DNA of 64,000 bases from Hyaloscypha bicolor E (Eukaryota; Ascomycota; Leotiomycetes; Helotiales; Hyaloscyphaceae). The position numbers and the translations under genes are program-made. The stretch lies in the NCBI RefSeq assembly GCF_002865645.1, contig NW_020194519.1, positions 1,857,542 through 1,921,541 of the forward strand, given 5' to 3'. Below the pieces are notes generated by a model. That model did no database searches and was not told the origin of the DNA. It saw only the letters and a list, made by a program, of their open reading frames with translations. Shown piece by piece: positions 1 through 64,000 of the stretch (positions are counted from its first letter, which is position 1; each line of letters starts with the position of its first letter).

Positions 1-1
1 A

Positions 2-179
2 AGCAAACAAAATCCAGGGCCTTCTCCAACAGCACGAGGGGGCGCAGACTCGCTGCCCTACAGTGCAGAACACCGGAGTGACAATGGCAATGACGATGAC
101 ACCCACTTGGTACTCGGATTTGAGGTGAGTCAAGCTGCTGGATGGCGTGAATCCAGCCCTCTCCAGCTTTGATCTTTTC
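2..179 (+). CDS. Possible 3' end of an unidentified gene (partial)
   Basis: Frame 2 is open from the window edge and encodes a polar stretch ending in DDDTHLVLGFE. A good donor (GTGAGT) follows at 126. An acceptor at about 167 (CTCTCCAG) would add one Leu codon and then TGA, giving a C-terminus of GFEL. The intron would be only 42 nt, which is short for this genome. The product cannot be recognised from so little sequence; this may be chance. Confidence 0.25.
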
Positions 180-2738
180 TCCAACTTGATCTTGCTTGCC
201 TGTGACACCTCCGTTCCCTCGATACGTGCGCGGACTCACAGCCGCGGCGGTTCAGATTGGACACGGCCCGAGATGGCTGTAGATTCCAGCGGGCACCGAA
301 TCACCACAGAATCAGGTAATATCGCATTCGAAGCTTTCCCCAGGAGTCGCCGTGTGCCAGTAAATCCACCAGCAGCCGCTGCACTAGGGCTAGGCAGACC
401 CCAAATCTTACGAATAAGACTCGCCGCTGGAGGCGACCATCAAGTGTCCAATACAACCATACCTTCAACTTCCATCCCTCGATCAGAGAATTCTCCAGCA
501 TTCCACGTCCAAGTTCGAAGCCAACAAGCAAACGTATTTAGATCTGAGTCATTCCAAATTTGCATGCTGACCTGCATGATATCTGCAAATAACACCAAGG
601 CTCACTGCCTCGTCAGATCAAATGCCGCAGCAGAACAGAAAAAAGTCCGCTTGCGGCGCAACCGTGCCGAACCCAAATCCGGGCTACAGTACCCAACTGC
701 ATGGAAGGCTGCAGTGTGACGCCAGTGAACTCCGGCCCAGTAAGCCTTCTCACCAGTTTCCTCCCAAACTCCAAAACTCAGCACACAAATCCAGCCTGTA
801 TCAAACCTCGTTCCTGCAACCTCCCGCACGATCTCTAACCGCGAATGCAATCTTGCATGGCTCTCGCAATTTCCAGTATCCTGGAGTGTACTGACACAGA
901 TATCATATCGAACATCAGCCCATCTTTCCAGTAAATAATTCTCCCATTGCTTGTTGGAAATTGGCCCCTAGAAGCAGCAGGGAGCGCATCCCTTTCCTTG
1001 TAAGCCAAGACAATGACTTGCATGTGATCGCCAACCTGCATTTTACGCTCAACATATCTGCAGTTCGAGAGCCGCCAGCAACCTAACTGCTTATCGTTGA
1101 ACTGAACCTCCGTGAAACTGATTCTCTCGACTTTTGACTTTTCCAGCAGCGACTTGAAACTTCGGAGGGAAGGCGTTGGCAAGGGGGCCAATCGCAGTCG
1201 AGGCCTCTAAACCCCTTTCTTGATTCGCCACCTCGTTACCCCCTTTTCCAGCTCTCGTCAAGGGTCACAATTGCCACAAGACCATGGCCTCTCAAATCCC
1301 ACTTACATTGACGAAACCCCCTTCCGGATTTCCAGTATCCGCTTTTGCTAGTGGCTATATCACGGAATGGAGCCTCCCACAGCCTTTCTTAATATTGGGT
1401 GCGTTGCGTAATATCCCTTATGTAAAGTGTCTAGGATCTAAGTTGGTTTTATCCTTTTGCAAAGAATAACTCAGTTGAAAGCAGCAGCTTGAGAATATCC
1501 TAATGGGAGTGGGAAGAAATATATGATGAAAATGTAGAGGGTGAGGACCGACCCGACATTTTCGTCACTACCCGTATATTACTCATTCCATTTTATCAAG
1601 CCTTCAACTTGTTTCTTATGGTAGAAGATCTCAACACTGCGTTTGACGATGATTTCAAATACAGTCCTACGTGACTGATGGTATTCTTCTCCACATTCTT
1701 TGGGCTAGGCCGTACGCCTCGCGTCTCGAAAACGTCTGCTTCCTGGGATGATCTTCAAATAGACAAAATAGCCGGAGCACTACACGCCAAGGAATGAGAT
1801 CTCTCTTCCGTCTGCATGTTGTTTAGCACAGAATTCTACCGCTTGGTCTATTTGGCAAAGTCATGGCTGCACAGGTATATGGCACCTCTCGTAGCGTCAA
1901 CTCTTTGCGACAAATTCTTCTTCCCATCACTCCCTAGAAGTGATTCAGGCTAGCTCCTTCGGTCCGGCTTCAGCTCTCGTGCTCTGTGGATAAGACGCCC
2001 TCACTGCTAATATTGCTGATCTCTCCGAGCTTTTCAAAACCTACAACAAAGATTGCGTTGTGGTCTTCAGGACCAGAGGAGTTCTCCCTGCCATCGTGAA
2101 AAAGTCGGCATGTTACTCGAGAAGCTGCAAAGTTATTTGCGTGATAGTGCAGAAAGAATCGGCAATATCTGTAAGTTTCTTACACCAAAGCAAGATACTG
2201 CTGGCCGCCTGTTCAGGTAGGGTCTTTAGCAATGTGTCCTAGCTGATGTTCACTGTTTATCACCGTCACCGCGTGGAAGATCAGAGATCTTCTCGAATAC
2301 AAGTAGATGAAGTCACAAGTCACATCACTCCAAAGATTTCCCAGTGCCATCATGACGCGGAAAGAACTGAAATGCTCAACATATCAAGACCCCTAGATCA
2401 CCCATTTACAGGCCCGGTAGCCATTCCTCTCCTAAATACTTCCTGAACGCCGATGGCTCTCAGCCGATTTCACCAAATGCAGCAGCAACAAAATTGGGGT
2501 CTCCACGCTATGCAGCCATAAAATCATAGATGCTTCTTCGATCCAAAAGGCATATCACAACACAGGGTCTAGACTTCGTCCCCTATATGCAAATGGTTTA
2601 TATAATGCATCATACACAAACACCATACTTCCCAGCAACACCAACAGACTAAGACCGGCTAGTCAGACGACCGTACAGGAAGAGCCTTGATATCTGACCC
2701 AGTCAGCAGTGCACTGGAGGAAATGCTTGAAGGTGAGC
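180..2738. other. Intergenic, no convincing gene
   Basis: Only short ORFs without recognisable domains occur here. Around 1620-2240 some open stretches are broken by stops in all frames, for example one containing DLSELFKTYNKDCVVVF near 2015-2065. This could be an eroded gene relic, but I cannot name a family. It must also hold the 3' flank of the LON/RING gene. Confidence 0.4.
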
Positions 2739-4550
2739 TTACTCTCTCTGTGCCTCGATCTTTGCAATCCATTCCGCGCACATCTTTAGCCGTTCCCGGA
2801 CGTTGCTCGTGGAGAGCAACTTATACTTCTCTGCATCGGCGGTGGGAAGGACGCTCGCGAACCACCAAGGGAAGAGTGCAGGGTCGTTCGGACACTGGCC
2901 GTACACCTGAAATACACGAGTGTGGAGCCAGGGTGCAGATTGTTCCCGCATCCTCGTCACGAAGTCGACTCCTATTTCGAACAGCTCTTGGGTCGACATG
3001 GTGTTGAATTCATATAGCTGGATAGGCTGTTTAAGATCTCGAGCTTGAGTGTGGTGCGGCGGAGCCCCAAAGTCGTCTTGGGCCGAGAAGTTGCGCGCAA
3101 TGGACGGAGTCAATGTTTCTCGAGCCTCCAGTTCTTCCTCGGCAGCAATACTGATGTCGTCTATTCTTTCTACTTTACCAATTGTGTAGTCATCTTTGGT
3201 CCCGTGCTTGACGACCCGGAATCTTGATACACCAACCGTCTCGATGAGGCTCCGGCCGTCGGGCGTGAGGTGCATATTTACTATATGCAGCAATGTTCCG
3301 TATTCGTAGAAGTGCACCCGTCCTAAATTACCTTGAGGTTCCCGTGAAGGGTTGTGTAGCAGCATCCCAAATTTCCGGTCTCCGCTCTCCAAGGTACGTC
3401 TGATCATAAGACGATATCTCGGTTCGAAAATGTGGAGGAAGGTTGGTACCGTTGGAAAAGACAGTGTACACACGAAGAGAGACAAATCCAGATCCGCTTT
3501 TGAACTCTTTTCCAATGTCGCTGCTTCCATTCGCAGATTTAATGCATCAGGACAGAGACCAGCCAGGAGATTGGTAAGGACGACATTTGATGGAGAACTT
3601 CTCGCGTTGACCCCTGGAGGAATTGCGTAAACTCGCCGACATACCGGGCAGAGATTCGAATGGTTGAGAACTTCCTGAAGACAATTTCGACAGAACGTAT
3701 GGCCACATGTCGTAGTATATGGATCCAGAAATAAACTGTAACAGACCTGACAGTCCAGCTCCGACCTTGTGGCTTCCTTGAGTTGCTGAAGCACCACCGT
3801 ATTCAAAATATCAGACTGATCTGCCATAGGTGACGCAGAGGTATAGATGACCTCCGAATCATGGGCCAATTCGCCCATTTCCGCCATCGCGTATGTTGAG
3901 ACTAGCCGTCCACCTGGTAGCACTCGGTCCCGTTTTGCTTCGTCCCGCAGAGAAGGCATACCCGCTATTGACCATTTATCTCTCTCTTCAAGTCTTAACA
4001 AAACTTCAGACGCATCTGCGCTGTTTCTGTATACTTCCACCTCCCTCCTGACCACATCCATAATCTTATTCAGTACCACATCCACACTGCAATCCCCTAT
4101 CGCATGGTCCGCACCACATGTTGTAAATGGACATGTAAACCCTTGTAATCGATTGGGCGTGCCTGGATAAGAAATATTCCGCCGTGGATGTAGCTCTGGG
4201 ATGCATTTCTTGCAAAGGGAATTCCCACAAGGTAGGGTGACTGGATCTCGGAACGGATAAGAGCATTGGGGGCATTGCGCCAGTCTTACGATCCCCCGCG
4301 CGTCGTCAGAGGCATCGAGTGGAACATCCGCCTCGGTGATACTAAGTGTCGAGCTTGAGGTCTTGGAGAGGGGTGATCGGAGCACGAGGGGGGTATTGCT
4401 GAAGGACATCAATGGCGCTTCGACCAGCGCAGTGCCGTCGGACTGTCCCTGATCTAGTTCTGGTTGTAAAAGAGAGTCGGCCCAAAGCCGTGAGGTATTC
4501 GGAGAGGACGCAACTGTCCTTGTAAAATGGCCCGGAGTTTGACAGTTCAA
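2739..4550 (-). CDS. Double-RING and LON substrate-binding domain protein (LONRF-like E3 ligase)
   Basis: Single-exon gene, 603 residues. Two zinc-binding RING-type modules are visible: residues about 93-116 (CPQC...CGNSLCKKC) and a full C3HC4 RING at about 267-304 (CQVC...CGHTFCRNC...CPVC). From about 355 to the end comes a LON N-terminal (La substrate-binding) domain, recognisable from LFVCTLSFPTVPTFLHIFEPRYR and ending in a helical segment with PWW. No AAA or protease domain follows, so this is the RING-LON ubiquitin ligase architecture (mammalian LONRF family, and a common fungal version), not Lon protease. Inferred role: E3 ubiquitin ligase in cytosol or nucleus, with the LON domain binding substrate. 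Residues 1-90 are Ser/Thr-rich and poorly conserved in look, so the true start could be the Met at 48 or an upstream exon. Confidence 0.9.
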   Translation of the reverse strand: MNCQTPGHFTRTVASSPNTSRLWADSLLQPELDQGQSDGTALVEAPLMSFSNTPLVLRSPLSKTSSSTLSITEADVPLDASDDARGIVRLAQCPQCSYPFRDPVTLPCGNSLCKKCIPELHPRRNISYPGTPNRLQGFTCPFTTCGADHAIGDCSVDVVLNKIMDVVRREVEVYRNSADASEVLLRLEERDKWSIAGMPSLRDEAKRDRVLPGGRLVSTYAMAEMGELAHDSEVIYTSASPMADQSDILNTVVLQQLKEATRSELDCQVCYSLFLDPYTTTCGHTFCRNCLQEVLNHSNLCPVCRRVYAIPPGVNARSSPSNVVLTNLLAGLCPDALNLRMEAATLEKSSKADLDLSLFVCTLSFPTVPTFLHIFEPRYRLMIRRTLESGDRKFGMLLHNPSREPQGNLGRVHFYEYGTLLHIVNMHLTPDGRSLIETVGVSRFRVVKHGTKDDYTIGKVERIDDISIAAEEELEARETLTPSIARNFSAQDDFGAPPHHTQARDLKQPIQLYEFNTMSTQELFEIGVDFVTRMREQSAPWLHTRVFQVYGQCPNDPALFPWWFASVLPTADAEKYKLLSTSNVRERLKMCAEWIAKIEAQRE

Positions 4551-6402
4551 TGCGATCTCAGGGAGCGGACAGGAGGTGTTTGATGTCGGAGAGTATCAAT
4601 GAGCCCAGGGTTCGTAACTCCTCGCATTTGTCGTTATCGTAAAGACAGAGGTCGTGTGCGCAAGGAAATGGGGTATATGGAAGAGAAGTAGACAATTACA
4701 AAGAAGTAAAATAATTGAAGGGCATAGAATCGAAGTCGAGGTTCATGAATTAGTTTTCGGAAGAGATAAATGCCGTCATGCGAGAGGGCCTGCTTGGATT
4801 CGCTCAAACCCTTGTCCGGCCAGTGAAGTCTGTCTACGAATCATTGAAACATCAAGCAGTAACCACTCTTCTAGTCTTATATGGAAAGCACACTGCATAC
4901 CATAAACCGGGTTTACATTTTACGCTGGAGCTACTTTAAACATTCAGTCTGCCCAAGTTGTAGCACAAGACATCCCATCTCCCACCTGAACGCGGCAGCC
5001 GACTTCGAAATCGCAACGCCCCCAGCACAATCCGTGAGCGAGTCTGAAAAGTCATGCAGGGTTCTGTGAGCACTCGATTTCGTAATCAAGCCCCCTCTCA
5101 TAAAATGCCTCCTTGCGACTCGTGCATTCATTCCGTGAGACGTGAGACCTCACGCCCAACCCGTCTTTGAACAAAATCAGCAGCGGAGAGCTCGGGCGAT
5201 TCAATGGTCTTGTTCACGATCTCAAGCCGATCGACGACCTGCCCCTCATCGACGCCTTCCCTCTTTCGGCCAGTATATGCTACGCTTCCCACCACAGGCT
5301 CCTTAGTACCAGTTCCGGGCCGTTGAAGAGAAGATCTGGAGAAGTCCAGTCACAGATTGGTATTCCGCTGGGGTGTGAGGCTTGCCTCTTCCTATTTTCT
5401 TCTCCTTTCTTTGAAAGGAAAGGACTCTAGTTCCTTTCACTTGGCCAGGTGCACTACCGGTATACTCAAACAACAAAATCTATCTCCTAACATCTCACAG
5501 CTTCATTCAATCTACATTATACAGCCACCCGCACATAATCGGCCTTTGATGCCTGCTCTCGTATATCTCGGGCTCGCTTCAAAAAATGAAAGCGTCATGA
5601 TACTTGGCCCCTCCGAAAATATCCGATCCCATTGTTAAAATTGATCTCCTTGGCAGTCTGAATGTGCCTCCTTGATATTTGGAAGGATTATGAATCGATA
5701 TTTTGACACCGGATGATCCGACGACCGTCAAGTCCACCTCTTGATCCTGCTAGTTTAACAGGCAGGGAAAATGCCAGACTCAGGCTGTAACGGTATAAGC
5801 AGGTCTCTAATCTCCAAACGCGAGGTTCACTTGAGCCTTCCATATCAGATCGGTGATATGACTACTGGGCAGAAGGTTCACTACGGTGAATGAATTTGCC
5901 ACCTGAAGTTCGGTACCGGAATCATGTCACACAAGACTGGATAGATTGAACACGGAAAGTGTAGGACGGAATAAGCTGAAGAATATATCGGTTGTTCGAG
6001 AGCTACGATTTTGAAGTATTCAAGAGTCACACCATCAAATATTCATTTCATAAATTTTATTCGTCTGTCTGTGCTGCCTACACTGATTTTGTTGGCACTC
6101 TCGATATTCCATGCAATATGATGCAATGTGAATGAACTATGACTGCCGGCTCAGTGATGCGTGTAAAGCCACGCAGTGTGAAAGAGTATCACTGCCTCTC
6201 AGTGATATGAGTAAAGTGAACGGAAAGGAAATATGCTAATGTCCCCAGCGCCCAAACAAGGAGAGAGATATGAACTCTCCCAAGAAAAGTGTGCTGACGG
6301 CGCCGCCAGAGCAGATGCTAGGAACGCCAGGGATCCCCCCCCCCCCGCACCCTCCAAAAATTCCCCGAAGAGAGAACTGCCAAGCTCAAGGTACACGCAA
6401 TC
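4551..6402. other. Intergenic 1.85 kb, nothing convincing
   Basis: It holds the promoter of the LON/RING gene and the 3' flank of the 2EXR gene. No ORF over 100 codons. A 12-base C run lies at about 6335-6346. No RNA gene seen. Confidence 0.5.
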
Positions 6403-8293
6403 TCAACGATGACCTTTACTCGGCTTGGGCTTCTTAACCTTCAATGCCTGCTTGTCTGCCTTCTCGGCCTTGGCGGCTTCACGGGCCACTCGAGCAGCCT
6501 CTTCAGCTTCCTTCTTCTCAGCAACAGCCAGAGCTTTAATCGTCGCCTCGAGGCGCTTCTCGGTCTGTACCTTGGTCTTCCCCTCTGAGCCAGGTTCAAA
6601 TTCGCGCAGTCTCCACACGTCAAGAACAACTAAACACCAGAATCTCGCGTTAGTAGCTTGGAAAGCATGATGTAGGGTTGGAACATTGTGTCTTTGAAGT
6701 AGGTTGCTCTCAGGATAGATCTAGGGAGTAGTCGCCTCACAACACAAGCAGGAGGTGATCTGAGAATATGGGAACTTACGTTGTGCTCCGTACGCCTTGA
6801 GGTTCTTCTCGTAGAAGTCATTGATACGATGGCGGCAATTGGGTGAGTTTAGGACGGTGACATCTTCCCAGAACTTCTCTCCTTTGCCTTCTTGGACACA
6901 GAATCTCTCCCAAGTATTTCCACTGTACGAAGGACCACCCTTGACGAGGAACTCGACACTTTGGATGCCCTCTAAAACAGCTTCTCTTGACTGTTCTATA
7001 GCGGTGATGACCCAGGCCAGATCACCATTGAGATCATATTTGGGAGAATCTCTGGGTGGGATCGTCCCGTCAGCAGTCATGTTGTCAACATTGCGAACTT
7101 GCTGTCGAGTACGACTGGAAACTTGTCCGGGCTTTTTATCCTTGCTCAATCTTCCTTCTCCATGAACATCAAGCTTGGCCACGAGCTGCGCCTGCCTGAA
7201 CTTGGTGAGATTGTACGTCTTAGACCGGCTCATTGCCATGCGCTCTTTGAGGAGAGGCTCGAGTTGCTTGCACAACCTCTCCGTTTGCTCCTTTTCACGT
7301 TCCCAGCCAGCCCCAGACAAGTGATCCTCAAGACTCACAGTGAGTTTCTTCAGGCCCTGCACGGCAACGAGACACTCTTTGAAACCTGGTAATCCAGGGC
7401 CACCAGAAAGCGGAACACCCCAGATACGGTTCAATTTTAGGTCCAGCGACTGCAGGCCCAGACATGCGGTAATCAAGGTAAAATACTGGGCGCCAGCGAC
7501 TTTGGACGAGTACACCCATGGAACCTTGATGTTTCGGATGGCATTACGACGTGGCTCAGTGATTGCGACCAGGTAGGTTAACGCTGCTGGTTGGTTTCGA
7601 TAGCCAGAGTATCCGAAATGGAATTCATTGACCGTGTAGAAGAGCTTATGTTCGTTAGCTATCTCAAGAATATAGAAGTAAAGCGGGAAAGATACGAACA
7701 TGGGTGGTCGCAACGTCATCATAGATAGAACGGCAGACTTTTGCGAGTTGAACAGCCGTCAACTGGGGAACGGCGCCGACTTCAATGGCGTGAGTCTTCT
7801 TGTTAATCTGATCCTCGGACCAGATGAATTTGTTCGAATGCTCACGGATCTGCTGTGGTTCAATGGGCGCCTCGACGGTGACAGCAAGGCTCCAGATACG
7901 TTGCTTGACCTCGTTCGGGAGCTTCAACAGTCCGCTCTCGCTGTTGTCCTGGTTGGGTTCAGTACAGGGTACTCAGCCATACACAATGATGCCAGTACGG
8001 TTTGGCTGAGGATATATAAGCGGGTCACTTACATGGACAATGAAGATGCTTGCTTGGGCAGGTTTATCTATGTTGGTAACGCTCGCAACGGTGTTTGTAG
8101 TAGGGGGAGGAAAGCTCTCGATGGCAGCGGCAGCGGCAGCTGAAGTTGAGCTGACGACGGAACCCATGGCCTTATGATGAACAACGTCAGCTTTCGATCT
8201 CTGTTGCAAAGGAGAGGAGGTGCTTACCGAAAAGTCAGATGAGGTCGTCGTTGCCTTGCTGGCACGGGATCGCTTTGCCTTCTTGTTCGTCAT
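6403..8293 (-). CDS. 2EXR-domain protein with basic C-terminal tail
   Basis: Five exons give 514 residues: 8293-8228, 8170-8033, 7948-7700, 7644-6780, 6629-6403; all phases agree. The start begins MTNKKAKRSRASK. An Ala/Thr-rich stretch precedes the 2EXR motif (KLPNEVKQRIWSLAV), a fungal module related to F-box-like N-termini, followed by the usual 'VCRSIYDDV' helix and a long less conserved body. The last exon is Lys/Ala/Glu-rich, a likely coiled coil or nucleic-acid-binding tail ending KKPKPSKGHR. The 2EXR family is widespread in Pezizomycotina and functionally undefined. Odd: introns 1 and 3 end in AAG, and intron 3 (7699-7645) begins GTTCGT; both are needed to keep the frame. Confidence 0.75.
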
Positions 8294-10072
8294 CGTGACT
8301 GCCAGAACGGAAGGCCTTGTATCAGCGTCAATTGCAACGTAACTCAACAGCCGGGAAGCCTCTGGATATTCGAGGATTCGAGGGACATCCATAAAGGGAA
8401 GATTACTTGCTTACCTTCGTTGTGGTCTTGGAAGGTGAAGGGGTCGTTGAGGTTATTGTAGGAAAGATCGAAAGCCAGGCTGAGCGGTTTATCAATAGGC
8501 GATGGAGGAAGGCGCGAGGGAACCAAGTATAAAGCAGCAATAAAATTTAAAGATGCGATCTGCTTCGCCTTTACAAACTAAGTTTATGGAACAATGATTT
8601 TGTTCTTCTTCTGCAGCTTCTAGCCTTGCCTCCGCCAGGAGTGAACAACAGAATAATTGAGGGTAGGCGACTCGCTGACTTTGCATTTCCTCTGAACCTC
8701 TATTAATATTACCGTGAGACTTGGAAGACAAAAGACTTAAGCTTGTTCAATGGTTTTGATGCGACCCCAACCCGGTTCAAACTGGAGTAAGAGATTGAAC
8801 CGTTGAGGGTGGCTTCTGCCCATAAGCCAAGACTCCAGATCCGACTCGAAAGCTCAAGATGTAGGTTCGTAATCGAGATAGTCAGGTCTAGAAGTCTCAA
8901 GAAGTGGTCAGGCAAAGAATAACCATTTCTTGAGGCTCCATCACTTCATCCTTATTCGGAGAGCGCATAAAGTGAGGTTCGACGATAGAAAACTGTAAAA
9001 GACGCGATAGAATTGACCGGGACAATTGACATTAAATTGTCAAAGCCGACCTACCTTCTGCTCCTCAGCAGCTTCTTATATCCCTTTTCTATGACTTGTC
9101 CGTCCCCTCCACCGGGTCCATTCGGCTTGGCCTTCATTTCATCCATCCGATCATATGCCATTTCTTCCAGAGTGTGGCCTTTTCATCTTATTCCATGGCT
9201 ATACTTAGGTAGCTCCTGCAGTTTCTCTCCGTATTGCAGCTCCTCCGAGAAGCTGGCACAGCGTTCTGTGCTGGTGAGGGGCCTTTGTTTTCTGATGATA
9301 GTGTTTGTTGCAGACTGAGGCCACTGCGAAGCTTTCCCCATCAGCAGGCTGAGAGTCGCAAATTCCATGCTCGGAAACGCATCCCAACAGTTGAGAAGTA
9401 TGTCTTCGGTCAAGAAGTTTGTTTGACGGGGATCTGTTCTCATAAAGGAGGGTTGGGGTCCGCTACGGAGCACGACAGCGGCCAATGGCGTCCTGGTTCT
9501 TGCCAAACTTTGAATCCCGAGAATCCTCCTCACCTGAGCAATCTTCCTGGGGATCACATCACAGTATCCCAGCGGTCTGCTTGATTATCACAATTGAAAA
9601 CTCTTCTTCAGACAGAGTACAAGCAGCGAAGTCTGTCATCGCCATGTGTCATGCCTAGACCTTCTCCGCGAATAGCAAAACTACCTGAATCTTCACCTCG
9701 CCATTCCCGGGCGAGGATCGGATCTCAGCGCGGCGCAAATATGTGGCATTTTCGGAGCAACGAAGTTCGAAAAGCTTATCAGCACAAGATAGAGAGCTTC
9801 TCCTCATCTCCTGCCCCTCTATTGGCAGCAATTTCCCCGCCGGCCGCTTATCAGCTCTGCGCGCATTCCCATCCCATTGCCACGGCCCACGACGCTGGCA
9901 AAGAGCTCCGGTGGAGTAGTTGACACACCTTGATAGCACAGCATATCGGAGATCTCAAAAAACATGCCGATTATTTGTTCAAGTGAACGCGTATTTATAC
10001 TTCGCGTCATGCCTCTCTTATTCTTCCCTGTTCGACATATCATTACTTTCCGTAGAACCGTACCCATTCACA
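8294..10072. other. Intergenic 1.8 kb between divergent genes
   Basis: This separates the 2EXR gene (-) from the PuuE-like gene (+) and must contain both promoters. A 124-codon open frame at 9183-9557 (-) has no recognisable domain and no support, so I do not call it. Nothing else seen. Confidence 0.5.
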
Positions 10073-11262
10073 ATGTCTACACCTTACGAACTTCCGTCAG
10101 ATACCTCCAACATCAAGCCCTTCGAGTGGGATGACAAGTATGACTTCCCTCGAGACCTTGTTGGCTATGGAGAGAACTCATTCAATCCTCAGTGGCCTGG
10201 AGGAGCAAAGATTGCAGTCTCTTTTGTCATTAACTACGAAGAAGTATGTGCAATCCTCGAGAGCCCCGAACGTATTTTGACAACGGTTTAGGGCGCTGAA
10301 CACACAGTCTTGAATGGTGACTTGCACTCAGAGACTCATCTCTGGGAAGCTCCTGGCGGGACCCCAAAGATCCAAGAGCGAGCTGTCAACATCGAATCCG
10401 AGTATGATTATGGATCCAGGTCTGGCGTCTGGCGCTTATTTCGTCTCTTCAATAAGCATAACTTCAAATACACTCTCTACGCTGTTGGAAAAGCCATTGA
10501 GGACAACCCTGCTGTTGGGATTTCTTCGGTGAAAAATGGCCATGACGTTGCCTCTCATGCCTACCGATGGATCGACTATGCGGACATGTCCCCCGAGAAA
10601 GAGAAGGCGTACATCAAGAAAGAAATCGAGACAATTGCCAAGATATGTGGTTCGCCTCCAAAGGGCTGGTACTACGGACGGTTATCGAGCAGGTCTCAAG
10701 CTCTGGTTTGGGAAGTTTACAAAGAGATGGGCGTACCTCTTCTTTGGGACTCGGACTCATACGCGGATGATCTTCCGTACTGGGTAGATGTGCCAGCGGA
10801 GAAGGACGAGAAGAAACCAATGGGGATGCTTATGATTCCTTATTCATACGGTATGTCGAGTTGTTCATAGGACATTATTTCCAGAACTAACAAATTGCAG
10901 ATTGTAATGACTACAAATTCAACGTCCCCACCGGATTCGGGTCTCCAACACACTTCTACGACCATGTCAAAGGCGCTTTTGACACTCTCTACGAAGAAGG
11001 CGAGGAAGGATCCCCAAAGATGATGACCATCGCTCTTCACTGCCGGTGCATTGGCAAGCCGGGACGGTTCCAAGCTCTAAAGAAGATTGTCGATTACATC
11101 GCAAGCAAGGAGGGGGTTTGGGTAGCTACGAGAACGCAGATTGCTGAACATTTCAGAGAGAAATTCCCGTATGAGAAGGGATACCTTGCACCAGGCGTCA
11201 AGAGGGCGCAGGCGCCTAACACTCTTAATGCTTGGCCGGCACACCAAGATGTACCGGTTTGA
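10073..11262 (+). CDS. PuuE-like polysaccharide deacetylase / allantoinase family protein
   Basis: Three exons (10073-10243, 10292-10850, 10901-11262) give 363 residues. The protein follows bacterial PuuE allantoinase along its length: N-terminal DFPRDLVGYGENSFNPQWPG, then NYEEGAEHTVLNGD, the NodB-fold metal region (GHDVASHAYRWIDY), LLWDSDSYADDLPYWVDVP and LHCRCIGKPGRFQAL. PuuE is a cofactor-free allantoinase of the carbohydrate esterase 4 superfamily; related fungal proteins are usually only called polysaccharide deacetylases. No signal peptide, so it is predicted intracellular, which fits purine/ureide catabolism better than cell-wall chitin. Substitutions relative to the bacterial enzyme (ASHAYRW in place of SHGxxW; YGRLSSRSQ near GWY) leave the substrate open. 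It converges with the zinc deaminase gene, 80 bp apart. Confidence 0.85.
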
Positions 11263-11342
11263 GTTTGTTTCTGTATCTTAATTGTCGGTCTAAAAGAATT
11301 TGTCCAATGATTAATTTTCATGACCCCTTTCATAGTTCTCGT

Positions 11343-12206
11343 TCACAATTCCCAACCAACAGCTTCCTCGACCTCCGTACAGCTTTTCCCATCTCCAGTC
11401 CGAGTACAGCCTTCAGGGCAAGAAGATTGAGGGTTAAATTGCCACGAGAAAAACGGATCTGTCTCATTTGCCAGCACATTTCTTATCAGCCTCGTTATGC
11501 TCGGCAACTTTGTCGATTCTTCAAACACTTCATCTGAATATATGGAGATCTGACCCCACCCCTTTTCTACCAATGTCTCAATACTCGTGCCAAATATGCA
11601 TTCTGCGAAACCGGACCATCGAATTGCCGACGCACACTGGGCAAATGATCAGCCGAAGCAGAGGGAGAAACAGAATGAGGAAGTAAGGCTACCATAGGGC
11701 ACGGTTCGGCATTAGTATAAAGACTCAACTTCGAGAACGCTTTCAATGATTCCGAAGTCGACAATCTATAGTCACCATCTGGGTCCGTAAGAATTTCCGA
11801 ACAATTGTTTATTGCAGAAATCTCTCCTGCAATTTCCCACCTTCATCAGTGACCTGCGCACTACTACTTCTGTTGGATTGTAGGAATTACCATGTAGAGT
11901 TGGATTTCCCTTCTGCATATTCTGGTTGACACTCATGCACACAAGTTTCCCCCTCGGATCAGAACTTGTATCAGTATGGTTCACCACTACGCTTCCGAAA
12001 GCGCCAAATGGACACGGTGATGCCAGCTCTGCCAAAGCTGTGTTTGCTCTCCGCATCCAGTACACTCGAATATCGTACGGGATTGTATCAGGTGCAAGTG
12101 ATTGCTGAGAGGATTGCACCCGGTGGCTGTGTCTCTGGTTATGGCCATCGGTGAGGTGTATCAGTGCTAGGAGGAGAAGGCTGACAATTGAGAGTGGGTA
12201 GAGCAT
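11343..12206 (-). CDS. Secreted cytidine/deoxycytidylate-deaminase-fold zinc enzyme
   Basis: Three exons (12206-11891, 11826-11693, 11636-11343) give 247 residues. Residues 1-21 (MLYPLSIVSLLLLALIHLTDG) form a clear signal peptide. The mature part carries the deaminase zinc signature split across the introns: HGE in exon 1/2 (LHG|EISAINNC) and PCPM|C at the exon 2/3 junction (AEPCPMCASAIRW), i.e. HxE plus PCxxC. Downstream FGTSIETLVEKGWGQI matches the CMP/dCMP-type, guanine-deaminase-like branch. Family knowledge: it deaminates a base, nucleoside or tRNA adenosine; this cannot be narrowed down here. The C-terminal tail has several cysteines (SSCPEGCTRTGDGKSC), as expected for an exported protein. 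Without splicing the signature is hidden and the gene looks truncated. Confidence 0.85.
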
Positions 12207-12893
12207 CTTTGAAGATTTCCAGTCTTAACGATCTAGCAAGAAAGGAAATTGCATACACAGGTGAAAATGTTTCTCAAAGGATAGTAAAATCTTCACTTAA
12301 CCCCTCACAATCCCTCACCGTCATAAGTTGGCGGGGTGTGAAACTCTATGTCATCCTTATCGCAGATATTTGATAAGAAATTCTCAGCCTCGCTGTCAGC
12401 CTTGCTGGCTTCACCTCCCAATGACATCAAGCTCTGACCGCCTCTCGATGCCGGGTACCCTTGCCCAAATTTCTCGGGAATTATCAGCAAAATGACACGA
12501 GATCTTCTGTGTTACATCTTAGCTCGTACGTCCCCGCCAAATGCCTTTCGGACGAGCGACAACCTCTCGGAGCAGAGCCGGAAAATCTCGATGATAAGAA
12601 GAGCTTATCGGTTTTGACAGACAGTGAGGCTTTTGCGAGGGGAGCAACGTCCAACAGGCCCTCCTCAAGAACTTGTCATATGCTTTGTGAGACTGGCGTT
12701 GAAAATGGCCCCAGTAATCGGGAATTGGGCCGATAAGAATAAAAATGGGGGTGACACGACCTCGAAAGTGGCACTTGCCGATGTAGATTTCCCTTGGTCA
12801 ATCTTTTCTTCTTCTTTCTGTCCTCTGCTCTTTCCATCTCTTTGAATTGAAGGTCTCTGCAATCCCTGCCCTGCCTCATTCTGCTTCTCCAAG
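12207..12893. promoter_or_regulatory. Divergent intergenic region, deaminase / old yellow enzyme
   Basis: 687 bp between two start codons on opposite strands, so it must hold both promoters. No element can be named with confidence. A pyrimidine-rich stretch (CTTTTCTTCTTCTTTCTG) precedes the old yellow enzyme start, as is common in fungal promoters. Confidence 0.4.
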
Positions 12894-14311
12894 ATGGGTT
12901 CAATAACCCGAGTTCTTCCCCCTATCTCCACCGACGAGGTAGCTCTTCCCGGCAATGGCATGCAAGCCAAAGAAGACGCACCTCGAGGCCTCTCCTCCGC
13001 CATCTTCACCCCTCTAAAGATCGGGAACGGCAAAATCACTCTCTCCCACCGCATTGTCCTTGCTCCCCTAACTCGAAATCGTGGAGTTCCTCTGAAGATC
13101 AACGCTACTCCCGAAGATCCAAACAGAATTTGGTACCCAGGCGACCTGATAAAAGAATATTACATCCAGCGTACCACTCCAGGGGGGCTTCTGATCACTG
13201 AGGGTCTTCCTCCAAATCTAGAAGGCAATGGGATGCCCGGCGTGCCAGGGCTATTCTGCGAAGAGCAAAAGAAGGGCTGGAAATCAGTGGTCGATGCCGT
13301 ACACGAGAAAGGAGGGTACATCTACGCACAACTCTGGAACGCAGGCCGAGCGTCAATACCGCAGCACACTGGGATGCCCACAATCAGCGCGAGCGCAACC
13401 CCGTATGAAGGCGATGAACTTTACTCGTATCCACCACCAGGATCTAGTAAACAAGTTATGTATCGAGACTTCCCTCCAATGGAGCTGAGCCATGAGGGTA
13501 TCAAGAAGCAGATCGCAGACTATGTTGCAGCAGCAAAGGCGGCAGTTGAGGAGTGTAGGTTCGACGGCGTGGAGGTCCATGGCGGGAATGGCTACCTGCC
13601 AGAGCAATTTCTTAGTAGCAATATCAATAAACGAAACGATGAGTACGGCGGTAGCCCTGAGAAACGATGCAAATTTGTTCTAGATTTGATGGACGCACTA
13701 GCCGGGGCAGTTGGAGAAGACAGGTTGGCTATCAGATTGACTCCTTTCGGGCTCTTCAACCAAACAAGAGGCATGCAACGGATGGAGACATGGGGACATC
13801 TGTGCAAGGAGCTCAAGAAAAAGCATAACTTGAGCTATGTGCATTTCCTTGAGCCACGATACGAGCAAGTTCACAGCTTGGAAGAGAAAAAGAAATGTAA
13901 GTTTCCATGCCTGACTTGAGACGTCGAGACTGATGTGCTGCAAGACTTGGAATCCTGGGGCTTCAAGGACGTCGATCTGAAAGTTTTCCGAGACATTTTC
14001 GGAGACACCCCTTTCTTTTCTGCTGGGGGATGGAATGACAAGAATACCTGGGGCGTCCTGGAAGAGAAGACTTATGATGCTTTTGCAATCGGACGACTCT
14101 TTCTTTCAACCCCCGATTTAGTTAACAGGTGACACTTGCCTCGCCGAAACAAGTTCCTTCGCTGACAACGAGTAGATTCAAAAAGGGTCAGCGATTGAAC
14201 GCGTATGATAGATCACGATTCTATGGTCCATTCCCAGATCCCGAGGTTGGCTACACAGACTATCCACTTTTTGAGGATGTTGAGAAGTCGGGAAAACCGC
14301 TCGTAACTTGA
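12894..14311 (+). CDS. Old yellow enzyme-family NADH:flavin oxidoreductase
   Basis: Three exons (12894-13896, 13945-14128, 14176-14311) give 440 residues. FMN-dependent TIM-barrel ene-reductase: FTPLKIGNGKITLSHRIVLAPLTR at the start of the barrel, TTPGGLLITEG, the substrate-binding His/Asn in VEVHGGNGYLPEQFLSS, then FFSAGGWN and IGRLFLSTPDLVNR for the phosphate site. OYEs reduce activated C=C bonds with NAD(P)H; some fungal members act in secondary metabolism or oxylipin reduction, but there is no cluster here to suggest that. About 35 residues precede the conserved domain. Intron 1 ends in AAG (13944), the only in-frame solution. It converges with the THO/guanylate kinase gene, 117 bp apart. 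Confidence 0.93.
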
Positions 14312-14428
14312 GCAGATGTGTGTATTTTATGCCGCCGATGTAATTCTATCCACGCTATGCAGAGATCACCGATATCCCGGAAAAGAACCAATATTTGTTG
14401 TACAGTGTTCCATCTGCCATACGGCCAA

Positions 14429-17280
14429 TCATGACGTCTCTCCTCCAGCCGTAACAGCCTCCTCAGCTGTCTTTAGTTCGCTGGCCGCTGCTTTCGCATT
14501 GTCTGTGCCAGAAATGCTAGCCTTAGAGGAATCTTCCGGTGCAGGAGCTCCAGTATCCACCATCTCTACCTCTACGTTTGTAGGCTCCGCAGATCTTGCT
14601 TTCTCACCACTCAACACCAACTGTGACGGTCCCTCAACGCTCTCTTCAAGGCCGAAGATGTAGCTCTCCAGCTGTTTGAAGGTTGTTTCGAGGTCATCAT
14701 TGATAAAAACCTTGTCGTGGAATCCCTCAGATTTCGCCTGCTCGAGCTCCTGCTGCGCGATTTCAAGTCTTTTCTGAATAGTTTCTTCATCATCGGATCC
14801 TCTTCGTTGGAGACGGCGCTGAAGTTCTTCCATCTCAGGTGGGGCCAAGAAAATAAAGCGGGCAGCATATCCATTGTCCTTGAGTTGTTGGATACCCTAG
14901 CGAAAATGATTAAGAATTTCTGCGCCACGGAGTGCATGCAGTGGAGACTCAACTTACATGCATGTCCATCTCCATCACTGGAATCTTGCCCGAAGCAATG
15001 ATACCATCGACCACATTTTTACTAGTTCCGTAGTCATTGCCATTGAAGTTGTTGTACTCGATGAATTGATCACCATCACGCATGACATTGTACTCATCCT
15101 TGGTGATGAAGAAATAGTGTTGGCCATGCACTTCGCCCTCTCGAGGCTGCCGGGTCGTATGAGATGCCTTCTTTCCTAGTATTTTTTGATGCCTTTCCAT
15201 CAATAGCGTGACGAGTGTTCCCTTGCCAACACCGCTGGGTCCTGAAATAACTATAGGACGGCGATCTTTGGGAGTCGTGGTTTCTTCACCTGCGACTGCT
15301 TCTTCATCACCATTCGTCGCTGGCTCTTCAGATTTGGCGTCGTCGCGGAATATGTCATCGATTTTGTCGGAACGTTCAATCTTGTCAAAGGCGCAGAGCT
15401 TGGTTCCACTGGCGATACGTAGCGCTCTCCAACTCTTGCTGGCTTTGGCTTCGACGGCCGCGTTCTTCGTCTCGTCATCTCTGGCCATGTCAATATCCAT
15501 ATCGTCCAGCTCGATCTTGCTTTGATAGGTCTTGTACGAAGGCAGCTGATATCTCGACGGATCTTTCAATCTTTCTAAGCCGTTCCGAGTCTCACCTTGG
15601 GAAAGGAAGTTCAAGTCCAGGACTGCCCAATTGTTCATGCGAACTCGCTTTCTGGTGGTTGCTTGGCGAGCGGACGTCTTGGCTTGAAGGTACTCTTGGG
15701 AAGTGACCGAATCTCGGGCAAACGAAGGGCAATTCTCGATCTTCCAACGAGCCCAGTTCTTGTCGCGTGAAATCACACTTTCTACCATACGTAGAAAAAA
15801 CGCGCCCTCGAAGTCTTTCTTTATGTAGTCGGCAAGGAATTTCTTCATGTCAAGGGCCCATTTCGCCTACAATTGTTAGCGAAAATTTGCAAAGTGAATT
15901 GGAGAATTTGAGGTGAATTTAAATCAAGACGGGGCAAATGGAGAATAGACTCACGTCCTCTTCGCTCAATGTTTGATCTGCATACATTACTGACTTATTG
16001 GCGTTCTGGGGGAGTGATGCTTTGGCAAGCTTCTCCTTCGCCTTGGCGCTTAAAGAGAGCAAGAAATCCATAATGATCAGAGCTTGAACCAGGGTATGCC
16101 GACGAAATGAAAGGTCACTGATCTAAGTTAATTGTTAGCTGAGAGACATGTTAACGGAAGAAGAAAGACAAGATACCTCTAGCTCAAATAGATCTCTACT
16201 TGTAAGGTACTTCGGATTGAAAGCGTTCGCGAGATCGTCGTCCCCTTGGCCACGCTTCCGCTTGGTGCCTTTTTTACTGTCTTCCACGGTCTTGGTCGGA
16301 CGTCCCATGGTTTCTGCTTGCACCTTTACAAACATAGCCATTGTAGCCTCGAGCCCAGCCTTAAATTCAGCAAAATTGGCCTGGTCGAAAAGTCTTTTCG
16401 GTTGGCTAAAGCTTTGTTGCAAGGCCCAGAAGATAGGATACAGCTCATCCGGACTCAACGCCTTCTCGGCTATTGAGAAGGTAACGCCCTTTGGAACATT
16501 GCTAGCATCTTCTGCGGCTTTTTTTGAAGTGCCGTTTACCGCCTTGGATTTGTCTTTGGGTTCGGGATCCACCTCCATCTTCTCTGGGTCGACGTCCTTC
16601 GCAGGGGGAGCGTCAAACGAAGTCACATTCTCGACATGGTACTCGCCTCGTAGATTTACAGAGCTCTTGTCTCCTAGGGGGAAGCTCTGGAACAAAAATA
16701 TAAAAACACGTCCACAAAATGCAGTATCCTCAGCTCGAGATAATCTTCGGAGAAGCTCATTGCAGCTTCGCAGGATTACCAGGTTTTTCTGTGAGAAGTG
16801 TTTGGCTGTAATTCGTTCACGCCGTGATTCCAGGTAGTCGAAAATTTTGCGGCAGCCAGCAATAGTCTGACTATCTAGCAGCTCCTCCACAAGCCAGAAC
16901 AGAAGTCCTGGTTCGGTCCATTCGTCGTCGGAGAGGATGGATATGATATCTAGCAGGTCCCATAACTTAACAAATTCTGGAGCATCGATTGCCGTGGTGG
17001 CCTATGGAACGTCAGATGTGTGTCCCTATGCTCGTACTGATGTGCGGCTCACCAGTAGATTGTTGAATGCGTCTCGAGCAGCTGTTTCGATGATATGCTT
17101 CCTCGACTCTGGCGAACTCGCTGGGAGGACCGAGGGAACTCTCTCAAATAGCTCGGCAAGGTCTGACTTATTCAATGGCGGCTCTATCGTACTCGTTCTC
17201 TTGATGGCCGACGCAGCCCCTAGCATTTCCTCGAGAAGCCGTCCAAAGTCCTCCACTGGTTGTACCCCATGGCCGGCCAT
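14429..17280 (-). CDS. THO complex subunit 1 (Hpr1/THOC1-like) fused to guanylate kinase
   Basis: Five exons (17280-17053, 17001-16177, 16122-15955, 15866-14958, 14896-14429) give 865 residues. Residues 1 to about 560 match THO subunit 1: EEWTEPGLLFWLVEELLDSQTI-type helices, QSFPLGDKSSVNLRGEYH, and RDKNWARWKIENCPSF. THO couples transcription to mRNP assembly and export. Exon 4 then runs without stop or splice site into a guanylate kinase: P-loop GPSGVGKG at about 616-623, SHTTRQPREGE, IEYNNFNGNDYGTSK, and in exon 5 a lid-like RRLQRRGSDDEETIQKRL. Guanylate kinase makes GDP from GMP. An acidic, Ala-rich tail of about 70 residues follows. There is no Met at the kinase start, so separate translation is unlikely. 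It is divergent from aquarius. Confidence 0.87.
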
Positions 17281-17553
17281 CTTGGCGCCGATTCACGAAG
17301 GTCGAATATTCCACTGGCATTCATGGACAAACGCCTGCGCAAATATCGGCGACGGTAGGCTTCTGAAGGAGTTTCGTGGAGCGAAATTTGTCCTGCGCAA
17401 GGTCGTGTGAATGTTGTTAAGTCGTTCTATGGGCTCGCGCAAGGCTGTCAGGCACGCGAAGAAAACCCCCGCGCACGGACCTCAAGGCGCGTTCAAGATT
17501 CTGAAATTTGGTAATGCGGAGCGCAAGTGACTGCCATAAACACAACAACAACG
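17281..17553. promoter_or_regulatory. Shared divergent promoter, THO/guanylate kinase and aquarius
   Basis: 273 bp between the start codons of two RNA-processing genes on opposite strands. This is short enough that regulatory elements are probably shared. No TATA box or named motif is obvious. Confidence 0.55.
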
Positions 17554-20500
17554 ATGGCGCCCAGAACGAGAAATAAGGAGGAGTCTCGACGGGAGGTGAT
17601 TGATGAGAGACCAACAGTTGCTGACTTGGAGGGTGAAAGCTCGTTTGCAACCTTAGCCCGGAAGCTGTGGCTGAACAAAAAGACTGCGAAGGTCAAGGTC
17701 AGGCACGACATGTTGAAGACTGAAATATGGGATGTGCTAGAGAAGGAGGACTTTCCGTTCAGGTCGCTCTTGGTTCTAGAGAATTTGCAGATCCTCGAGA
17801 GGTGCGGTTGCCATTTGGTCCCTTTTGACTCCGCTAACATGGTAAACAGCTACCTTTGGCCAGGATATTCCGAAGACTCGTCCAACTTTCAAGTCTTGCT
17901 CATTGTCTTAATTTTGAATGTCAAGACTCGTGAACATCTGTTGACATGGGGTAAGCAGTTAATGACTTCCCGGAAGAGAATTTTATTAACTTGTAAAAGA
18001 CATCTTCACAGACAACCCGGCCGAATTCTCCACCTTATTTCGAAGAATACTTTCCATGACTTTAGACACCTCTCTGAGTGCGACTATCCGAACCCACTTG
18101 CTTTCTTTTATAATTAGCGCCTTCCAGTCTCTCGACAGTGGGATTGTCCGCAAAGAATGTGCTCCATTGGTATCGATTTCAATATGGCACAATATCTCCA
18201 GCGAAAAGAAGAGGGAGCGCAAGCTCGACCAGAGTGTTCAATTGAGGAAGGCTTGGAGAGCAGCAGCGAAACGTTATGATGCGGCTGACGAGCCTACGAA
18301 GCCCCGGCTCCGGTTTGAACGCTCGTGGCTCTTTACCCTACTCCTCGACTTCTTCAACCAACTGTATAACGAGAAGAGCAAAGCAGGTCCGTTTAGTCTA
18401 CCCTATGTATGGTCCATCACTTTTGCTAACTCCACGACAGAAAATATTAGGTATTGTGAGCGCTTCATTGAGTTTTTATCAGATCTCCAGAGCCAGTTGC
18501 CAACAAGGAGATATGTCAACACACTTCTCCAGGACTTGAACACTCTTCCTGCAATCCGAATGTCGCCCACCTTTAATGATGAGGACAATGGGCTTTTGCG
18601 GGACTTGTATACCTTGCTCAAGCATTATACATACTTTTCCATCGATGATCATACTGGCATCCAGCACAGTCGCACTGAGGCTTACGAAAAACATTGCGCC
18701 ATTCTTGCCTCGTTGCAACGGACAGCCTTGAAGCATTTCAAAGACAAGTTAACCATTTTGGCATTATCGAATTACGGATCAATTGACAAGCGGGCTGAGC
18801 TTGAAGGACATCTCGAGTCTCTAACATCTGACGAGGTTACCCAGCTTTGTGACCTTCTCGAATTCCGTACCTCTTATCCTGCTTCCACCCAAGTGGTAAC
18901 AGATCGAAAATTTCTCACCGAGGTTTTATTGTCAGAGCATGAGAAGCGCAAGACTTTTCAAGAGACAGCGCGTAATCTCAGCGTCTTACCAACAGAACTC
19001 ACCCTCTTCGAGCCGACATTGTTGAGGAACGACAACTACAACGGATCACAGCCTCTCGCCATTCCCAAGTTAAATCTGCAATACCTCACAGTTGGAGATT
19101 TTCTGTGGAGGTCTTTCATCCTCCATCGCTGCGAATCGTTTTACGAGATCAGAAAGCACATTGAAGATGTCATAAAACGTATGCAGCCAGCTACGAGCCC
19201 TACTGGCCAGACGTCCTTTAGGGGGTTCTCTAGGATGGCGCTTCCCATCCCAAAGCCTGCGTAAGTACTTCAAGATTCCCCAAATTTCTCTGCTGACCAG
19301 TCCTAGAATTTTAGAAGTAGTTCCACCCTCAGTCGGCGACGAGAAACCGTCCGCTGTCCGAGCTGAGATAACTTTGGATGTCAGTCGCCTTGCGGACAAT
19401 ATACTCCGAGAATGGGAATCACTTCGACCTGATGATGTAGTTTTCTTATTGGCAGTCCAAGGTCCCGACGATTTAAGGATGATCACGAATGGTCGTTCTT
19501 CACCATCTGACGCGCAAAAGCTGGGCCTGAAATATGTTCGAGCGGCCGAGATTACCCAAGTGCTGGACGATAAAGGACGCTCACTTCGGGACCAAGGTGG
19601 GCAGAATAGCCATAGTCGCCCACGGGTTCGCAGACTACAGGTGAAGCTTGATGCACTTGCATACAAAGCAGATATGGACAGGGTAGCGAGCGGCAAACTT
19701 GACATCTATGAGAGTATGAATGTGGTCGTACGCAGAAGAGGAAGGGAGAACAACTTCAAGCCAATTCTGGAATCGATCCGAAGTTTGACATTGTCAGACG
19801 TGCCTTTGGCATCTTGGTTGCATGAGGTATTCCTTGGATATGGAGACCCGGCGGGAGCAACATACACCCATCTAGTCAACCAAATCAAGAAGGTTGATTT
19901 TCGAGACACATTTCTCGACTGGCAACATCTAATCGAAAGCTTGCCAGGAAAAATTGTAGAGCCAAGCGACGATATGGATGGTAGTTTCGGTCCTCCGTAT
20001 GTCCTTGAGGCTGCACCGAAAGTGGCCGAAACTGTGTCAGCGAAACCATCGAAGAAGAGACGCCGGGATGCCGAGCCAGTTCCGCAGGTTCAACCGGAAG
20101 CCATTCGAGTTTCTACATACAAACCTGGGAGTACTGGGCCTTATCCTATGGATGCTCCAAAGCTAAACCAGGTACGGTTCACACCTGCTCAGGTTGATGC
20201 GATTGTGTCTGGTACACAACCAGGACTCACGGTCATTGTGGGACCTCCTGGAACAGGAAAAACGGACGTGGCAACCCAAATCATCAACAACATATATCAC
20301 AACTACCCAGATCAACGGACACTTCTAATCGCTCACAGCAACCAAGCCCTCAATCAACTGTTTCAAAAGATCGTTGCATTAGACATTGATGAACGACATC
20401 TACTGCGACTTGGGCACGGCGAAGAAGAGCTGGATACGGAAGCCAACTTTAGCAAGCATGGAAGAGTCGAATCTTTTCTCGAAAACCGTGATGGATACCT

Positions 20501-22070
20501 CCGTGAAGTTGACCGTCTCGCCGCAAACTTTGGTGCTCCTGGTGCTCATGGCAGCTCTGCCGAGACTGCGGGTTACTTCAACTTAGTCTACGTTGAGCCT
20601 GCCTGGACGAGATTCCGAGAACTTTCCTCGTCGGCACAAGCTACAGCGGAAACTATTGTAGAAGCTTTCCCATTCCATCACTACTTCTCCGATGCACCGC
20701 AACCACTCTTTCCAACCGGTGCTGACAAGGATATTGTTTTAGACATTGCGAAAGGATGCTACCACCACGTCTCTAAGATCTTCACCGAGCTTGCAGATGT
20801 CCGACCATTTGAGATTCTGAGGAGGGATCGAGACAAGGCCAATTACCTCCTTACCAACGAAGCTCGCATCATTGCCATGACATCGACGCATGCAGCGATG
20901 AGGAGACGGGAGATTTCATCTCTCGGTTTCCAATACGACAATGTGATCATGGAAGAAGCAGCTCAAATTACGGAGATTGAAAATTTCATCCCATTAGCGC
21001 TGCAGAATCCAAAGCATGGACAGATGCCCTTGCAGCGTGTGGTCCTTTGCGGAGATCACTTCCAGAATTCGCCCGTCATCCAAAACCTCGCCTTCCGTCA
21101 ATATGCGAATTTAGAACAATCTCTCTTCTCCCGGCTGGTGCGACTCGGTGTACCAACTATCAGTTTAGACCAGCAAGGTCGGGCTCGCCCTTCGATAGCA
21201 TCATTATATTCATGGCGCTACAAGAACCTGGGAAATCTACCACTGGTCTCGACATCTCCAGAGTTCCAAACAGCTAATGCTGGTTTCAAGTATGACTATC
21301 AGTTTATCGAAGTGCCAGACTACAAGGGCCGTGGAGAGTCGGAACCAACACCACATTTCATACAAAATCTTGGGGAGGCCGAGTATGCTGTTGCCATCTA
21401 TCAGTATATGCGCCTCCTCGGATATCCCGCATCAAGTATCAGCATTCTTGCGACATACGCGGGTCAACGCGCTCTTATCAAAGATGTTCTATCACATAGA
21501 TGCGCTAAGAACCCGCTTTTTGGTCTGCCAAAAATTGTCACAACCGTCGACAAGTATCAGGGAGAGCAAAATGACTGTATGTATTCATATCCTTCGCCCA
21601 TGAGATGATTTTGCTAATATGCTCTAGACGTCATTCTATCACTCACTCGAACTTCTCGAGTCGGCTACCTACGCGATATTCGACGTCTCACAGTTGCTCT
21701 CTCCCGAGCGCGGCTGGGATTGTACGTTCTTGGGCGACGAGAGGTCTTTGAGCCATGCTTAGAGCTGCAGCAAGCTTTTGATATCTTGTTGAGGAGACCG
21801 GATAAATTGATGCTTGTGACGGGGGAGTTATGGCCGAGTCAAAGAGTGCTCAAGGAAGAGGAAGGCAAGGGTGTTCCAGGTGAGAGCCAGATGGAGAACT
21901 TGGAACATCTAGGACAGTATGTGTATGAAATGACGAATGCGAAGGTACAGCAGCTCAGAGCAGAGAGAGGATTGCCTGAGACCGACTTGGTGGCACCACC
22001 TGTGGGAGAGGATGAAGACGGATTGGGCATCATCGAGGAAGATTACGAGGGGATTGAGGGGGAGATATGA
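17554..22070 (+). CDS. cwf11: Intron-binding protein aquarius / Cwf11 (spliceosomal RNA helicase)
   Basis: Six exons (17554-17801, 17850-17950, 18000-18386, 18441-19260, 19307-21576, 21628-22070) give 1422 residues. The N-terminal ARM-like half carries YCERFIEFLSDLQSQLPTRR and LPKLNLQYL-type blocks typical of aquarius. The SF1 helicase core follows: GPPGTGKTDVATQIINNIYH, AHSNQALNQLF, MEEAAQITEIE, CGDHFQNSPVI, LDQQGRARPS, TTVDKYQGEQNDY, and VALSRARLGLY. Aquarius binds the intron upstream of the branch site in the spliceosome and links splicing to snoRNP assembly and R-loop control. Intron 2 ends in AAG (17999); a CAG 13 nt downstream is also in frame but would remove the conserved DIFT residues. 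Intron 3 has a weak donor (GTCCGT) and is in frame if retained. Confidence 0.95.
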
Positions 22071-22405
22071 GGGCTTTGAAGCTGATGAGGAGACCTAAAA
22101 GTTTAGGATGCACGGCCTCCATAGCATTGGCGTATGTAGGATAATGTTCATGGCTGCAAAAATGAAAGATACCCAACTATATCCGCAGAAACAATTGTTG
22201 GGAGCTGGAGAATCACTTGTCAAAATATTGAAATCCCAAATCCGATCAGACAATTCTGTGCCTGCAATATGACAACCAGTGAAGTGACGTGTGCTTTCTC
22301 GCGCGTTGGCTCTCTACCAACTCGAGTTCAGGTCTTGGCAGGTCGACAGCCGAGAATTTCCCCTTTTCGGCACCTCGCTTAATTCCCACCACTAACAAAA
22401 ATCAC

Positions 22406-22437
22406 AACACTCACACTTCACTTCACTTCACTTCAAC
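22406..22437. repeat. Short ACTTC microsatellite
   Basis: CACTTCACTTCACTTCACTTC: about four to five tandem 5-mers, in an otherwise featureless 3' flank of aquarius. Confidence 0.7.
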
Positions 22438-22540
22438 CAAGTAAATTCCATAAAAGCATGTCGTCGTAGATTTCAAAAGCAAGAAGGGGAGCGGGCCGGC
22501 AGGTTCTTACCAAGAAGGAAGAATCTGCTGCCCGCTCGAT

Positions 22541-22638
22541 GAAGTCCAGATGGATTTGAACCATCATTACTACTGACTTCCTTTGAATCAGATTCTCGGG
22601 AAAGCAAGACTGTGTCGCCCATTACACTACAGAGTCTG
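22541..22638 (-). tRNA. tRNA-like element, probably degenerate or intron-containing
   Basis: On the minus strand a perfect A-box match (TAGTGTAATGG) is followed 67 nt later by a perfect B-box (GGTTCAAATCC). A D-stem (GTGT/ACAC) and a T-stem with loop (GATGG TTCAAAT CCATC) form. The A-B spacing is about 22 nt larger than in an intronless tRNA. The anticodon stem is imperfect (GTCTT/AAGTC), and the acceptor arms (GACTCTG with TGGACTT) pair poorly. It could be a tRNA pseudogene, a tRNA-derived SINE head, or a tRNA with an intron whose ends I have misjudged. No anticodon is assigned. Confidence 0.35.
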
Positions 22639-22639
22639 T

Positions 22640-25600
22640 GATTCGTGATTTGAATCAGCTTATTTTAGCCCGTAAGGGTGGGGCTAAAATGAATTTGGTA
22701 GGAGCGGGAATTTGTGGGGAAAGGAGTTTGGTGGAAAGGGCAGGCGCGGGGAAGGCAAACGGGCTTCGTCGTTGCGACCCTTTACAGAATATGAAGCTTG
22801 CGGTCAATAAAAAAACGTCGGGTATTTTGTGCTTCATGCGAGCATAATGTGAAGTTGATGTGTTAGTGATGGGAGACAAGTGGGACTCGGTGGAGATTTC
22901 AATCGGCCTGACACGAGTCGGTTGATACGGCTCAGCCCTGATTTGCACTCCAGCCCCATTTTCACTTCAGCTATATTTGCACCTAATACATTCTTTATAT
23001 GTATCGTTGACTGTATATAACAAGGTGACACGAGGGGATTAACCTACCGACTAATTCAGAAACATGGATACATGGAGACTCCGAACGGAGCTCGAAGCTC
23101 AAGGCTTCGAACACGTCAAGAAAATGGGAATCATTTTACGAAACCTGATTCCCTCCACCAACATCCTGCAGGCTCGAGAATCACGCAAAGATGGAAATAT
23201 CAGAAGAGGATAACGGCTCATGGGGGAAGCAAAAGCAGATGTCCTCCTCGTAACCAGGGCATGGAAGCAGCAAATACCAATTTACTCCACCTTTGGCAGA
23301 AATTTATTAATTCGGCATGACTGGTATTACTTCGGGCGCTGGGGTCTTATCCAAATAGAACTTTTTGTTGATCTGAGTTCCGTATTTGAACTGAGGGTGG
23401 GTTATTCCATCAGCATCATCGAATTCCATGGGAGTTCTATGCAAGTATCCACAGAAAATGCGAGATTCAAGCCTTCTACCGAGGGGTTAAGAAAGTAAAC
23501 AGTAGTTTCACTAAAATATTCTCATACTTGAATTTTCGGTGCATTAGGGGTTCACTAGGTAAGCGAGCCTCCGCCCCGCGAGAAATAGGAGAAAGGAGAA
23601 AGTTTGAGACAACCAATAGGACATTTCTATTGCTTCCAAAAGCCACCCAAAAAGAAGCGAGCAATATCATAAAGCCTTCGCCAAATTTGCCGCAGTTCGC
23701 TTCGCAGGCGATGCTCAGCGATCTCGCCATCCCCTTACTCAGGGGAGCTTCAATCTTCTCATGACTCAAAAGCTCGGCGAACCCCTATCCGAGAACGGCG
23801 AAATGCAATCCAGAGGGGCAACAAAGCATGACCGCCAAGCCTGCCAGCACATCTCTGCGGAGCAGTCCTAAGAATCACACGGCCATTCCAGGCTAATGCC
23901 GTTCTCTCACTCACGAGTTGGCCATGCCGCAGGGTCAGTGAAACGCGGGCTCCCTGCGCTTCCTCTCCTCAAGAGAGAGGTAAATACCAAGGGAAAACTA
24001 GTTCCATTACCAGCTCCGGTTCTGATAATTGCTGGTATTGCTGGATGCTCGGATTGGGGAGGCGGTACCGAGTTCCGAAGAGAGTTAATTGAAGTGTATG
24101 GATGTTCCTGTGAGAGAGAGATTTCCATGTCAGGCACCGTTCCGCAGGGGAGATAGCACGATATACAAGGTACAGTACAGGTGATGTTGTTCCTGGGGGA
24201 GCTGGAGCTGTGGAGCTTCTCCCCACTTCGCGGCATCATGTGGCTATAGGACATGCGGGCTCGATTATAAGCCGCGCCGCAACCTGGGTGCGGAAAGCGT
24301 ACGAGTGTGGATGCCGTGTAGAATAGATGGGCAGGGAAAGGCTCCCGCGTCACACCGCCGCAGTGATTGTTTTAAGGTTGATGGCACCGGTACGAATAAG
24401 AACAGATGGAGATAAACACGGAGCAGCGCTTACGCGGAACTCCCAAAACCTTGCGAGAATCGAACTAAAACATTTCTCTGACACATGAGAGACTCCGCGG
24501 AACCCTTGCCTGCTCGTCAGGGAAGCTTATTGATTTATGAGAGATGTGACAAGGCTATTATCAATACAACCAGAAGAAGCGCGACGAGACTGACAAATAA
24601 GGAAGATATGGCCCAATGAGACGGGTTTAAAATAGTTGCGGCCGGCCTCCGGGTCCCCACACTTAATAGGACGTGAGAGGTGGTGTACCGTTTGACCTTT
24701 ATTGTAGACGACAGCAGCATCTGAGCGCAGTACCTCTTGGTACAGCGGCTGAATGGTCGCTTAAACTTTATATCTGGCTAGGGAGTGAATGACTGACGAG
24801 AGTCTTGTAGCTGGGGAGTAGGAGCTTCGAACGAGCCGTGCCATGAACATAGGCGAGGTCATTCTTGTTGGGTATTGCTGACGCTGGGCGAGATTCCCGA
24901 AGTAGATCTTCCTCGTTAAAATTAGAGAGGACCTGTGGCTGCCTGACGAGTTTGATATTGATGAAGCCGCCTGGAATAGAATTTATTGATCGAGTTGCTG
25001 CAACCGCGTTTCTTTCATCTATTATATGAACAAAAACGTATGAACTTAGAAACCGTGATAGATTGTTCATGTATTCAGGTACAAAAGGAGGGTCGAGATG
25101 CGAGACCATCGAAATGTTCGGATCTCGCCCGTACGTGACAAGAAGCACGACTACTCTCGAGAAAATCCAGGTGAGAATGCACTCAAGAAAACACCCTGAG
25201 TGGAAGTGGCGCTGGCCGGGAACAGGACGGCTCCATTGCGCGACCTTCTCAAAATATTAGTCCATCGAGCACCCGTGGACCTTTATAGCATCTCCGTCAG
25301 GTGTTGCAGAAAGTTCCTCAACAGGCGCTTACCAAGAGGCGATACGGGCTCCTCTAGATGGATGGAAGTAATTGAAGTTCTTTCACGGTCTAGACGCCTC
25401 AGGTGAGCGTCTATCAATGCTTGGCGGGGATGCTAGATAAAAACAGAACATTTGATGACATTGAGAAGAACCAGATGGACCGGGAAAATCAATGCTCGCC
25501 GTTGATAACATCCAGGGACCGAAGAAGGGAATACTATAATATGAAGGAGGCTGGGAGGAAGGTGTGGCAATCTCAAAAGCTGTTCGATTTTCCGGTACTG

Positions 25601-26284
25601 GAACCCTCAATCACCATGATTTCTCGCAGGCAATGTTTATATCCGGAAAAGTCTTGGTCCTATTGGCTTTTCAAAATAAACTTCAACATATCAACTCGAG
25701 AGTAGGGACACTCACTGCCTGCCATCACACCGGCTGTTAAGATCTAGGATGACGGCTCACCCAGGGACCTCCAAGACTTCTTCGAACCACATGGGATGTT
25801 TCTAGGTACTTCGCCCACTTTTCAACCACTGGTTCCCAACGCAACCCTCTCGATCCAGGCTTTGCTGATCGATTAGGGTCTTGCAATAACCTTCTCCCCA
25901 GAACTTAGGGTAAGGGCGCATTCAGACCAAAAGCGGATAACGTGGATATTTTCGACATTATTACGTTGATTGCAAGTTTCACGAAATATAAACAGCAGAC
26001 AGTTATTGGTCATGTAGAATTTGAAAGGACATACTCAGGGATAAACTGCAAGTAAAATAGGTCTTGACTGCCTGGAAGGAGCAGGAAGCGAGGAAGCGTT
26101 GCCGTACCTTAGCCTTCTCAGGCCACGAGCAATCTATTTTATATTAAAGCCACCAAGTGCCGGCTGGCGAGAGATGTCATCGCCCACGCAGAGTCCGTCG
26201 GGACGCTGGCGGATTACCAGATTCCGCATGGCGTCACTTCGTCATTCCGGTGCACATGACAAAACAATCCTTCTCGATCGCTGA

Positions 26285-26285
<1 letters not shown>
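22640..26285. other. Intergenic, no convincing gene
   Basis: Many short ORFs but no recognisable domain, no consistent codon bias and no splice-compatible chain. Base composition looks ordinary rather than AT-rich, so there is no obvious sign of heavy RIP. I see no transposase, reverse transcriptase or integrase fragment. Confidence 0.45.

Positions 26286-26325
<40 letters not shown>
26286..26325 (+). repeat. Homopolymer of 40 G
   Basis: Uninterrupted run of 40 G, flanked by CTGAC and TGTCCGCGCGC. It could be a real G-quadruplex-forming tract or a sequencing/assembly artefact. Confidence 0.9.
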
Positions 26326-26326
<1 letters not shown>

Positions 26327-29300
26327 GTCCGCGCGCATGATCAAAGGTGTGCCAGCTCTGGGGAAGACATCTTATCTCGTGGATGCGGAGCTATTGTTGA
26401 TGCAGCAGCGGACATGGCAATTAATATTCTGCGAGTCAGCACGCTGGGCCTCTGGGGGTGGCTTGGACACTCAAGTCATCCCACAATGACGGCATTGAAT
26501 GGCTGAACGTCAGATCAAACGGTTGCAGGGCTCTGGGTCAATGCAACGCTGTGGCTTGCTGTGGCGGCAGGTGGTGATCGACGTTGGCGGAAGGCCAGGG
26601 GAAGCAAACAGGGGCAGCGATATCTCTACCATTCATAAGACGCACCACAGGCAGGGGACGACAGGCACTGGCCCAGCCACCCCTCATTCTGGTCGGGTAA
26701 TGTGGTCCGTCAAGCCAAATATGTGCTGCTTCCACTGGCCCGCTGTACGTACAATAATTGTGTCAGCATGGGGATCACCCATCTGGTATTTCCGCATAAC
26801 TCTGCTCACAATGTGGCTCTTATTGCTGGGCACTGTTTGACGATCGACGGAACTCCACATGTGCTTGCGAAATTGTTCTCGGCGTGCATCAGTGAAAACG
26901 GGAACACGCTGCCAGGGTGAGACGAGCAGCAGCAGGCAGAAGCGCAATCCTTCTAGAAATCTTGGACGCCCTACCCGCGCCTCTGTGCCGGTTCCGAATC
27001 AGGGAGGGGGCGGCACTCACATATGAATATGTCTACAGTACAGTAATCACAGACAGGGAGGCGAACGTGTGTCCACAACCCCGCCGTAGCTGGGCATGCG
27101 GGAAAGGACGACGAGCGTCGTGTGTGGGGAAAATGCAAGCAGAAAGGCAAGCAGGAGGTCGTCCATCGTGCGGCTGCTCTTCGATTTCGAATTCTCGCAC
27201 CACTGCTTGGGTCCGATGTGCCGCGAAATTGCCGCGAAATTGCCGCGAAAAGGGGGAGTCGAGAACGAGTGCGAGTGCGAGTCCCGGCCTCAGGATTCAG
27301 GCGAACTCCTCGCTCCTCGCCTCGCTCCTCGCTCCTCGCCTGTGTCCACGGACAGTTGGTAACCTTACGGAGCACTACCCATCTTTGCTTTTTGCCGGAA
27401 AAACCTGGTTCCACTTGACCCGGCACGGCAGAACTGTTCATGCCCGCCAGTTTCACGTTTGTCCGTACCTGTGTTCCTGCATTTCCACCTCTCCTCGAGG
27501 CACCCTCTGCTCGTAACTGAACGTATAGCTGCAGGAGCTTCCAGCCTCCCGGCCTCCCGGCCTCCCGACCTCCCAGGCTGCTCCCAATTCAAAAGATTAT
27601 CATGGCTTGTTACTTCCTCGCCCGTCTCCAACATTACCAAGTGACGCTCCCGCACGCCGCCGTTCGGGAACGCAGCGATTGCCTTTGTATTAACCTCTCC
27701 TCCAAATGCAGTGCTTACCTGCAGTGGCACTGGATAGACCCTCTATCTTCATTTGGGGCAGTGCTACAGAAGCTGTCTCCAATTTGTCTCAGCCCTACGA
27801 ATAGTGGCAAACAATATACGAGCGTTCGCGAGATGTTCGCCAAGATTCGAGGAGAGGGGGGCCCACTGCTGACCCATTTTTGCAAACTCTGCGACGTCGA
27901 GGATGAGATGAGCTCCAAACCTTATTCTCATTTTCAAGGCCGATCTGAGGGGATCCGCTTGTCCTTGCCCTTCGGCTAGATCCATGTCTCAGATCGCCTG
28001 GGAGGCGCATGTCTCGGGCGGCGTGTGGCCTGCAAATCCCATCGAACAGGCCTGGCACTCGAATCACGGCGTGTGCAAGAAGTGGGGTCGACCAGCCAGT
28101 GGACGGAGGGACATCAGTTTTTTGGACGTGATCTTGGAAATCCGCGAGACTCGTTGCAGGAAGCTGCGCAACTGTTTCCCGGCTATTCGAGCATCGCTCA
28201 TCAAAGTTCTCCTCTCCACCTTCACTTCCCAGCTGAGCGTCGACCGTTGTACGTACGAGCACGCAGCCGCATGTATAGGGTCCCGGGCAGCCGGACCGCT
28301 CCTGGTCAGAGCAGAGGAACCGGAGGTAGGTGACTCAAAGGGCACTACTGCGAAGCATTGCATACTAGCTGCGGGAGAAGCGCAATGGAGGTGGAGATTT
28401 GGACGACGTCCGGACGCCGGAGGTGTAAAGATTTTAGGTCGTCGCAGAGAATGGTGGAACGACATGCCGAGGCCAGATGACGGGGCGGGAGGTGCACAGA
28501 CGCCCGCAGACAAACGCTGTATCCTGGTGGTTTGAACTCACAAGCCAGATGGAGATCTAATCGGATGCCTTACCTTGCCATGTGTCGTTGGCGCGGTTAA
28601 CTCGATCCTTTGGGAACCCTTTCGTCTCGTTTTGGGCCGGCTGTAGAGTGGACCTTCCTCGAAGCAGTACGGGCGAGCTGTTTCGGCCCAGGTCCCAAAC
28701 AAGGCTAGAAGGTAGAGAGGGATAAATGGCCGAAGGTGCCGCAAACAGCAGCGATGTTGAACGTTGCAGAGTGCAGAGTGCAGAGTGCAGAGTGCAGAGT
28801 GCAGAGTGCAGAGTGCAGAGTGCAGAGTGCAGAGTGCAGAGTGCAGACGGCGGTGTCTGTTCGAACCTCGAGGGCAGCACCTGGTGACCTGGGCAATGCG
28901 AGGCGAGGACAGGAATGCCCCGGCTGTTCTGAAACGGCGCAGCCGCAGCCTCAGCATCTCGCGGGCGGGCCTCGAGGGTACCGCAGCGAGGTCCTGGAGC
29001 GAGGTACGGATTGCAGCGAGGGAGGCCGTGAGGGAGCATGTGCCAGACTGCCAGACAGCGGGACTGCCAATAGCCAGACTGCCAACAGCCAGACTGCCAG
29101 ACTCAGACAGCCACACCAAGCTGATGGTCGGGTTCTCTCCCCACCTTCCGTGACCTTCCTTGCCTTGCCTGGCCTGACCCTACCGTCCCCTCCCCTCCCC
29201 TACCGCCGCCCCACTGCAACAGAAGGGGACCGGCGCCTTCTAGTCCTTCCGCGACCGTTGTTGCAACTTGCGAGCCTTCCCTTAGCGTGCCCGTCCGACC

Positions 29301-31510
29301 TCCACTTGATCCGACCCCCACAATGGCGCGCCATCGCCAAGAAGGGACGTCAAGAGATGCGATGTGCGAGGACCTCATTCCACTGCCATTATCACTGCCA
29401 TTCCCATTGCCATTACCACTGCCGCTGCCACTGCCAGCGAGTTTGGCTGCACTGCACTGCGCCACCGAATTTCACCCAGGCCTCCCTCCTGGGCCTCCTC
29501 CTCCCCCTCCTCTCATTCCTCCCATTCCTCCCATTCCTCCCCGCCCCTCCTCCTCCCCCTCCTCCTCCTCCTCCCTCTCACGGGCAGAAAAGCTCGCAGC
29601 CGAGCTGCCTTGGACCGACCGAGTCTCTGCATCTGCATCCGCATCCCACGCTGGCCGTTTCCTGCGTTCTCTGCAGGAACCGTTCGCACCCTCGTCTTCA
29701 CCCACTCCGTCGCCTGCCGCGGCGCCATTGGCGGCGAGAGGGATCGCCCACGAGGACATGATATGAGCAGGGTCGTCACGTTGTGAAGTCTTCACTTCAA
29801 TACCCGCAATCCTATCTACCCATGCTGAATCTGACGCCCCTTGCTGGCTTCCCTCCGCCTGAGCAGTCAGTCCCATGGGCCTACAGGGGCGCCCTGTGTA
29901 GTCGTGACAACGGCGATGCGTTGACCCGCATAAAACTGGCTGCCCAGGCACTGGAGCCCAATGATTTGCGCGAGGGCGTCCCAGCCTCGATCTCTCCGCT
30001 CGTCCCCTGCCACTTCTCTGCGGACGACAGACGCTGCCCCCCTCCGGCTCCCTCTTTTCCCTCCTTCTGAGTCTCGGAGTCCTGGTCCCTCCATCTGGCT
30101 TAGTTGAAGATCGATGCACCTCGCGAACTACCCAGGCAAGTCCCAGTTGGCCCGTTTATTACTGCTTCGTCTGTATCGGATGTATGCACAGGTCCCTCAC
30201 CTGGTTGCACACTCATCTTAACCACCGTCCTGCACCGTCCTTGATAGAGTGCGACCTGGCAGCCTTCTCGAGCTGCAATGTCATTCGCTACTGCCCCCAA
30301 GGAATTTCCCCATGACACTAGTCATTAAGCCGGAGTTCTCGTTCCGTGCTGCTATCATTCTCGACCTGTGGCTAAGCATCGAGAACTCTCTCATGTGTGG
30401 AACCCGTGCTGCCTGTCTTTCTTTCCTGTCTTCCTCATTAAATCTTCTTCGGCCTCCCTGGACGTGCTCTCGTCTGAAGTCTCACCAGCCCACCCCAGGC
30501 ACATCCGTGCAGCCCCTGTCCCCATCTTAGTTCACCATCGATAATTCTCCGCGTGTGGAACGCCTGAGTTTGGTACGGTAGTAATCTGCCTCCGCGGTAC
30601 TGTACGGCATGGGAAGGGCCTGGCAGGAAGTTGCGGACAACGAGGCGCTTCTCGGGTCTATTGCCCTTGTCGAGGAGATCATAGCCCAAGCATCATATGA
30701 AATCCCTTCAATCTTGCAATATATCACCCGTCGTCCGTCGATCGAACGTCCAGGTGGGCAAGCAGGATAACGGAGCCCTTCAACTTCAGGAAATTCTCTC
30801 ACTTCCCAAACCGGACGCCCCACGTCATAAAACCAGCAGCAATTTACCCTTTATTTGCACGAAGCAGAACACTCCCCGTAACATTTTAAGACCGTCGCGA
30901 TCCTGGGCCAGCATCGCTTCGTCTATATTTTGCAACCGCGTGGTCTGTGAACTCTCCGAATATATCGACTATTTTAAGCGCAACCACGCGTCCTGAAGCA
31001 CGCCCAGAGCCGGACGGCCTGCTTGTCTGATCCACCACCGAGATTGCGGGAGGATCTGGCAGCCTTATCTAGTTGAGGATCAGGCTTGAGTTGCTCATTT
31101 TGGACGACCTTTAACGCCTCCAGACGCTCCCGGAAAGAGCTCTGCACCGCCTCCGAGATACAGACACCGACACATCAGCGAGTCAATCTGACCCCCAACG
31201 AAACCCGCCTTGGATAGGCCTTCTGTTCTATTCTTGTCAGTGATCAGCTATTGGGCTTTTAGTGGCCCTCACTTTCGTTCATTTCACAGCTTCCTACCGC
31301 AACTGCTTCGCCACCTCCCCCACCATCAACATCTCGATCCTCGACAAAGAAGCAACACCAGAATCCCAGTGACGGACCAACTTCCAGTCTTTCTTGCATC
31401 AGAAGCAGATCTACCTCTCAATGCTTGTCACGCGCGCTTGTGATCCCGGACGGAACACTTGGTCTTCTAGCAAGCTTGAGGCCATCTATCAAAACGCCGC
31501 GTCTCCACGC
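26326..31510. other. Gene-free, simple-repeat-rich region upstream of the homeobox gene
   Basis: Visible tracts: three 12-mers GCCGCGAAATT(G/A) at 27221-27251; CCTCGCTCCTCG units at 27303-27338; CCTCCCGGCCTCCC units at about 27545-27572; the 7-mer array at 28766; GCCAGACTGCC-type repeats at 29041-29105; CCATT/CCACTG repeats at about 29380-29435; polypyrimidine CCTCCT at 29495-29580. Long ORFs on both strands here are low-complexity and are best explained by the repeats. The last few hundred bases are probably promoter and 5' leader of the homeobox gene. Confidence 0.55.
28766..28847. repeat. Perfect 7-mer tandem array (GCAGAGT)11
   Basis: Eleven perfect tandem copies of GCAGAGT (28766-28842) followed by a partial copy. 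There is no sequence degeneration, so the array is young or actively varying. Seven is not a multiple of three, but because it is uninterrupted it opens several reading frames (ECRVQSA-type periodic peptides), which are not genes. Confidence 0.95.
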
Positions 31511-33652
31511 ATGTCGAACTTTGAGCCATTGCCCGCGCAGCCAGACTGGCGAGAACAGTACTCAGGGTTCTCGCTTCCGGGTGACAATGAGTTGCTTCAA
31601 CCACCATTCGAGCGGGCTACAAGCTCGAGTATAGCGGACAATGCCCGGAACCAACACCAAAGCGGTTCAAGGCCACAGTTGGAGCACCGACACAGCCTGG
31701 GTCCGCTGAGCCAGGAGAGTCAGCCTGCTGCGATCATAGAAAGACCTGACTCTGCCCCTGGGGATTTTAGCCATCAAGTGAACGACGCAACTCGCGACGA
31801 CTCTCTCGTTTCAACAGAATCGACATCAATATCACTTGGATCACTTGGGTCGAACCCACTGAGCTCGGCATCAAGTGCGCCAGCACAACAAGGAACACTT
31901 GCGAACAATGAGGGAGGAGGTAGTGAAGGGGAAGTGAAGGATGAGGAGGATGAGCTTGACGACGATGATGAAATGCTGGACGCAGAACCAGAAGAAGGCG
32001 CGACCCCACAGACAGCCGCTGAGCGTCGAGCAGAGCGCAGAAAAATGAAACGTTTCCGGTGAGAAAGCCCACTCGTCTTACTTTGTAACCAGCTAATTTC
32101 CGTTAGCTTAACTCACCAACAAACCCGTTTCCTGATGAGTGAGTTCGCGAAGCAAGCTCATCCAGATGCAGCCCACCGAGAACGACTTTCTCGAGAAATC
32201 CCAGGTTTGAGCCCTCGACAAGTGCAAGTATGGTTTCAAAATCGGTAAGAAATGGCGCCTAAAGGTTTTCATATCCGAATACTGACAGATTGTAGCCGAG
32301 CGAAGATAAAGCGATTGACAGCCGATGATCGAGAGCGTATGATGAAGATGAGGGCAGTACCCGATGATTTCGACAATGTGCAAGCTTTGCATTCTCCTTA
32401 CGGAGCTGTGCATGGCATTGGGACGCCGATGCAATCACCAGCCGATTTTGGCTCGAACTTCACAGACCATATAATGCGGCCCTTGATGGTAGACACGATG
32501 AGGCGCAATGACAACGACGACCACATGTCACCCACGGGGCTTAGCCCAGCCTTTGGCCATGTGGGATTCGCTCAAGGAGGTTCCATGGGAACACCTGATG
32601 CACTGTCTCCATCGTCATTGAACTCGGCGGACCGGTACTATCCAAGTCACCTCGCGAGCCCGTTGAGTGCGGGTCCTCGGAGCTCCAACCCCTTCGATCG
32701 CCAGAATAGCTACCAAACAGTGTCCCAGTCGAGACAGCATGTCAGGCCTTTGCAGCCACTGCAGCTTCGAGATACTTTGTCGAGGTCAAGATCAGACTCG
32801 ATTCAGTCTCCATTAAGGTCGAGCATGTCCTGGAAAGGAGAAACATTGGATTATGGAAACTACCAAACAGGGCAGCCGAGCCCACAATTGACCGGTCGAC
32901 AGCAATCCGTGTATCAGCCGGACCAAATGAGTACTAGCAACGTTAATGCGCATCAATATGATGCCAATGCGTATTCAAGTTCGTCCCAAGTTTCTCAAAT
33001 TTTTTCACAACCCTTGCGAAGATCACCCGTGCTAACTCTTCTCGTCCCAGATGCGAATATGCAAAACTCACCAACTCACATGACGTACTCTCCGTCGCAT
33101 GGCCCTGGTGCGTCTGCGTCGACTCTTCAACAGCAGTCGCCGTCCGCGATGTCTCGACTTCGAGCCACGTCTGGAACTTTCCCAGCAGGATTAGATCTTC
33201 GGACTCAGTACCGACCAATGCCCTCGCAGGGCAATTCTCCCCGTGGGCTGCCAGCGACACCGAGAAGCAGCTCATTTGCAAATGCTTTCACCGGTGGCTA
33301 CGCGAGCGCGCCTCTCACGGCACCAGTGGACTTTCAACTCCCGCGGACGCCAATCGATGCTAGCAACCGGGATTTCAACATACCACAATTGAGCGCGCCA
33401 ATGGCGCCACCACAAGATTTTTCTAACGCTTATAATTCGAATCTCAGTCCAGTTAGGGGACAGCAAGGTGATAGAGACTTCGGTAATCAGGGACAGAATA
33501 ATGAGGATCCTGGAGGCCAGGGCCCGGGTCAGGTTGGGGATCAACAGCAAACTAGAAATAATGAGGAGTCTTACCTAAGACCGGGTCAGTACGAGACGGA
33601 CCAAAAGCGGAGGAGTAGTTTCACCATGCCGGGTGCATTTGAAAGCCCATGA
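31511..33652 (+). CDS. Homeobox transcription factor, Htf1/Pah1-type
   Basis: Three exons (31511-32058, 32107-32244, 32296-33652) give 680 residues. An acidic Ser-rich N-terminus leads to a homeodomain at about 178-240: FRLTHQQTRFLMSEFAKQAH, REIPGLSPRQVQVWFQNR, RAKIKRL, with an intron inside recognition helix 3 between NR and RA. The flanking TADDRERMMKMRAVPDDFD is shared with Magnaporthe Htf1/Hox2 and Podospora Pah1, which control conidiation or development. The rest is long, disordered, and Ser/Pro/Gln-rich. Start: an in-frame Met at 31394 exists, but 31511 is preferred because MSNFEPLPAQPDWREQYSGF looks like a genuine N-terminus. A possible in-frame intron at 32979-33050 (GTTCGT...CAG with GCTAAC branch site) would shorten the protein by 24 residues. 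Confidence 0.9.
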
Positions 33653-34513
33653 CTGTCTGGCGGGCGGGGAGGTGGACATGTTTCCAACGACGAATACGAT
33701 TTTGCTTCTTTCGCAGCCATCCCTTTCGGGCAATACCTACCTTCTTTCCAACGAACGACCAGCGCAATACCTATACCACCAAAACATCACCTCACCCTCT
33801 GGCGTCAATCGCTCCTCGGGATTTCCTTTCTCAACTTTCATCTCTTCGCCGCTATCGGAGCGTCGTCATTCATCAGATACCAGTTTTTTTTTTGTAATGG
33901 AGGCTGGGCTGGCTACAGCATAAGGGCCATGAACAAGGAAGGCATGAATGAAATGCCAATATCATCAGAATCAATATGAATATGGGAGGCCTTACGCTTC
34001 TTACTTCTCTACTGGAGCTTTTATGTTAACCCCGCGCCTTGACGCGCAACAGGTTGTTTATGTACGAATGAGGGAGAGCCAGAAGAGCATCTCCGATACT
34101 CTTTTTTGTGTATATTCTGTTCCGCTTGGACCAGCAACGAAAAGCAGCTAGGCCTGTAGATAGTTGAAAATATTGAATTGATGTCCTTAGAACATATATG
34201 TTTGAGTTACAGATGTCTCTATGAATACGCATAGGTCCTATGGGACTGTGGTGTTGTATCACAACATCAGACTACAACACATTGTTCCAGAAGTTTTGGG
34301 ACATTGAGGGCGATGTGCAACAAACCTGACCTGTAGGATTCACACTCAGAACTTTTAAAGCACAACCTCAATGGACAAGGCTTCCGGATCATTGAAGGGT
34401 CATGCAACAAACTCTTCCAATACCCTCAAACTAGTCTACCAGGCAGGATTGGAAGATGACAAACGAAGAACTGGATATTCTTGCATTCGTCGGATATCTA
34501 ATAGAATGCTTTT
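33653..34513. other. Convergent intergenic region, 861 bp
   Basis: 3' flanks of the homeobox gene and the dehydrogenase. A T9 run lies at about 33887-33895. No gene seen. Confidence 0.5.
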
Positions 34514-35634
34514 CTAATAGTCATAGAATCTGGTTATGAATTTAGCAATCTGATGTTGTCAACGAAAGAACAATACTCACCCTTTTCCACTTTTCTTTCC
34601 TAGCCAGCCAGCATCAACCATCTTCCGCAATAAGACACTTGGCCGGTACTTAGAATCGCCTGTCTCTTCATATAATACCTTCATAATCGCTAGGCAGGTA
34701 TCGATGCCAATGAAATCTGCCAGCTGCAAAGGACCCATTGGTACATTCGTGCCATTCTTCATGATCGCATCGATGTCATCTCTGCTTCCAACGCCCGTCT
34801 CTAAACAGATAATTGCTTCATTGATATAAGGCATCAGGATTCGATTTGCGAGAAAGCCAGGGGAGTCGGCTGACTGCGATGGGATCTTGCCCATTGCCTT
34901 GCAGAAAGCGATGGCCGTATCCACCGTTTCTTGGCTCGTTTGCAACCCAGTGATGATCTCGACGCCTTTCTGGATAGGAACTGGGTTCATGAAATGTGTT
35001 GAAATGACCCGCGAGGATGTTGAGGTATCCGTCGGGTCCTTTGTTGTGGTGGCTGCAATACGTGTTATGGAGATTGAGGATGTGTTTGTTGCGAGGATGG
35101 CGTGGGGAGGACATATCTGGGCGAGCGACTCGAAGATGGAGAATTTTAGGGAGGGGATCTCGGGGACCGCTTCGATTACGAAGTCTACATCTGCGAGGGA
35201 ATCCATCGATGTCGTTGGGGCGAGGAGGGATCGTATCTTGTCCGATTGCTCTTGTGTTATTCGCTCTTTTGAGACATCCTTTGCGAGGAGTTTGTCTGAA
35301 TAGTGACCTGTTAGAGGTGATTGAAGGGAGACAGAGGGGAAGACCAGCTCACCTGCAAATTTGAGCCCCTTGTTAATTGAGGCCTGGTTTGTGTCTACCA
35401 GGGTCACAGGCACTCCTACCTTCTGCGCAGCCACCAGGGCTATTCCCAAGCCCTGTTATCGGATTAGAAAGTGGGTTTTAGAGCGAAGACGAATGTTTCT
35501 GAAAATACCATTTGTCCCGCGCCAATGACGCCGAGGCGTTTGATTTCTTGTGCCGCAGCAATTGGGGCTGAGCTGAAGCATCTCGTCTGCCTGGCAGACC
35601 GCAGCAGCTGCCGTCGGAGTATAGGAGTGATCAT
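34514..35634 (-). CDS. Mitochondrial 3-hydroxyacyl-CoA (3-hydroxybutyryl-CoA) dehydrogenase
   Basis: Four exons (35634-35509, 35452-35353, 35295-34581, 34529-34514) give 318 residues. The N-terminus (MITPILRRQLLRSARQTRCF) is a basic, amphipathic mitochondrial presequence. The Rossmann NAD site is GVIGAGQM|GLGIAL, split by intron 1; VIEAVPE, ATNTSS, SRVISTHFMNPVPIQKGVEII and DSPGFLANRI follow. Catalytic His is in THFMNP and Glu in VIEAVPE. The last exon is only 16 nt and supplies the conserved end KSGKGFYDY. It oxidises L-3-hydroxyacyl-CoA with NAD+, short-chain type, in mitochondrial beta-oxidation or butanoate metabolism. Its promoter region (223 bp) is shared with divergent tof1. Confidence 0.93.
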
Positions 35635-35857
35635 ATTTGAAGTCGGCGGTCGAGAATTGTGGAAAATCGAAAATACATTTCCAGAACGAGGTTGGTTCCC
35701 CAGATTTAAGCTCACCTCGGCTCGGCTTAAGGATCGGGCGCCATCGGGAGCGCTAAACTTACAGGGATGCGCGTCCGTCAACCAAGACGCGTTAAGTACT
35801 TAATACCAGGAATGAAATATCTACAACCTCGGGATATTTTCAACAACACAACGCATC

Positions 35858-38800
35858 ATGGAATTGGCAGATGGTAAGAGAGATGTAGTAGACCCGGAGG
35901 TTCGGGCTTATGTGTCGAGTCTTGTCACGGCGGTAAGTACCATTGATTGCTCTTTACTGGAGTTTTCTTGACGCGTCCTAGCTTGGAGGAAGTGGTGCCG
36001 ACGAAGATGGTCGATATGTCCTTGGAGATGATGCTTTGGCATGTCTTCGGGATCTAAAGAAATGGCTTAAGCTTTACGACGAAAAGGCGAATCGACTGGA
36101 TGTAGCACGATGTCTGGCCGAGTCGAATCTGGTGGGAGGAGACTTGTTACAGATTCTTGCAGCTTGGCCAGAGAATGCTACCGAAGACAGGTTAAAGTCA
36201 AAGATTGCCTTAGCTTGCTTGGAGCTTCTGGTACCCCTGACTTGGCCTCTCGAAAAGAACGCAGAACAAATGACAGTCAACCATCATCGACATATTCCTT
36301 ACCTACAAATCGCCCAGCTCGGGTACAAACGATCAATCATCAACTATGATGGAGCCCGAATTCTACATACAGTAGTCAGATGTGCGTTGCCATCAATGGC
36401 CGAGGCAATGGGAGATAGGAGTACGAGAGATGAGGGGATTATCAAGCTTCTCCTCTATTTCCTGAGAAACATAGCTATGATTGCACCTCCCCCGAACGTG
36501 CAATACGAGGGAGACGAATCAGAAATCTCGAGATCTGCAACTATCGACGCCTTCGACTACCAAGATATCTTTCATCTTCTCCTGACCGTCTCATCCACCA
36601 TGGGCGAGGATTTCAACACCCAAGATGTGGTGGTATTAGATATCCTCTTCTACCTGATCAAAGGAATTGATGTGGATAAACTCTTCGTGGACGAAGCAAC
36701 GGCCGACAACAGCAAGATGGACGAGTTAGTGAGGTTGCGGAAGAAGGAGGCCGCAATATTGAGGAGTTCTCAAGTTAATGCACCCACTCGTCACAACAGA
36801 TTTGGAACCATGGTGTGGCTCCAAAGAGAGGACGCGAAAATGACAACCATCTCTGGACAGGCTGCTTTAACAGACAGTACCAGAAGTCTTGCCAAAATGG
36901 ACAGCACCAAGAAATTCAAACCGCCTCGGAGAGCCTTGAAAGGAGAGCACGGGCCAATGGATTTCGACACTCCCGTAATGCTCAACGTGCAGGCAAACAA
37001 GCATCTTCGAAGATTTGTGGAAGAGTTCCTAGATTCAGGCTTCAACCCACTGTTTAACCACCTACGCAAAGCTATCGATCGGGAAGCGGAGCGAATACTT
37101 GAATACCACCCGAGACAGTTCTTCTACTTGGTTTCCTGGTTTCTCGATGCGGAACGAGCAAGAAGAAAGTGCAAAAGGCCTTCAAAGAGCCAGAAAGATG
37201 CCGCCCCTGAGGATCTGGACAGCTTCTCTCTTGTTGCAAGCGTGCTGAACCAAGAGATGTTCGTCACTTTAAACAGATCAATGGATACAAGCTTCGAGAA
37301 CAAGTCATGGCAGGATCTGAGTGCTGCTATGAAATGTTTCACCCAGATCCTTCTCACAGTTCAAGAGATGTCCGAATCACCGCTCGAGGAGGACCAAGAA
37401 ATTGCTGAGAACATTCTCAACCGAATCTTTTACGAGGAGACCACTCATGACAGAGTAGCAAACATAACTCGAACTTACAAAGACCAAGGTTTCGGGTATC
37501 TGGATTCCTGCACAGAGCTAGCCCATAATTATCTTCGAATTCTGGAGCAATATTCCAAGCAGAACGTTGATCTTCAAGTAAGGTCTCGGAGGCGAGTGCG
37601 CCGGAAGAAGAAGGCTGCAAGGGCTGAAGGCCAAGATGAACCTGACGATGATATCGTCGATGAGTCAGATGGAGAAGACGAGGCCAGAGCGGAACGAACT
37701 TCTCACGAACGAAAATTTGATTTCAAGCGCTTTGCCGCCAGATTCCTAACACAAGGCTGTATCGATACTTTCGTCACATTCACCGCTTACTACAACGATC
37801 TCAAACCAGTACAACTGAAACGAGCACATCGTTACTTCTACCGTGTTGCATTCAAACAAGATATGAGTGTAATGCTCTTCCGAGTCGATATTATTGCGCT
37901 GCTGTACAAGATGGTGAAGGGGCCAGAAGGTTTGGATCCCCAATCAGGCACGCACAAGGAGTGGGACGAGCTCGTGAAGCAGATCCTCAAGAAATGTACA
38001 AGGAAGATCCAGGAGCGTCCTGAGCTGGTTGTTGAGATGCTTTTCTCGAAGATTAACAGCACTGCACATTATCTGGAGTATGGATATGAAAAACAGACGG
38101 TGACATCGAAGCCGCGAGCCGCGGCCGAGCTCGAGGTCAAACCAGGGAGAGAGTGGGAGGACCAAATAGGTGTCGTCGTAGGTGCCATGTTAGACAGGAA
38201 CGAAGGAGAACATCTTCAATGGGTCAAATCGCAACTCTTCTCCGCCGAGAGCGAACGTAGGAGTTGGGAAGGGGCAAATGCGGCCTTGCCATCTGTGGAG
38301 AAAGACCCCTTTGCAGAAACCGACGAGACTCCAGCCGTCGAAGTTGAACAACCCAAGCCTCCCTCAATTTGTAGGTACCTGTGACAGATATTCTGCCCAA
38401 CCTGAGCTGACTCTTTGCAGTAGTCAAGGCTGATAACAGCGCCCGGAAGATCGCCATGTTCAAGAACGGTCATCTCCGTCTTCTCATGACACTCATTGGC
38501 TTCCAACAGATCAGTGAAGAAGACGACCCCGAGGGCTCTTGGATCATTCCGTCATCTTTATCCGCTGACCAGCTGAAGCAATCTCTTGACTTGGTGAAGA
38601 AATTTGAGTTCAGTCCCCCGGTTTTCGATGATGGGCAAGAAGCAGGAGACTGCATCAGGAGAAAATCTGCCGGATCAACCTCGAGACGAAAAGCTGTATT
38701 CGACGATGAAGATGATGGAATTGACAACGACACTGAGGAGGAGCTCTTGTTTGAACCTGGTGGTCCTACTGCCATGAAGAAATCGGATGCTTTAGAAGCG

Positions 38801-39442
38801 CTTAAAAAGAACCGCAGGCGAAGGAGGAAAGAAGGGTCTGAGGACCCCGAAGCTAATCGCCTGACAGACGAACAGCTGAAGGCTCGGGCAGAGGCACGAA
38901 GACAAAAGGAACTCGAGAAGAACAGGAAAATCAAAAGTGAGCTGTATGTCCATGATAGTGATGAGGAGGAGGATGAAGAGCGAGACAGGCTCTTTTTCGA
39001 GCAGGAGGAAAAGCTTCGCGAGAAATCGAAAATTGCTATCATGAAGGAGCTTCTTGGGGTGGGTAAGGATAAAGCGAGTGGTCCTGTTGCTCGGAGCCGG
39101 AGCAAGAAGAGGCAATCGAGCGCTATTTCAATTGATAGTGATGAAGAGGCAGGTGGAAGTTCGTCAACAGCGAGAGACAACGTGCTAGAAGAGTCTGACG
39201 AGGGCGAGAGTGCCATAGATACGCCAATGTCGAGCCCCCACAACCGATCTTCTCAGACGAAAAGACGTAAGGTCTCGAGCGAAGAACCTGAGTCTGCTGG
39301 TCACTCCGAAGCCGACGAGCCTGTGAAGGATGGGCCGACAATGGCAGCTGAAGATAGTGATGATGAGGATTTCGCTGTCGTTAGACCGGCTCGTCAAAGG
39401 GTCAAGGCAGGGTTTATTGTTGATAGCAGTGATGAGGAATAA
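35858..39442 (+). CDS. tof1: Topoisomerase 1-associated factor 1 (Tof1/Swi1/Timeless)
   Basis: Three exons (35858-35932, 35982-38370, 38421-39442) give 1161 residues. The Timeless domain occupies roughly residues 30-560: [59 protein letters not shown] and [12 protein letters not shown] are typical. A basic/acidic linker ([18 protein letters not shown], then [16 protein letters not shown]) precedes the second conserved part around [19 protein letters not shown]. The last 300 residues are highly charged with repeated SDEE-type acidic clusters and end in DSSDEE. Tof1 with Csm3 forms the fork protection complex that pauses replication forks and supports the S-phase checkpoint. Confidence 0.96.
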
Positions 39443-39817
39443 TGAGGTTGTGGTGTCTTGCGTACTATTAAGCTGGGAATGGTGTCGGTAGGATAGCGAC
39501 GAAACTTTTTCAGGACAAGCACCAGGTTCCATGACAAATATTCTTCTTCTGCAATCACATTTACTCAGTGTCTGGTGACTTGGTTTGGAAGGATGGGATT
39601 TCCACTTCTACTTCCTCAATAGGGGGTCAGAAAGCCACAGCCTCGTCTTTTCAGCCTTGCGCGACAGTAAAGGTTACGCCAAGCGAACCACCTCACCTGA
39701 AGTTTGAGATTCATTCACCATCCCCCAACAACAACATTCCAACTCAGCGGAACAATCTAGATTGGCGCCAAAATGGACAACTCCTAGCAGATTTGATAAA
39801 CCTCTCTTCTCAGTGCA
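39443..39817. other. Intergenic between tof1 and the methyltransferase
   Basis: 375 bp with tof1 3' flank and methyltransferase promoter; no further feature seen. Confidence 0.5.
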
Positions 39818-40689
39818 ATGGCGGACGCTCAGATCAATCACCAAGATGCCTTGGATTACTGGCAAGCCATTGATGCCGATGTCAATGGAATGTTGGGGGG
39901 ATTTCCCTACATCTCTAAAGTTGATCTTCAAGGATCGAAGAACTTTCTTGCCAAGCTGGGTATTGGAGGCAAGACCGAGAAGAAGGTGGAGAGAGCGGTG
40001 GATTGTGGCGCTGGGTGAGTGAGGTCCTTCCTTGCAGTTTTAATGTGAAATGATGTCCCTTCTCTCAAAGCGATGCGAGTTTGCGAACATGCCTGAGAAG
40101 GAGTTCGAAATAGCTCGTGTCTCATGGCTGTGTTTTGTTGATTAATCCTCAGGGCTAATTAATTTAACAGGATTGGAAGAATTACTGAAGGACTTCTGCT
40201 TGGTCTTGCTGAGAAAGTTGACATCGTCGAGCCAATTGCCAAATTTTCTGATAATCTAAAGGGAAAGTATGGGATTGGCGAGATCTTCAACGTTGGGCTG
40301 GAGGACTGGTCGCCTCAAGAGTCTGAAGAATCGAAGTATGACTTGATATGGAATCAGTGGTGTTTAGGTCACCTGACGGATGCCCAACTCACCACATATT
40401 TGGAGAAATGTCAGAAAGTCTTGAAGACCGGTGGCCTCATCATCGTGAAGGAGAATATGAGCACGAGCGGGGAAGATGTGTTTGACGAGCTTGACAGCAG
40501 TGTTACACGGTATGTTCTCTCCCGGTGTGACGGGTTGAAGGGCCGAATGCTCATCGGTTTAGGTGCGACCAGAAGCTCCGAGATATGTTTGAGAAATCTG
40601 GATTGAGGATCAAGAAGACCGAGATTCAGAAGGGACTACCAAAAGAGTTGTATCCGGTCAGAATTTATGCCCTCGTGCCCGAGAATTAA
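39818..40689 (+). CDS. Alpha-N-terminal protein methyltransferase (NTM1/Tae1 family)
   Basis: Three exons (39818-40014, 40171-40509, 40563-40689) give 220 residues, a usual length for the family. The N-terminus HQDALDYWQAIDADVNGMLGGF is the family-specific helix; the SAM site is AVDCGAG|IGRIT (split by intron 1), followed by VDIVEP. The substrate-binding block YDLIWNQWCLGHLTD and the ending YPVRIYALVPE are diagnostic. The enzyme methylates the alpha-amine of proteins beginning X-Pro-Lys after Met removal; the yeast homologue Tae1 acts on ribosomal proteins. Intron 1 is comparatively long (156 nt). Confidence 0.95.
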
Positions 40690-41240
40690 GCATGCTCGCA
40701 TGGCTGGATATGTCAAGAGTTCACGTGGCACGATGTAGGCATCCGGCTGCAAGCTTAGGGAAATACCCTGGGAAAATGAAGTCTTGAGAGAGATAGCAAA
40801 CATTGTGTCTTCCCGCCTGGCATGAAAGTATGTGAACCATGAGCGGAGCGGTGCAAGGACCATGTGAAGGGAGATAGGATGCAAGGTTGGTCTTGTTGTC
40901 TTGCAGCACTCTGACTAACATCTGCCAAAGCTAAAAGTGCTGCTTGCGATGCTGCTGCTGTATGTTGCTCTGTAACTCCCTTAATCTATGGGCCATTTCA
41001 GCTAACATTGTTGCTCTAGGCGTTGGCACTGCTTTGATAACAGAACCGGCCACAGAGGATGTAAAAAAACACCCAAGACGCAAGACATGGTACGGAGTCT
41101 CTCCTCAGTGACAGCGAGAAAGCAAGCAAAACTATTTAAGTCTTCGGAGGAACGAAGAAATGTCTATAACAATTGTGGTCTATCTCGTCGACGCCCAACG
41201 GAAGGAATGAAGGAAATCTTAGAGCGCATCATACAGCCCG
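40690..41240. other. Convergent intergenic region, 551 bp
   Basis: 3' flank of the methyltransferase and of the broken GNAT gene. No gene or repeat recognised. Confidence 0.5.
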
Positions 41241-42447
41241 TCAAAACTTGTCACTGTCTATCCAAATGTAATTGCTCTCCCAGCCCACGCTTCCTCCAAC
41301 CGACTTCATTACACCTTTGCTCTCTCTATTCCCGACCTTCACATCTGAATGTGTCCATCCACTGTTCCCATCAAACCCCAAATCTTGAAATTCCCCTCTT
41401 TCCAAACGACTTAGAAGTTCCACAGCAACAAACGAGGCCAGCCCTTTCCCTCGATGATCAGGTAACACATACAGAGTTGCAAAGCTTCCATCAATTCCAA
41501 TATATCCCCATGCCACCAACCTCCCCTCCTCATTTAACAACCCAACACTCGGAAGGAGCAGCAGTGTAGATGCTTGGCGCGGGATTGTGGAGGTGGCTAT
41601 TACAATCTCCAGATGGTCTTCTGGAACTCTAGCGACGGTATACCCTCCCGGAAGCGCTCTTCTTTCGCTGGAGCTTGAGGAGACATTAGATGTGGATACG
41701 ATCCATGAGTTCCACCTCGTAATTCGAGGCACGGCGTCTTTGGCCGAGCCGATGTTGAGGAGTGCGGATCCGATATGTTCATGGAGAGACCCATATTTGA
41801 GTATCGGAGAGAAAGGCCAACCAGGGGCTTGAGGTATTGGAGTGTTCTTGAAGAAGTAGATGGAGGCTTCCTGTTGAATTGGTACTAGCTTACTAGTCCT
41901 TCCAGTACCAGGTTCAACTACTAATATTAGCTTCGCCACTCTCATTTATAATGGTTTACTATGGAAGCCTATGGAATAGCTCACTATGGAAGCTCAGGGA
42001 ACGCTCACTAATATATATGAGTCATCTGATTTATAATATACTAGAGGAAATCGCCACCCACTAGTGGGTATATAAGAACTGTACTTTAGATTCCTCCTCT
42101 CCTTTTTTACTCTTCACTCTCCTGTATCTAGTCATTTTACAGATTGTCAACCTCCAATATATCGATTTTCCATCAATAAATCGATCACTTTCCAATACTT
42201 CCAAGTGGGCACTAAGTGTCTCCTTCTGAGCCTTGGAGAGGGAAGGGGTGGTGATTAGAGGATTGAAGATCCAAATCTGGGATTCCCAGTGACGAGAGCG
42301 ATCACCAAAGAGAATAGTATAAGTTTCCGAAGGGTTGGTTGAAGGTGGAAAGGTTGCGGCGAAAATGCAATGCCTGGAAGGAAGATTTTGCGGGCATCGA
42401 ATCCGATTATAGAGAGGATTGCTGTGAGGTAGATGAGAGAAGAGCAA
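41241..42447 (-). pseudogene. GNAT-family N-acyltransferase, interrupted
   Basis: Two coding blocks on the same strand belong to one fungal GNAT (FR47-like) protein. The N-terminal block (42447 to about 42160) has SHLPHSNPLYNRI and ILFGDRSRHWESQIWIFNPL. The C-terminal block (about 41870-41241) has PEDHLEIVIATSTIPRQ, LPSVGLLNEEGRLVAWGYIG, the acetyl-CoA loop LPDHRGKGLA, and SGWTHSDVKVGNRESKGVMK. Between them about 290 bp (41870-42160) is AT-rich, repetitive and full of stops, and no splice pair I can find restores the frame. The simplest reading is a gene broken by a small insertion. The C-terminal ORF could still give a 234-residue product, but its first 25 residues would come from the inserted sequence. 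Confidence 0.6.
41870..42062. repeat. Small insertion with hairpin and short repeats
   Basis: Inverted arms GTTGAATTGGTACT and AGTACCAGGTTCAAC flank a 17-nt loop at about 41875-41922. Next to it CTATGGAAGC recurs three times (about 41952-41990). A palindrome CCACTAGTGG-like motif lies at 42057-42066. Together this looks like a MITE remnant sitting in the GNAT gene; exact ends are unclear. Confidence 0.4.
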
Positions 42448-42632
42448 AGGAAGGAAGGTTGAATTGGCAGTCTCTTACGAATGCAAGAAGAATTAGACTC
42501 GGTTTTGAATCATGTTTTCGTCTTGTGCGCTGCTCTCTGAGCCTTTGAGGAAGCGAGGTTTTATCCTTTGGATAAATTTGTGTGGGCCCTTGATTGCTCT
42601 TGTGCATGTGGTAGGATAAAGTCTTAAGAATA

Positions 42633-42910
42633 ACGTCCATCCCTGCGTGCCGGAAAAATTGATAGGTACTTTGACTTCAAGCATCTTGAAATCTGTTCAC
42701 ACCGTAGTATCTCCCATAATTTTTTACAATTTATATTACATGGCCACTCCTGGTTACCCTAAATGCCTACGGCTACAAAATCATGTTGGCATCGTCACCT
42801 TCAGGCCTGATTTACAAAGGGTGTCCTTTGGTAGTATAATAGATCCCCCCTACTATAGTCCTATCACCAGACTTCTGTTACCCCTAATACCTATAAAGGG
42901 GTTCATCCGA
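42633..42910 (+). repeat. Left terminal inverted repeat of the NLR element
   Basis: Best conserved over the first 70 bases (including GATAGGTACTTTGACTT and CTGT(T/G)CACAC), then patchy up to CTAATACCTATAAA. An open frame beginning MPEKLIGTLT covers it, but the matching frame in the right repeat differs in most positions, so it is not treated as a gene. Confidence 0.7.
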
Positions 42911-43255
42911 GCTCTTGAGCCCTTTATTGATATGTGGGAGATCGTTATCAGCCCTGTGGCTGCTGTGGCGTGCAGATTTATGCAAGATCGTCAGGCGGGG
43001 TCGGTACCTCGGCAGAGCGGGTGACGATTTTGGTTAGTGCAAGGTAATCCCGCACCTACTACAATACGAGAGTGCCAGCCTACAATTCGCTCGCAGCCGG
43101 TCTAGGGCTGACAATGCTTCTTGATGATTCTAGAATCAAGTAGTAATTATACTCTACTATATATTTACACGTTCCCTTAGAACCCTCTGTAAAAAAGAAA
43201 GAAAAACATAAAAGAAGCATTACATACAGGAGACAATTCTTCGCATTTTTTAAAG

Positions 43256-46200
43256 CTAAACGAATTTAGACCCTTTTTCAATGTATAGAAATGAAATTCT
43301 TCCCGACGCATGTCCTAAGATAACTGCCCTACCCCACTCCGCTTCACAAGTAGGTCGATAATCAATAGGTAGCCAGAGGAGATTAGTATTGCCTTCTGCT
43401 AGCCAATGATTATTTACGTGTAAATGTGGTAACAGCTTACCGTCGGGAGAAAAGGCCACGGAAGTGACATGTGACGAGTGGCCCTCGAGCGTCTGCTGCA
43501 GGGCGCCAGTAGCCGCGTCCCAGAGCCGCACTATCTCATTATAAGATCTGGACACAATCTGCTTACCGCTAGGAGAGAAGGCTACTAAACGGACCGTGCC
43601 CGAGTGGCCCTTAAGTGTCTGTAGCAAGGCTCCTGTAGTAGTGTCCCAGAGCCGCACTGTCTCGTCATCAGATCCAGACACAACCTGCTTGCCATTGGGA
43701 GAGAAGGCTACTGAACGGACGACCCAGCCCAAATGGCCCTCGAGTGTCTGCAGCGGGGCTTTTATAGCAGCGTCCCAGAGGCGCACTGTCCTGTCATAAG
43801 ATCCAGACACGACCTGCTTGCCGTCGGGAGAGAAGGCTACTGAAGTGGGCAAGCTCGAGTGGCCCTCGAGTATCTGCAGCGGGGCTCCTGTAGCAGCGTC
43901 CCAGAGCCGTACGGTCCTGTCACCAGATCCAGACACGATCTGCTTACCGTTAGGAGAGAAGGCTACTGAAGGGACCGAGTAAGAGTGGCCCTCGAACGTT
44001 AGCAGCGGGGCTCCTGTAGCAGCGTCCCAGAGCCGTATAGTCTTATCATCGGATCCAGATATGACCTGCTTGCCATCAGGAGAGAAGGCTACTGAACGGA
44101 CCGAGTCCGAATGGCCCTCGAGCGTTTGTAGCAAGGCTCCTGTAGCAGCGTCCCAGAGCCGTACTATCTTATTATCAGATCCAGACACGACCTGCTTGCC
44201 ATCGGGGGAAAAGGCTACTGTATAAACGGCCCAGTCTAGGTAGCCCCCAAACGTCTGTAGCATAGCTCCTGTAGCAGCGTCCCAGAGCCGTATGGTCTTA
44301 TCATCAGATCCAGACACGATCTGCTTACTATCAAGAGAGAAGGCTACTGAATGGACCGAGTCTGAGTGGCCCTCGAACGTTAGCAGCGGGTCTCCTGTAG
44401 CAGCGTCCCAGAGCCGCATAGTCTTATCATTGGATCCAGATATGACCTGCTTGCCATTAGGAGAGAAGGCTACTGAAGTAATCGAGTAAGAGTGGCCCTC
44501 GAGTATTTGTAGCGGGGCTCCTGTAGCAGCGTCCCAGAGCCGCACTATCTTATCATGAGATCCAGATACGACCTGCTTGCCGTCGGGGGAAAAGGCTACT
44601 GAACAGACCCAGCTCGAGTGTCCCTCGAGCGTCTGTAAAGCAGCACTCCAATCCGCTTGTACTTTTGGTTTTCTCTGAATCCAAGTCGGGATAGACCCTT
44701 CAAATTGTCTCCGAACAATACTCCTCTCTGGGGCGAAGATAAGGGCTGAACAGTATAATTGAAGGGGCGCCTGTTCAATAATTGATCGGTTATATAGAGC
44801 AAATCGCCTTGTATCATGGATAAATGCGTGAAAATCGGGGGTTTTAATAGCCTAAGGACAAGTTAGATTCTAATAAATAATAGATAGACAGCTTACCTGA
44901 ACGTGAGCCTCTAATATCAAGATTGCTTGAATCCCTTCTGACGTCTTACCCATCCACCCTAGCGCCTCAAGCCAGTGTAGTAGATGAGCTTGCAGAAACC
45001 GGTGGGCTATTTCGCCATTATGAGCCTGAGAACCACTCCTTTGCAGATGTTGAACCCAGTAGAGGCATGCGTATTGAATTTCGGGAGGAAGGCATTTCTT
45101 AATCCAATCGCTCTCAACTTGGCTAGTTTGACTACTAGGAATATGCATTTCGCAAATGTCCTTCTTCAGTGTCTGGGACATTAACTGTATACAGTCAGTT
45201 GCTAATAACTGGTGTGCCTCCTTCTCTTCTATCCAGAAATCCCCACATCGATCTTTGTTGAGGAGGAAGTCGCGAAATGAAGGGTGGTGTAGGCGGAGCT
45301 GGTGAGTCGGGTCCTCTGGAACATCAAGGATCGCATGGAGATCCTCAAATGTCTGGTCGACCTCTTCCTTTGGAAGGCGCGATAGCCTGCTTAGCGAAGA
45401 GGCAGAAAGAGGCGAGAGCAATACTACTACACTTCCAAGCGTAGACTTTAATATATCGCGTGCCTCTTCTTTCTCTTCATCCGAATAGTCCGAGGAGATC
45501 GAGTTCTTGAGGACAGCGAGGTAGATCTCGTCGAGGTGCTTCTCTGGTGCGGTAATAGCGCTACTGCTACTGCCCGTGAGGATTTTATCTAGTCTTTTGC
45601 GTGCGAATCGCCTCCCCTCACGAATGAAGCGACAAGCTGTTGCAGCCCAAATAAAGAGACCACAAGCGTGCAGAACTAGCTGTCTCAAAATTACTTCGCC
45701 TGGCCAGTCTGCTTCAAAAGTCCACTCTTGTCTGATTTCCCCCAGATTATGTTCCAGGAATAGCGAGATATCATGGTTAATGATCCTTGGCTGTATACTG
45801 TGGAGTACGAAGTCCTGGTGTTCAGCTTGCGGGATAGCGCCCATGCGATGTCGAATTAGAATTTCAGGTCTACTAGTCAAAAAGATTCGAAGTCGTACTC
45901 TCGTCAATGACCGAGCTTCAGCTAGGAGCTTCAGAATAGTCTGAACATCTCTATCATCCTCACACTCATCAAGTGCGTCAACGACAATAATGTAACAATG
46001 ACATGGTTCACTCTGCAGTTTCGATAGTGGACTTAGAACAAGCTGACGCCACTGCTCCGAGAGGGAGAGGCTTGCAATATCACTCCGTTTTTTAGTAGCC
46101 TTATGGATGTATTATCGAAGGGATGGCACATTACAAGCGAGCTGCACCGCTAGACTTGTGAAGAATTTGTCGGCATGGCCCGCATCTCCGCCGCCCTTTG

Positions 46201-47274
46201 AGAAGAAGAAGCTGGCTCCAAGACGCTTCTGCTCGTCGTATCTGTGCGCGACGGTGCGGGAGATTGTTGACTTTCCCGTCCCAGCTAGACCGTTCAACCA
46301 AAAGATGCATCGCTCATATTGTCCATCTGCTGCATCAGCCCAGTTATATATCCCTTGTAGGAGGTCGACGCGTGTGTCAGGGAGGCAGCCAGGTTCGTAT
46401 TGGCGGTTATATGAGTTGAAGGGCGCCTCATAAGCATATGGTAGGTGATGAAGTAGGTCTTTCTCAGGGCCTGAACTGCTAGTTAGCGCTAGTTTTAACA
46501 GTGCGTTAAGTATTAATCATAGGGATAGGACTTACTCTTGGAAGGTTTATCGATTGCCTCTCGGAGCCGCTGAAACGCCTTGGCCTCTCCTTCGCCATAA
46601 AGAAGGGGCATTTGGACATCGAAAATGCCAAATAGCGAGTATGCCTTGTCTTCTCCGCGTGTGGTCTGTCGACTTTTTGCCCATAAGAATCGTTCATCAA
46701 TGCCGAATTGGGAGAGGGGGTTTTCTCGAAGTGCCGTGGCAGGGATTCCCGTAATCTCGTAGATTTGTTGCTCTAGAGTTCTCTTATTTCCTATTCGGTT
46801 ACCTTCCCGGGAAAAGAATTCAACTGATCTTGGAGCAAGGAGTTCCTGTAAGGTCCAGCCTCGGGTAAACCATTTGCTTACTCGGAAAGCAGATTCCCAA
46901 GTATACTCGGCAGACGTATCGCTTGCTTTCCGCTTTAGTGTCGAAACATCCGATAAATAGACGTAGCATCTAACCGCTTTCTGGTACCAGCGAAACATCG
47001 AGTTGATAGCCTCTGCGAGCTCGTTACTGCTCGATTTATCGATGCAACATGTGTCCACCCAAAAGTATTGCAGCTTGTCGCGCCTGGCTTGTTCTCCACA
47101 GAGCTGTATCTTATCGTAGCCAGTCTTGTCTTTACTTGTACCGTCTGTCAGATCCTTGAACGTGACCTCCTCCGCTCCCCATCTGTGTGAAAGTATAGCA
47201 TACTCGGGTATGTCGTCTTCAAAGAACTCGGTCAGGCTGGGGTTGCCTTTGCCATCTAGCTGTAGCAGACGCAT
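43256..47274 (-). pseudogene. HET-NACHT-WD40 NLR gene with one in-frame stop
   Basis: Three exons (47274-46536, 46470-44897, 44851-43256) give 1303 codons in perfect phase. Domains: HET at about 1-210 (IPEYAILSHRWG, FWVDTCCID, WFTRGWTLQELLAP, AYSLFGIF); NACHT with Walker A GLAGTGKST, Walker B YIIVVDALDE, and a helical domain; then nine full and one partial 42-residue WD40 repeats (SVAFSPDGKQVVSGS, RLWDAATGA). This is the HET-E/HET-D/HET-R (HNWD) architecture of Podospora, which detects non-self and triggers incompatibility cell death. Codon 366, just after VQLACNVPSLR, is TAA; the frame then continues with YIHKATKKRSDIA. CAA to TAA is a plausible single change. Nothing else is broken, so it is a recent null allele, a readthrough case or a base error. 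Confidence 0.85.
43430..44640 (-). repeat. WD40-coding 126-bp tandem repeat array
   Basis: About nine and a half direct repeats of 126 bp (one repeat has an extra codon) with very similar sequence, coding the sensor region of the NLR gene. Differences concentrate in the residues before SVAF (for example SYSIT, SDSVH, LDWAVY, SSLPT) and around GSxDxTxRLWD (SNDKTM, SGDRTV, SDNKIV, SYDRTV). The framework is almost invariant, as expected under repeat shuffling. Confidence 0.9.
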
Positions 47275-47819
47275 TATTCCACTAAATTCGAGGATCGCAG
47301 GCGGAAGGGTTCTCGGTAGCCGATGAGCCGTCGAAATAGCATAGATGCGGAGTGATGTTGGAGAAGACGTCGTGTTGAGGCTGGCGGACTCAGCCTCGCG
47401 GCAGCCTCGCGGCAATGACATCGTCCATCATCACTGGAAGCGCAAGACCAGCCAGTCGCTCAGATTGGAATTCTAGAAGCCATCGGAATAGGATACTCGA
47501 AGCCACTTTCGATTGAGCATGATTTGTTCTTGTCGCTAAAAAGGAGCCGATGGAATTAGAGAGTGGACAATATAAACAGAAACCTAGGATATTGAATTTA
47601 CCTTTCGATCTTTGGAGTTCGATCATCTAGCCTTGAATCTTAGGCAGAAGTTTGTTTTTCAATTGTGTCCGTTATGAAAGCGCGGGGTCGTCGCCCTAAC
47701 CAAATATCGTTAGTTACTTCGATTCGAGGTACTGTCCCGTGTAGCAGCCATGTTTAAATATACGATCTATAGCAGCCACAAAGATGATGACGGCTACCCA
47801 GATGGTAATAAGGGTTTTA
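47275..47819. other. 5' flank of the NLR gene inside the element
   Basis: Presumed promoter and leader of the NLR gene. The HET frame stays open upstream to 47421 without a conserved motif; Met at 47274 (MRLLQLDGKG) is chosen because HET proteins of this type start with an MRLL-like sequence. Confidence 0.5.
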
Positions 47820-48118
47820 AGATCAGATAAGACTATTTTATAAGTATTAGAAGTGATAAAAGTTTGATAGCGAGGCTATAGTTAGAAAAGTATCTTGCGT
47901 CATAAAAAGGGGCTGCCCGCAGATCAGGCCCTCGGGCGGCGAAACCAACGTAATTCTGTGATAGGAGGGCTTCGAGAGCTTCAATAGTAGCTACTAAATA
48001 ATACTTGCATAATTTTCTGAGTTTTATCGATGTGTGCACAGAGTTCAAGTTGCTCAAAGTCAAAGTACCTATCATTTTTTCCGGCACGTAGGGTTTTCCG
48101 GCACGCAGGGATGGACGT
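47820..48118 (-). repeat. Right terminal inverted repeat of the NLR element
   Basis: Reverse-complement counterpart of the left repeat. It carries a 17-nt tandem duplication of the subterminal CGTGCCGGAAAA motif (about 48077-48106) that the left copy has only once. Ends with GGACGT followed by TA. Confidence 0.7.
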
Positions 48119-48612
48119 TAGGGACCATGAGTCACTCGAAGAGCGATCACCGAACGAAGACTGCCACACGTGACCTAACCCCCTATTCATCATCACGTGC
48201 ATGTGGCGGCAACCTCAAAATTGGCGTCTGCCTTCTTTCCTCCAACGTGCTTGCACACAATCACCACAGACTCGAATTCCAATGTCCATTCCACAATGGG
48301 CAGCATGGCATCGGCAGGCAAGTGACACAGCAGGTCGGTCGATTGAGCAGGGGCACACCCGTACACCTGCCTTTTCCCGTGTGCTCGAGTGGGCAAACAT
48401 TCGCTCCTACCCTGCATGGCAACTGAGATATCGGGGATCTCACATGATTTCCAGAAGGCTGCAGAACAAGGGACATGGTTCAATAGCGCGTTGTCTGCAA
48501 GACTCTTCCGAGAATTCTAAGATATTATTGTCGAACAATTACAAGTGTCCATCACTTTCTTCTGTACTTTCAGGACTCACTTGACTCCTTGATTATCACT
48601 TTTCCATCGACG

Positions 48613-51295
48613 ATGCGTTCCATTTTCCTTGAATTCCTTCTTGCCTTTGTCGCAACAGCTCAAAGTGCAGCTGTCCCTTCTTCTCATGTGCTTCACGAAA
48701 AGAGGGACCCAGCCTCTTCAAAGCAATGGGTCAGACGCGAAAAGCTTGCATCAACTGAAATCCTCCCCATGAGAATTGGGCTGAAGCAGAGGAATCTTCA
48801 CCGAGGTCATGACTTCCTCATGGATAAGTACGTTTCGCTTCATGACTTCCAAAGTACAGGGATTCTGTAGCTAACTGCAGTGCAGCTCCCATCCAGATTC
48901 TGCAAACTACGGGAAACATTGGACTTCTAGTCAAATCATTGACATGTTTGCTCCCGAGCAAAAGAGCGTTGATGCCGTTCAAGAATGGCTGGATGGCTTT
49001 GGAATCGGACCCAGACGAGTGTCCCGATCACAAAACAAAGGTTGGCTCGCATTTGATGCGACAACGGAAGCAGAAGAGAGCCTTCTCCACACAGAATATC
49101 ACCACTACGAGCACAGGTCTTTGGGCCATACGACTCTGGCGTGCGAAAGGTAAGCAGAACCTGTCCAACAACGCACATTATATGCTGACTATCCGTTAGC
49201 TACCATCTTCCCAAACACATCCAAGAACATGTAGACTATATTACGCCGGGTATCAAACTCTTTGCATCAACCAAAAACCGCCGCAACCTCAAGCGTGGAT
49301 TTGGTGAAGGAGGGTTCCCGTTGGTAGCCACTCCAGAGGGCTTCCCTGGCACAGCTGTCACGGCCTGGACAAGCTGTGGAAGTGGAAAGTGGTGTGTTTT
49401 GGTATAAATATGTATGAATGATGGTGCCCTAAGGGCGGTGAAGAAGCTATATATACGCCTGTACGCAGCACGTGACAACAGCTGCGGGAGAGCTTTCGAC
49501 CTGCGACGAATTCATAACTCCTGCATGTATTAGGTCTCTTTACAATGTTCCAGAAATCCCTGAGTACGCCAAAACTGGGCCACGTGTTGACAATTCGATG
49601 GGAGTATTTGAAGAAGGCGACTTTTACTCTCCGAAAGATCTCGGTCGGTCTTACCTCAGTCCCAGATTGATATACTCTCAGATCACTGCTGATCCCAGAG
49701 AAAGATCTCTTTTTCGCTAACTTCACTCCCCGAATTCCTCGAGGGACGCGGCCTATCCCAGCCCTAATCGATGGCTCTGATTTACACACAGATGTTTTGT
49801 GGGCAGGAGGAGAGTCTAATCTTGATTTTCAACTTGCTTACCCACTCATCTTTCCACAAAATATCACATTGTTTCAGACAGATGACCGCTACTATGCGGC
49901 GACTGCTGGACCTAGGAGTGGTTTCTTTAACACATTTCTAGACGGTATAGACGAGTCCTACTGCAAATACTCAGCTTTCGGTGAAACTGGAGATGACTGT
50001 TCGTTTCCCTTCTTCCTCGTTTCATGAATCTCAGAAAGGACTGACTATTCAAGCGAAACTTGACCCAAAATATCCAGATCCGATGGTCTGGGGTTTTCAG
50101 GGCAAGACTATGTGTGGGGTATTCAAGGTAAATGGACATCTGGAAGGCTTCACTGTTGGCAATTGGACTAAACATAGATGCTAGCCAACAAAGGTGATCT
50201 CTATTTCGTATGGAGGACAAGAATCAGACTTGCCGGCATACTATCAGCAACGGCAATGCAACGAGTAAGACAATCTCACTTGATTAGAAGATGATGCTAC
50301 TAATAAGAACTTTCAGATTCATGAAACTTGGACTTCAAGGCCACTCCGTCTTCTTTGCCTCGGGAGATACGGGTGTTGCTGGGGCTCCTCGGCCTTTATT
50401 GGGCAAGGACAGATGTCTCGGTCCAAATAGTACCATTTTCAGCCCTGCTTGGCCAAATACATGTCCATATGTCACAAACGTTGGCGCTACAAAGGTTTTC
50501 CCCAACCGTTCAGTCAGGGACCCCGAAAGCGCGGTTGTTGACCCTCCTGGGCATCCTTGGCGGGTGGCATACTCTTCAGGGGGAGGCTTCAGCAATATTT
50601 ATGCTCGACCTGACTACCAGAAGCACGCTGTAACCAACCTTTTTCCTTGTCCTATATCCCGAGCTCCTTATCTCACTAGTCGGCAGGATGTTTCATACTC
50701 GGCTCTCTCCCGGCTCCATTCTCCCCGAAGAGACGTGTTGCTAATATATTGTTGTAGGTCAGCAAGTACTTGAGAGATCATAAGCCTCCGTATCCGTGTT
50801 ACGAGTCTATTAGCAACTCAAGCTTTGACAAGCACGGCGGCCTCTTCAATCGGCTGGGGCGAGCGTAGGGAACCCCAATTCAATAGCCTGGAATATTTGC
50901 TAATTTTGACAGGTACCCCGATGTAGCTGCTAATGGCGACAACATCGTAGTCTATATAAATGGAGAGTTCCAAATCTCTGGAGGGACCAGTGCCAGCACC
51001 CCGATCTTCGCCTTCCTGATCAACAGGATCAATGAGCTTCATCTGAACGCTGGGAAGAGTACCGTTGGCTTCATCAATCCTGCCTTATATTCTCATCCCG
51101 AGATGCTAAATGACATAACGAATGGGACGAATCCCGGTTGTGGGACTGCTGGCTTCTCTGCTGCTCCGGGTTGGGATCCAGTGACAGGCTTGGGTAAGTC
51201 TGCATATCGAGTTGGGAGGAAGAAAAGGTATACTGACTCCGTCAGGAACTCCGAATTTCCCAAAGATGGTGAAGTTATTCATGAACTTGCCGTAG
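48613..51295 (+). CDS. Secreted S53 peptidase (sedolisin / tripeptidyl-peptidase)
   Basis: About ten exons, roughly 600 residues. The signal peptide MRSIFLEFLLAFVATAQS is followed by a pro-kumamolisin activation domain (SANYGKHWTSSQIIDMFAPE) and the catalytic domain: Glu/Asp pair in GGESNLDFQLAYP, oxyanion Asp in FFASGDTGV, and nucleophile in SGGTSAST. The end, GWDPVTGLGTPNFPKMVKLF, is typical. S53 enzymes are acid serine-carboxyl peptidases that release tripeptides; fungi secrete them for nutrition. Exons 1-2 are 48613-48827 and 48886-49149; the last intron ends just before 51246 and the stop is at 51293. The intron following SCGSGKW (about 49390-49465) is approximate. Odd: intron 49999-50053 is GTTCGT...AAG, and intron 49644-49698 sits between 10-bp direct repeats. 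Confidence 0.85.
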
Positions 51296-51728
51296 ATGGC
51301 CAGAATGATCTTGAGGAATATGGGATGCTTGTGTGGTGTGGCATCGACTTCTTGGAGATCTACGAAGTAATGATAATGCCTTTTTAAAATCACGGCTAGT
51401 ATGGGTGCAGCCATGGCCTCGAAATGTGTGTCCTCAAGTTGAAATGAATACAAGAAAAGCTGGCTGTGGCCGGGTCTGTCTGTCTCCGTATCTTCTAGCT
51501 TAGGCAAGAATCACAATTACGCTTACTCACGCAAGTAACTTCGTATCGAAGTGCACAGAGGTAACGGTGCCAAAGAGTCTAGACTCAAGAAATCTTTCTA
51601 GTTCATTGGCCCTGATAATCCGTTTTCGCCGCGTCATGATTTCATGCGACATGATCTTGACATTACTGGCAAGATCGAAGCCGCTCGTCTACAAGTTGCT
51701 AATTTTGTTCTCCACAAATCTCACCCCC
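51296..51728. other. Convergent intergenic region, 433 bp
   Basis: 3' flanks of the S53 peptidase and seryl-tRNA synthetase genes. No further feature seen. Confidence 0.5.
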
Positions 51729-53435
51729 TTATACCTTGAGGTCTTTCAACTTCTCCTCTGCCTCTTTAGGCGAAGTTCCGGCAGTTACGACCTTCGGCTT
51801 CGGTGCCTTGTCAACCTTGCCCTTTGCCTTCTGGGAGGTGGTGTCTTTAGGGAGGTCTTTGGTGAATGGGATGAATTCAGGGGCGCCGGGAAGGTACTTT
51901 CGGAGTGGCTCTGGTACAGTGAAGCCCTATTCGTGCGTTAGTCATTGAGTGACCCACCTAAGTAGATCAGATCAGGTCTCACCTCTTCAGTCTGAAAGTT
52001 CTCCAACAAACAGCAAAGTGCTCTCTCGGTGGCACATAGTGTTGAGTTCAGTGCATGAACATACTTCTTCCGAATCTCAGTCTGCAGTTTCGCACCGTAA
52101 CGGATCTCAAGTGCTCTGGACTGGTAATCCGTGCAATTTGAGCAAGAGACAAGTTCCTTGTACTCGCCCTGGAAGGGGAACCAAGCCTCGAGGTCATATT
52201 TCTTTGCAGCAGCGTTGTTTAGTGCTCCAGAGACGATAGCGACGACACGATATGGTACTCCAAGAGACTGGTAGAATTCTTCCGAGACGGCGATCATTTC
52301 GTTAAACATCTCCCATGACTTTTCTGGGTCAGTAAGGACGAATTGTTCTACCTGTTCGAGATTGTCAGCCTTGGCACCAATATCAAAATGTTTGACTTAT
52401 GCTTGCTTTCTCGAACTGATGAACTCGGAAAATTCCCCATGCATCTCTGCCATGCGAGCCAGCTTCTCTTCGGTAGCATGAGCTGAATCCAGCATATCTT
52501 TCGGTACAGGTTAGCAATTATGATGAGTAAGTGGTGCTGGATACCTACCGGATCGGCAAATCCTTGGCTACAAGCCACTCATCCGCATGGAAAGCAGAGA
52601 TTGGTTGTTCTGAAGTGGCAATGAGGTACTTGTCATTCTGAGCCTCACCATCAATGACTTTATAGAGCTCCTCGTCGAACTGTTCCAATTGAGCAGTCTT
52701 CGCCATGTAGTCCTTCAGCATGAATTGAGGTGTCTGCAGCGGCGTGTATCCCTTCGCATCAAGGAACTCCAGGCCGTAATTGATCAAGGCCTGATTCAAG
52801 AAGACCCCCCATTTCCGCAAGAAATATCCTCGGTGTCCAACAACCTTTACTCCTCGCTCCGGGTCGTAGCCATCCAGTCTTGTCAACACCTCGTGATGTG
52901 AGAGTACGTCGCGCTTCTCCACCTTGACACCTTCGGGCGCCCATTTTCGCTGCTCAGCGTTGAAGTCCTAGAGTCCATTAGACCTGTCTACCTCCCGTCG
53001 CGTGTCTGAAATACCTCGTCGTTGTTTACGGGCACAGAGTCATGGACAATGTTGCCAATCGTGCCAATCTTCTTCTTTAATATGACTTCTTTCTCAGCGG
53101 CGGATTCGATCAAGCTCTTCTTTTCTTTCTCAAGCACCACTTTCTGCTTCATCAAGTCGTCCGCATCTTCCTTCGCCTTTCTCTTGACACCAATTTGTTT
53201 TTGGATCTCATTGATTTTTGTGTTGATTTGTGTTGCTGAGTATTGAGCTGCACACTGAATCAGCGCAAAATTCCTGTGGGACAATCGTAGGACTTGACTC
53301 ACTCTTTCGGTGATCTTCGTAGAGGGCAATGACTTCGTCCACCGCTTCTTCAGGCGCATAACGACGTCTCTGGGACTCCTTGATCTTCTTAGGGTCTCCG
53401 CCCTTCTCGACGATGAAGTCGAAGACGTCAAGCAT
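51729..53435 (-). CDS. SES1: Seryl-tRNA synthetase, cytosolic
   Basis: Multi-exon gene, about 470 residues. It starts [20 protein letters not shown], then a long helical arm ([20 protein letters not shown]) that grips tRNA-Ser. Class II core follows: motif 1 around [53 protein letters not shown], motif 2 [20 protein letters not shown] (exon about 52545-52400), and a serine/ATP region ([20 protein letters not shown]) leading to [11 protein letters not shown]. The Lys-rich C-terminal extension ([13 protein letters not shown]...KLKDLKV) is characteristic of eukaryotic cytosolic enzymes, so a mitochondrial role is unlikely. The short intron (about 50-60 nt) within ENFQTEE|GF is at about 51975-51930. 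Confidence 0.95.
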
Positions 53436-53819
53436 GTTGGAAATTGGTGTACTCTTTCAAAGAGTGGTGGTGTGGGCGGTTGGGTTGGGTGGTTACGAGC
53501 CGCGGATTTATTGAATCAGGAATATTTCACAGCCTCCTCGCTGGTGGTGGGGTTGGCGAGGGGTTGGCGCGCTAAAATATCCCCTGCAGGCTTCATTCAG
53601 GCTGCATCACGTGCCATGTCAGATTCAGCTTGCCACGGCTTGTACATTGACAATTCAAATACAAGAGACTCGGTTCCTGTATCCCAATCGCTCTTGTAAA
53701 TTCAAAACGGATGCCCTAACGCCGAAAGTCTGCAAAGTGACCCTCTCCGAACACCTTACAGAAAGCAGCTGCCCACCTGAAAACACAAAATCAAGTCTTG
53801 CCATCTTCGACTCTCCACT
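53436..53819. other. Intergenic, 384 bp
   Basis: Promoter of the seryl-tRNA synthetase gene and 3' flank of the Rheb gene. No further feature. Confidence 0.5.
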
Positions 53820-54603
53820 CTACATGATTTGGCACTTGTTCCCACCAGCTGGCTCATTTGGGTTCTGCTGCTTCTCGATTTGTCCAACCATAAGCTCAAA
53901 AGCTTTGGTGACATTCTCATTGTACCGTGCACTTGCTTCGGTGTAGGCACAGTTGAACTTCTCAGCCAAAGCTTTGCCATCCTCAACAGTGACTTGACGT
54001 TGATCTGGACGCAAGTCACTCTTGTTCCCCACGATGACAATAGGAACCCATTCCGAGCCCTAAGTAAGTCAGTACTCAGAGGTAGGAATAGGGTGCATGT
54101 GATGATTAGGTTAGACTTACCAAGTGATTCAGAATTTTGTCTCTGATAACGTGGACCATCTCAAAGGACTGTGTCGAAGCAACCGAGTACACGAGCATGT
54201 AGCCATGGATCCCAATGAAATGTTTCGAGTTCAGGATGGAGTATTCATCCTACCCCACGCTTCTGTCAGCCTCCGTTATATCGAGACAGCAATAGCCGGC
54301 TCAGGTGATCTGATCGGTCACCAGGGAAAATTTCAACTCACCTGCCCGGCAGTGTCGATGATCTCAGTGGCGTACTCTTGCCCCTTGTACTTGATGACCT
54401 TGCTAAAGGTGTTCTCGATGGTGGGGTAGTAGCTTTCCACGAAATGGCCGTCCACGAACTGCACAGTGAGCGAGGATTTCCCTTGTCCAACATCAGTAAA
54501 AGCGAACGTGAACGTGATCTAGCGATGAGGGAAGAGAGAGCCACTCACCAACCGACCTGCTGCCGACAATCGCAATTTTGCGCTGCTTAGATGGTGCAGG
54601 CAT
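53820..54603 (-). CDS. rhbA: Rheb small GTPase
   Basis: Four exons, 180-190 residues. G1 is VGSRSVGKSS, the effector loop is VESYYPTIENTF, G3 is DTAGQDEYS, G4 is VGNKSDL, and the end CQIM is a farnesylation CaaX box. Arg-Ser in the P-loop (GSRSVGK, in place of Gly-Gly of Ras) plus PTIENTF is the Rheb signature. Rheb activates TORC1 and in fungi (Aspergillus rhbA, S. pombe rhb1) affects arginine/lysine uptake and nitrogen signalling at endomembranes. Start at 54603 (MPAPSKQRKIAIVG). Introns fall inside the P-loop, after IIDTAG, and before GSEWVPIV. Confidence 0.95.
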
Positions 54604-55573
54604 GGCTCTCACTTGTCGCTCGTCTCTTGGTTATTAAAGGAGAGACTTGCGGGTGCAGTTGCATGAGGTTCGTCGGGTTGAAATCCCTTCTTCGGGTGAC
54701 AAGGCTGTGAACTTGGTTAACTTTAGCGCGTAAGTGGCGGCGGCCTTTAGCCTAAGGAAAGCTGGACTTGCTAAGGGGTTTTTTGGTTGAGAATATTTGA
54801 AGAAAGAGTCCAGTTCTCTCTCTTTTATTTTTATCTTGTCTTTTTCTCGGGCTTGGGATTTCTCCGTTCTTGAAGTTCATTTTTGGGGTTAGGTAGCAAT
54901 GTCAAAAGCGCTGCCTGGCCACCTCCCTTGAAAACCCGCGATTTCTTTTCAGCGCAGTGAACGTGTGGCTTGAAGTGAAAGAAAATATCAAAATATCCAT
55001 CATTTTAGTGATATTCCTCTCTGACTCCATGCTTCTCTTCCTTTTTCTGTCTCGCGAAACACAATATTGGGAATTGATGTCTCACAGCATCCTCCTCTAT
55101 TTTTAAGCGGTGGCATTCTCGGCCTCTGACGGCTAAACAAAAAATTAGCTTTAGCCTGTCCAACACAACATACTTGATTCCCCAAGAACATTTTGAACAG
55201 TTTTTCTTTAATCTACACGTCTCCTGGTATTCTTCTCTCGTGAGAGTTTGGTCAACCCCAAAGACCATATGGGGTTGATACAAAATTACCTTGGTCAAAT
55301 CATACCTTAACAGATTTCAACCCAAGTACTGCACTGTATTCATCAGGAAGGGCAGGAGCAATGAACAGAAGTGGTCAGCTTTTCTTGTGTTTGTTTTGAT
55401 ATCTCTTTGATTCCTTAGTTGTCTCTGCTTCTTCCTGTTTGTTTTCCTTAAGTTCCAAAAGAGGCACAATCCCCAGTTCCCCAAAACGCCAGCTATGGGG
55501 TGTCATGTTTCCCATCTCATCTTCATTCATACAAATCTAAAGGTCGCTTAAAACTCGCAAACTATTGCAAATA
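54604..55573. other. Intergenic, 970 bp
   Basis: Promoter of Rheb with T-rich tracts (TTTTATTTTTATCTTG near 54821) and the 3' flank of the first DUF5672 gene. No gene seen. Confidence 0.5.
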
Positions 55574-56742
55574 TCATCTAGATGCTTGCCTCGCGGCAGT
55601 GGCAGCTTTGTCTTTGGCTGCCAGCCGCTGGGCAGCCTCGTCCAGAATCTCGCCCATTTTATTATCACCTTCGCAACGCTCTTGCTCAAGTTTCATGTCC
55701 ATAACCATTGAAAGCTCAGGGCAGTAGTCGAAGTTGCTCTTCCTCCGAACTGGGTCCCTCCAAACATCATCCGCGAGGTTATCTGCTCGGACGTGGTATC
55801 CCATAGGCTTCGCATGCCATATGTCTTCGACAGCGAAATGATCCTCTTGGACTCCACTGGCAACCTTGGCACCGGGAAGGAGAGTGATCCTCTTGCCGAA
55901 CCACTCGTCTTCCGGTTCTGTGTCGTTGTATCTGGATTGGAAATTCAAGATTTTCTTTACCGCAGACACTCTTCGAAGTGAAAGGCCTCCATTGCCAGCA
56001 AATCTATCGTCAGCAGTCCTAGGAGCCATTAGCAGCTCCTTATAGCACATGCAAAGCATCTTGGCTTACCTTGGAGCTCCAGCCCAGTCATAGTCCAACC
56101 AGTCGTTGAGACTGTCATCGGATCGAGCACACAGAATGGCATCAGCCTCAAACTTCAAGAGCCACTCCACATTTGGCAAGAACTCATCGTAAAAGCGAAC
56201 GTCGGTGAGTAACCTGTAAACAAGTTCTTTGCTCTCGATCGACCATGGTTTGGGAAGTACCACTAAATCCAGCTTCCCGTTCGCCTCCTGAAATTGCGTC
56301 GCAAAACTTCGAGAGACGCTGATCACACTCTTATTCGAACCTATGAAAACGAATCTCCAGTCGTGTGGCACCACCGATATCATATGTAGGAGTTGTGGGA
56401 CGAGATGGGGAATCGGGCGGGCCTCGATCAGGAGAGCGACCTTCGTGGCATTGAATTGAGCCTTGGGGTCGTATTTGGGGTGCCAGTCGACTTTGACGGC
56501 TGGCAAATGCTGGATGGCATCGTTATATGTATCTTTCGCAACCTCTCGGATGGATTGTTTGTATGAAGGGAGGAGGTATGCGATTGTCCATCTTCGGGCG
56601 TTGACACGGTCAGTTTCCAGACTTCAGCTGAAGGCGAGACCACTCACGTTACTAGAAGAGATGCGACTAGCAGTATTCTTGTCCTTGTAATGGCAAAAAT
56701 TCCGCTGCCCAACGGGCTGGGCGTACTATGTAAGGTTGACAT
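55574..56742 (-). CDS. DUF5672 protein, type II membrane (glycosyltransferase-like), paralogue 1
   Basis: Three exons (56742-56648, 56591-56070, 56018-55574) give 353 residues. One membrane anchor spans about residues 22-43 (ILLVASLLVTWTIAYLLPSY), predicting a type II Golgi or ER protein. The DUF5672 blocks are KVALLIEARPIPHLVPQLLH, VVPHDWRFVFIGS, WLLKFEADAILCARS, WLDYDWAGAP, GNGGLSLRR and TEPEDEWFG. Function is not established; the GT-A-like order of blocks with a conserved Asp after a hydrophobic strand (FEADA) suggests a glycosyltransferase, which is inference. The first intron ends in AAG and interrupts the membrane segment. Closest in-window relative is the gene at 60916. Confidence 0.85.
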
Positions 56743-57578
56743 TGTGCCCAAGGCCGCAGACCCGGCGTGCTCGAAGTCCTGAGGGTCAAAGTAGGGATGT
56801 TTTCGGATTCTTGACAGGAGGCGTTGACCCGAACCTAAGGCATTCCTGAGAAATGTTTTCTGGGTATATTCATACTGTATTGTTCTTCATATTTGGCAGA
56901 CTAATCTTCTGCTCCGGCGGTAAGTTTGTTATCATTGAGGAAGACTTCGAAACGTCGAAAAACGGTAGTGATCTTGCGCGACTCGCTGCCGGGTACGAGC
57001 CAGGCGTTGGCAGGGTCAAGGTTTCCTAGTTGCTCCGCGAGCGTGGGCGGATATTGCGCCCCCCTGTCCGCGCTGATCCAAGCGTCGTCGCGGCATGGGG
57101 CTGAGCTTTTTAGCCTGGTTAGATTACAGTAAACATTGTTGTAAATTTAGTTGATCCGATCGGATGGGACGCTATATTTTTCGTCCCATAACAGCGCTCT
57201 AGATCCCCTGAGCGGGAACGCCGTCATATCCCAGATCATTGGAAAAAGGGGGTTCTTGCTATCGGATCTTCCCCCAGAGCATTTTCAACGCTGTGTGAAA
57301 TCTTCTGCAAGGTGCTGCACCGAGACAATGTCTCTCCCTTTCAATTGCGAATCTATCAATGTTTGCACATCACTTCCTACCCCCTTGCTATTCAACATCC
57401 CTTACAACCAGATATCAAAAATGCAAACTGTATAGGGATGTTTTCATTCAATTTTGCAAGTTGACGCAGGAAACTCCATCCAAATTCCAAATTCCAAACT
57501 CCAAACTCCAATACCATGCAATAACCCCGCTGAATGCTTTCCAAAATAATCCTTCCTTCATGAAGAGGTATCTTCAAT
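56743..57578. other. Intergenic, 836 bp
   Basis: Promoter of DUF5672 paralogue 1 and 3' flank of paralogue 2. Contains a short 7-mer repeat (AAATTCC x2 then AAACTCC x2) at about 57480-57508. No gene seen. Confidence 0.5.
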
Positions 57579-58639
57579 TTACCCCTCTGAACAAAGCTTG
57601 TACTCTGGGCACCATTCATCCAAACTTAGCATTTGCTCCTTTAGCCACATGTGAACTTGATGTACACCAAGAGGGTGCGGGTAGTCGATCGTCTCCACAC
57701 TAAATGTCCTGGCGACTTCTATAGTTGGCAGATTGATAGCTCCTTCCTCCTCCGGCTGGATGCCTTCTTTCTGTTCCTCTTTTTGTATTTCTGTCATCCT
57801 GTCACACGCAAAGTCAGATCAGGATTATGAAACTCTCCACAACCCTCTGAAGAAACATACCTGTTGAAATACCACTGATCCTCAAACCGATCGCCCTCCT
57901 TTTTCGTCTTCTGCCAATCCCATTTCTCTAGTATATTGAGAGTTGTACTCCTCTTCCTCAAACTCAAGCCCCCATTATATCCCTTTCCCAAATTCTTCGC
58001 AACTGGCGCCCCGACAAAGTCATAAGCAAAATAGTCGTCCACGCTTCGGGCTGCGTTCGCGCACAGCATGCTGTCGCTCTGGAAGATCAAGATATGTTTC
58101 GCTGGTGCTAAATCCTCCCAGAGCCACTTCGTCGTCATAAACTCGTTCACAGAGTCCGAGTTGGTGAAGAGCACTGTCTGAGGCAGCATACGAATCTGAA
58201 CCGTGCCGGACTTCAAGTATCTATTCAATGCAGCAGATGCCGAGAATTGGCCTACCGATTCCATAGATGTGTATATGAGGATGGGCCAAGAGGGCCCAAG
58301 AACGCCGCTGAAGTGTAGGACAAGAGGAATGAGGTTGGTGCGGAATTGTGTCTCGACAATGACTGCCGCTTTGGTAGCAAGTGTGCCATTGAAGCTACCG
58401 CTTTCCAGACTGATTTTGTTCCCGGTCTGCGATGCCGATTGCCCTTTATTAGTGGTCGATTGTTGTGGTGGGGGTGCGCTCGTTGAAATGGATTCAGTAT
58501 GCTGGGAGTACACGTTGAGAATTGTACTTTGGGGGAAGCACAGCTTAACGGTCCAGAGGAAGAGGAGAATGAGGAAAGCGGAGAGAAGGATATTTCGTGA
58601 TTTGCGGCGGCGTTCTTCAATGGTGTTGATTAAGGCCAT
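57579..58639 (-). CDS. DUF5672 protein, type II membrane, paralogue 2
   Basis: Two exons (58639-57861, 57798-57579) give 332 residues. Anchor at about 15-34 (RNILLSAFLILLFLWTVKLC), then a Ser/Thr/Gln-rich stem (residues about 40-80), then the DUF5672 domain: KAAVIVETQFRTNLIPLVLH, ILIFQSDSMLCANA, YFAYDFVGAP, YNGGLSLRK, FEDQWYFNR. It is the most divergent of the three paralogues: the PEDxW block is reduced to FEDQW, and the C-terminus HPLGVHQVHMWLK replaces the MGYH block. The stem-anchor layout is that of Golgi glycosyltransferases. Same strand as paralogue 1. Confidence 0.83.
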
Positions 58640-60915
58640 GGTCAGTGGCCCTCCAACTCACGTCGTTGTGCTCTGCGTGGTAATATATGAAATACCAATA
58701 GTCCTTGGGGAATTATTGCCCCATCATCCAACCCGAATCTTTCCCGCGTGAGAGGTAGCCTTTGATATCGGCGCCGTTCGTACAGTGAGTGTGTTGTAAA
58801 GAAGAACGAATCGAAGACTGAAAATGGAATTATGATTTTCATCGACCTGTGTAAAGCAACAGAAGGGATGAATTCCAGATCGACAGCGAGTCCGAAAAGG
58901 GAAGCCTGGGATTGAGAGCCACTATCACTAGCTTGTCAAGAGCAGTTAAGTTGGTCTCAGATTTGAAGATACGGAATTATCCAAACGCGTGGAAACAGAC
59001 AACTAGAGCCACATGGCCCACACCTTCGGGGAACCCTTTGTCCCATCCTTCTCACTTGAGATCTGAGCAAAAGGTCACCAAGGTATCCACACCGCGTTTG
59101 CGCAAAGAGAGTTAGAAAAATGGATCCGTGAAGCTTGACTCCTCTAACACCTTCCGATGTCTCAGCTCTGGAGAATTGATAGGCTTGGCTGAAGCACGTT
59201 TGAACCTTGATCTGAGATCACACATTCCAGATTCTAGACACATCGCTCGACGCGTCAGGACCTCCATCAGAAAAGCCCCAGCTGGGCTCTTCCCTAGGAA
59301 CGCCATCACCACGCTTTTTCGGATCAGCAGAACCGCTGCTGAATGATGTGACTCTAATCGTTAGGCTGAGATGGAAGCAGCACTGTTCAAAACTGGTTCT
59401 TGCGAAGACTGGAACGTGGTAGTTCAGGCTATGTGCCCAAGAAAAGAAGAGGAAAAGACTGGCTGATGTCGAAGGAGATTTAAGCTTTTGATATATTGAC
59501 CCCCTTATACGCAGCGTAAATCGTGCGGAGCATGGGGCTGGAGTTCGGAAGCGAAAGGCAGGCAGCCCAACTGGCCTGTTGCAGGGCTTAGGAAGGTTAT
59601 TTTCTTAGCGTAGCTGGCCTGGCCTTTCATGCCCGAAAATCACTTGTTTCTAAGAACTGGCTAGTGTACCAGGGCCGTAGGAGCCCCCGCATTGGGAACA
59701 CCTTGGAAACGTTTCAGTAACGATATAGAAATGTATTTCTAGGTTCTGTGTATTATATATCATTGATATAGACGGGAAAGCATAACGAAAGTGAAAGAAT
59801 ATTTGATGCCTTAGAAGTTGTAACTGGCCGTGGCCTGTTTTCTACCCCTGTAACAGGCCAGGTGGAGACGCCAAGCAGGCCAGCTCAACTACAGTACTTC
59901 GTACTTCGTACATACTCGGATGCGAACAACCTGAATCTTGAATCTCGAATTACTGAATGGAACTGAAGATATGGAGTTGAGCCAGCACGACGGTTTCGTT
60001 CTCTCTCTCTCTCTCTCTTGGCACCTTATGCAGACGATCCGGACTCCGAGTAGCTTGCCGAATTGTTATGCCGAAACGACGCTTCAAGTTCATGGATTAT
60101 CCAGTAGCCCCACGAAGGTAACAGTCTCCGGTCGAGTTGTGGGCATCGAGCACACAAATTCTCCCCACCCCTCGTACAAGCTGATACAGCAGGCAATGAC
60201 GAATGATGACATTTCGGTGTTACAGATATTAGACGAATATGATTTGCTCGTTTCAAGCCAGCCCCCAAGCCAGGGAGGGAGTGTTTCCGCCGGCCCTCGA
60301 GATGTTAGCGCTGCAATCCTGCTGCAACCCTTCGGTGTTCATTTGGGGAGTTCTGCAAATGTCACTGGAAAAGCCGCGTACTCGCTACCGATACGTCTGT
60401 TCATTCGACAACATTTGGAAGTCCTTTGAACGGGCAACAGCTCATGCCATTCGTTGATGGATCGAACACAGCCCTCTCCTGACTTCTTCACAGCGACGCT
60501 GAGCCTCAAGTTCGCCGTGACTCGGGCCGTGAGAAGAGAAGGAAAGGGCGGTAAACCAGTACGTAGTCATTCGCTCTCTCGAGGTCTGGCCACGGCAATG
60601 ATTTGCAAATTACCGTTTGGAGGTGGAAATTTAAATAGTTCGCGGACTCGATAGCGGTAAAAAGGGGCTACCCTGCATGCCCCTGTTTTCAGCGAGCCAC
60701 TTCCCCCGCCAAGCGGGCCCCACCATCACAACCTTAGGCCGCAGCGGTGACCTCTCAGGCCATCAACTTATCAGCTCGCAGTCGTTCATCTGCCATTCCG
60801 AATGCTTCTCCAACCTCCACTTCAAGTGGCGCCACTCTCCTTCTGCCGGCATTGACTTGTCTGCTTCCGCCAATCCATCTACTCTCAGAGCTGAAGAGCC
60901 ATAATATTCGTAATC
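58640..60915. other. Divergent intergenic region, 2.3 kb
   Basis: Between DUF5672 paralogues 2 (-) and 3 (+), holding both promoters. Simple repeats: CT dinucleotides at about 60001-60018 and ACTTCGT at about 59897-59909. Open frames up to about 160 codons (59938-60429) have no recognisable domain and are not called. Confidence 0.5.
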
Positions 60916-62223
60916 ATGGTATCTTCAGCGTCCGAGATGACGATTGAGGATGCCTGGGAATACATCAAATCCGCGGCCTTGACCGGCTGGTCAAGGACAA
61001 CGCGACGAATGCGCGCTGCGGGCGCTGTATTGATATTTTTGTATGCTCTCCCTCTTCTTTAGACCTCGATGTCCCCCATCAACTGCCGTTCGAAGCTTGT
61101 TGTGTTCCTCTTTCTTGCTCATTGTCGCACATTCAAGAATTTAACAAGGGAACGCAGTATTTTATGCTCCATCCTCCTCCGCCCTTCAATGCCGAGTCCA
61201 TCACTCCCCCGAGTCCCTTCTATAAGCCTCGAGTATGGCTCGCCCGACATTTCACCCTACAACGCCTCCAAAGTAGCCCTCCTCATTGAGAACCGCGTGA
61301 ACCCGATCCTCGCACCCCTAATGATACACTTCATGTCCGTCGTGCCCCCGGACTGGCGCTTCCGCTTCATGGGCTCTCTGGAGTCTGTCGAGTTCCTGAA
61401 CACCAGCCGAGCGATTCGGAACCACGTTGCGAGCGGGAAGCTCGATTTAACATATATCCCCGCGAATATGACGACAGGGAGCCAGGAGGAGATCTCGAAG
61501 TTCCTGACGACATTATGGCTTTATGAGACGGTGCTGCAGCCTGCGGAGTGGCTGCTGGTGTTCCAGACTGATAGCATGCTCTGTGCGAATAGCAGGCAGA
61601 GCTTGAATAACTGGCTGGAGTACGATTGGGTTGGAGCACCGTGGAATCCGAGTGGAAGGTTCGGAGGCAATGGAGGACTAAGTTTACGGAGAGTGAGCAG
61701 GATTATTGAAGTTCTGAGATATCAGACGAGGCTTCCAAATTCCGAGCCAGAGGATGTTTGGCTTACGGATCGGTTGGGCCACCGACCGGGAGCGAAGCTT
61801 GCGAACGGGACGGCCAGTCTGACATTCAGTGGGGAGATGTTTGGCGGCGAGGGGGAGAAGGTTGGAGGCAAATGGAAGGGCAAGATCAAAGATCCTACGA
61901 AGGCTGGGGACTTGATCAAGGGGATTGATGACTGGCGAGATGGATTCTATGAGCCCATGGGTTACCACACCGGCGGCAGTGGAGACACGCTACACAACGG
62001 CATCTGGGGAACCCCAGCGATGAGAAAGCACATTTGGGGCTATTGCCCTGAGGTCAAAATGATGCTCAAAATGGATGCTGCAAAGTACGTTCCAGGCGAC
62101 TGTCACAGCAACTGGAAGAGGTCAGAGCAAGGTTGGGATGGGATGTATCCTGATCTCGGCGAAACGGAAATCATCGACGGAGAGGAATACCCCATACTTC
62201 CTGCAGGCTTAATGCCTTGGTAG
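60916..62223 (+). CDS. DUF5672 protein, type II membrane, paralogue 3
   Basis: Two exons (60916-61040, 61158-62223) give 396 residues. The N-terminus MVSSASEMTIEDAWEYIKSA is followed by an anchor (AGAVLIFFILCSILL, about 36-50) formed across the exon junction. DUF5672 blocks: KVALLIENRVNPILAPLMIH, VVPPDWRFRFMGS, WLLVFQTDSMLCANS, WLEYDWVGAPW, GGNGGLSLRR, SEPEDVWLTDR, EPMGYHTGG and IWGYCPEVKMML. It is clearly closest to paralogue 1. An insertion of about 45 residues (FSGEMFGGEGEKVGGKWKGK) precedes the MGYH block and is absent from paralogue 1. A different start at 61069 is possible but would lose half the anchor. Confidence 0.85.
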
Positions 62224-63033
62224 AAGCCCGCGTTCACACAAAATCACATATCTGGACAGCAAGAGCAGCAAAAATCTTGCACACGCGGTCCATCACACTA
62301 TGTACTATCATCTGAAGGATGTCCGACTTCCTCATAGTATCAGGAGCCTGGCATTTGGGTTCCTACTTTCTTCCTGGGAAATTTATGGGAGCTGGGAGTT
62401 CAGGAAATTTGAGAAGAGAAGAGGGGCGGATACCCCTTGTGTCTTGATAGAATGGGGGGCGTTGGATCTGGGGTAACTAAATGCGTACATAAAATAGATG
62501 AGATCTGAATGAAATACCGCTTTTGCGCGTTGATTATTGCAAGACACTTTTGTGTTGTAAGACATGATATCAGGAATCCATTCCCGCATTGACACCAAGA
62601 ATGCCCTTTCCGGTCCAGTCAAGGCCGTAATGTTCAATGTTTCAGACCCATCGAAAAGCAATTCAAGACAATCCAAGGAGTTCTCCCGTTGCAGAAAAGG
62701 CTTGATTCTCAAGCAAAAGCAATTCTATTCTAAAAATCCACGTATGGGACGTGTGTCATTCCTGTCTATCTTCACGCTGCTATCTCCTTAGAAAGCCAAG
62801 ATTCTTAATTCGCCATTTCCTGGAAATAAGTTGAGCGCCAGTGCAGATCCCCTGTAAATTTATACAAGTAATATTTTGGGATGCTAGCTTGTAGCACATT
62901 CGTCTTGAGATGTTTATGGATGAATGATATGCCCAGGGACGCGTGGTAAGCGCGCACGTGCGATGATTCTGAAACGAAACGAGGCCAGCTTGAGGGCGCG
63001 GCCACGGTCGAAGATATTTTTGTGGGACCTGGT
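62224..63033. other. Convergent intergenic region, 810 bp
   Basis: 3' flanks of DUF5672 paralogue 3 and the transporter gene. No gene seen. Confidence 0.5.
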
Positions 63034-64000
63034 TTACGACTTCGATTGCTGGGCTTTGTGCTTAAGCATCACAATTGAGTACCTATCTTGGTATTAGTGA
63101 AGGCCTAGTGGAATGGTGGTGATAACTGTGCAGGAAGTGTCGACAAATCTGCCCAGAATAATAGATGTTCGAATGATTTGAAGAAAGAAGGAAATATGAC
63201 AAGAAGTCCCGAGTGACCCCATTGGGGCGTAAACTCACAAAATGATGCCTCCAACGGCAACGAAAACCCCGATCACGGATTTATCTCCAACGGCACGACC
63301 TGATGTGAGCCAACCTAAAGCCACAATGGAACAGGTCTTCACATGACCAACAACAGTGCTGGACACAGGACCTGTTTGTGCGATAATGAAGAACTGGGAC
63401 ATATTGATTATGCAGGCGAACATGCCAGACTAGGTGTAGAATCAATATCAGCCGAGCTCTGCATACACGAAATCGCAAGTTTTGGTAACCAGCGAGCGGT
63501 TGGAGAGAAAGGAATACGAACCATCATAATCATGACCCATCTGTTTATGGGAACTTCGGTCCATACTGGGAAAGTGTCCACAAACGGAATCACATAGAGC
63601 AGCATGAAAGATGCAAGCGGCGCCTGGTTGAAGAGTAATTGCATGCTGTTCATCTGAAGCTTCTTGTGATAGCTGGAAATCCAGACTGTGTAAAGAGAGC
63701 TTGCAAAAATCCCCGAGAATGCAAAGATGACGCCCAAGCTGCTGGTAGTCTTTACACTTGCATCCGCGCTGGGTAGCGAATCGTAATAAGAGACCATGGC
63801 AACACCGATACAAGCCGGGATTAAAGCGTATATGGCATTTCGAGGGAGCGTCGATTTGTATAGCACATAATTCATGAGGGCTACCATTGGTGTAAGTAGA
63901 ATTCGTGCGACTTGGTAGAATGTGACGGTCGAGAAGGCGAGAGACAGATTCGGAAGGATGACGTTCAAGGACATCGCAACTGCCAGAGGGATGATTTCCT
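63034..64000 (-). CDS. Nucleotide-sugar / triose-phosphate transporter-family protein (5' end outside window)
   Basis: C-terminal part of a multi-span DMT-superfamily transporter. In-window exons: 64000-63522, 63429-63239, 63082-63034. Features: LAFSTVTFYQVARILLTPMVALMNY, SLGVIFAFSGIFASSLYTVWI, MQLLFNQAPLASFMLLY, INMSQFFIIAQTGPVSSTVVGHVKT, GVFVAVGGIIL|YSIVMLKHKA. The VSSTVVGHVKT motif is typical of SLC35 (E-type, GDP-fucose/UDP-sugar-related) carriers of the Golgi. Substrate cannot be assigned. The C-terminal KHKAQQSKS is a basic cytosolic tail. The intron at 63521 starts GTTCGT. It sits beside three DUF5672 genes, which would fit a sugar donor supply role. Confidence 0.85.

Follow-up and report, generated by a model that had tools for sequence, protein, structure and literature searches.

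A probable HET-NACHT-WD40-type receptor gene between Fot1/pogo-like transposon ends in Hyaloscypha bicolor E: a probable non-autonomous element in a family that carries host genes

The window analysed in this work is a 64,000-bp stretch of the Hyaloscypha bicolor E genome (NW_020194519.1:1,857,542-1,921,541, forward strand), and positions are counted from its first letter as position 1. It holds an NLR-carrying element of 5,486 bp (42633-48118; C5:1900174-1905659 in genome coordinates) with TA flanking both borders and a single minus-strand gene occupying its interior. The features are as follows.

42631..42632, no strand: TA bordering the left end, presumably one copy of the target duplication
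42633..42657, plus strand: left 25-bp terminal inverted repeat (TIR), from end comparison and genome pattern search
42633..43055, plus strand: left R-type end, about 420 bp of family homology, with a single copy of a 17-bp repeat
43256..44851, minus strand: WD40 repeat part (PF00400), 126-bp units in 9.2 copies at 43475-44635
44852..44896, minus strand: probable intron GTAAGC...TTAG, placed by eye, frame not tested
44897..46470, minus strand: central P-loop part, NACHT-like, PF24883 (NPHP3_N), from Pfam and comparison with P0135
46112..46114, minus strand: in-frame stop codon within the NACHT-like part; P0135 is open at this position
46471..46535, minus strand: intron GTAAGT...CAG, frame-tested; a second acceptor at 46489 is also in frame
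46536..47421, minus strand: HET-domain exon (PF06985), open frame with its first ATG at 47421
47691..48118, minus strand: right R-type end, from similarity to the R-ends of elements C4 and C51
48077..48110, no strand: tandem 17-bp repeat inside the right end
48094..48118, minus strand: right 25-bp terminal inverted repeat
48119..48120, no strand: TA outside the right end

The inverted ends were identical over 27 bases (42631-42657 and 48094-48120; 100%), comprising TA and the 25-bp TIR, in agreement with a first-pass annotation that had reported 25 identical terminal bases with TA directly outside each end (42631-42632 and 48119-48120). The same annotation gave 280-300 bp of inverted homology; homology is present on both sides, but extends over approximately 420-430 bp and is looser, the two arms being 63% alike in an alignment of family ends. 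Both arms are copies of one family end type, the R-end. The left arm was 72-77% identical to three reference R-ends (76.5% to that of C4) and the right arm, compared at full length, was between 67.7% (C4) and 69.5% (C51) identical to the same three. The reading of the arms as a pair of independent full-length MITEs, an alternative raised with the annotation, was rejected because neither arm showed a TIR at its inner border with up to 6 mismatches allowed. The TpA/ApT ratio was 0.97 within the element and 0.66-0.67 in the flanks, and an Rfam scan of 42000-48800 at the gathering threshold gave no match.

Exactly one gene lies inside, as had been annotated, and its designation as HET-NACHT-WD40 holds by Pfam for HET (PF06985, E 4.5e-14) and WD40 (PF00400, 9 stretches); the P-loop domain between them, however, matches NPHP3_N and not NACHT, and the frame is broken by the stop at 46112-46114. 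In P0135, the nearest relative whose source is named, the same domain scores as both NPHP3_N and NACHT, and the frame reads through at the position of the stop, which lies inside the NACHT-like domain; an intact receptor is probably no longer produced. The distance from the element end to the HET exon was 697 bp measured to the ATG at 47421, and the true start may lie downstream of this ATG (P0121 starts later). No donor gene for the NLR was found, the best HET paralog (C1:312283) being 67% identical and itself enclosed by a facing pair of family ends at a spacing of 17.8 kb.

Matches to the 25-bp end at up to 3 mismatches numbered 49 in the genome (two of them from the element itself) vs 0 for the reversed control, and a RIP-tolerant end pattern gave 95 matches vs 4 in the control, which together exclude a chance origin of the ends. 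Inverted end pairs, for which the annotation proposed a search, were recovered as 31 facing pairs within 20 kb, with 29 of the 31 spaced 3-18 kb (ends pooled by hand; 122 ends pooled so far); L-R pairs are commoner in the family, and the element at 42633-48118 is R-R. TA was directly outside all 30 ends checked (L009-L038, this element included), with TA making up 4.2% of dinucleotides in the window; one family end, C70:5616306, is an exception without TA outside. With TA borders and short TIRs, the family is of the TA-inserting Tc1/mariner type, with a Fot1/pogo-like transposase.

The transposase was read from element C4 (C4:1540875-1547791), whose ends are similar to those at 42633-48118 and which has, just inside its L-end, a gene matching PF03184 (DDE_1; E 1.1e-29) and PF03221 (HTH_Tnp_Tc5; E 5.2e-5). 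We take the DDE_1 match to indicate Fot1/pogo, and the conserved D positions are presumed to be the catalytic acidic residues. This copy, the only full one read, retains two conserved D but has N at the third position, at which the 6 aligned relatives carry D. The autonomous relative anticipated by the annotation was thus found as to ends and transposase class, but in a copy without one conserved acidic residue. Transposase remnants were detected in 7 further elements (17 sequences searched). No remnant was found within 42633-48118 by search with the C4 transposase, consistent with the annotated lack of a transposase.

For three other members, C3 (two sites), C51 and C4, paralogous empty sites carrying just one TA were aligned. 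Since the cargo of C3 is a patatin-NB-ARC-TPR receptor, whole receptors have been moved by this family. The empty site that the annotation proposed to look for at the insertion at 42633-48118 was not found in the same genome; from this, together with the in-frame stop and the lack of a transposase, the element is most likely an old, decaying insertion. Of the two forms in which the annotation had put mobility, that the unit can move or did so once, past movement is better supported than present mobility.

Two further members were compared with the element. C27, at a second and unrelated site, carries a HET...WD40 cargo with TA on both sides, and the gene block that it shares with 42633-48118 begins just inside the ~430-bp end. 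Both spacers were 72% and the HET exon 73% identical, whereas the C27 ends were 59% and 52% identical to the corresponding ends, below the median of 69% for all 276 R-end pairs; the central third of C27 did not align. Ends and gene therefore have different histories, and C27 is no proof that the receptor element at 42633-48118 transposed as a whole, because its ends were not inherited with the gene. On the same comparison, a reading of the two as simple transposed copies of one element was not upheld. The NLR of C27, like that of 42633-48118, contains stops. C54 carries HET-NB-ARC-TPR; derivation of C54 and 42633-48118 from one receptor element was not upheld (spacer z 0.2). C54, C27 and C57 have arms that group as sisters.

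Taken together, these data make it quite likely that 42633-48118 is a non-autonomous member of a host-gene-carrying, TA-inserting Fot1/pogo-like family, with one HET-NACHT-WD40 gene as cargo. Under such a mechanism, a transposase from another family member would bind the ends, with the tandem 17-bp repeat (48077..48110) as a possible double binding site, and the NLR unit would be cut out and then reinserted at a TA lying between two host reading frames. The package could have arisen through joint mobilisation of two neighbouring elements on either side of an NLR or, alternatively, its ends could later have been swapped by recombination; the two unlike R-ends and the differing histories of gene and ends suggest one or the other. 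After insertion, RIP-like mutation probably wore the element.

Whether receptors are a preferred cargo was assessed by counting. Indiscriminate capture, in which receptors hitchhike because the genome abounds in HET/NLR genes and play no selected role as cargo, is somewhat favoured; it rivals only the reading as a dedicated receptor vehicle and may hold together with the explanation preferred above. HET candidates numbered 785 at first look (150 scored), and among 15 elements selected on their ends, 10 had no recognised HET/NLR gene, carrying a transposase or unrelated proteins instead. Only 1/82 NACHT genes and 1/86 HET paralogs ranked 32-117 lay within 5 kb inside a family end, and the stops in the NLRs of 42633-48118 and C27 point the same way. 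Against indiscriminate capture, the other 5 of the 15 elements carried HET or receptor genes (binomial p 6e-4 with the baseline assumed to be 5%). Of the 30 HET paralogs closest in sequence, 5 lay within 5 kb inside an end; the corresponding counts were 2 of 150 for Pfam HET genes (Fisher p 0.0016) and 1 of 92 for P450 genes. The majority of receptor genes found were away from recognised family ends, and the proposal that all NLRs of the genome travel in the family was not upheld by the NACHT and lower-ranked HET counts or by that for NB-ARC genes (1/24, the C54 case). More tentatively, and with the odds leaning against it, the family could be a standing vehicle for allorecognition and immunity genes, in which receptors of varied build (HET-NACHT-WD40, HET-NB-ARC-TPR and patatin-NB-ARC-TPR), and HET genes head to head with a transposase gene (an arrangement present at three loci), are repeatedly packaged between exchangeable ends, spread and diversified or killed by RIP.

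That a resident NLR merely lies between two independent inverted element ends and never moved as a unit is unlikely. The R-R arms, 63% alike and each closer to the ends of other elements, would fit such an origin, as would the different histories of gene and ends and the failure to find an empty site for this locus in the genome; however, neither arm has an inner TIR, composition shifts at the element borders, C27 has a like arrangement with nearly the same end-to-HET distance (700 bp, to the first aligned HET residue, vs 697 bp), and C3, another NLR-bearing member, has exact empty sites. Spread of NLR and ends by segmental duplication or ectopic recombination in place of transposition is very improbable: the sister arms of C54, C27 and C57 and the lack of one shared history for gene and ends speak for it and indicate that recombination between ends probably occurs, but other members have exact single-TA empty sites, C27 similarity ends at the TIRs, and segmental duplication was rejected because the stretches of flank compared, 105 and 155 bp, are unrelated (z -0.6 and -0.9, respectively).

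Known systems were compared through the available portions of the cited papers. We rate the family as Pack-TYPE-like Fot1/pogo elements carrying NLRs. Pack-TYPE elements, including Pack-Mariner, are described in plants as non-autonomous TIR elements with target site duplications (TSD) and captured coding DNA (PMC8903248); 42633-48118 likewise has TIRs, a TA TSD, coding DNA of host origin and no transposase found, and a model from that work, in which two adjacent insertions are mobilised as one, fits the unlike R-R ends. It differs in being fungal, with a Fot1/pogo-like transposase, a whole multi-exon receptor gene and no close donor gene found. Starships are also mobile elements of Pezizomycotina that carry NLRs: one in Gaeumannomyces carries one sesA-NACHT-WD40 NLR, and patatin-like genes are cited as reported Starship cargo (PMC12134995). 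Starships, however, are of giant size and are classified by their tyrosine recombinase, in contrast to the TIRs, TA, DDE transposase and mostly 3-18 kb spacing found here. A Pseudocercospora hAT, again a fungal TIR DNA transposon with a host gene and later RIP, captured histone H3 as an intronless coding sequence and reached hundreds of copies (PMC6710886); it has one housekeeping cargo, whereas the present family has many and 42633-48118 retains an intron. The Podospora NWD family with het-d and het-e, whose build the present gene resembles, combines HET, NACHT and WD domains within a single gene and has reported RIP-inactivated members, but duplication and RIP are described there and not packaging between transposon ends (PMC1805685). 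Among the literature matches listed, from coverage with most subscription journals outside it, there was no paper on NLRs carried by a small TIR element, whether Fot1/pogo or another.

These observations bear on how large, variable fungal NLR/HET repertoires are gained, lost and dispersed. A study of Sordariales NLRs expects NLR duplication to be at odds with RIP, and its main text as available contains none of the terms mobile, Starship and inverted repeat (PMC12258605). A small DDE family carrying entire receptors would offer a direct route to presence/absence by insertion and excision, to relocation and to RIP exposure. If the vehicle reading is true, part of NLR birth, death and presence/absence polymorphism would be transposition of ready-made receptor genes.

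Elsewhere in the family, the transposase region at C51:2177198 contains a 631-aa open frame, and a pair resembling the 17-bp tandem repeat was seen in many of the aligned family ends.

The inverted ends of the focal element are identical over 27 bases (42631-42657 and 48094-48120), comprising the TA and the 25-bp terminal repeat, which bears out the first-pass annotation of 25 identical terminal bases with TA outside each end.

42633-48118, element proper, 5,486 bp, TA directly outside both ends

As had been annotated for a HET-NACHT-WD40 type, the interior consists of exactly one gene, on the minus strand, whose product combines HET and P-loop domains with WD40 repeats; Pfam calls the P-loop domain NPHP3_N, and the relative P0135 scores additionally as NACHT. 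An in-frame stop (46112-46114) breaks this domain, where P0135 reads through. The annotated lack of a transposase held when the interior was searched with the transposase of a family member on contig C4 (contigs are abbreviated C, examined loci L), and no remnant was found. TpA/ApT is 0.97 in the element and 0.66 and 0.67 in its flanks; the whole window, element included, gives 0.65. RIP-like decay has probably followed insertion.

In the 82-Mb genome the 25-bp end, with up to three mismatches, was matched 49 times (25 forward, 24 reverse, the focal two included) and a reversed control pattern 0 times; a form tolerating C-to-T and G-to-A changes gave 95 matches versus 4 for its control. Ends were pooled by hand from several end searches plus one end in L062 (n = 122; some positions are good to tens of bases and only the best candidates of each search were scored, which makes the counts rough). 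The inverted pairs that the annotation had led us to seek were recovered from this pool as 31 facing pairs spaced by at most 20 kb, including two of MITE size:

C51:2166747-2166981, MITE-like facing end pair, 235 bp
C1:384112-384575, MITE-like facing end pair, 464 bp

TA lies directly outside 30/30 ends in loci L009-L038; one exception, outside this set, is the end at C70:5616306. Ends are of two types, R and L. Among 18 elements complete or nearly so, one MITE apart, L-type ends, which reach ~540 bp, stand opposite an R-type end in 13, and R-type ends occur on both sides in five: the focal element, C54, C27 (weak matches), C57 and C70:796104. The two arms are mutual closest relatives in C54, C27 and C57, and not in the focal element (63% alike) or C70:796104 (78%).

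C57:5272-9828 (L059), R-R element, cargo a Zn2Cys6-like regulator and an HD-domain-like protein, both under cut-off (Zn_clus just under)

The terminal repeats of this C57 element look RIP-decayed. Two family elements abut at C53:144545/144546 (L005, L056), where the R-end of the first is missing ~51 bp on the outer side. At that break starts the second element, with its L-end and, inside, a HET paralog of the focal receptor.

The autonomous relative that had been suggested was found in part. C4:1540875-1547791 has family ends, and immediately inward of its L-end a reading frame that is open matches DDE_1 (E 1.1e-29) and HTH_Tnp_Tc5 (E 5.2e-5); because six relatives have D at the third conserved acidic position and C4 has N, this copy may, to judge by its sequence, be dead. 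Relatives among the matches listed include one 89% identical in Cadophora and others from Pseudogymnoascus, Lachnellula, Alternaria and more, a set that points to a host probably within the Helotiales. N-terminal or other transposase remnants were present in seven more elements (17 sequences searched), and none was found in C27 or C54. Three HET paralogs stand head to head with a family-related transposase, at a spacing of about 290-350 bp:

C51:2176037-2176906 (-), HET; 2177198-2178280 (+), transposase, identity 76%
C1:1275654-1276376 (-), HET; 1276695-1277473 (+), transposase, identity 38-55%
C70:802784-803494 (-), HET; 803845-804897 (+), transposase, identity 37%

The open frame of the C51:2177198 transposase copy spans 631 aa, and in the C70 pair (L040:7104-9898) the HET, WD40 and transposase matches sit in A+T-rich, RIP-like sequence. 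These loci could be autonomous receptor-carrying elements.

For empty sites, the joined flanks of six elements were compared with the genome and the best 40 of 220 candidates were scored. Copies of a ~190-bp repeat spanned the C51 junction (at least 12) and copies of a ~185-bp repeat the C4 junction (at least 15); at least two sites spanned that of C3, an element carrying a patatin-NB-ARC-TPR gene (NB-ARC match under the curated cut-off). Each of the four sites aligned, of 29 spanning, has a single TA against two in the occupied site; there are small gaps elsewhere in the three C3/C4 alignments and one base in the C51 alignment. The repeat in which C51:2156542-2163707 is inserted (L054 flanks) has inverted ends, occurs at no fewer than 12 other genomic places and is perhaps a MITE of another family. 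The single-TA empty site sought for the focal insertion did not emerge: for it, as for C33 and C22, only self halves were found in this genome among the 40 scored candidates. Mobility of the family is strongly supported and movement of the focal insertion as an element moderately so; present activity of either is weakly indicated.

Conserved ends, TA, a transposase gene in a relative, relatives' empty sites including an NLR-bearing one, and recurrence of the receptor package are directly supported. A transposase of another element would then act in trans on the focal element, perhaps binding paired 17-bp repeats, of which the focal left end has only one copy, with cut and paste of the unit. 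The package itself may have originated from two neighbouring elements mobilised together, or from later exchange of ends. Two neighbouring insertions mobilised together are what the Pack-TYPE model describes, as outlined in PMC8903248; the unlike R-R arms of the focal element and C70:796104 are consistent with it, though not proof. The focal element works like a Pack-TYPE element, but with Fot1/pogo-like machinery. An NLR on a Starship is among the findings reported in PMC12134995, and in our literature searches no paper surfaced that describes NLRs on small TIR elements.

Two further receptor packages were located, one with the same receptor as the focal element and one with another:

C27:1134667-1139241, family ends, TA both sides, HET and WD40
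C54:1267170-1271728, HET-NB-ARC-TPR between R-ends, no spacer match to the focal element

C27 and the focal element are 73% identical in the HET exon and 72% both in the end-to-HET spacer and in the spacer beyond the WD40 repeats, and the end-to-HET distance is 697 bp in the focal element, measured to the ATG, and 700 bp in C27, where it was measured to the first residue that aligns (focal residue 7). The central third of C27 is full of stops and does not align, and the sequences flanking the two elements are unrelated (z -0.6 across 105 bp, -0.9 across 155 bp). At corresponding ends identity drops to 59% and 52%, less than the 69% that is the median over all 276 R-end pairs, so the gene with its spacers has a different history from the ends; the focal arms are nearer to the ends of other elements. 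Either one receptor element had its ends later swapped, or two related receptor loci were packaged separately. C53:144546, which abuts another element on one side, and C70:2906812 form a second pair, alike in HET, in the L-end and in a portion of the spacer.

Cargo was counted in 15 elements picked by end pairs, four of them after the HET list existed, which was not used in the choice; other elements with known end pairs stand outside the count. L039, L041, L048, L049 and L050, with no facing end pair recognised, were left out; L041 has a HET...WD40 gene beside one R-end.

C3, patatin-NB-ARC-TPR
C33:2019849, C22:2262675, C53:136891, C70:2895404, HET
C4, transposase (1/15)
C51:2156542, C70:5612696, C70:3813071, C70:796104, C70:887841, C22:1082282, C57:5272, other or unnamed protein (7/15)
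C24:2905380, C1:4229939, no reading frame >160 aa (2/15)

HET or NLR genes thus occur in 5/15 (binomial p 6e-4 against a baseline of 5% that is assumed for the HET share of the genome). Five of the 30 closest HET paralogs (focal excluded) are on the inner side of an end, no more than 5 kb from it, and none is outside only (one at a limit of 8 kb), compared with 2/150 Pfam HET genes (the best 150 scored of 785 candidates; Fisher p 0.0016), 1/92 P450 genes, 1/86 HET paralogs ranked 32-117, 1/82 NACHT and 1/24 NB-ARC. Facing ends within 15 kb bracket 5/30 closest paralogs, of which C51 is doubtful (its left end is a MITE's) and C54 has one end known only from targeted retrieval, 2/150 Pfam HET and 0/92 P450 genes. 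A special link of the family to receptors is moderately supported.

Elsewhere in the window, open frames lie right of the focal element, and the following were noted:

41241-41945 (-), GNAT-like acetyltransferase reading frame, left of the element (FR47, E 1e-5)
26000-32000, G+C-rich, 0.54-0.61 in 2-kb bins versus 0.49 overall
26286, 40-base G run, and 28765, TGCAGAG x12, both within the G+C-rich stretch
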